64,000 nucleotides of DNA, from positions 5,084,001-5,148,000 of the forward strand of contig NZ_JAMLFW010000001.1 of NCBI RefSeq assembly GCF_024256385.1, in the 5' to 3' direction. This document shows, in pieces, positions 1-64,000 of the stretch. This stretch comes from Anatilimnocola floriformis. Lineage in GTDB: Bacteria > Planctomycetota > Planctomycetia > Pirellulales > Pirellulaceae. Both the position numbers and the translations under genes were made by a program. Position 1 is the first letter of the stretch. Each line of letters starts with the position of its first letter. The notes under the pieces are model-generated. The model made no database searches, was not told where the DNA came from, and was given only the letters and a program-made list of their open reading frames with translations.

Positions 1-825
1 CTGACAACGAGCGTCGTTCCCGAAGCGTGGTCGAACGCGTTCAGCCCGTGGACGAATGCCGAACCGCTAATCGCCAATCAGCCGATGCTGAAGGGAGCCG
101 ATCGGCTTCGCCGCAGCATCGTGCCGAGCCTGCTCGAAGCCCGCCGACTCAATGAATCGGTCGGCAACGACAGCAGCCAATTGTTCGAAACGGCGCGCAT
201 CTATCTGCCGCTCGGCAACAGCTTGCCGAACGAGCAATGGACATTGGCCGCCGTCAGTGGACAAGATTTTCTGACCGTGAAGGGCATTCTGGAAACGTTG
301 CTGCAGCGCATCAACCCTGAGTGCATCCTCGAAGCCGTCGATTTCAAACATCCACTGCTCCTCGCCGATCAAGCCTGCGAGTTGAAACTCAGCGGCAAGC
401 GGTGGGGCTTTCTCGGCAAGCTTTCGCCCGGCGGACTGAAGCAATTCGGACTCCGCCGCGATGCGCTCATTGCCGAATTCGATCTCGGCGCGCTCGTGCC
501 GCTGGCGGTCCTCACGCCGCAGCATCAAAAGATCAGCACGTTCCCCGCCATCGCCCGCGACCTTAACCTCGTCGTCGACGAAGGTATCCGCTGGTCGCAG
601 ATTTCGGCCTCCGTCAAAGGCGCAGCCGGCGAACGCTTGCAGGCAGTCAGCTATCTCGACACTTACCGCGCTCCCGACAAGGACGGCGCAGGAAAGAAAC
701 GTCTGCTGCTGAGCGTGCAACTGCGTTCACCGCAAAAGACCCTGACCGGCGAAGAGGCCGATCAGATCATTGAGCGGATCGTGACCGCTTGCGGCGAGAT
801 GCATGGGGCGGTGTTGTTGAAATAA
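1..825 (+). CDS. pheT: Phenylalanine--tRNA ligase beta subunit, C-terminal part (5' truncated)
   Basis: The reading frame is open from base 1, so only the last 274 residues are present and the start lies outside the window. PheT forms the alpha2-beta2 synthetase that charges tRNA-Phe in the cytoplasm. The visible part covers the end of the core, with the class-II-like segment around LRRSIVPSLLEA, and the C-terminal ferredoxin-fold anticodon-binding domain. That domain runs over roughly the last 95 residues, from ISTFPAIARDL to the end, with the typical FPAIARDLNLVV entry and a TLTGEEAD segment near the end. The stop is TAA. No T-rich terminator follows, only a GC-rich hairpin. Identification rests on family motifs and is firm for this segment. 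Confidence 0.93.
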   Translation: MTTSVVPEAWSNAFSPWTNAEPLIANQPMLKGADRLRRSIVPSLLEARRLNESVGNDSSQLFETARIYLPLGNSLPNEQWTLAAVSGQDFLTVKGILETLLQRINPECILEAVDFKHPLLLADQACELKLSGKRWGFLGKLSPGGLKQFGLRRDALIAEFDLGALVPLAVLTPQHQKISTFPAIARDLNLVVDEGIRWSQISASVKGAAGERLQAVSYLDTYRAPDKDGAGKKRLLLSVQLRSPQKTLTGEEADQIIERIVTACGEMHGAVLLK

Positions 826-841
826 CGCTACTGAAGCAATG

Positions 842-888
842 CTAGCGGCGGCCCGACTCCAATTGTGATCGAGTGGTCGGGCTGCTAG
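842..888 (+). terminator. GC-rich hairpin after pheT, possible terminator without a T tract
   Basis: CTAGC (842-846) and GCCCGAC (851-857) can pair with GTCGGGC (876-882) and GCTAG (884-888), giving an imperfect stem with bulges just after the pheT stop. No run of T follows. It could slow or end transcription, or it could be one of the palindromic intergenic elements seen elsewhere in the window. Confidence 0.3.
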
Positions 889-971
889 AGTCCGCCCTGG
901 TAGGGTCCGCTCTGCGGATCGGAATCAACTCGGGTAACCATCCGCACAGCGTAAGCTACAAAGGCATTTCC

Positions 972-1415
972 ATGACAGCGATTCGCTCGTTTTCTGCTGC
1001 GTTACTCGTCAGCAGCCTGGCCCTTTTTGCCACCGGTTGCAGCCCAGCTACGCAAGTCGTCGGCACGTGGAAACTCGATACTACGAAGGCACTTCCCGCC
1101 GATTTTATGAATGCCAACCCGCTGGTTGGTGCGTTTCTCGCGGTATCGCAACCAACCATCGAAGCCAAGTTCGCCGGCGACGGCAATTTCAATTTGCGGG
1201 CCGAAGGTGGTCCCTTCAAGTATGCCGGCAAAGGTTCGTGGCGGTACGTAAAGTCTGAAGGAAAAACTCTGATTCTTATGATAAAAGAATCGGGAAAAAC
1301 AGACGAAAGCGAGTTACGGTTCACACCTGTCGATAATGAACATGCGGAAATCCAGATACCGCTGGATTTCAGCAAGAAGCCGTTTTCGTTTGTGAAAGTG
1401 CCGCCCCAAAGCTAG
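972..1415 (+). CDS. Small secreted lipoprotein, unknown function
   Basis: A 147-residue protein whose N-terminus is a clear lipoprotein signal: a short positive start, a hydrophobic stretch and the lipobox LFATGC, so the mature protein would start at the Cys near residue 23. The body contains VVGTWKLD, a pattern seen at the start of small lipocalin-like beta-barrel domains common in planctomycetes, but no catalytic motif. I chose ATG at 972 because the in-frame upstream extension (from 873) would place 33 unrelated residues before the signal peptide. The next gene, also a lipoprotein with a GKW motif at the same place, starts 51 bases downstream, so the two may be a diverged tandem pair in one transcript. 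Confidence 0.75.
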   Translation: MTAIRSFSAALLVSSLALFATGCSPATQVVGTWKLDTTKALPADFMNANPLVGAFLAVSQPTIEAKFAGDGNFNLRAEGGPFKYAGKGSWRYVKSEGKTLILMIKESGKTDESELRFTPVDNEHAEIQIPLDFSKKPFSFVKVPPQS

Positions 1416-1466
1416 CAGCGGCGCGACGGCTCGTGAGTCACCCCTGGTCGATCAAGGAGGATCACC

Positions 1467-1913
1467 ATGCTTCGTATCGTTAAATTGACTTCGGTTACTC
1501 TCTCTCTCGCCGCGGTTATGATTGCCGCGGTCGGCTGCGGCCAAAGCGCCGCGCCACCTGCCCAACGCTTGCCCGGCAAGTGGTATGGCAAGGTCGTGCT
1601 CGAGAAAGAGACGATCGGCAATACCCTCACGCCGGCGCAGATCGCCAATCTGCAAAAGATGGAAATGGCGATCGAGTTTACCAAGGACGGCGTGATGGAT
1701 TCGTCGGGCGTCGAAAACAACGTCCCTTACAAATCGGCTGGTAAGTGGCAGTTCGTCAGCCAAGAGGGTGACGTGCTGAATATCAACGCCATCGAAGCCA
1801 ACGGCCAGCAAAAGCCAGCCATCCTGGTCTTCGAAGGGAACGACAACTTCACAATTCCGCTGAAGACGGAAGTCGCCAACATCGGTGGCATGAAGTTCGA
1901 GCGCGTGCGCTAA
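1467..1913 (+). CDS. Small secreted lipoprotein, unknown function (tandem neighbour)
   Basis: A 148-residue protein with a lipoprotein signal ending in the lipobox IAAVGC, predicted to be anchored to a membrane by a lipidated Cys near residue 24. A strong Shine-Dalgarno site (AAGGAGG, 1454-1460) six bases before the ATG supports this start. After the Cys comes a short Pro/Ala linker and then LPGKWYGKVV, similar in position to the GTWKLD segment of the preceding lipoprotein, followed by a body rich in predicted beta strands. The fold may be lipocalin-like, but that is inference. The gene runs convergently into the FGE-fold gene, with only four bases between their stop codons. Confidence 0.8.
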   Translation: MLRIVKLTSVTLSLAAVMIAAVGCGQSAAPPAQRLPGKWYGKVVLEKETIGNTLTPAQIANLQKMEMAIEFTKDGVMDSSGVENNVPYKSAGKWQFVSQEGDVLNINAIEANGQQKPAILVFEGNDNFTIPLKTEVANIGGMKFERVR

Positions 1914-1917
1914 GCAC

Positions 1918-2985
1918 TCACTCCGGCTTTTTGATCCGGTCGATCTGGGGCGGTTCCGACTTGTCCCACTTTTCTTTTTCCTCGGCGGCCGTTGGCTCGA
2001 CCAGCGGCCGCACGACGCGGAAACCTACGCCCAGAGCATCGGTCAAATACCAGATGCTCTGCGGAATCTGGGGATCTTGCTGCTTCCAATCGAGATTCGA
2101 AGCATTCCGCGCCGCCGAACGGAGCGACGCTGCATCGCCATCCCACGAACCGCCGCGGACCACGCGGTTATATTCAGTGAGTGGCACGGCGAGCGGATTG
2201 ACCGCTGGCTTGCCGGTCACCTTGCCGTAGAAATCGGTCGTGTGCTGATCGAGCACCCACTCGGCAACGTTGCCATGCATGTCGTGCAGGCCCCAAGGAT
2301 TCGGCTTCTTCGTGCCGACCTTTTGATACTTCTCTTCGCTGTTGTCCATGTACCAGGCATAGTCGTCGAGCTTGGCGGGATCATCGCCAAATGAGTAAGC
2401 CGTCGTCGTTCCAGCGCGGCAAGCATATTCCCACTCGGCTTCCGTCGGCAGGCGATAGTAACGGCTGGTCTTGGCGCTCAGCCATTTGCAAAAGATGCGA
2501 GCCGAGTGCTGCGTCATGCAGATCGCCGGGTACTGCCGCTTTCCCATGCCGAAGCTCATGTCGGTGTAGGGCTTGGTTGGTTGGGTCTTTTGATATTTGT
2601 CAGCCGCCTTGTCGCGAGCATTCGCCGGTACGCCGGTCACTTCGCGTTTGAAGACATCGAGATCGGCCATCCACACTTCGTAGGCATCCCAAGTCAGTTC
2701 GCACTTGGCCATCCAAAAGGGATCGATCTGCACTTCGTGCTGCGGCCCTTCGTCAGCTTTGCGACCTTTCTCGGTCGCAGGGCTTCCCATCAGGAATTTG
2801 CCACCCTTGATCGGCACCATGTCGATCTTGCCGTCGGAGTGCTCGAGCAACTCGGTGTACGCCTTCATCTCCGCTTCGGTTTTGGCGTTAGAGTTTGCAA
2901 CCTCAAGCGGCGCTGCCTTCTCTTCCTGTGCAAGAAGCGGAGCGGCAAAAACGACAATGCTGAGGAATAGAATCTGGCGTGTCAT
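1918..2985 (-). CDS. Secreted formylglycine-generating-enzyme-fold (SUMF1-type) protein
   Basis: A 355-residue protein with a signal peptide ([20 protein letters not shown]) and an FGE-sulfatase/SUMF1 domain from about residue 50 to the end. The family landmarks are present: [60 protein letters not shown] and [20 protein letters not shown]. True FGE enzymes carry active-site cysteines in the segment after GGSW/GGSF, and none is present here. The protein is therefore more likely a non-catalytic relative of the kind often found in planctomycetes, sometimes a binding or structural module. ATG at 2985 was chosen because it begins the signal peptide directly. An upstream in-frame start at 3027 would add 14 residues before it. 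Confidence 0.85.
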
Positions 2986-3063
2986 GAGCGAGCACATTTG
3001 TGGAGGGAACATTGGCAATCCCGCCATTAGAGCATGCGAACCCGCTACTGGCTAATCCCTGGC

Positions 3064-3951
3064 TCAGGCGGTCGGCTGCGAAGTCAGCGGCGAAGTCAGG
3101 ACTTGTTCTGGAGCATGCTTGCCTCCGCGCAGGCCGATCATTTTGCCGACGAACGATCGCCAATAATAGCGCGCCCAAAATGGCCGGGCGGTTACCGCCA
3201 TCACCAGACTTCCGCCGAAACTGCGGATCAGTGTGTTCGCGATTTGCGAAACCGGAAACCGATGCTTCCGCAGCAAATAGCCGCGGCCTCGGCTGTATTT
3301 GAAATTCCGTTCCTGCAGCCGCTCGTCCTGCGTTTGCAACGGATTCGGATGATGAATGACGAGGTCAGGGCAATAGTCGATCCGCAGTCCGCGGGCCATC
3401 ATTCGCAGCAGCAGATCGGGCCCTTCGTCGCTGTTCCAAGGACTCTCGCAGCCGACGCCCATCAGCTCGTCGTACCGCAGATCGCCCAGCGGTCGCCGCC
3501 GCGCGAAGAGGCCCGCTTCGAGACAGCACTCCAGCACGTTGTCGCGCGTGATCTGGCCGCCAGGCGTCTCGGGCCGGCTCATGTGTTCGACGCTGGTCGA
3601 AATCGCATCGACCGCCGGATCGGCAAACTTTTGGAGCACGCCGCCGAGGAAGCCGCGCGGGTAATGGCAATCGTCATCCGGAAAGGTAATGAACTCGCCG
3701 CTGGCAAAACTCCAGCCGAAGTTGCGAGCGCGGGAAGCACCGCGGCCCTGCATCGGCAAATGAAGAATCGAGAACTCGACCGTTTGTCGCGCGAGGAGTT
3801 CGCCAGTTTCCGGCTTGTCGCTTTGATCGACGACGATCAGTTCCAAATCGCGCAGCGCGAGTTGATCCGTTCCCTGCAACTGCAAGTGATCGATGAACCG
3901 CTGCAAATCTGCAGGGCGGCCGACGGTGGGAACTACCAAGGAGAATTTCAC
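3064..3951 (-). CDS. Family 2 glycosyltransferase
   Basis: A 295-residue GT-A fold glycosyltransferase. It begins with FSLVVPTVGRPADLQRF, the nucleotide-sugar-binding start of GT2 enzymes. It has the metal-binding acidic motif in FPDDDCHYP and a later SDEGPDLLLRMMARG segment that fits the acceptor/base region. It would transfer a sugar from a nucleotide donor at the cytoplasmic face during polysaccharide or glycolipid synthesis. The open frame runs far upstream (to 4566), but that part is an out-of-frame shadow of the flippase gene. The GTG at 3951 overlaps the flippase TGA as GTGA and marks the real start, which suggests translational coupling. The basic C-terminus may touch the membrane. 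Confidence 0.85.
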   Translation of the reverse strand: MKFSLVVPTVGRPADLQRFIDHLQLQGTDQLALRDLELIVVDQSDKPETGELLARQTVEFSILHLPMQGRGASRARNFGWSFASGEFITFPDDDCHYPRGFLGGVLQKFADPAVDAISTSVEHMSRPETPGGQITRDNVLECCLEAGLFARRRPLGDLRYDELMGVGCESPWNSDEGPDLLLRMMARGLRIDYCPDLVIHHPNPLQTQDERLQERNFKYSRGRGYLLRKHRFPVSQIANTLIRSFGGSLVMAVTARPFWARYYWRSFVGKMIGLRGGKHAPEQVLTSPLTSQPTA

Positions 3952-5438
3952 AGTGGTGACTCCTTTGGTGGTGGAGTCGTCCGAGCGCGCGTGACTGCCG
4001 CTTGAATCAGCAGCGGCGAGGCATGACACCACACGCCGACGAAATAGCGCGCGGCCAGCCATTCGAGCGTGATCTGAGTTGCCGTGCAAATCGCTGCCGC
4101 GATCGCCAGACCCATCAATCCGCCGAAATGAGCGCCGATCGCCCCGACCACGATCGCCGATACGCCGCAGACCAGCGTGATGCAGAGCACCGTCCAGCGG
4201 CGACCTGTCATCAGCAGCACGTAGCCACACGGCCCAAGGCAATTTGCGGTCAGTTGTCCGAGCGTCAGGATGACAAGCACTCCCGCGGCGGCTTTGTATT
4301 GAGGACCAAACGCCAGTCCGAGCACTTGCTGAGGCAGCACAATGAGTGCGACGGCGGCGATGATCGCCGGCAAGGCGGCCAGGCTCGTTGCTTGCCGAAT
4401 GACTCGCTGCAGTTCCGCGATTTGGCCGCGGGCGTACAAACTGGGAATGACGGCGATGATCGTGAGCATCGCGAGTTGTTCGGGAATGCCGAGCAACAGC
4501 ACAAGACGTTTCGCGCTGCCGTAGAACGCGACATCGTCGGTCCCAAAGAACCGGCTGACGAGCCACAGATCAGCCGAGAGCGTGCAGAATGCTGCGATCT
4601 GCGAGAGCGCGATCGGCAGGGCATCGAAAGCAAGTTCGCTCACCGAGGGAACCTGGCCATCGAGCGCACTCGATCCGGTGGCAGGCAAAGCGCGACTCAT
4701 CTGCCACAGCGTGATAACCGCGGTGAACGTGATCGCCGCCGACAAGACCTGCGCGGCCCGAGTGCTCGTCACGCCCAGGGACAGTAAGAACATCGTCGCC
4801 AGTACGGCGAGAAACAGCGACACCGCGATCGGTCCGCCTGATTGTCCACCGGAGAGGAGATTGGCCCATTTCACTTCATGCATGCCGCGCAGAACGGCTG
4901 CGCCGACCATTTGCCAGGCGAGTGCCACAATCGCCGAACCGACAACAACGGCGAGCAAGATGCTGCCGGGTAAATGAAATCGCTCAAATCCATCGAGCCA
5001 AAAGTAGGCCGCAGTGAGTGCTGCGGTCGTCATCGAGGTCATTAACAGAAGCAATCCGCAGCGCCGGACCAGTAAGCGAATGGCCGAGTGATTGCCTTGA
5101 GCCAGGTTAGCGGCGACGTGGCGGATCATCGTTTCGGGCAATCCGAACGAGCCGATCATCGCGGCAATGCCAACCAGCGAAAGAACGAGGAGTACTTCGC
5201 CGCAGGCTCCGACGTTGGCGCCGAACCAGCGCGGCAACAAAAAGCTGAGCGCTGCCGAAGCGGCGACGTTCCAACCACGTGCGATCACGACCCACATCGC
5301 CGATTGCGATAGCGCGCCGGCTTGGGCGGGTTTCACCTCTGCCTCGACCGGCGGCATCACAATTTCATCGTTGCCAGACACAGGTTTTTCGCTGCTAGAA
5401 GCAGTGTCGGCTTTCGGATTGGAGGCAAGCGAAACCAT
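3948..5438 (-). CDS. Polysaccharide biosynthesis flippase (Wzx/MATE-like, lipopolysaccharide exporter type)
   Basis: A 496-residue integral membrane protein with about 12-14 hydrophobic helices after a polar N-terminal tail of about 45 residues. The pattern of paired helices, a GLPETMIRHVA segment after helix 2 and a late SLAALPAIIAAVALIVLPQQ region fits the oligosaccharide flippase (RfbX/Wzx) superfamily. It would move lipid-linked glycans across the cytoplasmic membrane. The ATG at 5438 was chosen because residues further upstream look non-coding. The stop overlaps the GTG of the following GT2 gene, so flippase and transferase probably work on the same glycan. A GT4 glycosyltransferase lies 4 kb away on the other strand. 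Confidence 0.82.
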   Translation of the reverse strand: MVSLASNPKADTASSSEKPVSGNDEIVMPPVEAEVKPAQAGALSQSAMWVVIARGWNVAASAALSFLLPRWFGANVGACGEVLLVLSLVGIAAMIGSFGLPETMIRHVAANLAQGNHSAIRLLVRRCGLLLLMTSMTTAALTAAYFWLDGFERFHLPGSILLAVVVGSAIVALAWQMVGAAVLRGMHEVKWANLLSGGQSGGPIAVSLFLAVLATMFLLSLGVTSTRAAQVLSAAITFTAVITLWQMSRALPATGSSALDGQVPSVSELAFDALPIALSQIAAFCTLSADLWLVSRFFGTDDVAFYGSAKRLVLLLGIPEQLAMLTIIAVIPSLYARGQIAELQRVIRQATSLAALPAIIAAVALIVLPQQVLGLAFGPQYKAAAGVLVILTLGQLTANCLGPCGYVLLMTGRRWTVLCITLVCGVSAIVVGAIGAHFGGLMGLAIAAAICTATQITLEWLAARYFVGVWCHASPLLIQAAVTRARTTPPPKESPL

Positions 5439-5667
5439 GAACGTTGACGACAAGCCTGGCGGGAGAATTGGGGTGAGGTGCCATTGCAGCCGCGTGGCAG
5501 ACAGACCATCCAATATAGTCGCGAGCGGCAAATTAGGCAGTTACAATTTGCCCGCAAACGGCCTCTGCGCAAACCAGCAGGCCGATCCGCTGAGAGAATC
5601 AGCGGAAAACCGCGATACAATCGAGTTAAACGTCACGGTAGGAATCTCCGCAACATTGAGGCGAACA

Positions 5668-6903
5668 ATGCGACACATACTTTTCTACGTCACCTGCCTC
5701 GCTCTGCTTTGCGGTTTCCTCCCCTGTTCAAGCCAGGCGGAAGGGCCTTCGCTCGAACCTACCAAGGTCGACCTCTTCGAAGCCGGCAAGGATGGCTATG
5801 GCACGTATCGCATTCCTGGCATCGTGGTAACCAAGAACGGAGTGGTGCTGGCCTACTGTGAAGCTCGTCGCAACGCGAGCACCGACTGGGGACAGATCGA
5901 TGTGATGCTCCGCCGCAGCACCGACGGCGGCGTGACTTGGTCGCCGATGAAAAAGATCATCGAACTCGAAGGGAAGTTTGAACGCAATCCCGCCGCCGTC
6001 GCGCAAAAGCTCGGCAAGGAAGGGGAGATTACGGTCAATAATCCGATCGCCATCGCCGATCCTCGGCCGGGCGTTGTCCACTTTCTTTACTGCGTCGAAT
6101 ACAACCGCCTTTTCTACATGCGGAGCGAAGACGATGGCCTGAGTTTCAGCAAGCCGATCGACCTCACGGCCGTCGTCGAAAAACTCCGCCCCTCGTACGA
6201 TTGGCAAAGCCTGGCCGTTGGGCCGGGCCACGGAATCCGTTTGCAGAACGGCCGACTGCTCGCCGCGATCTGGCTGTCGACCGGCAACGGCGGCCATGCG
6301 CATCGGCCCTCGGTGGTCTCAACCGTCTACAGCGACGACGACGGCAAAACCTGGCAACTGGGCGATATTGTTGCCAACGAAACCAAGCCGCTGGTGAATC
6401 CCAACGAGTCGATTTTGATTGAGTTGGCCGATGGTCGCGTGATGATCAACATGAGGAGCGAATCGCCCGAACATCGCCGCGCTGTTTCGATCAGCCCCGA
6501 CGGCAGCACCAAGTGGAGCACGCCGAAATTCAACGAGCAACTGCTCGAACCAATTTGCATGGCCAACATCATTCGCTGGCCGAATGCCAAGGAAGGTAGC
6601 AAAACCGGTATCGTCTTTTCGAATCCCCACAACCTCGAACGAGCCAATGCCAAACCGGGCCAAGGGCGTGACCGCAAGAACCTGTCGCTCAAGCTGAGCT
6701 ATGACGAGGGAGAAACCTGGCCGATCAGCAAAACGCTCGAAGCCGGCAGCAGCGCCTACAGCGATCTCGCCGTTTCGGCCGATGGCTCGTTGCTGTGTTT
6801 TTATGAGCGAACCAAAATCGATGAAGCCACCAAAAAGCGGACTGCATTTCTCACGGTTGCGCGGGTCAGCGTGGCGTGGATGACGGACGGGAAAGATAAG
6901 TAG
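5668..6903 (+). CDS. Secreted sialidase-family exo-glycosidase (BNR/Asp-box repeats)
   Basis: A 411-residue protein with a cleavable signal peptide of about 22-24 residues, followed by a six-bladed sialidase-type propeller. The diagnostic YRIP motif occurs as YGTYRIPGIV. Three Asp boxes (SxDxGxTW type) are visible as STDGGVTW, SDDDGKTW and SYDEGETW. The family hydrolyses terminal sialic acids or related sugars outside the cytoplasm, but in planctomycetes the real substrate may be another acidic sugar. An upstream in-frame ORF start at 5167 lies over the antisense flippase gene and was rejected. The sulfatase at 48.9 kb is another exported enzyme for complex glycans. Confidence 0.85.
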   Translation: MRHILFYVTCLALLCGFLPCSSQAEGPSLEPTKVDLFEAGKDGYGTYRIPGIVVTKNGVVLAYCEARRNASTDWGQIDVMLRRSTDGGVTWSPMKKIIELEGKFERNPAAVAQKLGKEGEITVNNPIAIADPRPGVVHFLYCVEYNRLFYMRSEDDGLSFSKPIDLTAVVEKLRPSYDWQSLAVGPGHGIRLQNGRLLAAIWLSTGNGGHAHRPSVVSTVYSDDDGKTWQLGDIVANETKPLVNPNESILIELADGRVMINMRSESPEHRRAVSISPDGSTKWSTPKFNEQLLEPICMANIIRWPNAKEGSKTGIVFSNPHNLERANAKPGQGRDRKNLSLKLSYDEGETWPISKTLEAGSSAYSDLAVSADGSLLCFYERTKIDEATKKRTAFLTVARVSVAWMTDGKDK

Positions 6904-7126
6904 CAGTTTGTCACGGCAACTCTAAATCGCGGCAACTTTTGCAAATTCCTGTCAAGGAAAATTTGTGGCATTGCGCATTAATGGCCGAAGTGCGAATTCT
7001 TGGTGAAATCGGCTGGAAACGCCGCTCATGTAGGTTATTTTAATAGCCGTCCTGCCGGAGCTAAATGACCTCCGCTTGCGTGGCCCGCCAGATTTCCTTG
7101 ACCACAAAAACCGCAAAGGGTTTTCC

Positions 7127-9256
7127 ATGCGGCGACCTTCCTGCCTGTCGTTCGTGTTTTGCCTCGTCTTGTTTTTCGCAGCAGCTGCATCGGCTCAACA
7201 GGGCTCGCTGAATTTTACTGGCGATGTCTTTGCAACGCGCGTCTGGACCGATGCCTCCAGCACGTTCAAGGTCGAAGCGCAGCTGTTGAAAGTGGTCAAC
7301 GGCGTTGCGCACTTGAAGCGCGTCGACAATTCCAAAACCATTGAGATCCCGCTCGCCAAGCTGTGCGCAGCCGACAACGAGTACATTCGCAAATTTGCAG
7401 AACCCGTAGCAGGCGGGCCGCAATCGGCATTTCCGACGGCAGCCAAACTGGAAGTAGCGGCAAAGCGCCAGCGCGATGCCAAGAAAGCGCTGGCACTCTA
7501 CAGCGTGTTCATGGCCGATGCGAAAATTCCTGACGAAGAAAAGGAACGCGCCAAAGCGGGACACGAAAGCTGGCAGCGAGCCGCCGATCAATCATTACTG
7601 CGACTCGGCACCAAATGGCTCACGAAGGCCGAAATCGAAAAGCTGGAAGCGGAAGAGCTCAAGCTGTTTCACGAGGCGACACAGCTCTATCAGATCGGTT
7701 CGGTGGAAGCCGCCGAGAAACGGTTTCGCGATGCGAGTCGAGCTCAGCCCGAAAGCATTCGCGCCGACTTTCGCCTGGGACTGCTCGCCGCCATTATCGA
7801 TCGCGATACCAATAAAGCAGCCGATCGCTTCGAGGCATGCGTGACTCGCCGGCTTAACAAGCGCGAAGAATTGACCGTTGCAGAAACGGCCAACCTCTGT
7901 GCTTCGCTCAACAACCTGGCGATCACGGAGATCCGTCAGCGCCAGTATTCGCAGGCCCTCGGTCACTGGGCACAAGCGTTGGACCTGACGCCCACCGTCC
8001 CCGAAATTGTGCAGAACCTCGGCCGGGTCGGTCTTTTGTCGCGAGCTGAAATGCGAGCCAAAATGGGACCGCTCTTGTCGGTGAATCTAGATACAGCCGA
8101 AACGAAGCGATGGGAAACGCTCTACACCAAAGCCCGCCGAGTGAACGGCGGCTATGAGTTTGATCCCAAAACCGGCTGGCTGTACATGAATGATGTGCGC
8201 GAAGTGAAACCGGCCGCCACACTCGAACAATTTCCACCAACCTCGCCAAACTCTTCAACTTCACCAACGTCGTCAGTGACGCGTTACCAAGATCCTTATC
8301 GCAAGCTGCGCGTCGCAGGCTCTGGGACAGGTTTCGTGATCGCGCCCGGTTATGTCATGACCAATGCACACGTGGCCGACGAAGCCGATGGTCTCTATCT
8401 CGTCGAACAGGAGAATCCACAAAAGCGAATGCCGGCCACCGTGCACGTTGTTTCGAAACGGCCCGACTTGGACCTGGCCATTCTGCGTTGCAACGAACTG
8501 CAAGCGCCGCCGCTGAGTTTTGCCACCGAACTCCCCCGCCTGGGCGCGGAGTTGCGACTCCTTGGTTTTCCCCGCTCGTTCGAGCTCGGCAATACGCTCA
8601 AAGTGACGCGCGGTTTGGTTTCCGGCTTGCCGCCCCATTCGGGAATGGAAGGAGCGCTGGCTAATTTCCGTAACTACTTGCTCTACGATGCGGTCATGAA
8701 TGGTGGCAATAGTGGCGGGCCTGCCTGCGACATTCACGGTCGCGTGGTGGCGGTGAATACAGCGATCCTGCTCCCTTATTCGGTCGGCGGCGGTTATCCC
8801 GCCGGCGTCGGTTCTGACCAAGCTGTCGCATTTTTGCAAGACAACCTGCGCGGCATACGCGACAACTGGCATGATGCCGTAGCGAAAGAGCGGACCTGGG
8901 AAGAAGCCGTCGAACACGTTGCCGCGTCCACAGTTCAGGTGCTAATCCTCAAGGACACCAACACGGTCGAGTTCACCGATAAGTACGAAGCGACGCGCCG
9001 CCGCAAAACCTGGGACGGGTTCGAGGATCCATGGTGCATGGCCTGTCACGGTAGCGGCATGTTTCCCTGCCCGGTGCGTGATTGCAAACAGGGACGAACA
9101 TTAACGTATCGCACCGAATCGGTGCCGTTACTCGATGGCAGCCGATTGACGAAGCAGGTTCCCGTGCGGGTTCCCTGCAGCACCTGCGACGGCGCCGGAA
9201 AAGTTCGCTGCACCGCCTGTTACCAGGGGATCGACCCTGCGTTTTCCAGGTACTAA
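7127..9256 (+). CDS. Secreted SHD1-TPR-trypsin-like protease with C-terminal DnaJ-type zinc fingers
   Basis: A 709-residue multidomain protein. A signal peptide covers residues 1-24. Residues ~30-90 resemble the SHD1 domain (VWTDASSTFKVEAQLL and an IPLAKL end). The middle (~105-320) is helical with TPR-like repeats. Residues ~385-600 form a trypsin/HtrA-type protease with a complete triad: His415 in TNAHVA, Asp449 in RPDLDLAIL and Ser529 in GGNSGGP. After a degenerate region, the last ~70 residues hold four cysteine pairs (CMACHGSG, CPVRDC, CSTCDGAG, CTAC) like DnaJ zinc fingers. No PDZ domain is evident. It probably acts outside the cytoplasm on damaged or structural proteins. ATG 7127 starts the signal peptide. 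The domain combination is unusual. Confidence 0.85.
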   Translation: MRRPSCLSFVFCLVLFFAAAASAQQGSLNFTGDVFATRVWTDASSTFKVEAQLLKVVNGVAHLKRVDNSKTIEIPLAKLCAADNEYIRKFAEPVAGGPQSAFPTAAKLEVAAKRQRDAKKALALYSVFMADAKIPDEEKERAKAGHESWQRAADQSLLRLGTKWLTKAEIEKLEAEELKLFHEATQLYQIGSVEAAEKRFRDASRAQPESIRADFRLGLLAAIIDRDTNKAADRFEACVTRRLNKREELTVAETANLCASLNNLAITEIRQRQYSQALGHWAQALDLTPTVPEIVQNLGRVGLLSRAEMRAKMGPLLSVNLDTAETKRWETLYTKARRVNGGYEFDPKTGWLYMNDVREVKPAATLEQFPPTSPNSSTSPTSSVTRYQDPYRKLRVAGSGTGFVIAPGYVMTNAHVADEADGLYLVEQENPQKRMPATVHVVSKRPDLDLAILRCNELQAPPLSFATELPRLGAELRLLGFPRSFELGNTLKVTRGLVSGLPPHSGMEGALANFRNYLLYDAVMNGGNSGGPACDIHGRVVAVNTAILLPYSVGGGYPAGVGSDQAVAFLQDNLRGIRDNWHDAVAKERTWEEAVEHVAASTVQVLILKDTNTVEFTDKYEATRRRKTWDGFEDPWCMACHGSGMFPCPVRDCKQGRTLTYRTESVPLLDGSRLTKQVPVRVPCSTCDGAGKVRCTACYQGIDPAFSRY

Positions 9257-9373
9257 CGGGGATCTCCACGCGGACTAGGCTCGATTGGCATCCCGCGCCG
9301 GGGGCCAGATTTGGTATGGTGAAGGGAGTGGTTTCTTCAAACTCGTCGCCATCTTCGCCTAACGGATTAGCGC

Positions 9374-10477
9374 GTGACCATTCGCATTTTGCAGATCATT
9401 CCTACCCTCGTGCGCGGTGGCGCCGAGAAGCAACTCGCCTTGCTGGCGGCGGGCTTGCCGCGCGATAAGTTTGATGTGCATGTGTGCGTGCTGACGCATA
9501 GCGGCCCCCTGGAAGAAAACCTGCGGGCCGCCGATGTGCCGCTGTCGTTCATCAACAAGCAGTGGAAGATCGATCCCTTTGCCTACTGGCGACTGCGGAA
9601 AGAGATCAAGCGGTTGCAGCCCGATATCGTGCAGACCTGGCTGTTTGCCGCGAATGCCTACGGCCGACAAGCGGCGATCTCGACGAACGTCAAGCACATC
9701 CTGGCCAGTGAGCGCTGCGTTGATCCTTGGAAAGGAACGCTGCAACTATCGATCGATCGCGTTCTGGCCAAGAAGACCGACCGGATCATCACCAACAGTA
9801 GCGGTGTGCAGGACTTTTACGCACAGCACGGCTTGCCTGTCGAAAAATTCGCAGTGATTCCAAACGGCATTCGTCCGTTCACCCCCACAGACACGATCTC
9901 GCGCGAACAACTGCTCACGGAGTTGAAGATCCCCGCGGATGCGCGCTTGATTGGTGCGATTGGCCGACTCTGGCCGCAGAAGCGCGTGAAGGATTTGATC
10001 TGGGCAACAGATCTTTTGAAATGCATTCGCGAGGATGCTCACCTGCTGGTAATCGGCGACGGTCCGCAGCGTTGGCGACTCGAACGCTACGCGCGGCAGG
10101 CCAATGTGCCTGAGAAAGTCCACTTCCTCGGCGAACGCAATGACGTGCCGCAGATCCTGCCGCACCTCGATTTGCTCTGGCTCGCCAGCGGCTATGAAGG
10201 CCAATCGAATGCCGTGCTTGAAGCGATGAGCGCGGGCCTGCCGGTGGTGGCCAGCGACATTCCCGGCAATCGCGACCTGATTGTGCCGGAGGAAACAGGC
10301 TTTCTGGTCGATGTTGGCGACCGCGGCACATTCGCTCAACGGGCGCAACTATTGCTCAGCGAACCGGATTTAGCGAAGAAACTCGGCGCAGCGGGCAAAG
10401 CGCGCGTCTTGAGCGAGTTTTCGGTGGAAAAGATGGTTGACCGCCACGCTGCTCTTTACGAACAATTAGCTGGATGA
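9374..10477 (+). CDS. Family 4 glycosyltransferase
   Basis: A 367-residue GT-B fold enzyme. The N-terminal acceptor domain starts with ILQIIPTLVRGGAEKQLA, typical of GT4 enzymes for capsular or exopolysaccharide. The C-terminal donor domain has NGIRPF, IGRLWPQKRVKDLI, LVIGDGPQRWRLE and the E(x7)E signature in the segment EGQSNAVLEAMSAGLPVVAS. It transfers a sugar from a nucleotide-sugar donor in the cytoplasm. The start is GTG at 9374. PutA follows after only 24 bases, but a functional link between the two is not evident. It may contribute to the same surface glycan as the GT2/flippase pair at 3-5.4 kb. Confidence 0.87.
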   Translation: MTIRILQIIPTLVRGGAEKQLALLAAGLPRDKFDVHVCVLTHSGPLEENLRAADVPLSFINKQWKIDPFAYWRLRKEIKRLQPDIVQTWLFAANAYGRQAAISTNVKHILASERCVDPWKGTLQLSIDRVLAKKTDRIITNSSGVQDFYAQHGLPVEKFAVIPNGIRPFTPTDTISREQLLTELKIPADARLIGAIGRLWPQKRVKDLIWATDLLKCIREDAHLLVIGDGPQRWRLERYARQANVPEKVHFLGERNDVPQILPHLDLLWLASGYEGQSNAVLEAMSAGLPVVASDIPGNRDLIVPEETGFLVDVGDRGTFAQRAQLLLSEPDLAKKLGAAGKARVLSEFSVEKMVDRHAALYEQLAG

Positions 10478-10501
10478 CATTGTTCGGCAGCACGAGTACC
10501 C

Positions 10502-13500
10502 ATGACCAGGCACTTCCCACCGGCTGAAGATTTCTCGCCTGATCAAATTGCTCAGGTCGAGCATCAAACGCAGCAGTTGGGAATGCAGCTCTTCAGCAGC
10601 CTAAAGCTAGGCCAACCGCACATCTGGCAGCGGCGGTGGTGGGATGAAAAGCTGCTGTCGTGGACGATGCGCGATGAAGGGCTGAAGGTGCAGCTCTTTC
10701 GCTTCGTCGATGTGCTGCCGATGCTGCAATCGCCGGAAGCGGTGACTGACCATCTGCATGAATATCTAGCCGGTGTGAAAGAGCATTTGCCGGCGCCGGC
10801 CCGCGTAGCGCTGAATCTCACGCAGCGACTGCCGTTCACGCAAGCGGCGGTCGCACGAGCAGCGCGACTGAGTGCCCGCGACATGGCCCGGCGGTTCATC
10901 GCGGGCGAGACTCAGGAAGAGGTCGTGCGAGCCGCTCGTCACGAGCGCGATCTGCGGCGGGCTTTCACGCTCGACATTCTCGGTGAAGCAGTTCTGACCG
11001 AGCGCGAGGCGGAAGAACACTTCCGCCATTATCTCGAACTGCTCGAAAACCTCGCGCCGCAGATTGCGACGTGGCCGACCGATCTGCTGGTAGATGAGGA
11101 CGATCGCGGGCCGATTCCGCGGTTGAATCTTTCGATCAAACTCAGCGCGCTCGATAGCCAGTTCGATGCCATCGACCCGGCTGGCACACTGAAGCGTGTC
11201 GGTCCTCGCCTGCGCGAGTTATTCCGCACGGCGCGGCGACTTCACGCGTTTATCAACGTCGACATGGAGTCGTACGAGAAGAAGTCTCTCACGCTGCATA
11301 TTTTCCGGACGATTCTCAGCGAGCCGGAGTTCAATACATGGACCGACGTCGGCATCGTGCTGCAATGTTACTTGCGCGACACGCCAGCCGATCTCATCAC
11401 GTTGCGCGATTGGGCTGCTCAACGGGGCGCGCCTGTTTGGGTTCGCTTGGTGAAGGGAGCCTATTGGGATTTTGAAACGATCCGCGCCCAAGCCAACGGC
11501 TGGCCCATTCCGGTTTTTCAGCGGAAATGGCAGTCGGATGTTTGCTATGAGGAGTGCACGCGGTTCGTACTACGCAATCGGCTTCATCTGCGACCGGCGC
11601 TCGCTTCGCACAATGTTCGTTCGCTGGCGCATGGTATTGCCGCGGCCCGCGTGCTCGGCATTCCGTCGGACGGAGTCGAACTGCAAATGCTCTATGGTAT
11701 GGCCGATGCCGAAAAGCAGGCTTTGGTCGATCTCGGTATGCGGGTTCGCGTTTACATGCCGTTCGGCGATTTGATTCCCGGCATGGCGTATCTCGTGCGC
11801 CGCCTGCTGGAAAACACGTCGAACGATTCGTTCCTGCGGGCAGGTTCTTTCGATCACGTGCCGGCGGCTCAGCTGCTAAAAAATCCGCTCGACAATGCGA
11901 CCGGCGAATCGCCTACGTCGACAAAATCAACCTATCGCGTGCTAACCGAGGATGCAGATATGGCTCCGCTCGCGTTCCGCAATCAACCTCCAGTCGACTT
12001 CGCCCGCGAGGAAAACCGAGACGCGATGCAGTCTGCCATCGCGAATGTCCGTGAGCAGCTTGGCCTGACTTATCCACTTGTCATCGGTGGTGAGCCGGTC
12101 GACTCGGGAGAGTATTTTGAATCGCTCAATCCCGCCCAGGGAACAACCGTCGTCGGCCAGATCGCCGCGGCGAACAAATCGCATGCAGAGCAGGCGGTGG
12201 CTGCGGCGAAGACGGCCCTGCCGGTCTGGTCGCGATTGCCGGTCGAAGAGCGAGCGAACTATCTGCGCCGCGCCGCCGAAGTGATGCGCGAGCGCCTGTT
12301 CGAACTCTCGGCTTGGGAAGTTTTTGAATGCGGCAAGACCTGGCGAGAAGCCACCGGCGATGTCGATGAAGCGATCGACTTCTGCGAATACTACGCTGAA
12401 CAAGCCGTTCGACTGCAGGGCCTTGCCGGCGTCGATGTCCCCGGTGAAGAGAATCGATTCGAATATCTGCCTCGCGGCGTGACTGCGGTGATCGCTCCTT
12501 GGAACTTCCCGCTGGCGATTCTCACGGGCATGACAGTCGCGGCCATGGTGACGGGCAACACCGTCATCATGAAGCCCGCGGAAACCTCGTCGGTGATCGG
12601 CGCACTGCTGATGGAAGTCTTCGAGGAAGTCGATCTTCCCGCTGGCGTGCTGAATTATCTGCCGGGCCGCGGCGAAGTCGTCGGCGCGGCGCTCGTCGAG
12701 CATCCCGACGTGGCGATCATCGCCTTCACCGGTTCGCGCAAAGTGGGTTTGGCGATCAACGCCCGTGCTGCCGAGGTTTCGCAAAAAGGAATGGTGCAGG
12801 TCAAAAAGGTCATCGCCGAGCTGGGCGGCAAGAATGCCATCATCGTCGATGCCGATGCCGATCTCGACGAAGCCGTCAGCGGCGTCGTGAAGAGTGCGTT
12901 CGGCTATCAAGGTCAGAAGTGTTCGGCCTGTAGCCGAGTCATTGTGCTCGCTGACGTTTACGACACATTCTTGCATCGGCTGGTGGCCGCGGCCGAGAGT
13001 TTGAAGATCGGTTTGCCCGACGATCCTGCCACGGTCATCGGCCCGGTGATCGATGAAGAATCGGCGACGCGCATTCGACGCTACATTGAAATCGGCATTC
13101 ACGAATCGCGTTTGGTGCTCGGTCGCGATGTCGCCACGCTCGCCCAGCAAGGGGCCTTCGTCGGCCCGCACATTTTTGCCGATGTGCCGCCGAACGCGCG
13201 GATCGCTCAAGAGGAAATCTTTGGCCCAGTCCTGGCAGTCATCAAAGCAGCCGATATGACCGAAGCCCTGCAGATCGCCAACGGCACCGACTATGCGTTA
13301 ACCGGCGGCTGTTTTTCGCGGAGTCCGGAAACGCTCGACCGTGTTCGTCGTGAATTCGTCGTCGGCAATTTGTATCTCAATCGCTCGATCACCGGCGCGC
13401 TCGTCGGCCGGCAACCCTTCGGAGGTTTCAAGATGTCGGGCATCGGCAGCAAAGCGGGCGGCGCCGACTATCTACTGCAATTCGTCTTACCGCGAACGAT

Positions 13501-13555
13501 CACCGAGCACACCGTGCGACGCGGCTTTGCTCCGCCGCCGGAGCAGGGCGAATAA
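10502..13555 (+). CDS. putA: Bifunctional proline dehydrogenase / glutamate-semialdehyde dehydrogenase
   Basis: A 1017-residue enzyme that oxidises proline to glutamate in two steps. Residues ~130-470 form the FAD-dependent proline dehydrogenase barrel (NLSIKLSALDSQFD, WVRLVKGAYWD, ASHNVRS, ELQMLYGMAD, YMPFGDLIPGMAYLVRRLLENTSN in parts). Residues ~510-990 form the NAD-dependent aldehyde dehydrogenase, with Glu773 in ELGGKNA and the catalytic Cys807 in QGQKCSA. The 34-residue spacing of these two matches the family. There is no N-terminal ribbon-helix-helix, so it is not a DNA-binding PutA like that of E. coli. The substrate intermediate is probably channelled between the two sites. The end has an FGGFKMSG segment as in other P5C dehydrogenases. 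Confidence 0.95.
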   Translation: MTRHFPPAEDFSPDQIAQVEHQTQQLGMQLFSSLKLGQPHIWQRRWWDEKLLSWTMRDEGLKVQLFRFVDVLPMLQSPEAVTDHLHEYLAGVKEHLPAPARVALNLTQRLPFTQAAVARAARLSARDMARRFIAGETQEEVVRAARHERDLRRAFTLDILGEAVLTEREAEEHFRHYLELLENLAPQIATWPTDLLVDEDDRGPIPRLNLSIKLSALDSQFDAIDPAGTLKRVGPRLRELFRTARRLHAFINVDMESYEKKSLTLHIFRTILSEPEFNTWTDVGIVLQCYLRDTPADLITLRDWAAQRGAPVWVRLVKGAYWDFETIRAQANGWPIPVFQRKWQSDVCYEECTRFVLRNRLHLRPALASHNVRSLAHGIAAARVLGIPSDGVELQMLYGMADAEKQALVDLGMRVRVYMPFGDLIPGMAYLVRRLLENTSNDSFLRAGSFDHVPAAQLLKNPLDNATGESPTSTKSTYRVLTEDADMAPLAFRNQPPVDFAREENRDAMQSAIANVREQLGLTYPLVIGGEPVDSGEYFESLNPAQGTTVVGQIAAANKSHAEQAVAAAKTALPVWSRLPVEERANYLRRAAEVMRERLFELSAWEVFECGKTWREATGDVDEAIDFCEYYAEQAVRLQGLAGVDVPGEENRFEYLPRGVTAVIAPWNFPLAILTGMTVAAMVTGNTVIMKPAETSSVIGALLMEVFEEVDLPAGVLNYLPGRGEVVGAALVEHPDVAIIAFTGSRKVGLAINARAAEVSQKGMVQVKKVIAELGGKNAIIVDADADLDEAVSGVVKSAFGYQGQKCSACSRVIVLADVYDTFLHRLVAAAESLKIGLPDDPATVIGPVIDEESATRIRRYIEIGIHESRLVLGRDVATLAQQGAFVGPHIFADVPPNARIAQEEIFGPVLAVIKAADMTEALQIANGTDYALTGGCFSRSPETLDRVRREFVVGNLYLNRSITGALVGRQPFGGFKMSGIGSKAGGADYLLQFVLPRTITEHTVRRGFAPPPEQGE

Positions 13556-13745
13556 ACGCTCGCTAGCGGATGATTTCTCCAGATTTCCGTGCCTGAACGG
13601 AATATCGCCCACTTTGCAGCGAATCACTGCTCAATCTGCATTCGCGCGCAGCTGACTCCCCGCCGGCGCTGTCACTTCATACAGCGCGCAGCGGGGCGTT
13701 AATTCGACGCTTGATTGGCAATTCTGTTGCTGGGAGAAACACACG

Positions 13746-14876
13746 ATGAAGTTGGTCTCATGGTTGCGGCTGGCGGTTGGTTGCACACTGGCCCTGGTTT
13801 GCTTTACTGCGGGACAACTGCGCGGGCAGGAACAAACGCTGACCGAGCAGGGAGTGATCGCGGGGACGATGGAAATCGACTTCAAGACCCGCACCGAGCT
13901 CGACTCGACTGGCACGTACACCGAGGGCTCGTCGGCGCTCGGCGCGAAGGACACTTACGCCTTCAAACTGTCGGTGGCGAAGACTACCGAGTTCAGCGGC
14001 AAGATCACGCGGCAGCCCGACTTGTTTACAAAGATCATTCGCAGCCAGAAGCAGAAGGCCGAGCTGTCGTTCGACATCGGCCTGGCTGTGCGCAATCCGA
14101 CAAATCTCGACGAGAAGCGCAACGTCGGCAAATGGGTCGGCACGGTGCCGATCAATGCCACGACCGGCGCGTATGAAATCACCGGCGGCGCAATACTCGA
14201 TAGTCCGCTGCGCATCGCCATCGACGCAGTCAACAAGCAGCCTTCGTTCACCGATAAGTTCGGCGGCAAACTGATTGGCAAGTCGAAGAAAGAAGACAAC
14301 CTGGCTTCGTACACCTACAAGCGGCTCGTCGGCAACAAGACAGTCGAAATCAAGGTTGCTAAGGTCGATCCGATGAAATTCGTCGACTTGGAGTTGGCCA
14401 AGGGACCGGCGGGGAACTACCCGCGGACCACGGTCAACGGGCGGCTCGACTTCGATTATGAAACGGGCAACTGGCTGACCGACGGTATTCGCTTTCGTTA
14501 CAACTTCAACGGCAAGGATGTCGAAGACATCGTCACCGGCAGCGTGAAGTGGGTCGAAGACGACAACCGCAAGACCAATGGCAAGGGTGAATACCAATTC
14601 AACCTCCGCTGGAATGAAGCCAAGCAAGCGCCGCAGACGACCGAAGCCGCCGCGTTTGACAAGTTGAGCGACGAAGATGCGTTCTTCGCCGTCGACGACT
14701 CGCTGCCGTGCATGACGGGCAAAATCGCCTACGAGGACAAGTTCATCTCGGGCGGGGAAACCCCGGCATCGAGCAAAGTGACGTACGCCCTGAATGCCAA
14801 CAAGCTGACGAAGACGCAAATCGTCAACTTCTTTAAGCTCTGGCTGGTTGGCATTGGTCCGATCAACGATGAGTAG
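13746..14876 (+). CDS. Secreted protein of unknown function
   Basis: A 376-residue protein with a signal peptide of about 27 residues (hydrophobic segment LAVGCTLALVCFTAG) and no further membrane helix. The mature part alternates short beta-like segments, is rich in Lys, Asp and Thr, and contains several T-G/N-G turns. No cysteine-based or catalytic motif is evident. I do not recognise the family. A GGGAG Shine-Dalgarno-like site sits ten bases before the ATG. A sigma-54-like sequence overlaps this site but lies so close to the ATG that it is probably fortuitous. The next gene, an amine oxidase, starts 128 bases on, after a repeat-like hairpin. Confidence 0.7.
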   Translation: MKLVSWLRLAVGCTLALVCFTAGQLRGQEQTLTEQGVIAGTMEIDFKTRTELDSTGTYTEGSSALGAKDTYAFKLSVAKTTEFSGKITRQPDLFTKIIRSQKQKAELSFDIGLAVRNPTNLDEKRNVGKWVGTVPINATTGAYEITGGAILDSPLRIAIDAVNKQPSFTDKFGGKLIGKSKKEDNLASYTYKRLVGNKTVEIKVAKVDPMKFVDLELAKGPAGNYPRTTVNGRLDFDYETGNWLTDGIRFRYNFNGKDVEDIVTGSVKWVEDDNRKTNGKGEYQFNLRWNEAKQAPQTTEAAAFDKLSDEDAFFAVDDSLPCMTGKIAYEDKFISGGETPASSKVTYALNANKLTKTQIVNFFKLWLVGIGPINDE

Positions 14877-14900
14877 TGAAGACAAATTGTCCAATCACTT

Positions 14901-14939
14901 CCTCTCCTCGCTTCTGCGGGGAGAGGGTCTAGGGTGAGA
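14901..14939. repeat. Short hairpin repeat, copy 1 (CTCTCC/GGGGAGAGGGT type)
   Basis: The stretch begins CCTCTCCTCG and continues into CGGGGAGAGGGT and AGGGTGAG, so the two halves can form a hairpin. A second, similar but diverged copy is at 20746-20783 with the same order of words. Both lie between genes. This looks like a dispersed small palindromic repeat rather than a gene-specific terminator. Confidence 0.5.
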
Positions 14940-15004
14940 AGCTCTTTTGCAGTTTCTCGCCACTTCATCCAAGCGTCCTTGCTCACCTCTGAAAGCCTGC
15001 AAAT

Positions 15005-16495
15005 ATGTCCAACTCTCTCTATTCTCGTCTTCGCCGCAAGTTTCTGGGACCGGTCTCCACTGAAGACCGCCGCCGCTTTTTGCAAGCCACATTGGCGACC
15101 ACCGCTGGTTTATTACTCAGCGATCAATTCGCAGGTGAGTCGCGGGCGCAAGCTCAAGGCGCCAAACGAGTGATCGTGATCGGTGCTGGATTTTCTGGCT
15201 TGGCCTGCGCATACGAACTGGCCACGGCTGGTTACAAGGTGACGGTCATCGAAGCCCGCAATCGCCTCGGCGGCCGCGTCCACACCTTCACCGATATGGC
15301 CGAGAAGAAATGGTGCGAGGGAGGCGGCGAACTGATCGGCTCGAATCATCCAACGTGGGTGCGGTACGCCGAAAGTTTTGGCTTGAAGTTTATCGACGTC
15401 ACCGATGACGCAGCGCTGCTGTACCCTGTGCACCTGCAAGGCAAGTTGCGGAGCGAAGACGAGGTCAAGAAAATCTATGAAGAGCTTGACGCTTCGTTTT
15501 CATCGCTCAACGAGCAAGCCGATAAGATCGATGCCGATCAGCCTTGGACGAGCCCCGATGCGGCGGCGCTCGACAAGCAATCGCTGGCCGATTGGCTCAG
15601 CGGGCTAAAAGACGTTGGTGAGCTGTCTCGGGCTGCAATCGGTATTCAGCTCGCATCCGACAACGCCGTAGACAATGCGCACGCCAGCCTGCTGGCCATG
15701 CTCACCACCATCAAAGGTGGCGGCGGTCAGGCCTATTGGGACGATACCGAGGTCTATCGCTGCGTCGGTGGCAATCAGCAACTGGCCCTGCAACTGGCGG
15801 AGCGGATCGGCGCTGAGCGAATCCGTCTGCGGTTGCCGGTGACTGAAGTCAGGTTCGATGCCAACGGCGTTGTAGTAACCTGTGCCGATGGACGAACAAT
15901 CGAAGCCGATGACGTCGTTCTCGCGACGCCGCCGAGCGTGTGGGAGCGAATCAAGTTCTCGCCCGATCTGCCGGCGAACATCCGCACGCAGATGGGCGTG
16001 GCCTGCAAATATCTTTCCGCGGTCAAGAAGCGATTTTGGCTCGACACGAAGAATTCGCAATACAGCTTGACCGACGGCGACGTCAGCCAAACTTGGGAAG
16101 GAACGGATAGTCAGCCTGACGACCCCACGACCGCTCTGCTCGTCGGCTTCTCGGGCGGTAGCCAAGCCAAACATTGCCTGACGCGCGAAGGCGCTGCTGC
16201 CGATACCGCGTACAAAGCGGAGCTGTCGAAGGTCTATCCCGCGTACGGCGACAACCTCGTGAAAACTCGTTTCATGACTTGGCCCAAGGAAGAATGGACC
16301 AAGGGTGGATATTCATTCCCTGCGCCAGGGCAAGTCACCTCGATCGGTCCGACCTATTACAAAGGGCTCGGCCGTTTGCACTTTGCCGGCGAGCACACGT
16401 GCTACAAGTTTGTGGGCTACATGGAAGGCGCGCTCAATAGCGGCGCGTCGCTAGCGCTGAGCTTGGCGAAGCGGGATGGCGTGGTGAAGGAATAG
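15005..16495 (+). CDS. Tat-exported FAD-dependent amine oxidase
   Basis: A 496-residue flavoprotein. The N-terminus has a twin-arginine signal (DRRRFLQATLATTAG), so the folded, FAD-loaded enzyme is probably exported. The mature part starts with the Rossmann motif VIVIGAGFSGLACAYEL, then EARNRLGGRVHTF, the second nucleotide-binding element of monoamine oxidase-type proteins. The C-terminal HFAGEHTCYKFVGYMEGALNSG is the usual FAD-contacting end of this family. It would oxidise a primary or secondary amine, producing an aldehyde, ammonia and hydrogen peroxide. The substrate cannot be told from sequence. Convergent with the PDZ/LRR gene, with the two stop codons directly adjacent. Confidence 0.88.
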   Translation: MSNSLYSRLRRKFLGPVSTEDRRRFLQATLATTAGLLLSDQFAGESRAQAQGAKRVIVIGAGFSGLACAYELATAGYKVTVIEARNRLGGRVHTFTDMAEKKWCEGGGELIGSNHPTWVRYAESFGLKFIDVTDDAALLYPVHLQGKLRSEDEVKKIYEELDASFSSLNEQADKIDADQPWTSPDAAALDKQSLADWLSGLKDVGELSRAAIGIQLASDNAVDNAHASLLAMLTTIKGGGGQAYWDDTEVYRCVGGNQQLALQLAERIGAERIRLRLPVTEVRFDANGVVVTCADGRTIEADDVVLATPPSVWERIKFSPDLPANIRTQMGVACKYLSAVKKRFWLDTKNSQYSLTDGDVSQTWEGTDSQPDDPTTALLVGFSGGSQAKHCLTREGAAADTAYKAELSKVYPAYGDNLVKTRFMTWPKEEWTKGGYSFPAPGQVTSIGPTYYKGLGRLHFAGEHTCYKFVGYMEGALNSGASLALSLAKRDGVVKE

Positions 16496-17722
16496 CTATT
16501 CCCGATTCGCGCCGATAATAAACTGCTCAACCGGCCACTCGCCAAGCGGGACTTTGAGAGTCACCTTGCGTTGCACGGGCTGATTGTTGGCATCGAGTGC
16601 GGTGCGCTGCACAACCAATTCGGCGGTGTCACGGGCCTTGAGTTTCGAGATGATGCTGGTCAGCGTTTCGAAATCAGGAACGGCCTGCTCGTTGAAACTC
16701 AGCACGATGTCTTCTTGTTGAATGCCAGCGCGATCGGCCGGACTGTCTTTGTTCACCCGGCTGATCGTGCAACTGGTGTCGACCGTAATGCAACCAACGC
16801 CCAGGAACGCGCCGTGCCGAAAGTCGACCTTGCCGGCGCCGAGACCGGCTTGAAGTTCGGCAGCGACTTCGGGAGTAGCACGAGTGCCGTAAACGCGAAC
16901 GGCAGTGAGCGCTTTCACTCCCTTCAGCGATTGCAACGACTCGTTGGTGATGGCTTGGATGTAGTACAAACCGACTTCTTCGAGTTGAGAGCAGTTGGCC
17001 AAGTTCTTGACACCGGCGTCGGTGATATTGGCTCGATAGGCTTGCACCGATTTCAGGCCCTTCATGTCGCCGACGTACTTCAGCGCGCCATCGGTGGCGC
17101 GATCGCCGACGAGGGCGATCTGTCGAATGTCGGTCAGCCATTTCAAGCGGCGGAAATCGTCATCGTTGCCGCGCCAATCGCTGCCGATCTCGAGTGATTG
17201 AATCACTTCCTCGGTGGCGAAGCCGGTGACGTAATTGGTGCGGCGGATACGAGCCCCGAGCCCTTCGAGCTCGCCGAGCGTGATGGCTTGACGCTGAGAG
17301 TTGAGCTGGGCAAGCACTTCTTCGGCCCGCGACTTCAGGGGAGTGCTTTTTCCGCGAGTCATTTCCTCGAGTGCGCCACGGGAAGCGTCGAGCAGTGTGA
17401 GATCATTCGAGAGTGCTAGCTGATGCAACACGTGCATGGCCCGCGAACCCGACTCGGGAGTGGGCTGCTGCAGAACTCGGCGGCAGACTTCCACGGCAGG
17501 CAAGCCAGCGCGGACGAGTTGCTGAGTCGCTTCCTCGCGCACCAGAAATTCGTCGTGGTCGAGTTCACGGCCCCAGCGAGCCAGTTGCTCGGCAGTCGGC
17601 GGCGGCCCAGCCGGCGCTTTGGCTTCCTGCGCACTTGCCACCGAGCCAAGCACCAGCAGCAAAACTGCCAGCCACAGGCCCAGGCGCACTGCGAGCGTCG
17701 TGGGGGGATGATTTTTGAGCAT
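16496..17722 (-). CDS. Secreted LRR- and PDZ-domain protein
   Basis: A 408-residue protein with a signal peptide (hydrophobic LAVLLLVLGSVASA). Residues ~40-150 are helical and HEAT-like. Residues ~170-300 contain leucine-rich-repeat-like units (LKSVQAYRANITDAG, LEEVGLYYIQAITNESL, LTAVRVYGTRAT). Residues ~300-385 form a PDZ domain with FLGVGC, VNKDSPADRAGIQQEDIVLSFN and TSIISKLKARDTAELVV. There is no protease domain, so it is probably a binding or scaffold protein in the periplasm or at the cell surface. The closely packed convergent amine oxidase is on the other strand. The combination of planctomycete-style LRR and PDZ is seen in other secreted proteins of the phylum. Confidence 0.8.
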   Translation of the reverse strand: MLKNHPPTTLAVRLGLWLAVLLLVLGSVASAQEAKAPAGPPPTAEQLARWGRELDHDEFLVREEATQQLVRAGLPAVEVCRRVLQQPTPESGSRAMHVLHQLALSNDLTLLDASRGALEEMTRGKSTPLKSRAEEVLAQLNSQRQAITLGELEGLGARIRRTNYVTGFATEEVIQSLEIGSDWRGNDDDFRRLKWLTDIRQIALVGDRATDGALKYVGDMKGLKSVQAYRANITDAGVKNLANCSQLEEVGLYYIQAITNESLQSLKGVKALTAVRVYGTRATPEVAAELQAGLGAGKVDFRHGAFLGVGCITVDTSCTISRVNKDSPADRAGIQQEDIVLSFNEQAVPDFETLTSIISKLKARDTAELVVQRTALDANNQPVQRKVTLKVPLGEWPVEQFIIGANRE

Positions 17723-17823
17723 GCGATCCTCCTGCCCAAGTATAACTGATTTCCGGGAATTTCACTCCCCAAAAATCGCCTGAACAGCGGTGATTGCTAT
17801 CACGCGTGGATAAGCTTCTGCAG

Positions 17824-18549
17824 CTACTCCGCCAGCCGATTCTGCAGTGTTTGCAACACGCCGATCGATTCGATGCCGGTCAGGCCGAAGCATTCGAAGA
17901 GGAGGACCAACGCGCCGTTGTAAGTGCCACTGGCAACCTCGGTACGGAGTTGCATGGCGCGGGCGATGAAGTCGGGGTTACGACGCCAGCGTTCGGCAAA
18001 CGTTGCGGCACACAGCAGAGCGCGGCTATCGGGAAGAGCGAATAGTACGGCGAGGGTTTTGCCCGCGGCCCGCACGTCGCTGGCTTGCACTTGCAGGACG
18101 AAGTGCTGCAGCGACGGCTCTTCGCCCGGGAACGGCGAGGGTTCGTGTTTCGGTGCCGGCAGCGCCGGGGCCGAGACGTACATCGGGCCGACGAGGGCTG
18201 GCCGAGGATTAGTAGCGACCATGTCGTGCGTCACCGCCTCTTCGGCGATGACCGGATAATCCTGCGAACTCAAATCGTCGTCGGTACGAAACTCACTGAT
18301 CGGCTGCTGTACGTCAACCTCTTCTTCGGCTGGCAGGTTCGCGAGCATCTGCGTGATGTGCGAGAGCCGGAGACCGACTTGTTCGTACACGACGTCGATG
18401 TCGTTCATGTACGATTCGCCGCGAGCATCGGCGAGAATTTCGTCAGCCGAATCGAGCACTCGCTCGGTCAAACGTTCGGCCAGTATTTCTCGTGCTTCTG
18501 TCAGGATTTGGATCGCACGGTTCCGAGGCGGGACATGACGATCGACCAT
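17824..18549 (-). CDS. Cytoplasmic protein of unknown function
   Basis: A 241-residue protein without signal peptide or membrane helix. The first ~70 residues are helical and acidic (AIQILTEAREILAERL, VLDSADEILADARG). A low-complexity Pro/Glu-rich linker occupies ~80-150, and the C-terminal ~90 residues are again helical (VLFALPDSRALLCAATFAE, GALVLLFECFGLTG). I do not recognise a family. The ATG at 18549 was preferred to a TTG at 18561. It lies between the PDZ/LRR gene and a small membrane-protein candidate on the same strand, but its relation to either is not clear. Confidence 0.6.
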   Translation of the reverse strand: MVDRHVPPRNRAIQILTEAREILAERLTERVLDSADEILADARGESYMNDIDVVYEQVGLRLSHITQMLANLPAEEEVDVQQPISEFRTDDDLSSQDYPVIAEEAVTHDMVATNPRPALVGPMYVSAPALPAPKHEPSPFPGEEPSLQHFVLQVQASDVRAAGKTLAVLFALPDSRALLCAATFAERWRRNPDFIARAMQLRTEVASGTYNGALVLLFECFGLTGIESIGVLQTLQNRLAE

Positions 18550-18707
18550 AGTGCAACTCAAAGCGAATGGCAGGCACGTGGTGGGAGCGGCAGATTAGCA
18601 ACCGGTGGACTCGCTGCGGGAGAGGAGGCAGCGAAATACGCACGGCTGAGTAGCCACTTTCAGTTTATTCCGATGACTAACAGAAGAAAAGCATTTTGTC
18701 CGGCGGG

Positions 18708-18896
18708 CTATCGTCGTCGTCGCGCGGGAGCAAAAAAAATCCGTACGACAGCCAGAATCCACTGAAAGATGAGGCAGCCGAAGAGACCAAAGAGAATTGC
18801 ACCAGCCGCGACCACGAAGGCGAGATTGGAGACGTGTTTCACGCCAAACTGCTGGGCAAATTGGCCGGCGAACACGGCCATGGTGAGCGCCGCCAC
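18708..18896 (-). CDS. Possible small two-helix membrane protein
   Basis: The frame encodes about 62 residues with two hydrophobic helices (VAALTMAVFAGQFA and LAFVVAAGAILFGLFGCLIFQWILAVV) and an Arg-rich end, a pattern unlikely by chance. The start is uncertain. GTG at 18896 would cut into the first helix. The open frame goes back to a stop at 18954-18956 without an ATG, passing a CTG at 18918-18920. A lost start or a frameshift is possible. It lies downstream of the 87-residue gene and the DUF1501 gene on the same strand. Confidence 0.4.
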   Translation of the reverse strand: MAALTMAVFAGQFAQQFGVKHVSNLAFVVAAGAILFGLFGCLIFQWILAVVRIFFAPARRRR

Positions 18897-18992
18897 GGTG
18901 AAACTCGCGAACCAACTCAGATTCCAGCGGTGTCTCCGACACCAAAAGATAGGCTAAGTAGGCCACGGCAGCCTCTCGCGCGAGAGGCTTTC

Positions 18993-19256
18993 TTAAAAGT
19001 GATCCATACCGTCGGCCCACACTACTTTCTCGGCAGAGATTTTAAGGGCCGGAATGTGCCTCAGCTCGTTCCACGCATCGTCACACTCGACAATCTCGTA
19101 GTTTCGCCCACAGGTCTGCCAACTCGAACACGGCGCCCGATTCGGCTCTTGATCCCACGGAATCAAAACGCGACGTCGCAATTCGGCGATAGCTTCGGCA
19201 AGAGTTACGTATGGCCCCCACTGTGTCGCGTGGAGTTCGTCCTCGATCATAAACAT
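18993..19256 (-). CDS. Small conserved-looking protein of unknown function
   Basis: An 87-residue soluble protein. It is acidic, with a helix of the form LAEAIAELRRRVLIPWD and a CSSWQTCGRNYEIVECDD segment containing three cysteines that might bind a metal or form a small beta sheet. I do not recognise a named family, although the composition is typical of a real protein. It starts 13 bases after the DUF1501 stop codon, so it is likely the last gene of the PSD1-DUF1501 transcript. The cysteines argue for a cytoplasmic location. Confidence 0.65.
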   Translation of the reverse strand: MFMIEDELHATQWGPYVTLAEAIAELRRRVLIPWDQEPNRAPCSSWQTCGRNYEIVECDDAWNELRHIPALKISAEKVVWADGMDHF

Positions 19257-19269
19257 GGCAGCGAGTCCG

Positions 19270-20718
19270 CTACGCCATGACTTCCTTGATCGGTTCCGCC
19301 CCTTCTACTCCCACCAGCTTTTGATCGAGCCCGCCGTAAAAGTACGTGAGCCGATCGGGATCGAGGCCCATCAGGTGAAGCATGGTTGCATGCAGATGCT
19401 TCACATGGAACGGCTTCTCGACGGCAGCGGCGCCGATTTCGTCGGTCGTACCGACACTCACGCCGCCCTTCACACCGCCACCGGCCATCCACATCGTGAA
19501 GCCGTAAGCGTTGTGGTCGCGCCCCGTGCCGTTGGGGTATTCCGCCGTTGGTTGACGGCCGAATTCGCCACCCCACACGATGAGCGTGCTTTCCAGCAGA
19601 CCCTTGTCCTTGAGATCTTTGAGCAGGGCCGCGATCGGCTTGTCGGTTTCGCCGGCGTGCAGGTTGTGATTGTGAGCGAGGTCGCCGTGGGCGTCCCAGT
19701 TGTCGTCGTTGTGAGCGCCGCCGGAGTAGAGCTGCACAAACCGCACGCCGCGCTCGACCAGTCGCCGCGCGAGTAGGCACTGCCGGCCGAAGGTCGCGGT
19801 CTTCTTGTCGTTGAGACCATACATTTCGTGAATGCTCTCGGGCTCGCTGGCGATATCGGTCGCTTCGGGCGAACTGGTTTGCATCTTGAACGCCAGTTCG
19901 TAGCTGGCGATGCGGGCAGCCAGCGCGTTGTGCTGGTCGTGAGCCGCCATGTGATCGTCATTGAAGCCGCGAACCGTGTCGAGCAGCCGTCGCTGTTCTG
20001 CCTCAGTCATACCGGACGGGCGAGCCAGGTCGAGGATCGGCGTCCCTTGCGAGCGGAACATCGTTCCTTCGTACTGCGCGGGCATGTAGCCGCTGCTCCA
20101 GTTCTTCGCGCCGCTGATCGGGCCACCACGGGGATCGAGCATCACCACAAAGCCCGGCAGATTTTCATTCACGCTGCCGAGGCCGTAGTTGGCCCACGAG
20201 CCGATGCAAGGAGCACCGCTGAGGACCTTGCCCGTGTTCATCTGAATCATCGCCGAGCCGTGGATCGGCGAATCGGCCGTCATCGAATGGAGGAACGCGA
20301 TATCGTCGACATGATTGGCGAGATTCGGAAAGAGATCGCTGACCCACTTGCCCGATTCGCCGTACTGCTTGAACTTCCAGCGCGGCTCGACGATGCGACC
20401 TTCATCCTTTTTGCCGCCGCGACCAAAGGTCTTCACCTTGATGGTCTTGTTGTCCATGCCGATCATCGCCGGCTTGTAGTCGAACGTGTCCATGTGGCTG
20501 GGGCCGCCATACATGTACAGAAAGATCACACTCTTGGCCTTCGCGGCAAAGTGCGGCTTTTTCGGGGCCAGCGGGTTGGCAAACGCCGGCTTGGCGTCGG
20601 CGGCTTTCGCTTGGGGAGCCAGTTCATTGCCGAACAACCCAGCCATCGCGACGCCGGTGAAACCTGCGCCGGTTTGCCAAATGAATTCGCGCCGGGTGCG
20701 ACCGCAGAAGTTTTTCAT
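19270..20718 (-). CDS. Tat-exported DUF1501 protein
   Basis: A 482-residue member of the DUF1501 family, a group related to the alkaline phosphatase/sulfatase superfamily and greatly expanded in planctomycetes. The N-terminus has a twin-arginine signal (GRTRREFIWQTGAGFTGVAM). Family landmarks include FLYMYGGPSHMDTFDYKP, PNLANHVDDIAFLHSMTADSP, NLPGFVVMLDPRGGP and LLKDLKDKGLLESTLIVWGGEFGRQPT, the last with conserved acidic/His residues around GTGRDHN. The molecular function is not established. It follows the PSD1 gene by 89 bases on the same strand, the usual arrangement of the pair. Confidence 0.93.
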   Translation of the reverse strand: MKNFCGRTRREFIWQTGAGFTGVAMAGLFGNELAPQAKAADAKPAFANPLAPKKPHFAAKAKSVIFLYMYGGPSHMDTFDYKPAMIGMDNKTIKVKTFGRGGKKDEGRIVEPRWKFKQYGESGKWVSDLFPNLANHVDDIAFLHSMTADSPIHGSAMIQMNTGKVLSGAPCIGSWANYGLGSVNENLPGFVVMLDPRGGPISGAKNWSSGYMPAQYEGTMFRSQGTPILDLARPSGMTEAEQRRLLDTVRGFNDDHMAAHDQHNALAARIASYELAFKMQTSSPEATDIASEPESIHEMYGLNDKKTATFGRQCLLARRLVERGVRFVQLYSGGAHNDDNWDAHGDLAHNHNLHAGETDKPIAALLKDLKDKGLLESTLIVWGGEFGRQPTAEYPNGTGRDHNAYGFTMWMAGGGVKGGVSVGTTDEIGAAAVEKPFHVKHLHATMLHLMGLDPDRLTYFYGGLDQKLVGVEGAEPIKEVMA

Positions 20719-20745
20719 GGTTATTGTTCCTGTGTCTTTTCGTCA

Positions 20746-20783
20746 CCTCTCCTCGGCATTCCGGGGAGAAGGTTTGGGTGAAG
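20746..20783. repeat. Short hairpin repeat, copy 2
   Basis: This stretch has the same word order as 14901-14939: CCTCTCCTCG, then CGGGGAGAAGGT and GGGTGAAG, with the same potential hairpin. It lies in the gap between the PSD1 stop and the DUF1501 start on the minus strand, so it is transcribed with the pair. Two diverged copies in one window suggest a family spread through the genome. Confidence 0.5.
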
Positions 20784-20807
20784 GGCGGTTACACCAATGC
20801 AAGGCGA

Positions 20808-23303
20808 CTAATCCACAAACACAAACTCATTCAAATTCAAAACCAGCAAACAAAACCGCCGCAGCGAAACATCGGCAGGCAACTTGTCCGTTTCCTGCGA
20901 GTCCTTCAAAAACTGCAAACCGCGAGTAATTTCTTTCTCATTCGGCTCGCGCTGCAAAGCCCGATTGAGAGCCAATCGAACTTGCTCGCGTGGCTCGCTC
21001 GCCGCCTTTTGCAATTGCTCGGCGAAGACCTTGGCCTGCGAATGCATAAACTCGCCGTTGATCATGCCGAGGGCCTGCGTCGGCTGGGTCGTGGTGAATC
21101 GGACCGGACAGGGAGCGTCCGGATCGGGCGCATCAAACGCCACCAGAATCGGCAAGCCGAGCGAGCGCTTGATATGGACATACACGCTGCGGGCCGCAGC
21201 ATCTTCGGGCGAGGATTTTTCCCAGCCCTTGCCGGGGACCGATTGACCGGCGAGGACCTCGGCGGGGATCAGCGGATAAATGCTGGGGCCCGAGGACTTG
21301 CTCAGATTGATGTTGCCGCTGACCGTCAGCACCGAGTCGCGAATTTCCTCCGCCGTGAGCCGCCGCATATCGAAGTGGGAGTACGAATCGTTCTCCGGAT
21401 CCTTCAACTTCGCCTCGGCACTCTGCTGGCTCCCCATGCGAAAGGTGTTTGAGGTGAGCAGCAGTTTGTGAAGCGGTTTGAGCTTCATGCCGCCGGCGAT
21501 GAGCTCGGTTGTTAGATAATCGAGCAACTCAGGATGCGTCGGCGGCGAGCCCATGTAACCAAAGTTGCTCGACGAACGTACCAAGCCGCGGCCAAAGTTG
21601 TACTGCCAAATGCGGTTGACCAGCACGCGATACGTCAGCTGATTGTTTGGGCTGGCAATCCAATCGGCGAGCACGCGGCGACGGCCCGAGCTTTGATTGT
21701 TGTCGGCAGGTCTAATCTCCGGAATCGCCGGAGCGTCCGCGGGCTGCAGAACCGAAGGAAACGCCGGCTCAACTTTGTCGCCCTGACTTTGCGGATTGCC
21801 CCGCAGCAGGATGAATGTCTCCTTGGCTCGGTTGCCATTCTCAGTCACAACGAGCGCTTGCTCGCCCGACTTTGGCGGATTGCGGCGCATTCGTTCGCGT
21901 TCGCGAAAATTGTCGCGGAAGGTTTCGAAGGTCTCGCGGGTAATCGTATCTGGCTGATACTTCTTCAGTATGTCGACCTTGCGGTTGTCATGCTTGAAAT
22001 CGTCCCGCTCGCCACCTTTCAGGTGCGGCTTCACGATCTGCTCGATCTCGGACAGCGACTGATCGAGTTCACGGATTCGATCGTTGTGAGCATCAAGTTG
22101 ACCTTGGAACTTTTTCTGATCCTCGGCCGACGCGATCGAGCGGAGCGAACCGTTGCCATTGTCGAAGTGCCGCACACCGTGGAAGAACGCCATGAAGGAG
22201 TAGTAGTCCTTCTGGGGCACGGGATCGATCTTGTGATCGTGGCAGCGGCAGCAATTGAGCGTCAGGCCGAGAAAAGCCTGGCTGGTCGTCGCGAGAATGT
22301 CATCAAGACCGTCGTAGTAAGCCAGCGTGCGATCGGCCGGTTCGTCGTCCCACAAGCCGAGGCGATAAAAGCCGGTCGCGATTCGCGTCTCAGCCGTCGC
22401 GTTGTCGAGTTCATCGCCGGCGAGTTGCTCGCGGATGAATTGATCGTAGGGTTTGTCGTCGTTGAACGCGCGAATCACGTAGTCGCGATAACGCCAGACA
22501 AACGGCTTAGGATTATCACGTTCAAAACTGTTGGTCTCGGCATAACGAACCAGGTCGAGCCAATGCCGGCCCCAATGTTCACCGTACTGCCGCGATTCAA
22601 GCAAGCGATCGATGGCCCGCTCGTAAGCGCCGTCGCTGTTGTCTTTCAAAAAGCTCTCAACCTCAGCCGGCGACGGCGGCAAACCAGTCACTGCATAGTA
22701 AGCGCGACGCAACAGCGAAGCCTTCTCTGCCGGTGCGGCGGGTGTGAAGCCTTTGCTTTCGAGCCCCGCGAGAATGAAGGCATCGACGGGATTGCGAACC
22801 CACGACTTGTTTTTTACTTCCGGCACGGCTGGTCGCGTCACCGCGCGAAACGCCCAGAAGTTGCGGGCTTCATCATCGACCACCGGCGCGCCGTGGCGTT
22901 TCTGCGCTTTCGCGACGAGTTCCGCCGAGTAGGGCAGACCGATCTTGACCCACTTGGTGAGCACATCGATCTGGGCTTGCGCCAACTTTCCCTTCGGCGG
23001 CATTTCGAGACCGCGATAGTTAATCGCTTCGATCAAGCTGCTCGACTCAGGCTTGCCGGGCGTCGCGCCGGCTTCGCCACTTTCGCCACCTTTGAGAATG
23101 TCCTCGCGCGAAGTGAGTTTGAAATCGCCTTGCACTTTGGGCTCACCACCGTGGCAAGAAAAGCAGTTCGCCCGCAGAATGGGGAAAACTTCCTTCTCGA
23201 AGAACGTCACGTCTTCGGCGGAAAACTTCTCAGGCTCGGCAGCGGTGGCCAGTGCAGCTGTGCTCAGCAGGACGCACATCGCCAACAGGTGGGAGCGATT
23301 CAT
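20808..23303 (-). CDS. PSD1 / planctomycete cytochrome C domain protein
   Basis: An 831-residue exported protein. A signal peptide covers residues 1-22. The cytochrome-C-like domain (PSCyt1) has the heme motif CFSCH (Cys47, Cys50, His51). A DUF1549 domain follows at ~150-370 (WVRNPVDAFILAGLE, EHWGRHWLDLVRYAET, RDYVIRAFNDDKPYDQFIREQL). The C-terminal DUF1553 (PSD1) domain runs from ~520 to 800 (RRVLADWIASPNNQLTYRVLVNRIWQ, GRGLVRSSSNFGYMGSPPTHPELL). Such proteins are a hallmark of planctomycetes, probably act outside the cytoplasm, and are usually paired with DUF1501. Their biochemical role is unproven. It is divergent from the ROK regulator at 23443. Confidence 0.95.
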   Translation of the reverse strand: MNRSHLLAMCVLLSTAALATAAEPEKFSAEDVTFFEKEVFPILRANCFSCHGGEPKVQGDFKLTSREDILKGGESGEAGATPGKPESSSLIEAINYRGLEMPPKGKLAQAQIDVLTKWVKIGLPYSAELVAKAQKRHGAPVVDDEARNFWAFRAVTRPAVPEVKNKSWVRNPVDAFILAGLESKGFTPAAPAEKASLLRRAYYAVTGLPPSPAEVESFLKDNSDGAYERAIDRLLESRQYGEHWGRHWLDLVRYAETNSFERDNPKPFVWRYRDYVIRAFNDDKPYDQFIREQLAGDELDNATAETRIATGFYRLGLWDDEPADRTLAYYDGLDDILATTSQAFLGLTLNCCRCHDHKIDPVPQKDYYSFMAFFHGVRHFDNGNGSLRSIASAEDQKKFQGQLDAHNDRIRELDQSLSEIEQIVKPHLKGGERDDFKHDNRKVDILKKYQPDTITRETFETFRDNFRERERMRRNPPKSGEQALVVTENGNRAKETFILLRGNPQSQGDKVEPAFPSVLQPADAPAIPEIRPADNNQSSGRRRVLADWIASPNNQLTYRVLVNRIWQYNFGRGLVRSSSNFGYMGSPPTHPELLDYLTTELIAGGMKLKPLHKLLLTSNTFRMGSQQSAEAKLKDPENDSYSHFDMRRLTAEEIRDSVLTVSGNINLSKSSGPSIYPLIPAEVLAGQSVPGKGWEKSSPEDAAARSVYVHIKRSLGLPILVAFDAPDPDAPCPVRFTTTQPTQALGMINGEFMHSQAKVFAEQLQKAASEPREQVRLALNRALQREPNEKEITRGLQFLKDSQETDKLPADVSLRRFCLLVLNLNEFVFVD

Positions 23304-23369
23304 CTTGCCTGAATCCTTGGATCGGGAGGTGGGAATAAAGGTCGCGTATCGTCACGCAAACCCTTTACT

Positions 23370-23389
23370 TTATTTCAGACTGAAAATAA
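23370..23389. promoter_or_regulatory. A/T-rich dyad, possible ROK-regulator operator
   Basis: TTATTTCAG (23370-23378) and CTGAAAATAA (23380-23389) form an imperfect inverted repeat in an unusually A/T-rich 139-base gap between two divergent genes. Operators of ROK regulators such as NagC and Mlc are A/T-rich dyads of the TTATTT...AAATAA kind, so this may be the binding site of the neighbouring ROK protein. This is inference from position and composition. Confidence 0.4.
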
Positions 23390-23442
23390 TATAACGGCAG
23401 GCGCACCGCAAGGCAACAATTTTCTAGCGCGAGCAATCTCTC

Positions 23443-24684
23443 ATGCTACCACCTGGCGCGCAACTGGGTAAACATTCTGGCGAGAATCGCGGCAAGCCGA
23501 ATCGCGCGCAGGCCTCGCTCCTGCGTCAGCTCAACACCCGCGAAGTTCTTGCCGCGCTGCAACGTCACGGGCCACTCTCGCGCGCCGAAATCGCTCGGCT
23601 TACCGGCATCAGTGGACCGACGATTACGCGCACTGTTGTCGATCTGCTCGCTGGACAATTGGTCGAGGAAGGAACGTTTCGTCCACCACCGGTAGGACAA
23701 TCACTGCTCGGCCGGCCTGGAAAAGTCCTCCGCCTCGCGCGGGCTGCCGTCAGCGTGCAAGGCGTGGTGATCGGTGTCTCTCAATGTGAATTGACCACGG
23801 CGGGCCTCGATGGTTCGCCGCAAGCGGAACCGAAAACGTTCGCCACGCCGCGGCGGTATGGCGAACTAGTCAAAAAAATTGTCGAGCAACTGTTGCGTTC
23901 GCGCGAAACCCTGCAAACTCGCAATGACAACTCACCTACCGAAGTACTGGGCATTGGCATCAGCATTCCTGGTTTGCTCCGTCGCGAAGACAAGCGAACG
24001 CTGATCTCACCCAACTTGCATCAGACTGACGATCAACAGTTGGGCGTCGACATCGCGCAGCGAATGGAAGAACTAGGACTCGCAACGGAAGTCGTCCTGC
24101 TGCAAGAAATGCAGGCCCTCTGTCTCGGTGAACAACTCTATGGCGCTGCTCAGGGTGTTGCCGATTTTGCGATGGTCGACATTGCAGACGGTTTGGGTCT
24201 GGGCGTGGTCCAAGCCGGACAATACGTCGAAGGAAGCAACGGTCTCGCCGGTGAACTCGGCCACATCACGGTCGATCTCCACGGCAAGCAATGTGGCTGC
24301 GGCAACTTTGGCTGTTTAGAAACGGTCGCGACCGATGCGGCGCTCGCGGGGAGCATCTCTGCCCGACTCTGCGAATCGTACAGCCTGGACGAACTGCTGC
24401 CGCGTATTCAAAGCGGCGAACTCAATGTCGAAAAAGAACTCGGGCCTTGGCTCGACTACTTATCCGTCGGTTTGGCCGCGGTCATCAACTTGTACAACCC
24501 AAGCCGTCTCTTTGTGCATGGCCGGGGACTCGATGCCGCACCGGATCTCTTCGACCGCCTAATCGAACGAACGGCCAAGCGGGCACTCGCGCCGTCATTG
24601 GCCGGTTGCGAGCTGATCCGCGCCCGCGGCAGCAAGCGGCATGGTGCTGTCGCTGCCATCATTCAGCGCATTACCGGTGCGTGA
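23443..24684 (+). CDS. ROK-family transcriptional regulator
   Basis: A 413-residue protein. An N-terminal winged-helix DNA-binding domain (~30-95) has NTREVLAALQRHGPLSRAEI followed by ARLTGISGPTITRTVVDLL, as in NagC/XylR-type regulators. The rest is a ROK sugar-kinase fold (~110-410) with the zinc-binding motif CGCGNFGC and the GELGHI segment. These proteins bind a sugar or sugar phosphate and change their grip on DNA. The gene is divergent from PSD1-DUF1501, with an A/T-rich gap holding a dyad, so it may control that pair, itself or both. Whether it also has kinase activity is unclear. Confidence 0.9.
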   Translation: MLPPGAQLGKHSGENRGKPNRAQASLLRQLNTREVLAALQRHGPLSRAEIARLTGISGPTITRTVVDLLAGQLVEEGTFRPPPVGQSLLGRPGKVLRLARAAVSVQGVVIGVSQCELTTAGLDGSPQAEPKTFATPRRYGELVKKIVEQLLRSRETLQTRNDNSPTEVLGIGISIPGLLRREDKRTLISPNLHQTDDQQLGVDIAQRMEELGLATEVVLLQEMQALCLGEQLYGAAQGVADFAMVDIADGLGLGVVQAGQYVEGSNGLAGELGHITVDLHGKQCGCGNFGCLETVATDAALAGSISARLCESYSLDELLPRIQSGELNVEKELGPWLDYLSVGLAAVINLYNPSRLFVHGRGLDAAPDLFDRLIERTAKRALAPSLAGCELIRARGSKRHGAVAAIIQRITGA

Positions 24685-24789
24685 GCGACAAAATTGCAGT
24701 TCCAAGTTGAACTTTGAATTTCGGAACGATTTCGCTAATCTCCGCGCACTCGTCTCCAGTTTTCTCATCGTTGCTTGTCGGAACCTGTC

Positions 24790-25941
24790 ATGCAGAGGGC
24801 TCGAATTATCGCGCTCACTCGCTTCCTGTTAGGGATGGCGCTCATCCTTGCGCTCTGGTCGCCGAATTCGCTCTGCGCACAGGAGCCGCAACAGATCAAT
24901 CTCGATGGGCCGTTCTTGCTCCCACCGCCGCCACCCGAAGAAACCGGACCAACTGGCAACTTCGCGCCGGCGAATGCTCCGCCCCCTCCTTTTCAATTCT
25001 CTCCGCCACAGCAGCAGATCAGTCCGCCGATGCCGCCGCTGAACGCGCTGCCGATTAACTCGCAGGGTGCGCCGCCACCGCCGGCAACTCCCCAAACGCA
25101 GCAGCCGTTTCAATTTCAGCCCGACGCTTCGCAGTACCCGCAGCCCACCGCGGCAATGGGTGTTTCGCAGCCCACACCACTGCCTCCGCCCGCGCCGGAA
25201 GCGATCGCTGCCCCTGCGGCCAAAAGCAAAGCCGATGCGCCGTTGCTCATCGAAGAGCCCGGCGGCAACTGGTGGGCGTCCAAGGTGTGGGATCCTTGGG
25301 AAGGAAACGTCGAGCTCGGCCTGAACGGCACCGATGGCAACAGCGAAACGTTCAACGTCCGCCTCGGCGTGACTGCCAAGCATAAGACCGACACGTTCGT
25401 GCGCTCGGTGCAATTCACCACGATTCAAAAATCCGCCAACGGCGTAACCACCGCGAACACGGCCCTGCTCGACGGCCGCCTCGAATGGCCAATGCCCGGC
25501 TCACGCTGGAACTACTTCATTCACGGCCTGGCCGAATACGACGAATTCAAAGCCTTCGACGCTCGCGTGTCGGGCGACACCGGTTTTGGCTACGAATGGA
25601 TTCAGAACGACGCCACGACGTTCATCACTCGCACGGGTCTCTCAGTTTCGAATGAAATCGGCGGCCCCGACGACACGGTGCATCCCGAATTGTTGTTCGG
25701 CGCTGAATTCAAACACAAGTTCAACGCCACTCACTCGATCAGCTTCAAATCAGACTTCTATCCCGACGTCACCGAGTTCAGCGACTTCCGTCTCAACAGC
25801 CAGGCCTCGTGGGAAATCGCCCTCGCCCAGGCTTGGGGCCTCAGCTTGAAACTGAGCATCATCGATCGCTACGACAGCACGCCGCAGGGCGCGCGACCGA
25901 ACGATCTGGATTACTCGACGCTGCTAATTTGGTCGTTCTAA
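24790..25941 (+). CDS. DUF481 outer-membrane beta-barrel protein with proline-rich N-terminal region
   Basis: A 383-residue protein. A signal peptide of about 28 residues (hydrophobic LLGMALILALWS) precedes a long low-complexity segment rich in Pro, Gln and Ala (~35-160). The C-terminal ~220 residues are an outer-membrane barrel of the DUF481/YdiY type with alternating aromatic strands (GNVELGLNGTDGNSETFNVRLG, WNYFIHGLAEYDEFK) and end in LIWSF, the usual terminal aromatic of outer-membrane proteins. The Pro-rich part might span the periplasm or bind peptidoglycan. ATG 24790 was preferred to an upstream start at 24775. The function is unknown. Confidence 0.8.
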   Translation: MQRARIIALTRFLLGMALILALWSPNSLCAQEPQQINLDGPFLLPPPPPEETGPTGNFAPANAPPPPFQFSPPQQQISPPMPPLNALPINSQGAPPPPATPQTQQPFQFQPDASQYPQPTAAMGVSQPTPLPPPAPEAIAAPAAKSKADAPLLIEEPGGNWWASKVWDPWEGNVELGLNGTDGNSETFNVRLGVTAKHKTDTFVRSVQFTTIQKSANGVTTANTALLDGRLEWPMPGSRWNYFIHGLAEYDEFKAFDARVSGDTGFGYEWIQNDATTFITRTGLSVSNEIGGPDDTVHPELLFGAEFKHKFNATHSISFKSDFYPDVTEFSDFRLNSQASWEIALAQAWGLSLKLSIIDRYDSTPQGARPNDLDYSTLLIWSF

Positions 25942-26003
25942 GTAGTCCGAACGCGTAAACGAGGGAGAAGCGGGTACAACCTCTCCTGGCAGTCCACGCT
26001 CAG

Positions 26004-27257
26004 CTACATCCGTTCGACCAAATTCGCCGCCGTCCTCGCTCCGCCCGCAGCAACAATCTCAGCCTGAATCCGTTCAGCAGCCTCGCGATACCTCGGTTGT
26101 GCAAACACTCGCTGCGTTAGTTCACGCAGTCTGGCTGCGGTCACCTTCTTCAGCGGCAGCAGTTCTCCGGCACCGACGTGTACGACGCGGGCCGCCACTC
26201 CCGGTTGATCATTCGTCACCGGAATGCAAACCATCGGCTTGCCGCGGGTCAACGTTTCGAGCGCGGTATTCAGCCCCGCGTGCGTAATCACCAGACTTGC
26301 TCGCTCAATTAACTCGAGCTGCGGCGCGTAACCGACGACGATGGCGTTAGCCGGCGTCGGCTCATTCCAAACGGCATCTTTCTTTCCCAGCGCGAGAACA
26401 AGTTGAATGTCTAAATCCGCCAGCCCGGCAAGAATCGCTCGAAAAACATACTGCAGTTGATTCTGCAACGTTCCCAGCGACGCATAAACCAGCGGCTTAT
26501 CGCTCAGGCGGCTCCAGGGGAAATTCGCCGCGGCCGGATTGGCAGCGTGAGCGTCGGCTTGATGCAATGGACCGACGTAACGGAGCGCAGCCGGCAATTC
26601 TCGCCGATGAAAATCAAACGAAGCAGGCTGCTGGCAAAGCTGCAAACGGCTCGACCATGTTTCTGCGATGTGTTCGGGGACATTCAGCCCGAGTTCGCGT
26701 CGTCGCGTTTGAATCATCCGCAGAATCGGCTGATACAAACGATTCAGTCCGGCCCACGCCAGCCGATTTCGCAGCCGAGCCCACCATGCATCGCGATACG
26801 GCCACGTCGTGAAAAACGGCGGCACGCTAGGTTCGCCGTGTAACAGCAACGCATTGCAAACGGTCGCGAACGGCAACTTCAATTGGTCAGCCACGGTGCC
26901 GCCGGCAAACGAACCTTGATCGACGATCATATGCGTGATGCCCGCGCGCTCGATCACGGCCGGTCCAGCCGCCAGCATTACTTCCGTGCCGCGGATAGCC
27001 AGGTCGAATGTGTGCTTCAGCGCCGCTCGGCCTGTCAGCACACCGAGCTTGGCCATGGCGGCGCGATACTCTGCCGGCGAAATCAAATCGCCACCGATCG
27101 GTAACACCTCGAACCCCAGTGCGGTGATCGACTGCGGTGGATCGCCCAGCAAGCAGAAAGTGACGCGATGCCCACGCGCACGTAGTTCCGTGGCTAGACC
27201 AGAGACCGGATTGAGGTGCCCCGATGCATTGGGACAGATAACGCCATAATGTGCCAT
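26004..27257 (-). CDS. UGT/MGT-type glycosyltransferase (GT1)
   Basis: A 417-residue GT-B fold enzyme of the UDP-glycosyltransferase class. The N-terminus MAHYGVICPNASGHLNPV starts the acceptor domain. The C-terminal donor domain has the characteristic THAGLNTALETLTRGKPMV segment with the catalytic region His and the NDQPGVAARV end. Such enzymes attach sugars to lipophilic acceptors, including carotenoids (CrtX), macrolides and sterols. The start ICPNASGHLNP recalls CrtX, but no carotenoid genes are nearby, so the acceptor is not known. It is divergent from a 66-residue gene. Confidence 0.88.
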   Translation of the reverse strand: MAHYGVICPNASGHLNPVSGLATELRARGHRVTFCLLGDPPQSITALGFEVLPIGGDLISPAEYRAAMAKLGVLTGRAALKHTFDLAIRGTEVMLAAGPAVIERAGITHMIVDQGSFAGGTVADQLKLPFATVCNALLLHGEPSVPPFFTTWPYRDAWWARLRNRLAWAGLNRLYQPILRMIQTRRRELGLNVPEHIAETWSSRLQLCQQPASFDFHRRELPAALRYVGPLHQADAHAANPAAANFPWSRLSDKPLVYASLGTLQNQLQYVFRAILAGLADLDIQLVLALGKKDAVWNEPTPANAIVVGYAPQLELIERASLVITHAGLNTALETLTRGKPMVCIPVTNDQPGVAARVVHVGAGELLPLKKVTAARLRELTQRVFAQPRYREAAERIQAEIVAAGGARTAANLVERM

Positions 27258-27301
27258 GCAGCCAGTTTAGCGATTATTCCCCAGTCGCTAAGATCAACCG
27301 C

Positions 27302-27502
27302 ATGGAACCCGAACAACTGCAGCAGCGACATTGGTATTGGATCCGCCGCAAAGACGGCAGCCTCGCGCCCTACGTCTTTCATCAGATTCGCCGCGACGAC
27401 GAGGGCAAACTCGTCGCCGATTTCTTCGTCGGCAGTTTTCTCGTGCCCTTTGGACTCAATCAAATCGAAGGCGAAGCCTCGATGCCGAAGATCGAATCGT
27501 AG
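27302..27502 (+). CDS. Small soluble protein of unknown function
   Basis: A 66-residue protein with no signal peptide or membrane helix. It is compact, with RHWYWIRRKDGSLAPYVFHQ and LVADFFVGSFLVPFGLNQ segments that suggest a small beta domain. The ATG at 27302 was chosen over one at 27251 because the extra 17 residues of the longer version have no conserved-looking character and overlap the start region of the divergent UGT gene. The gap to that gene is 44 bases. I do not recognise the family. Confidence 0.6.
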   Translation: MEPEQLQQRHWYWIRRKDGSLAPYVFHQIRRDDEGKLVADFFVGSFLVPFGLNQIEGEASMPKIES

Positions 27503-27605
27503 ACGAGTCGCTACGTGCCTCGCCTTAGCGGTGGGAGTTCAACTTCACCTCGCCGTCGGCTAAATTACTTCCATCCCTTCGCACACCTCTCTCGTGAGAT
27601 CGACC

Positions 27606-29039
27606 ATGGCCGCGCACAAGCGTTCTTCTTCGCGTCGTCAATTTCTGCAAACCGCCGCTGGTGTAACTGCCGGAGCCGTGGTGGCTCCTTATTTCTTCAG
27701 CGACTCGCCGCTCATGGCGCAGGATGCGAAGACCAAGAGTGCAAACGATCGGCCGGTGCTCGGTTGCATCGGCGTCGGCGATCGCTGGAATGCAGTCGGG
27801 CCGCAAGCGTTGAACTTTGCCGATTGCGTCGCGGTTTGCGATGTCGATACGGCAATGACCGACAAAGCCAAGGCCAAATGCGAAGACGTTCAGGCGAAGA
27901 AAGGGAACACCCGTAAGATCGAAGTCTTCGGCGACTACCGCAAGCTGCTCGATAACAAAGACATCAACGTCGTAACGATCGTTACCCCCGATCACTGGCA
28001 CAGCAAGATCGCCATCGAAGCGATGCGGGCTGGCAAAGACGTCTACTGCGAAAAGCCGTTGACGCTGACGATCGATGAAGGCAAGCAGATCATCAAGGTG
28101 CTGAAAGAGACAGGCCGGGTCTTTCAGGTCGGCACGCAGCAGCGCAGCGAAATGAGCGCCAACAAGGGCGAGTTCAAATCGCAATTCCTCACCGCCGTTG
28201 CTCTGTGTCGGCAAGGTCGGCTTGGCGACATCAAAAAGGTGCAATGCGCCATCGGCGGTTCGGTCGCTTCGGGGCCGTTGCCGAAGGTAGCCGCGCCGAG
28301 CACGATCAATTGGGAAATGTGGCTCGGCCAAGCCCCGCTCGTCGATTACGTTGCAGGCCCCAACACGGCCAGCTCCAACAAAACCTATCCCGCCAGCCGC
28401 TGTCACTACGAATTCCGCTGGTGGTACGAATACTCCGGCGGCAAGATGACTGACTGGGGCGCTCACCACGTCGACATCGCTCAATGGGCGATCGGCATGG
28501 AAAACAGCGGCCCGAACAGCATTGAAGGAACGGCCAAGCACCCAGTGCCGTTCAAGGACGGCTGGCCGACGCTCGACAATCAATACAACGCTGCGACCGA
28601 GTTCAAGGTGGTCGCCAACTTCCCCAATCAAGTCGAGATGACCATTCGCAGCGACACCGAAAACGGCATTACGATCGAAGGGACGAAGGGAACCATCTTC
28701 GTCAGCCGCGGCGCCCTGCGCGATGTAACCGGCACCGTGATTGCCGATCTGAAGTCGGAAAATCCGCTGCCGGAAGAAGTCATCACCAAGCTCTATAAGG
28801 GGAAGAAGCCCGGCAACCACATGGGCAACTTCTTTGAATGCGTGGCTTCGCGCGAGCAACCGATCAGCGACGTGTACACGCACCATCGCTCGATGACGAC
28901 CTGCCATTTGGCCAACATCGCCATCCGTCTCGACCGCAAAGTGAAGTGGAATCCTGAGACCGAACAAATCGAGGGTGACGACCAGGCCAATGGGTTCGTC
29001 AAGCGCGAACAACGGAAGGGCTACGAAGTCGTCGGTTAG
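27606..29039 (+). CDS. Tat-exported Gfo/Idh/MocA-family oxidoreductase
   Basis: A 477-residue NAD(P)-dependent oxidoreductase of the GFO/IDH/MocA family. A twin-arginine signal ([19 protein letters not shown]) suggests export of the folded enzyme with its nucleotide. The Rossmann part has [14 protein letters not shown] and the typical [13 protein letters not shown] segment. The C-terminal domain carries [21 protein letters not shown]. Members oxidise or reduce sugars and their derivatives. In planctomycetes, exported members are numerous and probably act on complex carbohydrates. ATG 27606 lies at the start of the Tat signal. A GTG at 27594 is an alternative. A 25-bp perfect hairpin follows the stop codon. 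Confidence 0.9.
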
Positions 29040-29051
29040 TTGTATTTAGAA

Positions 29052-29116
29052 GTAGCTGAATTCGCCAGAATTCAGACGACGTGCATAAGAATCTGAATTC
29101 TGGCGAATTCAGCTAC
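29052..29116. repeat. Perfect 25-bp inverted repeat between two genes
   Basis: The arms 29052-29076 and 29092-29116 are perfectly complementary (the left arm begins GTAGCTGAATTCGCC), with a 15-base loop. It follows the oxidoreductase stop by 12 bases and precedes xdhC. No T tract follows, so it is not a standard terminator, although a 25-bp stem in RNA would still be very stable. It has the look of a mobile or dispersed palindromic element. Confidence 0.8.
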
Positions 29117-29137
29117 AGGCAAACTGCTCGACTGTTT

Positions 29138-30232
29138 ATGCGCGACGTTGTCCGTCCACTATTGGCCGCTCTCGCTTCTGGGCGGCCGACTGCTTATTGC
29201 CGGCTGGTGGAAACGCGCGGCTCCACGCCGCAAAAAGCCGGCGCGGTCATGCTCGTTTTCGCCGACGGCAACCAAGCCGGCACGCTCGGCGGCGGCTGTG
29301 TCGAAGCCGAAGTCAAACGCCGCGCGATCGCGCTGATCGCCGCGGGAAAGAGCGACCTCTGCAAGTTTCAACTCGACAGCGATTACGGCTGGGACGACGG
29401 CCTGATTTGCGGTGGGCGAATGCTGGTGCTCATCGAGCCGATCCAATCTTCTTCGGCCGATTACTTTCGCCTGTTATCGGAGCGGATCGATGCAGGGCTG
29501 GGAACGACCGAAGCAATTGTGTTCGACGAAACCGCACAGCTTGCAGCTCCGACGAACTATCTGCTTGATGACGATGGAAAGTTGCTGGCCGCGCTACATG
29601 CAACTGACAATTCGGTGCCCGAGATAATTGTGCAGGAACTCAAGCCGCTCGACATTCGCCCGCGGCCGTATGTTTCGAGCGGGATTTCCTTCCTGCCAGT
29701 GCTCCCCCGTTGCCGGTTGATTATTGTCGGCGGTGGACATGTCGGCCAAGCCGTGGCCGAACTCGCCACGCCGCTCGATTTCGAAGTGTGGGTCGTCGAC
29801 GACCGCGCCGATGTCGTGAGCGAGGCCCGGTTCCCCAAAGCCGATCGGCGGATCGCGGGCCCGGTTGATCAGGTGCTGCCGTCGCTCCCCATCGATTGCA
29901 ACACTTACTGCCTGATCGTAACCCGTGGCCATAATCACGATGAGGAAGCGCTGTTCCACGTCGTCAGCCGCGGCGCACGCTACGTCGGCCTGATCGGCAG
30001 CCGGCGAAAAATTCGACTGATCTTCGACGACCTGCTCGAACAGGGCGTAACGCGCGAAGCCCTCGAGCGTGTCCACGCGCCGCTCGGCATCGACATCGGT
30101 TCGCAAACGGTGCCAGAGATCGCCGTGAGTATTGCTGCCGAATTGGTCGCACACCGCAATCGCGATGGCTTCATTCCGGGGCGCCCCGCCCGCGTCGAGA
30201 TGGCACAGTTCGATAGGCGGGCCACGCCGTGA
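29138..30232 (+). CDS. xdhC: XdhC/CoxI-family molybdenum cofactor insertion protein
   Basis: A 364-residue XdhC-family protein. The N-terminal XdhC/CoxI domain has GRPTAYCRLVETRGSTPQKAGA and the glycine-rich GTLGGGCVEAEV. The C-terminal Rossmann domain has IIVGGGHVGQAVAEL and LIVTRGHNHDEEALFHV. Such proteins bind molybdenum cofactor, help to sulfurate it and insert it into xanthine dehydrogenase or related enzymes in the cytoplasm. The TGA overlaps the GTG of the next gene, a MocA-type transferase, by the GTGA pattern. No xdhA or xdhB is nearby. I chose ATG 29138, just beyond the inverted repeat. Confidence 0.9.
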   Translation: MRDVVRPLLAALASGRPTAYCRLVETRGSTPQKAGAVMLVFADGNQAGTLGGGCVEAEVKRRAIALIAAGKSDLCKFQLDSDYGWDDGLICGGRMLVLIEPIQSSSADYFRLLSERIDAGLGTTEAIVFDETAQLAAPTNYLLDDDGKLLAALHATDNSVPEIIVQELKPLDIRPRPYVSSGISFLPVLPRCRLIIVGGGHVGQAVAELATPLDFEVWVVDDRADVVSEARFPKADRRIAGPVDQVLPSLPIDCNTYCLIVTRGHNHDEEALFHVVSRGARYVGLIGSRRKIRLIFDDLLEQGVTREALERVHAPLGIDIGSQTVPEIAVSIAAELVAHRNRDGFIPGRPARVEMAQFDRRATP

Positions 30233-30870
30233 GCGGCCGACGTTTTCGACCTGTCGAGATTCCGCCGCGAGCCTTCGCGATCATTCCCGCTGCCGGTGAG
30301 AGTCGCCGGATGGGGGGCGTGGCTAAGTTGCTGTTGCCGGTCCAAGGCGTGCCGCTCATTGCCCACACGCTCGCTGCGTGGCAAGCAGCGGGCCTCGTTC
30401 CACTGGTCGTGATTCGCCCCAGCGATGATGCACTCGCAGAAGTCTGCCACGCCTACGGAGCAGAAGTACTGCGAGCTGAAACGCCGCCGGCCGAAATGAA
30501 GATCAGCGTGCAACTCGCGCTCAAACATCTACAGCGGTATTCACTGCCGCCGAACTTCGCCTGGCTGCTCGCTCCAGCCGATATGCCGCGGTTGTCGCCG
30601 GCGATCATAGCCCGCTTGATCGATCAACATGCTGCCGCGGAAACAAAGTCGATTCTGGTTCCGACCATTTGCGGGAAGCAAGGCCATCCGGTTCTGTTTC
30701 CCTGGTCACTCGCTTCGCAAGTTTTCGAACTCGCGGCTAACGAAGGCGTGAAGGCGCTCCTCACGCGAAATCCGGTTCGCGAGATCGCCTGCGATGATCT
30801 GGCTCGGTATGAACCGTTCGTCGATGTCGACACGCCTGTCGACTATCAACAGCTGCGCGACGGCATTTAA
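30229..30870 (+). CDS. mocA: MocA/MobA-type molybdenum cofactor nucleotidyltransferase
   Basis: A 213-residue nucleotidyltransferase. The N-terminus shows the NTP-transferase signature IIPAAGESRRMGGVAKLLL, and the acidic metal site is LLAPADMPRLSP. MocA attaches CMP, and MobA GMP, to molybdopterin. The GTGA overlap with xdhC favours MocA, because both proteins supply enzymes of the xanthine dehydrogenase class. The specificity cannot be read directly. The C-terminal part (KQGHPVLF) fits the cofactor-binding end of the family. Confidence 0.85.
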   Translation: MSGRRFRPVEIPPRAFAIIPAAGESRRMGGVAKLLLPVQGVPLIAHTLAAWQAAGLVPLVVIRPSDDALAEVCHAYGAEVLRAETPPAEMKISVQLALKHLQRYSLPPNFAWLLAPADMPRLSPAIIARLIDQHAAAETKSILVPTICGKQGHPVLFPWSLASQVFELAANEGVKALLTRNPVREIACDDLARYEPFVDVDTPVDYQQLRDGI

Positions 30871-30876
30871 AATCGC

Positions 30877-31665
30877 CTACGACTGAGCAGCCGAACTGAT
30901 TTCGGCAATCGCCCGATATGGCCGCGTGCCGCGGACACGGCGTTTTTTTGCTGAAGCGGGAAAGCGAGTCTGACCGCACATTTCGCAGCGTTTCGCACCG
31001 GTGATCCATTCGCTCCGACACACCTCGCAGTGCGGCCGCAGGTTCCACCACAGGCCGTCAATCTCGCCGCGCGGGAAGAGTTGTATGCTCAAGGCCAGAT
31101 GTTTTTCGTGACAGGTCTGCAGCGCTGCGTTCAGCTCGCGCAGCGGCTGATTGGCCGCGAACTCTGGTTCGCTGCTGATCGTAGCGAACTGCCGCGCGAG
31201 GTACTCAACTTGCACACCTTGCAACGGCGACTGCATCCACCAGCCATACCAGAGGAACTGCGCGGGCTTGAACAATTGATTGTCGCGCGGGCAGCGTTGC
31301 ACACGCTGTAGCCACGGCTCGCGCGGCTCCGGCACGGGGAACAAGCCATAGCAACCGGCGTAGCTAGGTTGCTGAAACTGCGAGATCGCATTCGCCGGGC
31401 AGTTGCCGCAGCAGTCGCGGACGATGGCTTCGCCGCCGTAGATGGCCAGCGATTCGCTCACGCGAAAGCCGAGGGTTTGATCAGCGGTCGTCGCCAGATC
31501 GTCATGCACTCGACCTTCGGCTAGCGCCTCGGAAGTGCAACGCGCCGAGCGCAGTTGCCGCTCGACTTTTTCTGGCTGATTTTCGGGCAGCATCTCCCGC
31601 AGTGGGCATTGCCGCTCGATGGCCCAGCACAAAAATTCGGGCGTAAGCTCGTTAGTAACTGCCAC
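30877..31665 (-). CDS. Zinc-ribbon protein of unknown function
   Basis: A 262-residue cysteine-rich soluble protein. The middle has CCGNCP and a nearby GCYG, a cluster that may bind metal or an iron-sulfur centre. The C-terminal part has CEVC and CEMC separated by nine residues, a zinc ribbon. No membrane segment is evident, and I do not recognise the family. GTG 31665 was chosen because AGGAAGG lies seven bases upstream; an in-frame TTG lies directly in front of it and another at 31701. It is downstream of purH by 136 bases on the same strand. Confidence 0.65.
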   Translation of the reverse strand: MAVTNELTPEFLCWAIERQCPLREMLPENQPEKVERQLRSARCTSEALAEGRVHDDLATTADQTLGFRVSESLAIYGGEAIVRDCCGNCPANAISQFQQPSYAGCYGLFPVPEPREPWLQRVQRCPRDNQLFKPAQFLWYGWWMQSPLQGVQVEYLARQFATISSEPEFAANQPLRELNAALQTCHEKHLALSIQLFPRGEIDGLWWNLRPHCEVCRSEWITGAKRCEMCGQTRFPASAKKRRVRGTRPYRAIAEISSAAQS

Positions 31666-31801
31666 CAAACCGGCCTTCCTATCGCCCCAACCTTTCCGCA
31701 AAACGTCACGCCAGGCTTCTTACCCGACGCCGTCTATCTTAATTGCTAACCGCGGCGACCGTGGTGAAAAAGCCGTAATTCTTCGACCGGTGGTGCCGAG
31801 T

Positions 31802-33367
31802 TTAATGCTTGAAGTGCCGCCGACCGGTAAAGATCATCGGCAGGCCGTGCTCATTGCAAGCCGCAATCACTTCGGGATCCTTCACGCTGCCACCGGGCTG
31901 AATGATGCCAATCACCCCCGCCGCGGCAGCGCGATGGATCGAATCGGGGAAGGGGAAAAACGCATCGCTAGCGAGCACGCTCCCCGGCGCCCGTTGACCC
32001 GCCTTTTGAATCGCGATCTCGACCGAATCGACGCGGCTCATCTGTCCAGCGCCGCAACCAATCAGCATGCCGTCTTTCGACAGCGAAATCGCGTTGCTCT
32101 TCACGTGTCGCACCACGGCCCAGGCAAACTTCAACTCGGCCAGTGCGCGAGCATCGGGTTGCTTCTCGGTGACGATTTTCCATTCACTCTCGGGATCAGC
32201 GAGCACATCGGCCTGTTGCACGAGCATGCCACCCTCGATCTGCCGATAACCAATCGTCGGCTGCTGCGGCGTGAAGTCGCCGACCGCGAGCAAACGGACA
32301 TTGGCTTTCCACTTCGGCTTGCTCTTGAGCATGTCGAGGGCCGCTGCATCGAAGGCCGGCGCGACAATGGCTTCGAGAAACAAACCAGGCTGACAGAGAA
32401 CTTCCGCCGTGGCCTGATCAATCGTTTGATTCATCGCCAGCACGCCGCCGAAGGCACTTTGCGGATCACCCTCAAGAGCCTTGCGAGTCGCCGCCGCCAG
32501 CGTGTCGCCCACCGCAGCGCCGCAAGGATTGTTGTGTTTGATCACCGCACAGGCGGCCTGCGACAACGGCCGCACAATGGCCAGCGCGCTATCGAGATCG
32601 AGCAGATTGTTGTACGACAGTTCCTTGCCGTTCAGTTGCTTCGCGCGGACCAGGCTCGTGCCGTTCGCGCCGGCCTGACGATAGACGGCGGCCAATTGAT
32701 GCGAGTTTTCGCCGTAGCGCAGTTCGTTTTCGAGCACCAGCGGAATGCTGAGTTGCTGCGGAAACGTATCTCCGAGTTGCTTCGCAAACCACGCGCTGAT
32801 CGCCGCGTCGTAACCCGCCGTGTGAGCATAAGCAGCCGCGGCCAACTTCCGCCGCAAGGCAAAGCTGGTCGCGCCCTGATCCTTTACTTCCTGCAGAATC
32901 GCTTCGTACTGCGACGGGCTCGTAGCGATCGTCACGAACGCATGATTCTTCGCCGCCGCTCGCACCAGGCTCGGCCCGCCGATGTCGATATTCTCGATCG
33001 CGTCCTCGACACTCACGTTCGGCTTGGCGACGGTCGCTTCGAACGGATAGAGATTCACCACCACCAGTTCGAAACTAACGATGCCATGCTCAGCGGTCAG
33101 CTGCATGTCTTCGGCATGATCGCGGCGGGCGAGAATGCCGCCGAAAATCTTCGGATGGAGTGTCTTCACCCGGCCGTCGAGCATCTCGGGAAAGCCGGTG
33201 TACTCGGCGACGTCGCGAACCTTCAGGCCGGCCTGCTCGAGAAACTTCCGCGTACCGCCGGTGCTGTAGATTTCGACTCCCGCCGCGGCCAACCCTTGGG
33301 CAAACTCGGCGAGGCCCGCCTTATCGCTGACACTAATAACCGCCCGCTGCAAACGAGGATTGCTCAT
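31802..33367 (-). CDS. purH: Bifunctional AICAR formyltransferase / IMP cyclohydrolase
   Basis: A 521-residue enzyme that performs the last two steps of IMP synthesis. The N-terminal cyclohydrolase domain (~1-200) starts RAVISVSDKAGLAEFAQGL with TGGTRKFLEQAGL and GFPEMLDGRVKTLHP. The C-terminal formyltransferase domain (~200-521) contains the KHNNPCG catalytic motif. The C-terminus ends in IFTGRRHFKH, as in other PurH proteins. The annotated longer frame (to 33493) begins in a region with no coding character. ATG 33367 gives the usual length. It is preceded by more than 500 bases with no gene. Confidence 0.95.
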   Translation of the reverse strand: MSNPRLQRAVISVSDKAGLAEFAQGLAAAGVEIYSTGGTRKFLEQAGLKVRDVAEYTGFPEMLDGRVKTLHPKIFGGILARRDHAEDMQLTAEHGIVSFELVVVNLYPFEATVAKPNVSVEDAIENIDIGGPSLVRAAAKNHAFVTIATSPSQYEAILQEVKDQGATSFALRRKLAAAAYAHTAGYDAAISAWFAKQLGDTFPQQLSIPLVLENELRYGENSHQLAAVYRQAGANGTSLVRAKQLNGKELSYNNLLDLDSALAIVRPLSQAACAVIKHNNPCGAAVGDTLAAATRKALEGDPQSAFGGVLAMNQTIDQATAEVLCQPGLFLEAIVAPAFDAAALDMLKSKPKWKANVRLLAVGDFTPQQPTIGYRQIEGGMLVQQADVLADPESEWKIVTEKQPDARALAELKFAWAVVRHVKSNAISLSKDGMLIGCGAGQMSRVDSVEIAIQKAGQRAPGSVLASDAFFPFPDSIHRAAAAGVIGIIQPGGSVKDPEVIAACNEHGLPMIFTGRRHFKH

Positions 33368-33904
33368 GGCACAAACACGCAAAAAGAGGCCGCGAAGAGT
33401 GAAGCAGCCAACTTCCCGCAGCCCCGCCAGAGCGTCAAGCCGGAGTTGACAAACGGCGGCTGACGGATTTCCGTTAGCCTCGCTCGGCCACAACTTTTAC
33501 AACAGTAGTACGCACAAATTGCGATGAACCGAAACGGTCATTACTTACGAACAAAACCTCAGGTTCTAGTGACGTTTTCTCACAACATTTTCGCAATAAC
33601 TATACATCAACCTCTTACGAAAATCCCAGTCCGCCGAACTACCGGCCAACCCTCGACTTGCCGCCAACCGCTTGATCGCAAACCCTTAAGCTCGCTGCTA
33701 ACCGCACAACAGAGGTGAGGCTGAGCTCACAACAGTTCCACTGCCCCGGCACAACAACGCCGAACCGTGCGGCCGATCCGCAAAAACATTCACCAGCTTG
33801 CCAAAGAGCAGAACGACGCGGTCAGCGCGCCAATCGATATTGTACTTATGTCCACTATTTGGTCAAGCACGAATTCTGAATGCCGCCTCAGCCGTCACCG
33901 CGGT
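33368..33904. other. 537-base region with no gene seen
   Basis: The region upstream of purH and downstream of the metallopeptidase gene has frequent stops in all frames and no ORF with protein-like composition. The purH promoter should lie in its left part. The stretch 33500-33640 is comparatively A/T-rich. I found no RNA gene, terminator with a T tract or repeat. Confidence 0.5.
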
Positions 33905-34582
33905 TCACTCCGGCAGCAACCGTGGCCGCGGCACGCGCTGACCGACGATTCTTCCCCAGCGATGATGCAGCTGCGTGAAATCGAGCTTGAGAAAACTCCA
34001 CAGCGCCTCGGGTGGTTGTTGGGCGAGCCAGGCGTCGACCAGCACTTCCATGTGAGCGTCGTACTGGGCCTGCGACCCGCTGTGGGCGTAGCAGCGACCT
34101 TCGTGGCGGCGGATGTCGCCATCGAACTGCGGGCTGATGTGCCACAGCTCGTGAAAGATAGTGATCAGCTTCTCGCGCAGATCGAGATCCTGAAATCGCG
34201 GCAGATAAAACGTGAGAATGTAGAGCAGTTCCTGACCCTGCTCCTTGCCGGGAGTCGCCGGCGCGTACATTCGCTGAATGGTGTAAGGCCTGCCGCGGCG
34301 CTTCGTCGTCAGGCTGCCATCCTTGAACCGCAACGGCGTGAGCGAGGCATACAAGCCGTAGTTCACTCGCTTGCGCGCTTGCGCAAACACGACGGCAATC
34401 TGCTCGAACTTCACATGCCCAAGCACCGGCGTGCGGGCGACCATATCCTGGCCGAGCAACCGCATCGCGAGGCAGAAATCGAAGGGCGTCTTCAATTGCC
34501 CGGCGCTCGTCGCCTTCCGATCCAAGCGTCGCCGCAAACTCGCCGCCGGCTGCAGCTTTCCTGGGACTGACTTGCTTTCCAT
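33905..34582 (-). CDS. Putative HExxH metallopeptidase-like protein
   Basis: A 225-residue soluble protein. It contains HELWH (His144, Glu145, His148), the zinc-binding signature of gluzincin/metzincin peptidases, inside a helix (REKLITIFHELWHISP). A following segment with HSGSQAQYDAHMEVL may offer a third ligand. No signal peptide is visible, so it would act in the cytoplasm. The N-terminus is basic (KSVPGKLQPAASLRRRL). I recognise no closer family, though it recalls the short phage-type metallopeptidases. It is flanked by gene-poor DNA on both sides. Confidence 0.65.
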   Translation of the reverse strand: MESKSVPGKLQPAASLRRRLDRKATSAGQLKTPFDFCLAMRLLGQDMVARTPVLGHVKFEQIAVVFAQARKRVNYGLYASLTPLRFKDGSLTTKRRGRPYTIQRMYAPATPGKEQGQELLYILTFYLPRFQDLDLREKLITIFHELWHISPQFDGDIRRHEGRCYAHSGSQAQYDAHMEVLVDAWLAQQPPEALWSFLKLDFTQLHHRWGRIVGQRVPRPRLLPE

Positions 34583-35029
34583 CCGTGTGCTCCTCAGCGC
34601 AAACCATTTCGCACCGGCAGATTAGCACGATTTGCGCAGGCGTGTACAGCTGACTGCTGCGTATCCATCGTCGCCGAAATTCTCCGAATTCGGTGGGCTG
34701 AGGTTATTCAATCGCGCGCCGCCGAAAGAGCTCCGCGAATTCGGCACTTTCGCGAGTGCACTCGGCGGCGGTTAGTCTGCGAATCTCGACTGAATCCGAA
34801 CGCGCGGTTCTTGTATAGACGTGCCAAACACGGAACTTCGCGGGGCTCGTTCCTCAGCGCGCTTCAGGTCAACCGCAACCCATCGTTTTCGGAGAAAACG
34901 ACGACAAAGGTCGATCGCAGTGGCCAGCGAGCTGAGTTTCGCTCACTATTGCAACTTGCCGAGTACACCGACCGCGACTTGTGATGAGCAACAGCGAAAG
35001 CCTCTGCGATGTATCTCCGTCAAATAAGC
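34583..35029. other. 447-base region with no gene seen
   Basis: This stretch lies between the divergent metallopeptidase and 35030 genes. It contains several GAATTC/CCGAATTCGG-type words near 34680 and 34735, but I could not build a strong stem. All frames are broken and the only open frame (34821-35027) has no protein-like composition. Promoters for both neighbours should be here. Confidence 0.45.
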
Positions 35030-35716
35030 ATGAAAGTGGATCCTGCCTTCGTGGATCAACACTCAGGGGCACTCGTTGGGAGAATTAGCAACGACAGCGC
35101 ATGTGTGTGCGACCTGTGGAGCGAGCAATTGCGGCGGCTGTCGATTCAAACCGATGGCGATCGCGTGATCGTGGTGACGGTGATCGAACATCAAGAACCG
35201 CCGGACACTGTCGCGGTGCTTAACTTTGGCTGGGAATTTCCGTTGGCACGTTACCAGCAAGCGGAGAACTCCGCAGCGGCGCGCGCAGGCGTGATCCATG
35301 GTTGGATTCGCGATGCGGTGATTTTCCTGGCCAAGGCTCGCGGCTGGGACTGGGAGTCGTTGTTATCTGCGGCTCAGCACGTCGAGCAGAGTGGATTCAT
35401 CTACCAAGCAGCGCTGCCGAAAAAGGCCTGGAGCGCCGACAGAAAGTTCGGCGTAACGGCTGGTGTGTGGATGTCGCCCGACTGTTTGAAGCTGCGGGCG
35501 TTTCTCTATCGACGTGGCAACCCAGATCCCATTGCCGTTCGCGACTTCGCGGAACTACCTCCCTGCCACGATTCCCTGCAGAGCTTCATCGGGGGAGTTC
35601 GTTACGTGCGCAATGCCCGCTGGCAGGTTGGGATGCCGAGTTGGTCGTTCGCGCGCAAGAGATGGGATGTGAACTTCGCGGACGAAGTGGCTGCATTGAG
35701 CGACAAGAAAAAATAG
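35030..35716 (+). CDS. Protein of unknown function
   Basis: A 228-residue protein without signal peptide or membrane helix. It has a mixed composition with segments such as VIVVTVIEHQEPPDTVAVLN and DWESLLSAAQHVEQSGFIY, and is moderately rich in tryptophan. No recognised motif. ATG 35030 was chosen over one eight codons further upstream. It is in a gene-poor stretch with the next unknown gene convergent to it, so its role cannot be inferred from context. Confidence 0.6.
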   Translation: MKVDPAFVDQHSGALVGRISNDSACVCDLWSEQLRRLSIQTDGDRVIVVTVIEHQEPPDTVAVLNFGWEFPLARYQQAENSAAARAGVIHGWIRDAVIFLAKARGWDWESLLSAAQHVEQSGFIYQAALPKKAWSADRKFGVTAGVWMSPDCLKLRAFLYRRGNPDPIAVRDFAELPPCHDSLQSFIGGVRYVRNARWQVGMPSWSFARKRWDVNFADEVAALSDKKK

Positions 35717-35758
35717 GAGCCATATGGTTGGGTATGGCGATTGATAGATACCGTGTGA

Positions 35759-36040
35759 TCAGGACATTCCTTGCTTCGGCGGCGCGAAGATTTGGCGATC
35801 GTTCAGCAGCTTGATGACATGGTCCGCGAGTTCTCCCATTCCAATCAGAAAACTTGGCGTGTCACCTGCCGTCATCCAAAATGACAAGGGCCTACTTATG
35901 ACCCTGAGGGGGTAATGTTCAATGTTTTCGATGGTGTAGTAGGTGCCGGACTCGCCTTGGTGGCAACTAACTTCATAGCCGTGCTCTTTGAGAAGCTGCA
36001 GAATGAATGCAGCCTGATCCTTCGCGCGGAGCGGAATCAT
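35759..36040 (-). CDS. Small protein of unknown function
   Basis: A 93-residue protein starting at ATG 36040 with MIPLRAKDQAAFILQLLKEHG, an amphipathic helix followed by strand-like segments (YYTIENIEHYPL) and a final helix (LADHVIKLLND). Its size and pattern recall small regulatory or binding domains, but I recognise none. The longer frame (to 36175) adds 45 residues with no protein character. It lies downstream of the rplQ terminator. Confidence 0.5.
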   Translation of the reverse strand: MIPLRAKDQAAFILQLLKEHGYEVSCHQGESGTYYTIENIEHYPLRVISRPLSFWMTAGDTPSFLIGMGELADHVIKLLNDRQIFAPPKQGMS

Positions 36041-36165
36041 GTAGAGTCCCACGGGTTTACTCCAAGGGGCAGAATATGAACCTCGTACCACGCACATCAA
36101 ATAATAGCGTAACGGACAACGTCTTGCGAAATGCGTCATCCCTTCCGGATGGTCGCAAGAAACAG

Positions 36166-36197
36166 CAAGAGCCACGCGGTTGATCGCGTGGCTCTTG
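36166..36197 (-). terminator. Hairpin after rplQ, probable terminator of the alpha operon
   Basis: A 13-bp perfect stem (36166-36178 with 36185-36197) encloses a six-base loop, starting 42 bases after the rplQ stop. On the minus strand it is followed by CTGTTTCTTG, a weak T-rich run. It ends the minus-strand ribosomal operon in the position expected. Confidence 0.65.
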
Positions 36198-36238
36198 AGA
36201 TTTGAACCAGAAAAGACCGGCCGAAACCGGAATTTAAA

Positions 36239-36805
36239 CTAGGCCGACTCGAAGGCGGGCTTTTCGCTCTTCTGGACCTTGCGGTCGCGGACACCGGTGA
36301 ATTCGAGGATGCCGCGGATGCCGGCGTCGCCGAGGCGGGGCTTGGCGAGGCGGAGGACGCGGGTGTAACCGCCGTTACGATCCTTGAACCGCGGGGCCAC
36401 TTCGCTGAAAAGGAGCTTGACGGCTTGCTTGTCGCCGAGCATTTGGATGCAGCGACGGCGAGCGTTAACGACCGGCGCCATGGCGGCGGCCCACTTTTGC
36501 CACTTGTCGCTCTTCCGCCAGGTCTTCCAGGCGTCGCTTTGACGATCGGCAGTGGTGCCGTGTTCGCGGGCAGCTTCTTGAGCGATGAGGGCCTTCTTGG
36601 CGATGGTGATCGTCTTCTCGACGAGCGAGCGAACTTCCTTCGCCTTGTGCAGCGTCGTGACGATGCGGCCCTTGATCTTTGGCTTGTTGGCGTCGAGCTC
36701 GGCATCGCGCTCGGTCAGAAAGATCGCGCTGGCCAAGTTCTTAAGCAGGGCTTTGCGATGGCTGGGGCTACGGCCGAGGACGCGGCTACGACGACGATGA
36801 CGCAT
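36239..36805 (-). CDS. rplQ: 50S ribosomal protein bL17
   Basis: A 188-residue L17, longer than the usual ~120-130. It starts MRHRRRSRVLGRSPSHRKALLKNLA, with the conserved HRKALL stretch, and ends in a region corresponding to KLLFSEVAPRFKDRNGGYTRV. The extra length is an insertion of about 40 residues (~80-120, Trp/Lys-rich, containing SDAWKTWRKSDKWQKW), plus a short tail after the conserved core. Such insertions may touch other subunit surfaces. It is the last gene of the alpha operon, but is separated from rpoA by 143 bases containing a palindromic element. Confidence 0.93.
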   Translation of the reverse strand: MRHRRRSRVLGRSPSHRKALLKNLASAIFLTERDAELDANKPKIKGRIVTTLHKAKEVRSLVEKTITIAKKALIAQEAAREHGTTADRQSDAWKTWRKSDKWQKWAAAMAPVVNARRRCIQMLGDKQAVKLLFSEVAPRFKDRNGGYTRVLRLAKPRLGDAGIRGILEFTGVRDRKVQKSEKPAFESA

Positions 36806-36840
36806 GGCTGATCACTTTGCAAAAACGATTTGACTTCATT

Positions 36841-36942
36841 TCGTAGGACGAACCGTTGGTTCGTCCCAATCGATTTTCAATTCCATTGAGAAGCGGGAGC
36901 TTGGTACCCGCTTCCTAGACGGACCAATGGTCCGTCCTACGA
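36841..36942. repeat. Multi-hairpin palindromic element between rpoA and rplQ
   Basis: The outer arms TCGTAGGACG (36841-36850) and CGTCCTACGA (36933-36942) are perfect complements. Three hairpins lie between them: GGACGAACC/GGTTCGTCC (three-base loop), GAAGCGGG/CCCGCTTC (nine-base loop) and GACGGACC/GGTCCGTC (three-base loop). The element fills nearly all of the gap between the two genes. The overall plan resembles the element at 61511-61640. It looks like a non-autonomous palindromic repeat inside an essential operon. Confidence 0.8.
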
Positions 36943-36948
36943 TTCCAA

Positions 36949-37953
36949 TTAACGGGTAGCCGTTGGCACTCGCATGCCGAGGTACATACCCATGTCGTGC
37001 AGCTTTTCCTTGACTTCGTTGAGCGTGGTTTCGCCGAAGTTGCGAACTTCCAGCAAGGTGTCTTCGGTCTTCTGCACCAGATCGCGCACCGTGTGGATGT
37101 TTTCCGATTCGAGGCAGTTCATCGCCCGAACGGAGAGTTTCATTTCGGCCAGGCTCATGCCGAGCTTGGTCTCGAGAGCGCCGTCGCCGCCAGCCGAACC
37201 GCCGCGGGGAGCCACATGCACCTTCGGACCCAATTCGGCGTATTGCACGAAAGGATTGAGGTGCTTGCGGAGGATCTTGGCGGCTTCGACGAGGGCCATT
37301 TCCGGATGGATCGCGCCGTTGGTCCAGATCTCGAGGTTCATCCGGTCGTAGTTGGTCTTTTGACCGACGCGGGTTTCTTCGATTTCGTAGCGAACGCGAA
37401 CGATCGGGCTGTAGATCGCATCGACAGGAATGATGCCGATTTCGTGATCGCCGGTGCTGTGCTCCGTCGAGGGAACATAGCCACGGCCGTTTTCGACGAC
37501 CATTTCCATCATGAACGGGACGTTGTCGGTGACGGTGCAGAGAACGTGATCCTTGTTGATGATTTCAACATCGGAATCGGTCTGCACATCGGCGCCGGTG
37601 ATCACGCCAGCCGTGTTCTTTTCAACGGTGATGACGCGGGTCGAATCGCTGTGATTCTTGACGACCAGGGCCTTCACATTCAGCACGATGTCGGTCACGT
37701 CTTCGAGGACGCCCGGAATCGTAGTGAATTCGTGCTGAGCGCCACGAATCTTGATTTGAGTGACAGCCGAACCTTCCAAGCTGGAAAGCAACACGCGTCG
37801 CAAGCTGTTGCCGACGGTAACACCGAAGCCGCGCTCGAAGGGCTCGGCAACGAACTTGCCGTAGGTGCCCGTAAGCGAAGCGGCATCGCAATTCACCAGG
37901 CTGGGCAATTCCAGACCGCGCCACCGAACGTGCATCGCTGCTTTACCTTGCAT
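36949..37953 (-). CDS. rpoA: DNA-directed RNA polymerase alpha subunit
   Basis: A 334-residue alpha subunit that nucleates RNA polymerase assembly and binds upstream promoter elements and activators. The N-terminal domain includes [23 protein letters not shown]. The C-terminal domain has [32 protein letters not shown]-like segments and a typical end. ATG 37953 is used. A TTG at 37959 is not needed. GGGGGA lies upstream. It follows rpsK directly, with rpsD missing from its usual place between them. Confidence 0.95.
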
Positions 37954-38098
37954 TCTCAATCCCCCTGAGTCATATTTATGGTTTGAAGTTCGAAGCTAAA
38001 AAGCTTGAAGTGATCTACTTCAAACTTCCAACTACGAACTTCAAACTGGCAAACCTTGTTATGCGAGCGTGCGTCCGTGCGTGTGAATTGTTGCCGAA

Positions 38099-38479
38099 TT
38101 AAACGCGACGGCGTTTTGGTGGGCGGCAACCATTGTGTGGAATGGGTGTGACGTCTTCGATCGTCTTCACCGTCATACCGGCGGTCTGCAGAGCGGTAAT
38201 CGCGCTTTCACGGCCCGAACCTGGCCCCTTCACGCGAACTTCCAACTCCTTCACGCCATACTTCGAAGCCTTTTCGGCGGCTTGTTGACCCGCGCACTGA
38301 CCGGCGAACGGCGTGCTCTTGCGGCTTCCCTTGAAACCGCTCGTGCCAGCCGAAGCCCAGCACAGCGTGTCACCCTTGGTGTCGGTAATCGTCACCGTGG
38401 TGTTGTTGAACGTAGCCCGCACGTGGGCGATGGCCACCGTGACGTTGCGGCGAATCTTCTTCTTCTTGACCTTCGACAC
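38099..38479 (-). CDS. rpsK: 30S ribosomal protein uS11
   Basis: A 126-residue S11 with the conserved [36 protein letters not shown] and [14 protein letters not shown] segments and the [15 protein letters not shown] end. It contacts the platform of the small subunit and the Shine-Dalgarno region. The start is GTG at 38479 with GGAG nine bases upstream. Between its end and rpoA there is a 145-base gap with no rpsD, unlike in E. coli. Confidence 0.97.
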
Positions 38480-38552
38480 CGATTAACTCCAAAAATACAA
38501 ACTCGCAACAGATTCGGACCCCGGTAACCAACCCGGGTACATCCGCAATCGT

Positions 38553-38936
38553 TTAGCGGAGATCCTTCACACCCTTCTTACCGGCGACCGTCTTCTTCGG
38601 TCCCTTCCGGGTACGGGCATTTGTCTTGGTCCGTTGACCACGCACGGGCAAGCCGAGACCGTGGCGAATGCCGCGGTAGCAGCGGACGTGACGCAGACGG
38701 CCGATGTTTTGCGTGATGAGCCGGCGGAGGGGACCTTCGACCGTGTAGTCACGTTCGAGCAAGGTCGCCAAGCGGGCCACTTCTTCTTCCGTCAGGTCGC
38801 GGGCATGCTTTTGCATGTCGATGCCGGCCTTGTGGCACAGCTCGCGAGCGATGAAATCACCCACGCCGTACAAATAACGGAGCGAGATGAACGTGGGCTT
38901 GTCGTTCGGAATGTCGACACCAAGCAAACGTGGCAT
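38553..38936 (-). CDS. rpsM: 30S ribosomal protein uS13
   Basis: A 127-residue S13. It starts MPRLLGVDIPNDKPTFISL and has RYLYGVG, YTVEGPLRRLITQNI and the basic tail RGQRTKTNARTRKGPKKT typical of the head protein that contacts the P-site tRNA and the large subunit. The longer frame (to 39068) overlaps rpmJ and is not used. ATG 38936 is 49 bases after the rpmJ stop. Confidence 0.96.
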   Translation of the reverse strand: MPRLLGVDIPNDKPTFISLRYLYGVGDFIARELCHKAGIDMQKHARDLTEEEVARLATLLERDYTVEGPLRRLITQNIGRLRHVRCYRGIRHGLGLPVRGQRTKTNARTRKGPKKTVAGKKGVKDLR

Positions 38937-38985
38937 AACCGGTATCCTGCCAGAAACAATTCTGTATAGCGAAGTGTATGGAAAA

Positions 38986-39099
38986 CTAGCCCTGGCGTTG
39001 CTTGTGCCGGGCGTTGCTGCAAACGACGTACACGCGGCCTTTGCGGCGGACGATCTTGCAGTTGTCACAAATCTTTTTGACGCTTGCTCTTACCTTCAT
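38986..39099 (-). CDS. rpmJ: 50S ribosomal protein bL36
   Basis: A 37-residue protein read directly: [19 protein letters not shown] at the start, then [18 protein letters not shown]. The Cys/Cys...Cys/His pattern (CDNC, and C with H near the end) is the zinc-binding ribbon of bL36. GGAAGGA lies a few bases before the ATG. It is the first gene of the alpha operon here, as in many bacteria. It is too short for ordinary ORF listing, but the identification is secure. Confidence 0.97.
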
Positions 39100-39145
39100 G
39101 ACCAATCCTTCCGACCCGCTCCCCAAGAAACAGCTGAAGCAGGGT

Positions 39146-39175
39146 AGTATAGAGATATTCTGTGGCAGTTCACAA
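39146..39175 (-). promoter_or_regulatory. Sigma-70-type promoter for the alpha operon
   Basis: On the minus strand TTGTGA (39175-39170) and TATACT (39151-39146) are separated by 18 bases, a good fit to the -35/-10 consensus. Transcription would start near 39138, about 40 bases upstream of the rpmJ ATG. Position and spacing both support it. Confidence 0.6.
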
Positions 39176-39278
39176 GGGGCGTATCAAAAAAGTAAACGCC
39201 TTGTGGACCTGATGTTGGAGCACCGGCGTGAGCCGGCAATCGCTGGAAAACCGACCTAGGCCGGAGTGCCAACAAGTC

Positions 39279-39563
39279 TTACTTCTTGGCGGCCGGCTTG
39301 GCAGCGGCGGCGGGAGCCTTGCCGCCAGCAGCTGGCTTGCCAGCAGCAGGAGCAGCCTTGCCGTCGGCCCCCTCTTCGGCCTTGACCTTCTTCTTCTTCT
39401 TGAGCGACAGCTTCATGACGCGCACCTTCGGCAGGCCGAGGACTTTGTCCCCTTCCTTGAACTTTTCGGACGCGATCAGCTTTTCGATGCGCTCGGCCCG
39501 GGTGAGAACGTTCCGGTTCTGAGTGCCGCTTCCCTTGACCTTCAAACTCTTATCAATCGTCAT
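39279..39563 (-). CDS. Small basic protein (Planctomycetes/Verrucomicrobia/Chlamydiae type)
   Basis: A 94-residue basic protein. The first ~50 residues (MTIDKSLKVKGSGTQNRNVL, then TRAERIEKLIASEKFKEGD and GLPKVRV) match the pattern of the small basic protein family shared by the PVC group of phyla, thought to be associated with ribosomes. The C-terminal half is a low-complexity Lys run followed by an Ala/Pro/Lys-rich tail, which resembles histone-H1-like or RNA-binding tails. It lies just upstream of the alpha operon on the same strand, which supports a translation role. Confidence 0.8.
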   Translation of the reverse strand: MTIDKSLKVKGSGTQNRNVLTRAERIEKLIASEKFKEGDKVLGLPKVRVMKLSLKKKKKVKAEEGADGKAAPAAGKPAAGGKAPAAAAKPAAKK

Positions 39564-39566
39564 GGC

Positions 39567-39815
39567 TCATCCACTCCAAGCCGCTGGCCCGAGCATTTGT
39601 TTGTTGAGGACTTTACTGCCGTCCGCAGTGGCGAATCGCTCAATATAGAAATCTCTGCCGCAGTCCGCAACGGCATGTACGCCAGTTTTGATCGTGCGGA
39701 ATTTGCCGGTTGTCCAGCCGATTGCCAGCGATTTCCCAAAGTTTTCAGTTTGTTTTCCCCCAGAGGCTCGATTATCTTGGAAAGGAACCAGCTGCCGGGA
39801 GGAGCCACTTTTCAT
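39567..39815 (-). CDS. Possible small protein upstream of the small basic protein gene
   Basis: An open frame of 82 residues from ATG 39815, ending three bases before the small basic protein ATG, so it could be translated with it. Its composition is protein-like (AIGWTTGKFRTIKTGVHAVA, then DCGRDFYIERFATADG), but codon use differs from neighbouring genes and I know no family. It may also be the non-coding leader of the next gene. Treat as tentative. Confidence 0.3.
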   Translation of the reverse strand: MKSGSSRQLVPFQDNRASGGKQTENFGKSLAIGWTTGKFRTIKTGVHAVADCGRDFYIERFATADGSKVLNKQMLGPAAWSG

Positions 39816-39925
39816 AACCGCTGCAGCTGAGGGGCGCTTCGAGTTTTCTGCTGCACCAGCTCGCATTTACCTGCGGAGCTGCGACTGCGCAAACTCGGGC
39901 AGTCAGCTTTTCAAAGAGGTTTACG

Positions 39926-40744
39926 ATGAAATGCCGGATGTTGCTCGGTTGTTTTTTGGCCCTGGGTCTGATTGCCACGGTTGCTGTTGCCGACGATAGC
40001 ACGTCGAAGCCAGCAGGCAAATCAGAACCGCAAGGCGAAATGGTTGAGCTCTTTGCCGCGGCCAAGAATGGCGACATCGAAGTGAAGATGATCGTCAAGG
40101 ATGCAACCGCCGGTCAGGTGATCATCACCAATAAGACCAAGAAGCCGCTGACGATTCAGCTGCCGGAAGTGTTCGCTGGCGTGCCGGTCCTCGCCCAAAT
40201 CGGCGGTGGCGGCTTTGGCGGCGGCGGCAATCAGGGTGGCAACCAAAACCAAAACCAAGGCATTGGTGGCGGTGGTGGTGGCTTTGGCGGCGGTGGCGGC
40301 GGCTTTGGTGGTGGCGGTGGTGGCGGCGGCGGCTTGTTCAACGTCGGCCCGGAAAAGGTTGGCAAGATCAAGTTCGTTGCGGTCTGCCTCGAACACGGCA
40401 AGATCGACCCGAATCCTCGCGTCCCCTACGAAATGCGGCCGATCGAATCGTTCGTCAGCAAGCCGGACGTGATCGAAGTCGTGCGGATGCTCGCCAAGGG
40501 CGAAATCAGCCAAGGCTCGGCCCAAGCCGCGGCTTGGAATCTGAACAACGAAATTTCCTGGAACGAGTTGGGCAACAAGGTCGGCAAGAAGCACCTCGAC
40601 GGCAGCACTGAACCGTTCTTCACGGCCAACGTGCTCGAAGTTGCTGTTCGCAGCACTCGCGAAGCCGCTTATCGTGCTGCCGAGCTGGCCAAGAAGAGCC
40701 CTGCCAAGGAAACGAAGTCGGCGACCAGCGAAGCCAGCAAGTAG
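39926..40744 (+). CDS. Secreted protein with a glycine-rich segment
   Basis: A 272-residue exported protein. The signal peptide (LLGCFLALGLIATVAVA) is followed by a domain with GDIEVKMIVKDATAGQVIITNKTKKPLTIQLPEVFAGVPV. A low-complexity Gly/Phe/Asn/Gln segment (~95-135) consists of GGGGF-type repeats. The C-terminal ~135 residues form a second globular part (EKVGKIKFVAVCLEHGK). The first domain looks like a small beta sandwich. The function is unknown. A strong terminator follows at 40783. Confidence 0.75.
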   Translation: MKCRMLLGCFLALGLIATVAVADDSTSKPAGKSEPQGEMVELFAAAKNGDIEVKMIVKDATAGQVIITNKTKKPLTIQLPEVFAGVPVLAQIGGGGFGGGGNQGGNQNQNQGIGGGGGGFGGGGGGFGGGGGGGGGLFNVGPEKVGKIKFVAVCLEHGKIDPNPRVPYEMRPIESFVSKPDVIEVVRMLAKGEISQGSAQAAAWNLNNEISWNELGNKVGKKHLDGSTEPFFTANVLEVAVRSTREAAYRAAELAKKSPAKETKSATSEASK

Positions 40745-40782
40745 TTTTGCTAGTCCTGCGTTCAAACTAGTTCGATATATTG

Positions 40783-40823
40783 AACGGGCGTTTGTCAGGT
40801 GACAAACGCCCGTTTTGTTTCTT
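40783..40823 (+). terminator. Rho-independent terminator after the glycine-rich protein gene
   Basis: A 14-bp perfect stem (40783-40796 with 40801-40814; left arm AACGGGCGTTTGTC) with a four-base loop, followed by TTGTTTCTT. It is 38 bases past the stop codon at 40744 and ends 20 bases before the PAP2 gene. Confidence 0.85.
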
Positions 40824-40842
40824 GATGGTCAAAGGATGACCG

Positions 40843-41550
40843 ATGACAAAAGATCGGCAAGTCGCGATTCCCACAGCGCGACCCGCAGCAAACGAGCAGC
40901 GCCGACTCATCACGCCCATGCGTTGTCTCTGGGCGAGCGCCGTTTTGACCGCCTTGACCATCGTGGCGTTGCCGTTCGATGTCTCGATCAGCGCGTGGAT
41001 GAAACAGAACCACATCCGTGGCGAACTCGAGCGCATCATTTCGCTGTGCGAGTTCTTTGGCTTCGGCTGGACAGTGCTGTTTGTCGCGGTTACCGCCGCT
41101 TTCATCGATCGCCGCGGTTGGCGTGTCATGCCGCGACTGGTGATCGGTTCACTCGGCGTGGGCCTGGTGGCTGATCTGGGAAAGATCATCATCGCCCGTT
41201 GGCGGCCGAATGCCGATTTTGCGCCGCAGGGCTTTCGCGAGACGTTCATCAGCTGGCTGCCGTGGATCTGGCCCGAACAACTGCCGGACAAATGGAATCG
41301 CGGCTTTGCATCGTTTCCCTCCGGCCATTCCGCGACCGCGGTCGGACTGGCACTCGCGCTCAGCACGCTTTATCCCAAAGCAACGCTCTGGTTCATCTTT
41401 CTGGCCGGCATGACGATGCTCCAACGGGTCGAAAGCCGGGCGCATTATCCGAGCGACACGTTCGCCGGCGCCGCACTGGCCTGCTTCATCACGGCAGTGC
41501 TACTCCATTCGAACTGGCTGCAAAGCAAATTCAACAAACTGGAAAAATAG
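40843..41550 (+). CDS. PAP2-family membrane phosphatase
   Basis: A 235-residue membrane protein with about five hydrophobic helices. All three PAP2 phosphatase motifs are present: KIIIARWRP (K-x6-RP), FPSGHS (SGH) and SRAHYPSDTFAG (SR-x5-H-x3-D form). It would remove phosphate from a lipid substrate, for example undecaprenyl pyrophosphate, phosphatidate or lipid-A phosphate, at the outer face of the cytoplasmic membrane. The N-terminal ~30 residues are polar and may be cytoplasmic. It follows a strong terminator, so it has its own promoter or depends on read-through. Confidence 0.88.
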   Translation: MTKDRQVAIPTARPAANEQRRLITPMRCLWASAVLTALTIVALPFDVSISAWMKQNHIRGELERIISLCEFFGFGWTVLFVAVTAAFIDRRGWRVMPRLVIGSLGVGLVADLGKIIIARWRPNADFAPQGFRETFISWLPWIWPEQLPDKWNRGFASFPSGHSATAVGLALALSTLYPKATLWFIFLAGMTMLQRVESRAHYPSDTFAGAALACFITAVLLHSNWLQSKFNKLEK

Positions 41551-41606
41551 GCCGCTAGCACAACTGATCTTGGTCGATTGCTGCAACCGCAGGTACGATT
41601 CGCCGC

Positions 41607-42218
41607 ATGGACGTGTCGCTGCTACTCGCGAATATTTTCTCCCAGATCCCGGGAAACTGGGGACTGGCGGCAGCGCTCGCGGCGGCTTGCTTTCTGCTGC
41701 TGCGCGGCAACTGGTTGAAGCAAAAGCGCTCGCAAGATTCCACGCCCGATCCGGTAGCCATCCAACAGTCGTTCGCACCCAAGACACGCGAACTCTCGGC
41801 GCACCACGCGCCAGAAGACCTGCTCCGCTGGCAAGTCGAGATGCACGAACTGGCCCGCGATGTGAAAGCCGAGATTGATACCAAGGTACTCGCGTTACAG
41901 TCGCTCATGATCATTGCCAACGAACACGCGCAGCGACTCGAATCGCTCATCGCGCAGGCCGAAAAGAACGGCGCGACCAAAGCGGAGCCGCCCATTACCG
42001 GGCGCGAAATCCTCACACGCATCGAAAACATGAGCCGCGATCTGCCGCCCCTCAATGCGAAGGCTCAAGGCCGAGAAGTGCTCAACGCCGCTCAAGCCAA
42101 GCTGGCCCGACAACTCGCCGAAGAGCACGACTACACGCCTGTGCAAATTGCTCAATACATCGGCGCGAGTACGGTTGATGTGGAGATGTTTCTCAGTCTG
42201 CACTCGCCGACTGTGTAG
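41607..42218 (+). CDS. Membrane-anchored coiled-coil protein of unknown function
   Basis: A 203-residue protein with one N-terminal membrane helix (WGLAAALAAACFLLL) and a polar cytoplasmic or periplasmic body. The middle is helical and probably a coiled coil (EMHELARDVKAEIDTKVL, HAQRLESLIAQAEK). The C-terminus (YTPVQIAQYIGASTVDVEMFLSL) resembles a helix-turn-helix tail. I recognise no family. The gene ends at an inverted repeat shared with the convergent molybdoenzyme gene. Confidence 0.6.
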   Translation: MDVSLLLANIFSQIPGNWGLAAALAAACFLLLRGNWLKQKRSQDSTPDPVAIQQSFAPKTRELSAHHAPEDLLRWQVEMHELARDVKAEIDTKVLALQSLMIIANEHAQRLESLIAQAEKNGATKAEPPITGREILTRIENMSRDLPPLNAKAQGREVLNAAQAKLARQLAEEHDYTPVQIAQYIGASTVDVEMFLSLHSPTV

Positions 42219-42264
42219 TCGTCACGCTCCGCGTGGCGCGCACCACGCGGAGCGTGGTGACTAC
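42215..42264. repeat. Inverted repeat between convergent genes
   Basis: Two 22-base arms (42215-42236 and 42243-42264) match except at two positions, one of which allows G-U pairing in RNA, with a six-base loop. The left arm overlaps the stop codon of the coiled-coil gene (TAG, 42216-42218). No T run follows on either strand. It may act as a bidirectional end point, or it is one of the dispersed palindromes in this window. Confidence 0.65.
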
Positions 42265-42278
42265 ACTGAAAGGCGACT

Positions 42279-44498
42279 TTACGACAGCTGCAACAGCTTT
42301 TCGTTCTTCTTCACAGCAGCCGGCACGCTAATGGTGATCAGCACATTTTTGAACGCCGGCGTCTTCGAATACGGATCCGCGGTGCGCGGCACGAGGACGT
42401 TCGATTCGGGGTAATACATCAGAGCGTTGCCGGCGCGGATTTCCGGGAAGGGCCGAACGAGAATGTTTTTCATCTCGCCCACTTCGCTGGTGATCGTCAC
42501 CGGCTGATCTTCTTTGAGGCCCAGCCGTTCGACGTCGTCGGGATGAAGCAGAATCACATCGCGACGAGTTTGATTGCGATACAGGTCATAGTCTTCGTAC
42601 ACAACCGTGTTGAACTGCCCTTCACTGCGAACGGTCATCAGTCGCAGCTGTTCGCCGCTACCGCGCAGTTCCGGCAACTGATGGCAATGAATCTTTGCGC
42701 GGCCCGAGGGCGTCGGGAAGCCCGGCTTGTGAAACGTACGGCCGGGGATTTGAAATTCTTCCTTCGTCTTGTCGATCGTCGCGAGTTGCTCAAAGCCCGG
42801 CACGACCTTGGCGATGGCTTCACGAATCTTGCCGGTGTTCTGCATCGACTGCCAATCGATCGGCCCCGCATCGCCCAGCACCTGCGATGCCATGGTCGCG
42901 ATCACTTCCACTTCGCTCCGCGGCCCTTCGTGCCGGGCCGGACCGCCGTCGCTGAGGCGGACGTAATTGAACATCGACTCCTGCGTCGTGACTTGCGGCT
43001 CTTCGTCGCGGGCGAGCACCGGCAGAATGATCGTTTCCTTGGCGAGGCCGTGAGCATGACCGGTGTTGAGCGTCGTGTTGAGATAAACGAGCGTATCGAG
43101 CGCGGCAAGTGCTTCGCCGGCAAACGTCGCCTCGGGATTGCTGCCGTAGAGATTGCCGCCCAGGCAAAAGCCAAACTTCAATCGGCCCGCGTGCGACTCT
43201 TCCATGCAACCGAGCGTATCAAGACCTTTGGTCGTCGGCAGTTGCACAGCAAACTCGCGCTCGAGCGCCGCAAACACGCTGTCCTTCAGCTTCGGTGTCA
43301 CGCCCATGCTGCCGATCCCTTGCACGTTCGAGTGCCCGCGAATCGGCATCACGCCGGCGCCCTCCTTGCCGATCATCGCGCGGAGCAGCGCGAGATTGAC
43401 GATGCCCTGCACGTTCTCCACGCCGTTGGCGTGATGCGTAATGCCCATCGTCCAGGCAAAAATCACTCGCTTCGCCGCGGCGTATTGCGCGGCCATATCG
43501 TCGATCTCGGCTTTCGATACGCCGGACTTACGTTCGACGTCTTCCCAGCTGAGTTCTTGCAGCGTAACCAGAAATTCGTCGTAACCCTCGCAAAACTCGC
43601 GCAGATACGCTTCGTCGTGGGCCTTCAGCTCCACGATCCGCTTCGCGAGGCCATGCAGCAACGCTAGATCGCCGCCAATGTGCGGCTGCACATAGGTCGA
43701 GCTGATCTTCGTGCCGAAGAACAAACTCCACATGTTGCTCGGCACGCGGAAGTTGACCATACCCGTTTCGATCACGGGATTGATCGAGATCACCTTGCCG
43801 CCGTTGTTGCGGACCTTCATCAGCGACGACATGAGGCGCGGATGATTACTCGGTGGATTGCCGCCAATGAGAAACACCAGGTCGGCGTGCTCGACATCCT
43901 CGAGCGTAACCGTCGCGGTCCCCGTGCCGAGCGAAGTCGTCAGGCCCACGCCGCTGGCTTGGTGACAATAGAAGCTGCAGTTGTTGACGTTGTTCGTACC
44001 GTACATGCGGGCGAACAGCTGCAGCAAAAAGCCCGCTTCGTTCGAACTGCGGCCGCTGAAGTACCAAAACGTTTCGTTCGCCGTGAGCGTTTTCAACTTG
44101 CGCGAGATTCGGCCGAGCGCGTCTTCCCACGAGATCGGTTTGTAATATTGCTCGCCTTTTTCCAGCACAACAGGCTGCGTGATGCGGCCGCAAGTTTCCA
44201 GCTCGAGGGGCGAAAACTGCTGCATCTGCGGCGTGCTGTAAGTGCTCCAAAACTCCGGCTTGATAGCCCCCTGCATGTCAGCCGCCATGGCTTGCAGCGA
44301 CTTCTTGCAGAACTCCGGCCAGCTGCCGGCTTCGTTGACCATGCCCCCTTTTTGGCCGCCCATGCCCAGCGCGCAAGTCTTGCACGCGTTTTTGGTCCGC
44401 ATGGCTTGGAACATTTTCCAGATGCCGCCGACCTCGCGTGACTTTTTCAGCGTGTACCAGATGGCGCGCCAGCCGCCACCACTTTTGACTTTTGACAT
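42279..44498 (-). CDS. Formate-dehydrogenase-like molybdopterin oxidoreductase (FdhF/YdeP family)
   Basis: A 739-residue molybdopterin enzyme of the FdhF/YdeP type. The N-terminus has CKTC and a later Cys (PEFCKKS), but the third Cys of the usual four-ligand iron-sulfur motif appears to be Met. The molybdenum ligand region (NNCSFYCHQASGVGL) corresponds to the Cys/Sec site of formate dehydrogenase H and has Cys. The C-terminal cofactor-binding part (RSEGQFNTVVYEDYD, LHPDDVERLGL) is complete. YdeP-type proteins have been linked to acid resistance. The reaction here is not certain. ATG 44498 was chosen, as the region before it is not protein-like. Confidence 0.87.
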   Translation of the reverse strand: MSKVKSGGGWRAIWYTLKKSREVGGIWKMFQAMRTKNACKTCALGMGGQKGGMVNEAGSWPEFCKKSLQAMAADMQGAIKPEFWSTYSTPQMQQFSPLELETCGRITQPVVLEKGEQYYKPISWEDALGRISRKLKTLTANETFWYFSGRSSNEAGFLLQLFARMYGTNNVNNCSFYCHQASGVGLTTSLGTGTATVTLEDVEHADLVFLIGGNPPSNHPRLMSSLMKVRNNGGKVISINPVIETGMVNFRVPSNMWSLFFGTKISSTYVQPHIGGDLALLHGLAKRIVELKAHDEAYLREFCEGYDEFLVTLQELSWEDVERKSGVSKAEIDDMAAQYAAAKRVIFAWTMGITHHANGVENVQGIVNLALLRAMIGKEGAGVMPIRGHSNVQGIGSMGVTPKLKDSVFAALEREFAVQLPTTKGLDTLGCMEESHAGRLKFGFCLGGNLYGSNPEATFAGEALAALDTLVYLNTTLNTGHAHGLAKETIILPVLARDEEPQVTTQESMFNYVRLSDGGPARHEGPRSEVEVIATMASQVLGDAGPIDWQSMQNTGKIREAIAKVVPGFEQLATIDKTKEEFQIPGRTFHKPGFPTPSGRAKIHCHQLPELRGSGEQLRLMTVRSEGQFNTVVYEDYDLYRNQTRRDVILLHPDDVERLGLKEDQPVTITSEVGEMKNILVRPFPEIRAGNALMYYPESNVLVPRTADPYSKTPAFKNVLITISVPAAVKKNEKLLQLS

Positions 44499-44619
44499 GA
44501 GCGGGAGCTTTAGGAGGGAGAGACTGCTGGAAGCAATTATACCCCGCATTTCCGGCGGCCGCTCAGGTTTCCCGCGATACGTCTGGCATAGTTTTTTCGT
44601 ACGACGCTAAAATGGAGAC

Positions 44620-45003
44620 ATGACCACGTTTTCAGCCATCATATGGTGCGTGCTCGCACCAGTCATGCTTTACGTAGCATGGGTTATCCTGTCGAGTGCC
44701 CTCACACAATCTCGAACGTCGAAACTGCCCCTCATCTTGCTCCTATCCGGTCTTAGTTTTGGCATTTCCGGTTTGGGTTTTGCTAGTTTTTCAATTGGGC
44801 ACTTTGCAAGTCAACACGCTTTCTCCCTAGGTTCACTGTTAGTCGCAATCACTGCCTTCCTTCTCTTCGTTGCTGTTGGCTGGTTCGCGAAGGTTAGATT
44901 TCCGCAAGAGAAAGAATCGTTTGAAGAAACAAGTAGTACGGGGTCACAAAATCAGAACGATTCAAGTGACGTAGCTTCCCACGTACAGCGCCCGCAGGAG
45001 TAA
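44620..45003 (+). CDS. Small integral membrane protein of unknown function
   Basis: A 127-residue membrane protein with three hydrophobic helices (IIWCVLAPVMLYVAWVILSS; LPLILLLSGLSFGISGLGFA; LGSLLVAITAFLLFVAVGWF) and a polar, acidic, Ser-rich C-terminal tail. I do not recognise it. It is divergent from the molybdoenzyme gene with a gap of 121 bases. Codon use has more A/T in third positions than most neighbours, which may indicate recent acquisition, though I could not measure this. Confidence 0.65.
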   Translation: MTTFSAIIWCVLAPVMLYVAWVILSSALTQSRTSKLPLILLLSGLSFGISGLGFASFSIGHFASQHAFSLGSLLVAITAFLLFVAVGWFAKVRFPQEKESFEETSSTGSQNQNDSSDVASHVQRPQE

Positions 45004-45107
45004 CAAAATCGTAGCGGAGTATTTCTTCCTGATGTCACCGCTACTTGGTCAACTGGACAAACGATTTGCACCAGAGATCGATTCTGCTTTCTTCGTGCGT
45101 CGTTTGC

Positions 45108-46607
45108 CTATCGTGCCGCGCGTTGCTGGGTCATCTCAATCGCCAGCAAAAGCCCACGAGCCTTATTGAGAGTTTCCTGATACTCACTCTCCGGATCGCT
45201 GTCGGCCACGATGCCGGCGCCGGCTTGCACGTAGGCTTGGTTCCCTTGCACGACAAGCGTCCGCAGCGCGATGCAGGTGTCCATGTTTCCCGCGTAATCG
45301 ATGTAACCAACCGCGCCGGCATAAGGGCCGCGGCGATGGGGTTCGAGCTCGTCGATGATTTCCATCGCGCGAACTTTGGGAGCACCCGAAACAGTGCCAG
45401 CCGGCAGACACGCTTTCATCGCGTCGAAGGCATCGAGTTCGGGCCGGAGTTCGCCAGTCACGTTCGATGTGATGTGCATCACGTGGCTATAGCGTTCGAT
45501 GACCATCACGTCGCTGAGCTTCACGCTGCCGAAGCGGGCAACGCGGCCGACGTCGTTGCGGCCTAGATCGACCAGCATCACGTGTTCGGCCCGTTCTTTC
45601 GGGTCCTTCATCAGTTCATCGGCCAGGCGGCGATCTTCTTCGTCAGTTTCGCCGCGCTTGCGGGTGCCGGCGAGCGGCCGAACCGTCACGATGCCGTCCT
45701 GCACGCGGCACATCACCTCGGGCGAGCTGCCGACGAGTGTGGTCTCCGGCGTGCGGAGGAAAAACATGAACGGGCTCGGGTTCACGACACGCAGCGTGCG
45801 ATAGACCTCGAAGGGATCGCAGTTGAGCTCGAGCTGCAAACGCTGGCTGAGGACGACTTGAAAAATGTCGCCGGCGCGGATGTATTCAACGCACTTCTTT
45901 ACGGCGTCTTGGTAGGCAGACGAAGTCGTATTCGATTTGAATGACAGCGAGAGTTTGTTCGAACGCTGAATGTCGACCGGCGGCAGCGCGGCTGCTTGCG
46001 TCAGTTTCTCGACCCATTCATCGACGCGCCGCTGTGCATCGGCATACGCAGTTTCGAAGTCAGCGAACTTATCGAGCCGAGCCATAGCGATGACGTACAG
46101 CGTCTTGTTGACGTTGTCGAACACCAGCATCCGATCGACGAGTCCGAAGCACAGATCCGGCAAGCCGCGATCGTCCTTCGGTGGATTCTTCAGTTTTTCG
46201 ACGTAGCGAACCACGTCATACGCACAGTAACCAATGGCCCCGCCCGTGAACGGCGGCAGCTCGGGCAAGTGAGCCGCGGGAAACTCGGCCAAGCGGCGAC
46301 GGAGTTCGACGAGCGGGTCGTCGATGGTGAGCGTCTCTTCCCCCTGCTCGCTCTTCACCGTCACTTGGTTGCCGCGGGCGGTGAGCGACAGGAACGGGTC
46401 CATCGCCACGAACGTATAGCGGCCGACTTTCTCGCCGCCGATCACGCTTTCGAATAGCGAGGCATAGCCACCCTGATCGAGCAGGTGGAACGCACTCACG
46501 GGCGTGAGGCTATCGCTGAGCAGCCGGCGATAAACGGGAACAAGCTTGTGCCCGGCAGCAAGTTTCTGGGCATCGGCAAGAGCAGGCAAATGAGGGGAGT
46601 TTGGCAT
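45108..46607 (-). CDS. trpE: Anthranilate synthase component I
   Basis: A 499-residue TrpE. It converts chorismate to anthranilate using ammonia or glutamine-derived nitrogen from TrpG. Motifs seen: SLFES (tryptophan-binding region, so feedback-sensitive in principle), [63 protein letters not shown] and [17 protein letters not shown]. No trpG is adjacent in this window. The ATG at 46607 has no clear Shine-Dalgarno site. The gene ends just left of the 45003 stop of a convergent gene. Confidence 0.94.
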
Positions 46608-46692
46608 GGAAGGATTTTAACACAGGTTTGTTTTTTGGGGATTGGGGCCCAGGGGATTGGACGCCGCGGGGATGCGAGGATAATGCACCGAT

Positions 46693-47778
46693 ATGACCCC
46701 GCCCGACGAAAAAAGTTCACGACGCGATTTCCTGGCCGGCCGTGCCGCGAAGAAGGAAATCGTGCGGTTTGTCGAGGAAACCACGCCGCGGCCCGCTGTT
46801 CCTACGGCCGAACCGCCGCGACCCGCGCCGCCGTTGTTGCATGTCAGCCGCGATGCCATGGCGTGCGAGTTCGAGATTTTTTTCGATCCGGTCCGCTATC
46901 CGAGCGGGGCCGATGTCTCGGTCGCGGCCCTCGATCTGGTGGCGGCGCTCGAAGATCAGCTGACCGTTTATCGTGACACCAGCGAAGTCGCTCGGCTGAA
47001 TGCCATTGCTTCGTTTCGGGCGGTGCCAGTCGAGACCGGACTATTTGAACTGCTACAGAAGGCGAAAACGCTCTCGCGGCAAACGGGCGGAGCCTTTGAT
47101 GTAACGGCTGGGCAGTTGAGCAAAACGTGGGGCTTTTATCGCCGCGCGGGACGCATGCCGTCGGCTGATGAGATTGAGGAAGCTCTAGCGACGGTCGGTT
47201 ACGAGCAACTGGAATTGGCTGCCGACCAACAGTCGGTGCAGTTTCTCAAGCCCGGTATGGAAATCAATCTCGGCGCGATCGGCAAGGGTTATGCGCTCGA
47301 TCGTGCCGCCGACATGTTGAAAGAAAAAGAACTCTGCGATTGCCTGCTGCACGGCGGCAACAGCAGCGTGCTCGCGCGGGGCCATCGCGAGGGAGATGCC
47401 GGCGGCTGGACGATCGCGCTGAAACATCCGCTCCGGCCGACCGAGCGATTTGCCGAGTTCACTCTCCGCGATCAAGCTCTCGGCACTTCCGGCAGCGGCA
47501 CGCAGTATTTTCACCACGGCGGCCGGCGGTATGGTCACATTATCGATCCGCGCAATGGTTGGCCGGCGGAGAAAATCCTCTCCAGCACAGTCATCGCCCC
47601 CACGGCTGCCGAAGCCGATGCGTTTTCGACGGCCCTGTATGTGATGACGCTCGACGAAGCGGCCGCGTTCGCGCAACAGCGGCCCGATGTCGCCGCCCTC
47701 CTCACCACCTTCGGCAAGCATCCTGGCGAAATCGGCGTCCATCCGTTTAACCTCGCCGACGACGCTTGGCGTGTTTAG
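46693..47778 (+). CDS. apbE: FAD:protein FMN transferase (ApbE family)
   Basis: A 361-residue ApbE-type flavin transferase, which attaches FMN to Thr/Ser of acceptor subunits such as those of Nqr or Rnf complexes. Residues ~50-340 show the family core: FDVTAGQLSKTWGFY, EINLGAIGKGYALDRAADM, LGTSGSGTQYF, RYGHIIDPRNGWP and AEADAFSTALYVM. The N-terminal ~50 residues carry SSRRDFLAGRAAKKE, which resembles a twin-arginine motif but is followed by charged residues rather than a hydrophobic core. Export by Tat is therefore doubtful. No acceptor complex is encoded nearby. Confidence 0.9.
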   Translation: MTPPDEKSSRRDFLAGRAAKKEIVRFVEETTPRPAVPTAEPPRPAPPLLHVSRDAMACEFEIFFDPVRYPSGADVSVAALDLVAALEDQLTVYRDTSEVARLNAIASFRAVPVETGLFELLQKAKTLSRQTGGAFDVTAGQLSKTWGFYRRAGRMPSADEIEEALATVGYEQLELAADQQSVQFLKPGMEINLGAIGKGYALDRAADMLKEKELCDCLLHGGNSSVLARGHREGDAGGWTIALKHPLRPTERFAEFTLRDQALGTSGSGTQYFHHGGRRYGHIIDPRNGWPAEKILSSTVIAPTAAEADAFSTALYVMTLDEAAAFAQQRPDVAALLTTFGKHPGEIGVHPFNLADDAWRV

Positions 47779-47823
47779 CGAAGGACTCTACCTTTCCGCT
47801 GCTACGCCCGTTAGCATCGCCAC

Positions 47824-48858
47824 ATGCTCGAGCTCAACGAACAAAACGCCGTCGAGATTCTGCACGCCCACGGCCATCTGCCGACAAGGCAGGGCGTGAC
47901 TGTGCGCGAACTTTCCGGCGGAGTCTCGAACGCGGTGTTTCTGATCGAGCACGGCGACGAGCGTTTTGTTGTGAAGCAAGCTCGCGGCAAATTGCGGGTG
48001 GCTGCTGATTGGCAATGCAGCGTCGAGCGGATCTGGCGAGAAGTGGAAGTGCTGGCGGCGTACGCGGCGCTGCTCGATGGAAGTGCGCTTAAATTCGGCC
48101 AGATTCCCGCGTTGCTCTGGAAAAACAACGAGCTCTACGCCTACGCGATGACCGCTGCCCCTCCAGAAGCGGAGACCTGGAAACAGCGGTTGCTCGCCGG
48201 AAAAATCGACTTCGCGCTCGCCGAGGCGGCTGGCTCGATGCTGGGCTATCTGCACGGGCGCAGTTGGAACCGCGCCGACCTGGCAGATCAATTTCAAGAT
48301 CGAACGTACTTCGCACAGCTGCGTCTCGAGCCGTATTATCTGGCAGCCGCTCAAGCTTTTCCCCGTTTATCGAATCCACTGTCGGATCTAGTTGATCAGA
48401 CCTGGCGCGAACGGCATGCTCTGGTGCATGGCGATTTCAGCCCCAAGAATTTACTCGTCACCGAGCAGTCGTTGCTGCTGATCGATTTCGAAGTTGGCCA
48501 CTTCGGCGATCCGGCATTCGACTTGGGATTCTTCCTGACGCATCTCTATTTGAAGGCGATTCATCTCCCCGCGAACCGCGATCGAATCTTGTTGCTCATT
48601 GATCAATTCGCTCACGACTATTCCGCCCGCATCAGTTCGTTTATATCGTCGGACGATCGCCAGTTGCTTTGGCGGCGAACTAGGCAGCACTTGGCCGGTT
48701 GCCTTGTGGCGCGTGTCCATGGCAAAAGCCCGGTCGATTATTTAGCTGCTGACGAGCAAGCGCGAGCGGTAGGCTTGGCCGAGAAACTGTTTGCAATCGA
48801 TGAAACGGTTTCGTGGGAAGAGACAACTCAGCTGTTAAGAAACGAACTGAACTCTTAA
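47824..48858 (+). CDS. Aminoglycoside-phosphotransferase-fold small-molecule kinase
   Basis: A 344-residue kinase of the APH/choline kinase superfamily. The N-lobe has RELSGGVSNAVFLIEHGDERFVVKQA. The catalytic loop is HGDFSPKNLLV, and the metal-binding segment is LIDFEVGHFGDPAFDLGFFL. Family members phosphorylate a range of small molecules, including aminoglycosides, choline, methylthioribose, homoserine and sugars. The substrate here is not evident. There is no membrane anchor. It starts 45 bases after apbE, probably in the same transcript, but no functional link is clear. Confidence 0.83.
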   Translation: MLELNEQNAVEILHAHGHLPTRQGVTVRELSGGVSNAVFLIEHGDERFVVKQARGKLRVAADWQCSVERIWREVEVLAAYAALLDGSALKFGQIPALLWKNNELYAYAMTAAPPEAETWKQRLLAGKIDFALAEAAGSMLGYLHGRSWNRADLADQFQDRTYFAQLRLEPYYLAAAQAFPRLSNPLSDLVDQTWRERHALVHGDFSPKNLLVTEQSLLLIDFEVGHFGDPAFDLGFFLTHLYLKAIHLPANRDRILLLIDQFAHDYSARISSFISSDDRQLLWRRTRQHLAGCLVARVHGKSPVDYLAADEQARAVGLAEKLFAIDETVSWEETTQLLRNELNS

Positions 48859-48941
48859 CCGATCTGCCTCCTCGCTGAAACTTTTGCGCACGCGCGGTAT
48901 CTTGCCGACTTCGATTTCGCTCGCGACTGGAGAATTCGACC

Positions 48942-50381
48942 ATGTTTCGAAACGCCGTTTGCCTGGTAGCGTTGCTCGCTTCTCTCTCGTTGCTATCGAC
49001 GACTGCTCTGGCGCAGAACGCCAAGCCCAAGAACGTCCTGTTTCTCGTCGCCGATGATTTGAACTGCGATTTGCATTGCTATGGGGCCGAGCAAGTCGCC
49101 ACGCCGAATATCGATGCGCTGGCGGCGAGCGGCACACGGTTCGACCGGGCTTATTGCCAGTACCCGCTCTGCAGCCCGAGTCGTTCGTCGTTCCTCACCG
49201 GTCGTCGGCCGAATGCCACAAAGGTCTTGAAGAATCCCGGCGCGGGGAAGTTTGCCACCGATTACACCTCGGCATCGCCTCACTTTCGCGAAGCCTTGCC
49301 GAACTGGGTGAGCATGCCGCAGCTGTTTAAGAACAATGGTTATCAAGTGGCCCGCGTTGGCAAGCTCTATCACTACGGCGTGCCCGGCCAGATCGGCACG
49401 CCGGGGCTTGATGACAAGGCTTCGTGGGAATATGTCGTGAATCCCGCCGGCCGCGACAAAGCCGAAGAGAACAAGATTTTCAGTCTCACGCCGGGGAGCT
49501 ACGGTGCTTCGCTCAGTTGGCTGCGGGCGGAAGGAACCGATCTGGAACAAACCGACGGCCTGAGCGCGACGGCCGCGATCAGCCTGTTGGAGCAATACAA
49601 AGACAAGCCATTCTTTCTCGCGGTTGGTTTCTTTCGGCCACACACGCCCTATGTCGCGCCGCAGAAATACTTCACGACGCCACCCAGTGAGATCAAACTG
49701 CCATCTCTTTCGGCCGACGACAAATCGCGCACACCGGCGGCCGCTTACGTGAGTGCCAAGCCTGAGCAAGAGAAAATGACCGACGCGCAGCGGCAAGAAG
49801 CGATTCAAGCCTATCACGCCTCGATCTCGTTTATGGATGCTCAAGTGGGCCGCGTGGTCGACGGGCTGAAGAAGCTGGGCCTCGCCGAAAACACCGTGAT
49901 CGTCTTCACGAGCGACCACGGCTACCACATGTACGAGCACGGTCTGTGGCAGAAGATGAGCCTCTTTGAAAACAGCGCTCGCGTGCCGCTGATCGTGGTC
50001 GATCCAGCAGCAAAGTCGAAAGGAAAAGTATCGACGTCACTGGCCGAGCTCGTCGATCTCTACCCGACCCTCGCCGATCTGTGCGGACTGAAAGCCCCTG
50101 CCGAAGTCGACGGCCTCAGCCTGCAACCCGTCCTCAACGATCCCGCCGCAACGGTCAAAGACGCCGCCTTCACGCAATGCCGCCAAGGCTACAGCATCCG
50201 CACCACGCAATATCGCTTTACTTCGTGGAACGGCGGCAAAGCTGGCGAACAACTCTACGACCTGAAAGCCGATCCGCAGGAAGCAAAAAATCTAGTCGCC
50301 GAGCCGCAGCACGAGAAGTTAGTCGCTGAGTTGCGTGCCCGACTGCAGGAATATGCAAAGAATGAACCGGCAGGGAATTAA
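48942..50381 (+). CDS. Secreted sulfatase (iduronate-2-sulfatase-like)
   Basis: A 479-residue secreted sulfatase. Signal peptide about 24 residues. It starts KPKNVLFLVADDLNCDLHCYG (Asp residues bind calcium) and has the formylglycine motif CSPSR at Cys77-Arg81. Later HTPYVAPQKY, the ENTVIVFTSDHGYHMYEHGLW segment and KMSLFENSARVPLIVVDP fit iduronate-2-sulfatase-like enzymes acting on polysaccharides. The Cys must be converted to formylglycine by a maturation enzyme. The FGE-fold protein at 1.9 kb does not look catalytically competent, so another must exist. Confidence 0.93.
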   Translation: MFRNAVCLVALLASLSLLSTTALAQNAKPKNVLFLVADDLNCDLHCYGAEQVATPNIDALAASGTRFDRAYCQYPLCSPSRSSFLTGRRPNATKVLKNPGAGKFATDYTSASPHFREALPNWVSMPQLFKNNGYQVARVGKLYHYGVPGQIGTPGLDDKASWEYVVNPAGRDKAEENKIFSLTPGSYGASLSWLRAEGTDLEQTDGLSATAAISLLEQYKDKPFFLAVGFFRPHTPYVAPQKYFTTPPSEIKLPSLSADDKSRTPAAAYVSAKPEQEKMTDAQRQEAIQAYHASISFMDAQVGRVVDGLKKLGLAENTVIVFTSDHGYHMYEHGLWQKMSLFENSARVPLIVVDPAAKSKGKVSTSLAELVDLYPTLADLCGLKAPAEVDGLSLQPVLNDPAATVKDAAFTQCRQGYSIRTTQYRFTSWNGGKAGEQLYDLKADPQEAKNLVAEPQHEKLVAELRARLQEYAKNEPAGN

Positions 50382-50423
50382 GGACGTTTTCCCGTCTGGC
50401 AGGTAGTGAACTACGATAGAGAT

Positions 50424-51059
50424 ATGAGCACGACACCTTCTTCAATACCCGATCCCGCAGGCTGGACGTCAACCACCGTCAGCATGGGGCCTGAGATACT
50501 CGATCGGATGGAGCGCGCCGTGACCAAAGTTCGTGAACGCTTGCTGCGCGCGACAAAAGCCCTGAACCAAGCCGGCATTCCGTACGCCGTGGTCGGTGGA
50601 CATGCGGTGGCGTCGTGGGTGGCCACGATTGATGAAGGCGCTGTTCGCAATACGCGCGATGTAGATCTGCTTGTGCGCCGCAACGATTTGCCCGTCATCA
50701 CCAGTGTGCTTGAGCAAGCGGGTTTCGTGGCCGGCAAGGCGATGGACGTAGTCTTGTTTCGTGATGGCGAGGATGGCAAACCCAGCGAGGCGATTCACTT
50801 GCTCTTCGCTGGCGAAAAGACGCGGCCCGATCATTTGCTCCCCGCACCGGAGATCGAAACGATCGATGATCCCGCGAACTTTCGAGTTTTGCAGCTGGAG
50901 TCGGTGCTGATCATGAAGCTGATGAGCAATCGCGATAAGGATCGGACTCATCTTCGTGACTTAATTGCCTTGGGCTTGATCGACGCCACCTGGCTGCCGA
51001 ACTTGCCCACCGAACTCGCCGCGCGGTTGCAGCACTTGCTCGATACGCCCGATGGTTAA
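50424..51059 (+). CDS. Nucleotidyltransferase-fold protein
   Basis: A 211-residue protein. A helical N-terminus (ERAVTKVRERLLRATKAL) leads to the nucleotidyltransferase core: VVGGHAVASWVA and NTRDVDLLVRRND, a GG motif and a DxD metal site. The C-terminal part is helical (LQLESVLIMKLMSNRDKDRTHLRDLIALGL), with a K and R/D pattern similar to that of AbiEii- and MNT-like proteins. No toxin/antitoxin partner is visible on either side. ATG 50424 was preferred to GTG 50406. Possible roles include modification of tRNA, protein or small molecules. Confidence 0.75.
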   Translation: MSTTPSSIPDPAGWTSTTVSMGPEILDRMERAVTKVRERLLRATKALNQAGIPYAVVGGHAVASWVATIDEGAVRNTRDVDLLVRRNDLPVITSVLEQAGFVAGKAMDVVLFRDGEDGKPSEAIHLLFAGEKTRPDHLLPAPEIETIDDPANFRVLQLESVLIMKLMSNRDKDRTHLRDLIALGLIDATWLPNLPTELAARLQHLLDTPDG

Positions 51060-51145
51060 ATAACGTTGCCAAAATCCTTGTCCCGCCCCATTCGTAGGAT
51101 TAGATTCAGAGGCGCAGACTCTTCTCTTTCTCTCGGACCTGTCAA

Positions 51146-54100
51146 ATGGCGGCGGTCTCGCAACTCCTAGCCGATCTCGCGACGGGCGTCGCGCTCCTGA
51201 CCATACCCGTCCTCGCGCTCTTCCTCGCGTTCACCAACCGCCTGCGGATGAACGTGTTGTATTGGTTGCTGATTGTGCTACTCGTCGCCGCCGGCGCGAT
51301 GCACATGACGCAGGCCATTCCTTGGCTGCGCGAAAACAATACGCTGCATTTCATCGTCGGCACGACGATGGCCATTCTCTCGTGGGCCACACTCATCACG
51401 CTCTTGATCGTGGTGCCGCGGTTGCTCGAGCAGCGCAGCCCCGAAGAGCTGCAGCATCAGATCATCCGCCGCGAGTTGGCCGAAACGCGTCTGAAAGAAA
51501 CGATCGCACTCTATCAGTCGTTGAATGAAAGTCTGCCGCTCAACGTGATCCGCAAGGATCTGGCCGGCGGTTTTATCGATTGCAATCAGCGATTTTGCGA
51601 TACGCTGCAGCGCTCGCGTGAATCGATCTTGCACCGGAACGACTTCGATTTTTTCCCCGAAGAGCAAGCGGCCAAGTATCGCTACGACGATATGCAGGTC
51701 ATCTCCACCGGCCAACCACTGGAAGTCGTCGAAGAATACGTCGGCCCGCATGGCGAGAAGTTGTACATGCAGGTGCTCAAGGCGCCCGTCCGCGATGCCG
51801 CGGGCAAGATCATCGGCGTGCAAGGAATGTTCTGGGATGTCACGCTTCGCATGCGAGCCGAAGATGCCTTGCGGGCCAGCGATGCTCGCTTCCGTAAGCT
51901 GGGGCAGTCGAGCATTATCGGCGTGATTGTCGCCACCTTCGACGGCCGCATCCTCGAAGCCAACGACGCCTTCCTGCATATGATCGGCCGGACGCGCGAG
52001 GAGTTTACCAAGGGGATGGTCCGCTGGGATGAAATCACGCCGGCCGATTTTCGCGCGGGCGACGAGCAGGCTATCGCCACGTTGCTCGAACACGACGATT
52101 GTGCTCCCTACGAAAAGGAATTCATCCACGCCGCCGGCCATCGCGTGCCCGTGCTGATCGGCGTGACGATGCTCAGCCGTTCGCCGCAAGAATGCATTTG
52201 CTTCGTGGCCGATATCACGAAACAGAAACAGACCGAGCGCGAACTAACTGCCGCCAAAGAAGCAGCCGACCTGGCGAACCGCGCCAAGAGCCAATTCCTG
52301 GCCAACATGAGCCACGAAGTTCGCACGCCCATGAACGCCGTGATCGGCCTGACCGAGCTTGTGCTCAATACGCCGCTCGAAATGCAACAGCGCGAATATC
52401 TGCAACTCGTGCTGCAATCGGGCGAAGGCTTGCTCTCGGTCATCAACGACGTGCTCGACTTTTCGAAGGTCGAATCTGGACACATCGAGCTCGATCGGCA
52501 ACCGGTTGCGCTGCGCGAATGTCTGGGGGATGCGCTCAAGTCGCTCGCCGTGCGCGCTCACAGCAAGCAGCTGGAGCTGTTGCTCGACGTCGGTCCAGAC
52601 GTGCCCGAGTGGGTTGTCGCTGATCGGGGTCGGCTGCGGCAAGTGATCATCAATTTGGTGAGCAACTCGATCAAGTTCACCTACGCGGGCGAAGTGATCG
52701 TGAATGTTGCGCTCGTCGGCAAGAGCGCCAGCGTGCACGAACAATCGGTCGAAGTGAAATTCTCGGTCACCGACACCGGCATCGGCATCGCGCAGGAAAA
52801 ACAGCGTCTCATCTTCGAGCCCTTCGAGCAGGCCGATGCCTCGACCACGCGGCAGTTCGGCGGCACGGGGCTGGGGCTGACGATTGTGCAGCGGCTCGTC
52901 GATCTCATGGGTGGCTCGATCGACGTCGCCAGCAATCTGGGCCGCGGCAGTACGTTTCATTTCACCCTCACGCTCGATACTTGCCCGGCACCCGCTTCGG
53001 CGGTCGCTCAGCGCGCGGTGAGTCTCGATGGCGCCCGCGTGATGGTTGTCGACGATCACGCCACCAGTCGGCGAATTTTGGAAGAAACGCTTCGTAGTTG
53101 GCGGATGCAGCCGCTGCTCTTCAGCAGCACGCAGGCCGCGATTCAACATTTCGAAGCATCGAATGGTCAGCCTCCTTGCGATCTCGTGCTCGCCGATGTT
53201 CGGCAAAATGATCACGAGGCCTGGCAACTGCTCGAACAGATTCGCGGCAACCCGGCCACGGCCGATCTGCCGGTGATTCTGCTGATGTCGCACGACATTC
53301 TCGACATAGCGCCGCAATGTCAGCGGTTCGGCATTAAGACGCGCCTGTTCAAACCGGTGAAGCAATCGGAGCTGCTCGACGCTCTTGCCGATGCGCTGCA
53401 TTCCGACGAATTGAACGACGGCGAAAAGAGTGCGCCGCTGCCGGCCTCGACGTCGCCGGTCGCCGTTCGTTCGCTGCGAATTCTGCTGGCGGAAGACAGC
53501 CTGGTGAATCAGCGGCTGGCCGTTGGGACGCTTGAGCGGCTCGGCCATCAAACAACGATTGCGAACAACGGGCAAGAGGCTTTGTCGCTCTTGCAGCGGC
53601 AGTCGTTCGATCTGGTCCTGATGGACATTCAAATGCCCGAGCTCGATGGCCTGGAGACAAGCCTGCGCATTCGCGAGCAGGAAAAACGCACCGGTGGTCA
53701 CATTCCGATCATCGCGGTAACCGCCCATGCATTAAAAGGAGATCGCGAGCGTTGCCTGGAGGTCGGCATGGACGGTTATGTATCGAAACCGATCCGGCAG
53801 AAGTTGCTCATCGAGGAGATCGAGCACGTGCTGGGAACGTCGCTCGCGCCGCGGCCGGTATCGGCCGACGATTACTCGGTGAATGGCGTGAGTCCGATCA
53901 ACTGGCAAGTGGCTCTCGATTTCTGCGGTGGCGATCCGGCGCTGTTACGCGATATCGCCGAAGCCTTTCTCGAAGAATGGCCGAAGCGCTCGACCGAAAT
54001 CCGCCGCGCGCTCGATGCCTGCGATTTTGAACTGCTGCATCGCGCCGCCCACACGGTAAAAGGTTCGATGCGCTACTTCGGCGCTCATCAAGCCTTTCAA

Positions 54101-54259
54101 ACGGCGCTCGATCTGGAATTGCGCGGCTCGCAAAAGAGCGACGCCGGGGCCGAAGAGATCTGGACGCGATTGCAGCATGAAGTGCAATGCGTCGTGCCGC
54201 CCCTCGTCGAGTACGTCCAAGGCCGCCTGCAATTGCCGGCGATGCCAGTGGCTGTTTAA
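51146..54259 (+). CDS. Hybrid sensor histidine kinase with ethylene-receptor-like N-terminal domain
   Basis: A 1037-residue membrane kinase. Residues 8-90 form three helices that line up with the plant ethylene-receptor domain: D10 and P21 are 11 residues apart, and H53 occupies the copper His position, but the Cys four residues before it is Ala49. Two PAS domains follow (~115-365). The kinase has H390 (NMSHEVRTP) and an ATPase domain (~495-615, [11 protein letters not shown]). Two receiver domains have Asp684 and Asp827, and the HPt domain has H969 (AAHTVKGS). The phosphorelay is complete in one chain. No other gene nearby suggests a ligand or output. Confidence 0.9.
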
Positions 54260-54771
54260 TCACCAAGGGAGGCGCGGCTCGCGGCTGCTAGCGTTCGACT
54301 CAAATCTCGCCTTAATTGCGCTTGCTGCATTCTCGGCGCCTTGGTAATTATCGCCCCGCACTGGTCATCAACGCGGTGGCCGTGCCGAACATTCATTGCG
54401 AAACTTTGGAAAGCTTCATCGTCCGTCATTCGTTTGCGGGAATGAATGACTCCCCCCCTCCTGGGTCGAAGCAACTAAGCTCGCGACGGGCAATTTCTGG
54501 GTCAATTGACGTCGCGGGTGCTTCACGATGAAGCTTTTACTGGCGGTCGGAGCGGGTTACACCGCTCCGGCCCCAGGGAACACGCGGGGCACTCACCAAG
54601 CATGGTGAGTGCCCCGCTTTTTTTTGCGCCTGCAGAAAACCCTCGCACATGCTGCCCGGTTCATTTCTCCGGAAGTGACAATCGCGTGACACGGCAACAT
54701 TGAGATTTCGGGCCGCCGATGCCAGAATGCAGAAGGTCTGGAGAGAAGAAATTCTGTAGGAGAGGCAAACC
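54260..54771. other. 512-base region without a confident gene
   Basis: It holds a strong rho-independent terminator (54584-54625) 325 bases after the kinase stop, too far to be the obvious end of that gene. A short frame of 26 codons (ATG 54528-54530 to TGA 54605-54607) overlaps the terminator stem. The arrangement could be a small RNA, an attenuator-like leader for the gene at 54772, or chance. No other ORF is protein-like. Confidence 0.45.
54584..54625 (+). terminator. Rho-independent terminator with eight T's
   Basis: A perfect 14-bp stem (54584-54597 with 54604-54617; left arm GCGGGGCACTCACC) and a six-base loop precede a run of eight T. It is the strongest terminator in the window. It ends whatever is transcribed upstream on the plus strand, and lies 147 bases before the next gene. 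Confidence 0.92.
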
Positions 54772-55485
54772 ATGCACGCGGATCGACCCCGAACAGGCCT
54801 GGCTTGCATCTGCTTCTTGTGGCTCTCTTGCTTGGCAGTCGCTCAAGAAAAATCTCTCGACGAGCAGTTGCTCGACGACCTCAAGCCGCCGCCGGCGAAG
54901 GTGAAGCCTGTCTCGCCGCCGAAACCCGCTGACAAACCGGCGAGCAAGCTCGATGAGGAACTCCGCCGAGATTTAGGAGGCCGCGATCTGGGTGGAGAGG
55001 ATCTCGGCCAGGAGAAAAAGGAAGAGCATCCGCTGCTGAAGCTCGGCCGCGAGATGCGTGAAGTGCAAGAGCGAATCGCCGCCAAGGACACAGCCGAAGG
55101 GACGCAGCAAAAGCAAAAGGAAATTGCCGCCGAGTTGGCCAAGCTGATCGAGCAGGCCCAAAAGAAACCGCAGGGGAGCAAGCAGCAGGGAAATCAAAAC
55201 AACAAGCCCAGCAACGGTTCGACGCAAAGCGGAGCGAACAGCGGCGACAACCAGCCACAGTCGCAGCCTGGCCAGCAGAGCACCCAGCGACTCGAGCAAG
55301 GAGAACAGACGCAGGCCCAAATGAACGAAGTGAAAGAGGCGATGCGGCGGATTTGGGGCCATCTGCCCGAGAAGGAACGGGAAGAAATGATCGGGGCCTT
55401 GGGCGAGCAGTTTTTGCCGAAATACGAACGGCTGATCGAAGCCTTCTATAAAAGACTGGCGGAACGACCTGCCGCGCGACCATAA
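54772..55485 (+). CDS. Secreted acidic/basic coiled-coil protein of unknown function
   Basis: A 237-residue exported protein with a signal peptide (LACICFLWLSCLAVAQ). The mature part alternates Glu/Lys-rich coiled-coil segments (LDEELRRDLGG, MREVQERIAAKDTAEG, AAELAKLIEQAQKK) with a low-complexity Gln/Asn/Ser-rich linker (~135-175). The C-terminus is helical (MRRIWGHLPEKEREEMIGAL). AGGAGAGG lies just before the ATG. It looks like a scaffold or adaptor and is the first gene of a tight cluster whose other members are also exported or membrane proteins. No family recognised. Confidence 0.65.
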   Translation: MHADRPRTGLACICFLWLSCLAVAQEKSLDEQLLDDLKPPPAKVKPVSPPKPADKPASKLDEELRRDLGGRDLGGEDLGQEKKEEHPLLKLGREMREVQERIAAKDTAEGTQQKQKEIAAELAKLIEQAQKKPQGSKQQGNQNNKPSNGSTQSGANSGDNQPQSQPGQQSTQRLEQGEQTQAQMNEVKEAMRRIWGHLPEKEREEMIGALGEQFLPKYERLIEAFYKRLAERPAARP

Positions 55486-55519
55486 TGGCGGCCGGTAGGG
55501 TTTTCGAAAGGAAGTGTGC

Positions 55520-56581
55520 ATGTTGCCAATTTGCCGCCGAAATTTTCTCGCTGCCACGGGAAGCCTGCTAGGAGCAGGACTCGCTGGCAATTTTCTGCCT
55601 GCTGCTGCGCAGGCCAAATTCGGCGATGCCGAACGCCTGGCCGCAACCCTGATCAAGCCCGCCACCCAAGCCGCCATCGACAAAGCACTCGCCTGGCTCG
55701 CCAGCCGGCAGAACGACGATGGCTCGTTCGGCGGCAATGGTTACAGCCGCAACATCGCCGTGGTCAGTCTCGCCGGCATGGCCTTCCTTTCGGCCGGCAA
55801 CACTCCTGGCCGCGGTGAGTATGGCGAGCATGTCAACAAATGCATCAGCTATGTGCTGAATGCTGCCGATGAGAGCGGCTTTGTTTCGGTGCCGTCGACG
55901 GCTTCGCACGGGCCGATGTACGACCACGGCTTTGCGACCCTGTTCCTCGCCGAAATTTACGGCATGACGCCCGATTCCGATGTGCGCGACAAATTGCATC
56001 GCGCGGTTCGGCTGATCGTGACAACACAGAATCAAGAGGGTGGCTGGCGGTATCAGCCCAAGCCGGTCGAAGCAGACATCAGCGTGACCATTTGCCAGAT
56101 GATGGCCCTCCGCGCCGCTCGCAACGCCGGCCTCTATGTGCCGAATGAAACGGTCGACCGCTGTATTGAATATGTGAAACGCAGCCAGAACGCCGACGGC
56201 GGATTCATGTACATGCTGCAGGGCGGCCCGAGCAAGTTCCCGCGTTCCGCCGCTGGAGTCGTCGCGCTCTATAGCGCCGGCATCTACGAGGGAGATGAAA
56301 TTCGCAAAGGCCTCGATTACATTTCGCAGCAGTTGCCGAAGGCCGAAGACTTCAGCCGCGATACGCATGCGATGTACGGCCATTACTACGCCACCCAGGC
56401 CATGTGGCAAGCCGGCGGCGAGCACTGGAACAAATGGTATCCCGCCATTCACGATGTGCTACTCAAATGGCAGCAAAACGACGGCTCGTGGATGGATCTG
56501 ATCTGTGCCGAATATGGCACAGCCATGGCGTGCATCATTCTGCAAATGCCCAACAACTACTTGCCGATTTTCCAACGGTGA
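55520..56581 (+). CDS. Tat-exported prenyltransferase/squalene-cyclase-repeat protein
   Basis: A 353-residue protein with a twin-arginine signal (PICRRNFLAATGSLLGAG). The rest is an alpha-alpha barrel of the terpene cyclase/prenyltransferase-beta type. Repeats with Q/N-G-G-W/F turns are visible: RQNDDGSFGGNG, TQNQEGGWRYQPKP, SQNADGGFMYMLQ, WQQNDGSWMD. The DxDD and metal-site motifs of active cyclases are not evident, so it is probably a binding protein rather than an enzyme. AAAGGAAG lies upstream of ATG 55520. Its TGA overlaps the GTG of the next gene. Confidence 0.8.
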   Translation: MLPICRRNFLAATGSLLGAGLAGNFLPAAAQAKFGDAERLAATLIKPATQAAIDKALAWLASRQNDDGSFGGNGYSRNIAVVSLAGMAFLSAGNTPGRGEYGEHVNKCISYVLNAADESGFVSVPSTASHGPMYDHGFATLFLAEIYGMTPDSDVRDKLHRAVRLIVTTQNQEGGWRYQPKPVEADISVTICQMMALRAARNAGLYVPNETVDRCIEYVKRSQNADGGFMYMLQGGPSKFPRSAAGVVALYSAGIYEGDEIRKGLDYISQQLPKAEDFSRDTHAMYGHYYATQAMWQAGGEHWNKWYPAIHDVLLKWQQNDGSWMDLICAEYGTAMACIILQMPNNYLPIFQR

Positions 56582-57870
56582 TTCGCGCTACGTTTTTGCT
56601 CGCCCTGTTGATGCTGCCGTCGCTGGTCCGCGCGCAAACATCACCAGCCTTTCCGATCACCGGCGAGCCCTTCTCGGCTGAACTCGCCGGGTTCGATACG
56701 CAGCAAAACGTAAAATTCAAAATCGGCAACAAACTGCGGATCATGCCCGCAGCGGAACTGGTCCGCTGGGGAACATTTCGCGATGCCGACACTGGTCCGC
56801 AGATCATTCTCGCCAGCGGCGGCGCACTCCGGGCCGATGTGTTGTCGCTCGATGAAACGCATCTCGTCATCGGCGATGCTTCGGATTTAGGCAGCGTGCT
56901 TTGGGGCGAGTCGTCGCTGCCGGTTGAAGCCGTCGGCGGACTCGTCTGGCAACCGCCAGCCGATTCACTCGCTCGCGATCGACTGCTGTATCGGTTGCTC
57001 GCGCTACCCGTCGGCGATGACCAGGTGCTGCTCGGCGGCGGTGAAGTCTTGCAAGGAACCTTGCTCTCCGTCCCGCCCGCAGGTCGTTTCGCCGAAAAGT
57101 TGACGAAGCAGGAACTGGCCGCGGCGGAAGTCTTCACATTGCAACTGCCGCGAGTCGAAAAGCCGCTGCTGATCGCCGCGAGCAAGGTTGTCGCCGTTCG
57201 CTTCGGCGCTGCCGCGATTGCGAAGCCCGCCGCGAATCAAGCCTTCACGCGCGTCGGTTTTCGCGATGGCTCGTGGCTGAATGCCAGTCGTTTCGAAGCT
57301 AACCGCGATAGCGTGCTCGTCCATTTTCCCGGCGGCGGCAAAGTCGCAGCCAACAATGCCTTCGGCGATGGCTCGGCCGATTGGTTTTGGAAACAGATTT
57401 CGCTCCTGCAGCCGATCAGCAACTCGGTTGTGTACGTTTCCGACCTGCAACCGATCGGCTACAAGCACCTGCCGTTTCTTTCCGGCGAATGGAAATACGG
57501 CGTCGACCAGAACGTGCTCGGCGGTCAACTTCGCACGCCCGACCAGGTTTTCTTCAAAGGCTTGGGCATGTTTCCCGCCTCGCGCCTGGCCTACGCGCTC
57601 GACGGCAAATTCCGCCGTTTGCAGGGGCAACTCGCCATCGACGAACGAGCCAAGCTGCAAGGGAGCGTCGTCTTTCGCGTGCTGCTCGAGACGGCCAGTG
57701 GTTGGAGCACGGCTTACGAAAGCCCGCTCATCCGCGGCGGCGATGCCAAGCCGATCGAACTCTCGCTCGACGTCAAAGACGCCCAGCGGATGGCCATCCT
57801 CGTCGACTTCGGCGATCGAGGCGATGCTTGTGACTATGCGAATTGGCTCGACCTGCGACTTTTGAAATAG
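56578..57870 (+). CDS. Secreted protein with C-terminal NPCBM-like domain
   Basis: A 430-residue protein. A signal peptide (LLALLMLPSLVRA) follows the GTG start at 56578, which overlaps the TGA of the preceding gene as GTGA. The N-terminal ~260 residues form beta-rich repeats (LRADVLSLDETHLVIGD; VGDDQVLLGGGEVLQGTL). The C-terminal ~150 residues resemble an NPCBM/NEW2 carbohydrate-binding domain (FFKGLGMFPASRLAYALDG, SVVFRVLLE). It probably binds a glycan outside the cell. The frame continues upstream to 56404 only as a shadow of the previous gene. Confidence 0.78.
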   Translation: MIRATFLLALLMLPSLVRAQTSPAFPITGEPFSAELAGFDTQQNVKFKIGNKLRIMPAAELVRWGTFRDADTGPQIILASGGALRADVLSLDETHLVIGDASDLGSVLWGESSLPVEAVGGLVWQPPADSLARDRLLYRLLALPVGDDQVLLGGGEVLQGTLLSVPPAGRFAEKLTKQELAAAEVFTLQLPRVEKPLLIAASKVVAVRFGAAAIAKPAANQAFTRVGFRDGSWLNASRFEANRDSVLVHFPGGGKVAANNAFGDGSADWFWKQISLLQPISNSVVYVSDLQPIGYKHLPFLSGEWKYGVDQNVLGGQLRTPDQVFFKGLGMFPASRLAYALDGKFRRLQGQLAIDERAKLQGSVVFRVLLETASGWSTAYESPLIRGGDAKPIELSLDVKDAQRMAILVDFGDRGDACDYANWLDLRLLK

Positions 57871-57876
57871 CGAGCT

Positions 57877-58500
57877 ATGGTGCGGCGAATCATCAAGTTG
57901 CTGTTGCCGGTGGCGTTCATCGTTGGCGCTTGCTTTTTTTGTCAGTCAAGCTTTCGTCGCTCTCAACTTGCGAAAGAGCACGCGCAGCTGACTCGCCAAT
58001 TAGGCACGTTCGACCGCACGTCAAACGACAAGATCTATCTGCGGGCCGTGGATACGGGCGAACCGCTGCACTTCGCCTGGCGGATGTTCTTGCCCGCCAA
58101 CTATCAGTTCGGCATGCAAACCAAGGTCATAGGTCCTGGTGGCGGAATTTCCTCAGCGGATCAGGAGTTTATCCTGCGCTATCGGCTTTACGAGCAGGGC
58201 GAAAAGTGGTTTGTGTACTCCGAGATTTTCGACTTTCGGCATGGTGGCTCGATCGAAGTGAAATCTCCCGAGTTGCTGGAATTTCTCTCGCAACGTCCCG
58301 AGAAAATCCGCGAACTGCGAGTCGACCAATTTGCCCGTGATGAAACCAAGACGCTAGGCCCTCAGGAAGCAGTCGACCTGCTCAAGCTCTGGATCCCATC
58401 CGACAAACCCATGCCCGTGGGCACGGAAAAATTAGTCGAATGGATTCGCCTTGGCCCGGCAAATGTCTCCAACGCGCCGCTTCCCTCGCTGCCGCAATGA
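57877..58500 (+). CDS. Membrane-anchored protein of unknown function
   Basis: A 207-residue protein with one N-terminal membrane helix (LLLPVAFIVGACFFCQS) and a soluble part facing the periplasm or outside. It contains EPLHFAWRMFLPANYQF and a segment of alternating strands. The end is Pro-rich. It begins six bases after the previous stop and its TGA overlaps the ATG of the next gene (ATGA), so the genes are probably translated together. The next gene encodes a similar one-helix protein, so the two may form a pair. No known family. Confidence 0.65.
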   Translation: MVRRIIKLLLPVAFIVGACFFCQSSFRRSQLAKEHAQLTRQLGTFDRTSNDKIYLRAVDTGEPLHFAWRMFLPANYQFGMQTKVIGPGGGISSADQEFILRYRLYEQGEKWFVYSEIFDFRHGGSIEVKSPELLEFLSQRPEKIRELRVDQFARDETKTLGPQEAVDLLKLWIPSDKPMPVGTEKLVEWIRLGPANVSNAPLPSLPQ

Positions 58501-59087
58501 ATTCGAATCCCCCCACAACTCGGCGCTGGCCCCAACTCGGGCTGCGGACGCTGCTCCTGGCCGTCGCGGTGGCCGGGATTTGGTTGGCTGATTTTGTGAA
58601 TCGCCGTGAGATCGGACGATTGGAAGGGAAAGTCAAAAGCCAACGAACAGCCGCGCGCGTTTTCGAAGTGAAGGACTCGAACGCCCTCGTCTATTTGCGT
58701 GTCAATCCGTTACGGGCGGACGATTACCGGTGGGATATTCACGTTCCCAGCGGTCAGTTCCGGCTGGTGCTGGCCACAAAAAACTTTCCCAACTCCAACC
58801 AACTACCGCCGGGCGAGTCGATCGTCTTACCTGCCGGCCGCTCACGAGTCGTGCTCGACAGCCAAGATGTGGATGGCACGTTGACGGCGAGCGCGCAACT
58901 CAACGGCAAAACGGTTCTCACCGCGCAGCAAACCTACAAGGCCACCGCGATACCGCAGCGGCCCGAGCGTTTAGGCTCGCGTGAAGCCACGCACGAGAAG
59001 GGAAACAGGCCAGTGATGTTGCACCGTCTTCGCCACCCGAGCGGCGACACCGGTCTGATGCTGTGGATCGAACCGGCGGTGAACTGA
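58497..59087 (+). CDS. Membrane-anchored protein of unknown function (paired)
   Basis: A 196-residue protein with one membrane helix near the N-terminus (LRTLLLAVAVAGIWLADFV), followed by a charged helix (RREIGRLEGKVKSQRTAA) and a beta-rich region. The LRTLLLAVAVAGIWLA segment is a pattern often seen in planctomycete membrane proteins. ATG 58497 overlaps the TGA of the preceding gene. The frame to the left (58440) is a shadow. Its role is unknown; its coupling to the preceding gene suggests they act together. Confidence 0.65.
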   Translation: MNSNPPTTRRWPQLGLRTLLLAVAVAGIWLADFVNRREIGRLEGKVKSQRTAARVFEVKDSNALVYLRVNPLRADDYRWDIHVPSGQFRLVLATKNFPNSNQLPPGESIVLPAGRSRVVLDSQDVDGTLTASAQLNGKTVLTAQQTYKATAIPQRPERLGSREATHEKGNRPVMLHRLRHPSGDTGLMLWIEPAVN

Positions 59088-59129
59088 AAACGGCGGCGCT
59101 GTATACTTCAGCGCGGAGAAATTTGCCCG

Positions 59130-59732
59130 ATGTCCGCTATTCCTCAACCACGATACAGCTTCGAAGAATACCTGGCGCGCGAACGCGTTGCTGAGGAACG
59201 GAGCGAGTTTTATCGTGGCCAAATCTTCGCGATGGCGGGGGGCAGTCCCCGGCACAACACGATCTGCCTCAGTATCGCCAGTGCGCTGAAGAGTCGTTTG
59301 CGAGGCGGCCCGTGTCGTCCGTTTGCCAGCGATCAACGGCTACGAATTCCCACGAACGGGTTGTCGACTTATCCAGATATTTCCGTGGTCTGCGGCGAAC
59401 TGAAATTCAATGAAATCGATCACGACGCGATCGTAAATCCCAAGGTGCTAGTCGAAGTCCTTTCGCCGTCGACCGAAAGTTACAACCGCGGCAAAAAGTT
59501 TGATCTCTACCGTGAGCTGCCCTCGCTGCAGGAGTACATTCTCGTCTCGCAAGACGAGGCACTCGTCGAACGCTTTGTCCGCCAAGACGATGGCGATTGG
59601 CTGCTGACTGTCTTCAAAGGTATGAACTCGGTGCTCGAGCTGGGGACGATCGCCTGCCATCTCTCATTTGCTGAAATCTACGAAGACATTTCGTTCGGGC
59701 CGGATGAGACTCAGTTGAACATTACGAACTGA
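59130..59732 (+). CDS. Uma2-family (DUF820) putative restriction-endonuclease-fold protein
   Basis: A 200-residue protein of the Uma2/DUF820 family, which has a PD-(D/E)XK nuclease fold. The acidic residues and Lys sit in YPDISVVCGELK, then VLVEVLSPSTESYNRGKK, with a following YRELPSLQEYILVSQDE. Members are abundant in cyanobacteria and planctomycetes and their targets are unknown. GGAG lies upstream of ATG 59130. No partner gene suggests a restriction system. Convergent with the DUF4870 gene. Confidence 0.87.
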   Translation: MSAIPQPRYSFEEYLARERVAEERSEFYRGQIFAMAGGSPRHNTICLSIASALKSRLRGGPCRPFASDQRLRIPTNGLSTYPDISVVCGELKFNEIDHDAIVNPKVLVEVLSPSTESYNRGKKFDLYRELPSLQEYILVSQDEALVERFVRQDDGDWLLTVFKGMNSVLELGTIACHLSFAEIYEDISFGPDETQLNITN

Positions 59733-59742
59733 GATCGCGAAA

Positions 59743-60060
59743 TTACTTGACCATCCGAATCGACAACGGATAACGGTAGGCATTCCCTTGGTACGCGCTC
59801 ACGCCGGCGATGACGCTCATGATGATCAAAAGCGGAACAGCAACGATTGCGCCGACGCACGTGAGTGAGATGAGGAGCATGGTCAGCTGAAAGTTGAGAG
59901 CTTCTTTGGCCTGGTCTTGCAAGAAGGGGGAGTCCTTCTTCAGCACCATGCAGAGGATCGGCCCGAGAATTCCGAAGCTGACGTAGACTGACAAGTGCGA
60001 GGCCAGAGCGAAGACGCGCTCTTCGTTGTCGGATTTAATCGGTAGGGGTAAGTCGGACAT
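59743..60060 (-). CDS. DUF4870 membrane protein
   Basis: A 105-residue membrane protein with three hydrophobic helices. It starts with a charged cytoplasmic part and then ALASHLSVYVSFGILGPILC, typical of DUF4870, followed by DQAKEALNFQLTMLLISLTC. Function is unknown. The family is widespread in bacteria and often linked to membrane or envelope traits. It is downstream of the JmjC gene by 49 bases on the same strand. Confidence 0.88.
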   Translation of the reverse strand: MSDLPLPIKSDNEERVFALASHLSVYVSFGILGPILCMVLKKDSPFLQDQAKEALNFQLTMLLISLTCVGAIVAVPLLIIMSVIAGVSAYQGNAYRYPLSIRMVK

Positions 60061-60109
60061 GTTTGTTGCTTTCGAATTTCAAAACCTGCGGCCAGTGAAG
60101 GGGGATTCG

Positions 60110-60973
60110 CTACGACGGCAGGTTTCTTTTGCGCTCAGCGAGAAATTGTCGCAGGAACTGCGGCGATGACAGTTTTCGCTGCAGATCGCTGGTTAGTTCC
60201 TGTACGAGGGGCGCGCATTCGGCGAGGAGTTCGTCATCGCTCATTTCATTCGCGGCTCCCAGCACGGGCAGGCGTTGTCGCCAGCGGAGATCTTTGAGTA
60301 ACTCGCGGCGGAGGGAATCGACCAGGTCGATGCCGGTCGGCGAGAGAATGCCGATCGAAAGCGAGGTGGAAATCTGCGGCGCGCTGGTGCGATGCCAGTA
60401 GCCGGCGGGAATGTAGAGCCAGTCGCCAGCCGCGAGCGTGCAACGCATGGCCGGCATGATTTCGCGCTCGTAACGCATGTCGGCAGGGATGGTTTCGACG
60501 AGCGGCCAGGGGTTCACCGTGTTCTTCCGCAGCCACCAATCTTTCGTCCCCTCCGTTTGCAGGATGAAGACATCTTCGGCGTCGTAGTGCCAGCCAAAAC
60601 CAGGGCGCTCGGCGGGGGTGCAATAGACGTGCACGTCGATGGGCGCCAGAAACGCCGCTTGAAAATCAGCAGCTATTTTGGCCAGCAGCGGATCATGCCG
60701 ATCGGCGTGGCGGATGCAAAGGGTGTAGCCATCGGCGAGGGCAGTGCGACCGACTTCGGCGCTGTTCACCGCAGCTCCGGGCCAAGGAAGACCTTCGCGG
60801 GTGACGAGCAGATCGAGTTCTGGCTGCGGCAGCAACCGCTCACAGGTGGCAGCGACATCCCACTCGACGACGTTTCGGCAACCGCCGGCGAGAGCAAACG
60901 GGCTGCGGAACATGTTTTCGGCGAGAAAGGTCGCGGCGGGAAGGCTGCCGAGAAGCTGTTGCAAAATCGTCAT
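60110..60973 (-). CDS. JmjC/cupin-type 2-oxoglutarate/Fe(II) oxygenase-like protein
   Basis: A 287-residue protein of the JmjC/cupin superfamily. The iron triad is visible as His129-x-Asp131 (GWHYDAEDVF) and His194 (PAGYWHRTS). In between is a typical beta strand set with FILQTEGTKDWWL. The family includes oxygenases that hydroxylate proteins (for example ribosomal oxygenases such as YcfD/ROXA) and demethylases. The substrate is unknown, but a ribosomal or other protein is plausible. ATG 60973 starts the protein; the region before it is not protein-like. It is divergent from the GlsB-like gene. Confidence 0.82.
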   Translation of the reverse strand: MTILQQLLGSLPAATFLAENMFRSPFALAGGCRNVVEWDVAATCERLLPQPELDLLVTREGLPWPGAAVNSAEVGRTALADGYTLCIRHADRHDPLLAKIAADFQAAFLAPIDVHVYCTPAERPGFGWHYDAEDVFILQTEGTKDWWLRKNTVNPWPLVETIPADMRYEREIMPAMRCTLAAGDWLYIPAGYWHRTSAPQISTSLSIGILSPTGIDLVDSLRRELLKDLRWRQRLPVLGAANEMSDDELLAECAPLVQELTSDLQRKLSSPQFLRQFLAERKRNLPS

Positions 60974-61112
60974 GAGGAACCAGAGCAGAGGCGGTCGTTT
61001 GGCAAGCAACGCGCGCGAGCGTTGCTCACCGCGCGTTGGCCTCATCGTAGCAGGATCCAGAAAACTGCGTGATTTGCCGTACAGAATTCACTGCATAAAA
61101 CCGCAGCAAAAT

Positions 61113-61130
61113 TTGGCACGCTCGTTGCAT
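61113..61130 (+). promoter_or_regulatory. Sigma-54 promoter for the GlsB/YeaQ-like gene
   Basis: TTGGCACG (61113-61120) and TTGCAT (61125-61130) are separated by four bases. GG (61115-61116) and GC (61127-61128) are exactly 10 bases apart, as required at -24/-12. The start would be near 61140, about 60 bases before the ATG. This matches the consensus TTGGCACG-N4-TTGCA almost completely. Confidence 0.78.
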
Positions 61131-61199
61131 TTCTGATCGCCGCGTAGCAGTGACGCTTGTTTTGTCACAGCTGCACAACCCACACGAGGAGAGAAAATC

Positions 61200-61487
61200 A
61201 TGGCAACGCTCGGCACTATCATTTCGTGGATCGTCTTCGGTCTGGTCATCGGTCTCATTGCTCGCATGCTTTATCCAGGCCGCCAGTCGATGGGCTTTTT
61301 CGCCACCATGCTACTCGGCATCGCCGGCTCGCTGGTGGGCGGTTTCATCTCTTGGGCGATGGGCTTCCGGCCAGAAGAAGGAGCGTTTCGCGGCGCGGGC
61401 TGGATCATGTCGATCGTCGGCGCCCTGATCGTCGTTTGGCTGGGACTTGCCGCCTCGACGCGCGGTTCGGCGGGACGCTTGACGTAA
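61200..61487 (+). CDS. GlsB/YeaQ/YmgE-family stress response membrane protein
   Basis: A 95-residue membrane protein with three hydrophobic helices (TIISWIVFGLVIGLIARML, FFATMLLGIAGSLVGGFIS, IMSIVGALIVVWLGLAA) and the glycine pattern of the transglycosylase-associated (YeaQ/GlsB) family, often induced by acid or envelope stress. A strong GAGGAG Shine-Dalgarno site lies 9-10 bases upstream. The 5' region carries a likely sigma-54 promoter, so its expression should depend on an activator protein and respond to a specific signal. After the gene come three hairpins. Confidence 0.9.
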   Translation: MATLGTIISWIVFGLVIGLIARMLYPGRQSMGFFATMLLGIAGSLVGGFISWAMGFRPEEGAFRGAGWIMSIVGALIVVWLGLAASTRGSAGRLT

Positions 61488-61510
61488 GTGTAATGAGCGT
61501 TGGTTTGCAT

Positions 61511-61640
61511 TAGCCACCAGCTTTAGCTGGTGGCTAGATAACTGGTTTGCTGGGCTTCAGCCATGGACCTCCTACGAGGTGGAATGGCTGAAGCCCGCAG
61601 CGTTTTTTGCGCATTACCACCAGCTGAAGCTGGTGGCTAA
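61511..61640. repeat. Three-hairpin palindromic element
   Basis: Three consecutive hairpins lie between the GlsB-like gene and uvrB. The first (61511-61536) is TAGCCACCAGCT/AGCTGGTGGCTA with a two-base loop. The second (61552-61596) has 13-bp arms (GGGCTTCAGCCAT and its complement) around an inner short stem. The third (about 61615-61640) repeats the first unit with small changes. The first and third units share the CCACCAGCT/AGCTGGTGG core. No T run follows the set. It is similar in plan to 36841-36942. Confidence 0.8.
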
Positions 61641-61807
61641 GTTGCTGCGGCAAGACATCAAAAAATGCTGCGTCGAGGCGGCGCTGCAGTTTGCCGCTTC
61701 CCTCTCCTTGTCACCTTCGCCCTTCGTCTCCTATGTTGAGGAATGGCCCGCAGCGAATCGTTGCGGCCATGGCGCGAGTTCAGTGACTATCAGCAGAGGA
61801 CCGCCGC

Positions 61808-63877
61808 GTGGGTTTTCGTATTCATCGTCCCTATGAGCCAGCCGGCGATCAGCCCGCGGCAATCGAAGCCCTGACCGCTGCCATCGAAAAAGGGCAGAAG
61901 TCGCAAGTGCTGATGGGTGTGACCGGCTCGGGCAAGACGTTCACGATGGCCAACGTCATCCAGAACGTGCAACGCCCGACGCTGGTGATCTCGCACAATA
62001 AGACGCTGGCCGCTCAGCTGTACGGCGAGTTCAAGGAGTTCTTTCCGAACAACGCCGTCCACTACTTCGTCAGCTATTACGACTACTACCAGCCGGAAGC
62101 GTACATTCCGCAGCGTGATATCTACATCGAGAAAGACGCCTCGATCAACCAGGAACTCGATCGTCTGCGTCTAGCCACGACGAGCTCGCTCGTTAGCCGC
62201 AAGGACGTGATTATCGTCGCGAGCGTCTCGTGCATTTACGGCTTGGGTTCGCCCAAGGATTACAAGGCGATGATGGTCGGCCTGACCGTCGGCCAGGTGA
62301 TCGATCGCGACGACATGCTAAAGCGGCTCGTCGACATTCAATACGACCGCAACGACATTTCGTTCGAGCGCTGCAAGATCCGCGTCCGCGGTGATTGCGT
62401 CGAAGTCTGGCCGTCGTACGAAGAGTATGCCTATCGCATCGAGTTCTGGGGCGACGAGGTCGAGAAACTCTCGATCATCAATCCGACGAGCGGCGAAACG
62501 CTCGTGCAGCAGCAACAGCTGTTTATTTATCCGGCCAAGCACTTTGTGATGTCGGAAGACCGGATCAAGGCCGCCATCGATTCGATCAAGAGTGAACTCG
62601 ACGAACGGCTGCAACAATTGCGAGAAGCCGGCAAGCTGCTGGAGGCGCAGCGGTTGAGCGCGCGGACGCGATTTGATCTCGAAATGCTGCAGGAAGTTGG
62701 GCATTGCCCGGGCATCGAGAACTACAGCCGGCCCCTCTCCGGTCGGCCGCCGGGTTCGACGCCCGATACGCTCTACGATTTCTTTCCCGAAGACTATTTG
62801 CTAGTCATCGACGAATCGCACGTCACGCTGCCGCAGATCCGCGCGATGTACAACGGCGACCGTGCGCGAAAAATGACGCTCGTCGAGCACGGCTTTCGGT
62901 TGCCGAGCGCGCTCGACAATCGGCCGATGAAATTCGACGAGTGGGAAAAGAAGATCAACCAGATCGTCTACGTTTCGGCGACCCCCAACGAATACGAACT
63001 GCAGTCGACCGGCGGCGAAGTGGTCGAGCAGATCATTCGCCCGACGGGCTTGCTCGATCCGGTCGTCGAAGTGAAACCAGCCCGCGGCCAGGTGCCAGAT
63101 CTGCTCGAGCAAATTCGCGAACGGGTGAAGCTCGGCGAGCGCGTGCTCGTTACCGCCCTCACCAAGCGTCTCGCGGAGGATTTATCGGCGTATCTCGTCG
63201 AACAGAAAGTGCAGTGCAAATGGTTGCACAGCGAACTCGATGCATTTGAACGCGTCGAGCTGCTCCGCGATCTGCGGCTCGGCCATTTCGATTGCCTGGT
63301 CGGTGTGAACCTGCTTCGCGAAGGTCTCGACTTGCCAGAAGTGTCGCTCGTCGCGATTCTCGATGCCGACAAGGAAGGCTTTTTGCGGAGCGAGACGTCG
63401 CTGATTCAAACCATCGGCCGCGCCGCTCGTAACGTGAATGCCAAGGTCATTCTCTATGCCGATAAGATGACCGAATCGATGCGACTCGCCATCGAAGAGA
63501 CCCGCCGCCGGCGTGAGATTCAGGAAGCGTACAACAAAGAGCACGGCATCACGCCCGAAACGGTAAAGAAGAACATTCGTCAGGGCATTGAGGAAGCCGT
63601 CTCGGCCCATCGCATCGCCAACGAAGCTGTCGGCCGGAAGGACGAAACGGAGTATGTCACGCAGGAATATCTCAACGAGCTCGAAGCTGAAATGTACGCG
63701 GCCGCCGAAGCGATGGAGTTCGAACGGGCCGCAATCCTGCGCGATCGGATCACGAAGATGCAGGATTCGATCGGCGAAAAGGTGAGCGACGTGAAAGTCG
63801 ACTCCTATTCGCCCAAAGGCAAGAAACGCGGCGGCGGCAAAGGTCAACGCGTACCTCGGCCGAAGAAGAATGCTTGA
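61808..63877 (+). CDS. uvrB: UvrABC excinuclease subunit B
   Basis: A 689-residue UvrB, the DNA-damage-verifying helicase of nucleotide excision repair. Motifs in order: the P-loop [56 protein letters not shown] (beta-hairpin region), [50 protein letters not shown], and [20 protein letters not shown]. The C-terminal UVR domain ([21 protein letters not shown]) binds UvrC. The start is GTG at 61808 directly at [15 protein letters not shown]. The tail is basic ([18 protein letters not shown]). Confidence 0.98.
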
Positions 63878-63888
63878 GCTACAGTGCG

Positions 63889-64000
63889 ATGCGAGAAGTA
63901 GAACTGCCGCGCACCGTTCAAAACGAAATCGACGCCGGGAGACTCACGCTCCATTGGGGCGATGGCGTTCCACTCAAGGCATATTTCGAAGGAGCAGATG
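63889..64000 (+). CDS. Start of an unidentified gene (3' truncated)
   Basis: From ATG 63889 the frame stays open to the end of the window, encoding at least 37 residues (MREVELPRTVQNEIDAGRLT, then LHWGDGVPLKAYFEG). It begins 11 bases after uvrB. The composition is protein-like but too short to name. It could also be non-coding DNA that is open by chance. Confidence 0.4.
   Translation, partial: MREVELPRTVQNEIDAGRLTLHWGDGVPLKAYFEGAD

Follow-up and report, generated by a model that had tools for sequence, protein, structure and literature searches.

What does an ethylene-receptor-type membrane domain do once it has lost the cysteine that holds the copper ion? Bacterial proteins with an ETR1_N domain are usually treated as putative ethylene receptors (PMC11819568, for example). 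The question is raised by a hybrid histidine kinase of the planctomycete Anatilimnocola floriformis, encoded in the 64,000 nucleotides analyzed here (the window, to which coordinates refer unless a contig is named), whose first 95 residues carry alanine where the receptors have their copper-binding cysteine.

The open reading frame runs on the plus strand from 51146 to 54259, including the stop codon, and specifies 1037 residues. Its ethylene-binding-type domain (EBD; residues 1-95, 51146..51430), with three predicted transmembrane (TM) helices, is followed by a putative signal helix or linker (51434..51487), which overlaps a predicted helix at residues 99-113 and holds a 10-residue stretch identical in the same-genus orthologue L038. 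Behind it, on the same strand, Pfam finds PAS_4 (residues 128-235, 51527..51850), PAS_9 (residues 259-359, 51920..52222), HisKA (residues 380-445, 52283..52480), HATPase_c (residues 493-611, 52622..52978), two receivers matched as two stretches of Response_reg, the second at residues 779-892 (53480..53821), and Hpt (residues 937-1012, 53954..54181). This combination defines a hybrid kinase with an Hpt domain, and a letter check found the phosphorelay residues H390 (HisKA, phospho-acceptor), D684 (likely that of the first receiver), D827 (second receiver) and H969 (Hpt) all present; the roles given here are those typical of the families. Kinases of the BarA/TorS type are likewise single polypeptides that combine a kinase with receiver(s) and an Hpt domain, although their sensor differs; the NCBIfam equivalog cut-offs for BarA, TorS and the like were not reached among the 25 families listed of 168, the best being BarA with 488 of 890 bits. 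Directly upstream of the hybrid kinase lies a nucleotidyltransferase-like gene (NTP_transf_5, 34 bits; 50406-51056), and the protein encoded at 55514-56578 has repeats like those of squalene-hopene cyclases (SQHop_cyclase_C, 44 bits).

An earlier note, written from the letters alone, had proposed an ethylene-receptor-like sensor in residues 1-95, and this assignment holds. ETR1_N (PF25487; curated cut-off, 27 bits) matches residues about 5-95 with 41.1 bits (E 2.3e-10) when residues 1-95 are isolated, and with 35.5 bits, also above the cut-off, on the whole protein. A local profile built from canonical planctomycete domains gives the EBD 36.6 bits, against 12.4 for the best of 5000 shuffles. 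In an alignment of 70 rows (the EBD and 69 of the best 80 of 454 relatives), D10, G50, H53, A57 and S79 are invariant and the A49 column is nearly invariant Cys. The register is therefore independent of the ETR1 sequence, and the alignment and the site table agree on the pairs named in the note, D10 with Asp25, P21 with Pro36, A49 with Cys65 and H53 with His69, the last thus falling at the copper site. The letters D10, I20, P21, A49, G50, H53, S79 and P91 were verified in the hybrid kinase. AlphaFold2, with a model built on the alignment of canonical relatives, predicts helices at 2-29, 37-57 and 65-95 and then 99-113 (mean pLDDT 90, pTM 0.70); the first three would be the TM helices, in the register known for the family, the last of them corresponding to the third receptor helix, as the note had also read it, with S79 at Ser98 and P91 at Pro110.

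Searches beyond the family were less productive. The AlphaFold2 model of the EBD gave 58 matches at E <= 10 in a PDB fold search, none at E <= 0.001; a PDB sequence search found no relative for this EBD nor for one canonical domain; and PHROGs yielded a single match of unknown function (17 bits, E 0.01). The viral collection gave 20 pattern matches and no relative. Used alone, the EBD produced 155 pattern matches and no relative in the scan of genome contigs; the canonical alignment retrieved the 454 relatives from the contigs. All of the best 80 loci taken from these have Cys-x3-His, the sole exception among 81 ORF pieces being a fragment of L194, and this is no estimate of frequency because one of the two search patterns includes the Cys. 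A chance resemblance, or another register, was also considered. At 41 bits the Pfam score is modest, a canonical paralogue of the same genome reaching 122; yet it stands above the curated cut-off, the profile score is far over the 5000 shuffles, the D, G and H columns are invariant in 70 rows, and the orthologues L042 and L043, whose kinase body is the same, reach 65-72 bits, so that this explanation is ruled out for practical purposes.

The domain departs from the receptors at more than the cysteine. At sites 25, 28, 32, 35, 36, 62, 65, 69, 91, 94, 98 and 110, Arabidopsis ETR1 has D, I, Y, I, P, I, C, H, K, T, S and P, and the hybrid kinase D, T, L, I, P, L, A, H, G, M, S and P. AtETR1 depends on D25, Y32, I35, P36, I62, C65 and H69 for ethylene binding, of which the hybrid kinase keeps D25 (Asp10, codon 51173..51175), I35 (I20), P36 (Pro21, 51206..51208) and H69 (His53, 51302..51304) and changes Y32 (L17), I62 (L46) and C65 (Ala49, 51290..51292). 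The requirement for seven residues is given in PMC11819568 and PMC6682694; among them, D25, I35, P36, I62, C65 and H69 are named in PMC6586836 and PMC11819568. The copper-ligand cysteine expected of a functional ethylene receptor is thus absent, with no Cys anywhere in residues 1-114, and the histidine is present, just as the earlier note had it. To its list we add the replacement of Tyr32, Ile62, Lys91 and Thr94 and a missing N-terminal extension. Lys91, the partner of Asp25, has become G72; of the 149 Cys+His rows, 147 have K or R at this site, and of the 8 Cys-less rows, 3 have K (the rows are related). Thr94, found in 143 of the 149 Cys+His rows, has become Met75 (51368..51370). The stretch that precedes helix 1 in canonical relatives, many of them with a CG-W-S motif, is missing from the genus of the hybrid kinase.

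Could copper be held all the same? Cu(I) might still be bound through His53 together with Asp10, Met75 or Met52/Met54, perhaps with ethylene at lower affinity. Asp10, His53 and Met75 are indeed all there, PMC12643061 assigns Asp25, along with Cys65 and His69, to the copper site, and a receptor with Asn at the Asp25 position is reported to be functional still, with an affinity about 100-fold lower (PMC13012798). On the other side, AtETR1 and SynEtr1 no longer bind ethylene once this Cys is mutated, according to PMC11819568; Tyr32 and Ile62 are replaced; and L038 has Leu in place of both M52 and M54. We regard retention of Cu(I) as quite unlikely.

The loss is not peculiar to one genome. Four kinases from three genera share one architecture: the hybrid kinase; L038 (G004), from the only other genome of its genus in the family search, with Ala at the Cys site; and L042 (G046) and L043 (G200), from two further genera of the family, which have the same domain order and Gly at the Cys site, and whose kinase bodies share 57% and 55% identity with that of the hybrid kinase. 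His is kept in all four. In a kinase-body tree of 14 rows (row L239 entered uncut), they form one clade (100/99). Judged by the sequences, the Cys-less state is common to all four EBD-bearing orthologues found and is inherited, and it is set against a column that is nearly invariant Cys in the aligned relatives; a single loss of Cys before the three genera parted would be the simplest history. A canonical Cys/His paralogue is encoded in the same genome (G000:C1:2102016-2102303; PF25487, 122 bits). It belongs to the same family and has the same linker, RSPEEL, after TM3, but it carries both Cys and His, a shorter kinase with one receiver, and no PAS domain that we found. Since the two occur in one genome, they offer a paired comparison.

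The earlier note had also suggested that the domain may sense a different molecule or bind a metal other than copper. What the four orthologues have kept bears on the alternative that the EBD was repurposed, its former pocket, lined by His53 and Met75, now binding a different gas or small hydrophobic molecule and helix 3 carrying the signal. His53 and Met75 are found in 4/4, all four share Leu at the Ile62 position and Ala at residue 9, and the transmission residues persist (S79 and P91 in the hybrid kinase; Ser98 in 3/4 and Pro110 in 4/4), as do the phosphorelay residues of the hybrid kinase. Ser98 and Pro110 are reported to be required for signal transmission, and T94 to line ethylene positions within 5 Å of copper in an ETR1 model (PMC6586836). 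The same paper assigns T94 a role in signaling and no effect on ethylene binding, which weakens the argument for a pocket. Moreover, the four are identical at only 15 of 107 aligned columns, Asp25 is Asn in 2/4, and Lys91 differs in 3/4. We consider repurposing a real but minor possibility. A conversion in one ancestor, inherited by at least three planctomycete genera, might have dismantled the thiolate-copper site while keeping His53 and fixing Met75, leaving a His/Met pocket for another gas or hydrophobic molecule or for thioether-held Cu(I); this we think rather improbable.

The pace at which the domain has changed is informative here. We compared 20 pairs of near relatives, hand-picked and all given: 15 canonical pairs, presumed rather than established orthologues, and 5 Cys-less pairs, four in the group of the hybrid kinase and one with Ser at the Cys site. 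The ratio of EBD pN to the pN of the 270-284 codons behind it was 0.33-1.00 in 15/15 canonical pairs and 1.35-2.86 in 5/5 Cys-less pairs, and EBD pN/pS was 0.09-0.27 (n=15) versus 0.40-0.88 (n=5), a pattern rather than a calibrated test, as pairs share rows and pS is near saturation in most. Canonical pairs that are equally diverged behind the EBD (pN 0.42 in L035/L036, 0.26 in L029/L030 and 0.24 in L017/L034, versus 0.15-0.29 in the Cys-less pairs) still keep their EBD better. Helix 2, which bears the Cys and the His, is on average the best-conserved segment of canonical pairs (mean identity 0.91; 0.77-0.81 in the other three segments) and the least conserved of Cys-less pairs (0.39; 0.44-0.49 elsewhere), the largest mean drop of the four segments, although it is the lowest in only 2/5 single Cys-less pairs. 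By these sequence measures, constraint on the EBD is relaxed relative to canonical receptors.

Relaxed does not mean vanished. Between the hybrid kinase and L038, pN/pS is 0.39 for the EBD, little more than for the first receiver (0.37) or the Hpt region (0.34), and 0.26 for the whole protein, and helix 1 is 81% identical, a 14-residue and a 10-residue stretch being identical; we conclude from the near-equal ratios and the helix that constraint persists. This bears on a further reading, in which the EBD is simply decaying towards loss and the gene encodes a weakly anchored PAS kinase. Such a course would suit the raised pN/pS of the Cys-less pairs and the N-terminal extension already gone in the genus, but the same-genus ratio, the survival of the domain in three genera and the confident fold prediction for three hydrophobic helices that remain open argue against it, and we give it very little credence.

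The shared Cys-less state and the weaker constraint, with the copper helix dropping most, make the evidence lean towards loss of the ligand site over a tightly kept new site. With moderate confidence, we thus see in the hybrid kinase a former ethylene sensor that lacks the Cu(I)/ethylene site and is kept as a membrane anchor and signal helix for a kinase with PAS input. Without the Cys thiolate, the EBD would hold no high-affinity Cu(I) and bind no ethylene. It would persist as a dimeric membrane anchor whose third helix continues into the signaling helix of the kinase, input would probably come mainly through the two PAS domains, and phosphoryl groups would pass from H390 via the receiver(s) to H969 and on to separate response regulators. 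Several observations fit this reading less well. A mere anchor need not keep a histidine, and yet His53 is kept in 4/4 orthologues, and His69 in 7/8 Cys-less rows, despite the fast change of the EBD, a retention that would favor repurposing; Met75 is invariant in a clade where canonical rows have Thr; the same-genus EBD ratio is barely above those of the receiver and the Hpt region; and helix 2 is the least conserved by mean only, its low mean counting in turn against a tightly kept new pocket. The fast change may equally reflect adaptation to a new ligand, and five pairs that share rows are few.

Comparison with known receptors sharpens the puzzle. Like the EBDs of ETR1, SynEtr1 and AzoEtr1, that of the hybrid kinase places three N-terminal TM helices on a histidine kinase and has equivalents of Asp25, Ile35, Pro36, His69, Ser98 and Pro110; unlike them, it has Cys65, Tyr32, Ile62, Lys91 and Thr94 replaced, lacks the N-terminal extension, and is followed by two PAS domains, two receivers and an Hpt domain. 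The AzoEtr1 variant C75A carries the same Cys-to-Ala replacement, and the etr1-1 allele is said to lose the copper Cys as well. According to PMC11819568, whose authors note confounders, C75A did not restore biofilm formation and comparable SynEtr1 mutants were non-functional, while plant mutants still signal. Mutants of the C65 type are laboratory-made, and the bacterial ones are reportedly non-functional, whereas the version in the hybrid kinase is natural and inherited across genera, with its phosphorelay residues intact. A bacterial lineage that has undergone this replacement and yet retains its kinase must have altered how the EBD is coupled, and the kept His53 and the clade-specific Met75 are the two residues of chief interest for this problem. 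Here, then, is a natural lineage in which the EBD survives the loss of a residue whose replacement reportedly disables AzoEtr1 and SynEtr1 (PMC11819568). It lets the membrane-transducer role of the fold be separated from its copper and ethylene roles, and it warns against annotating ethylene receptors by domain alone. Among the papers listed, judged by title and opening of the abstract, no natural Cys-less domain was recognized.

The surroundings of the kinase body point to an exchangeable input module. A search with the PAS region (up to 10 candidates scored per genome) returned 12 of 241 genomes at E < 1e-77, the next at 2.5e-49. Apart from those of the four orthologues, eight of these genomes have a related PAS-PAS-HisKA-REC-REC-Hpt body (L239-L246) without ETR1_N, three with CHASE and five with an N-terminus without a Pfam name, on which we base the exchangeability; no intact Cys/His EBD sits on this body in the 12 genomes with a related one. 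As for output, two REC-protein genes lie downstream of each kinase in G046 and G200. In the three of these four proteins that were scanned, HATPase_c_2 is above the cut-off in two and below it in one truncated by the end of the stretch; REC-HATPase_c_2 response regulators are thus encoded behind the kinase at L042:919-1824 and L043:6658-7563. Among eight stretches taken, such a gene also lies behind the G069 orthologue, with a partial match 2.8 kb downstream in G110. The genome of the hybrid kinase has two relatives on the same contig, outside the window (G000:C1:5059849 and 2948179), one of them 75 kb away and 54% identical to the G046 protein. Anti-sigma factors like RsbW have an ATPase of the HATPase_c_2 type, and for this reason the hybrid kinase may feed a partner-switch pathway, the separate response regulators perhaps being the REC-HATPase_c_2 proteins that adjoin the orthologous kinases in two other genera. 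When the nine flanking proteins of the window were compared with the fetched flanks of L038, L042 and L043, a single match appeared (41 residues, E 6e-4), and the upstream NTP_transf_5 gene had none.

How common are such departures? Within the family, 63 of 241 genomes have a match to PF25487 (E <= 0.01; 60 above the cut-off), as do 79 of 396 in the order (E <= 0.01; 64 above) and 42 of 392 in the phylum (E <= 0.001; all 42 above), in genome samples that overlap. After near-identical domains were merged (L041 into L040), 89 distinct rows comprised 78 with Cys and His, 8 without Cys and 3 without His only; 8/89 is no frequency, since low-scoring matches were mostly chosen on purpose. The rows omit partial matches in G144, G211, G157 (C10), G037 (second) and G652 (C92), the loci L057 and L087-L092 (below the Pfam cut-off, no local-profile match), and the sub-threshold matches L003, L004 and L007 of the kinase's own genome. 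At the Cys site, the eight Cys-less rows have Ala (hybrid kinase, L038), Gly (L042, L043), Ser (L039, L040), Tyr (L083) or Phe (L085), and L085 is the one without His69. In the domain tree, where starred branches force one change only, the hybrid kinase groups with L038, L042 and L043 (88/92, long branches), and L039 with L040 elsewhere (99/97); L083 and L085 also lie elsewhere. The Ser pair stands apart, on a kinase that has a single receiver and lacks an Hpt, which makes more than one loss of Cys in the ETR1_N family probable. A single origin of all Cys-less domains is unsupported by this tree, though the separating forks are not starred and one loss may yet account for all.

Other variants were seen along the way. 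In the Ser pair (L039 and L040 from G166 and G167, with a near-identical domain in G168), the EBD changes faster still, with a pN ratio of 2.86. L123, L084 and L086 keep the Cys and have His69 replaced by Cys, Tyr and Phe, respectively. In the ETR1_N domain at L106:3259-3642, some 13 extra residues separate helices 1 and 2, and L055 has a shorter insert. At L083:4468-4812 (G245), a multi-PAS HisKA_3 kinase has Tyr at the place of Cys65 with the His kept, the replacement that the Arabidopsis etr1-1 allele reportedly carries.
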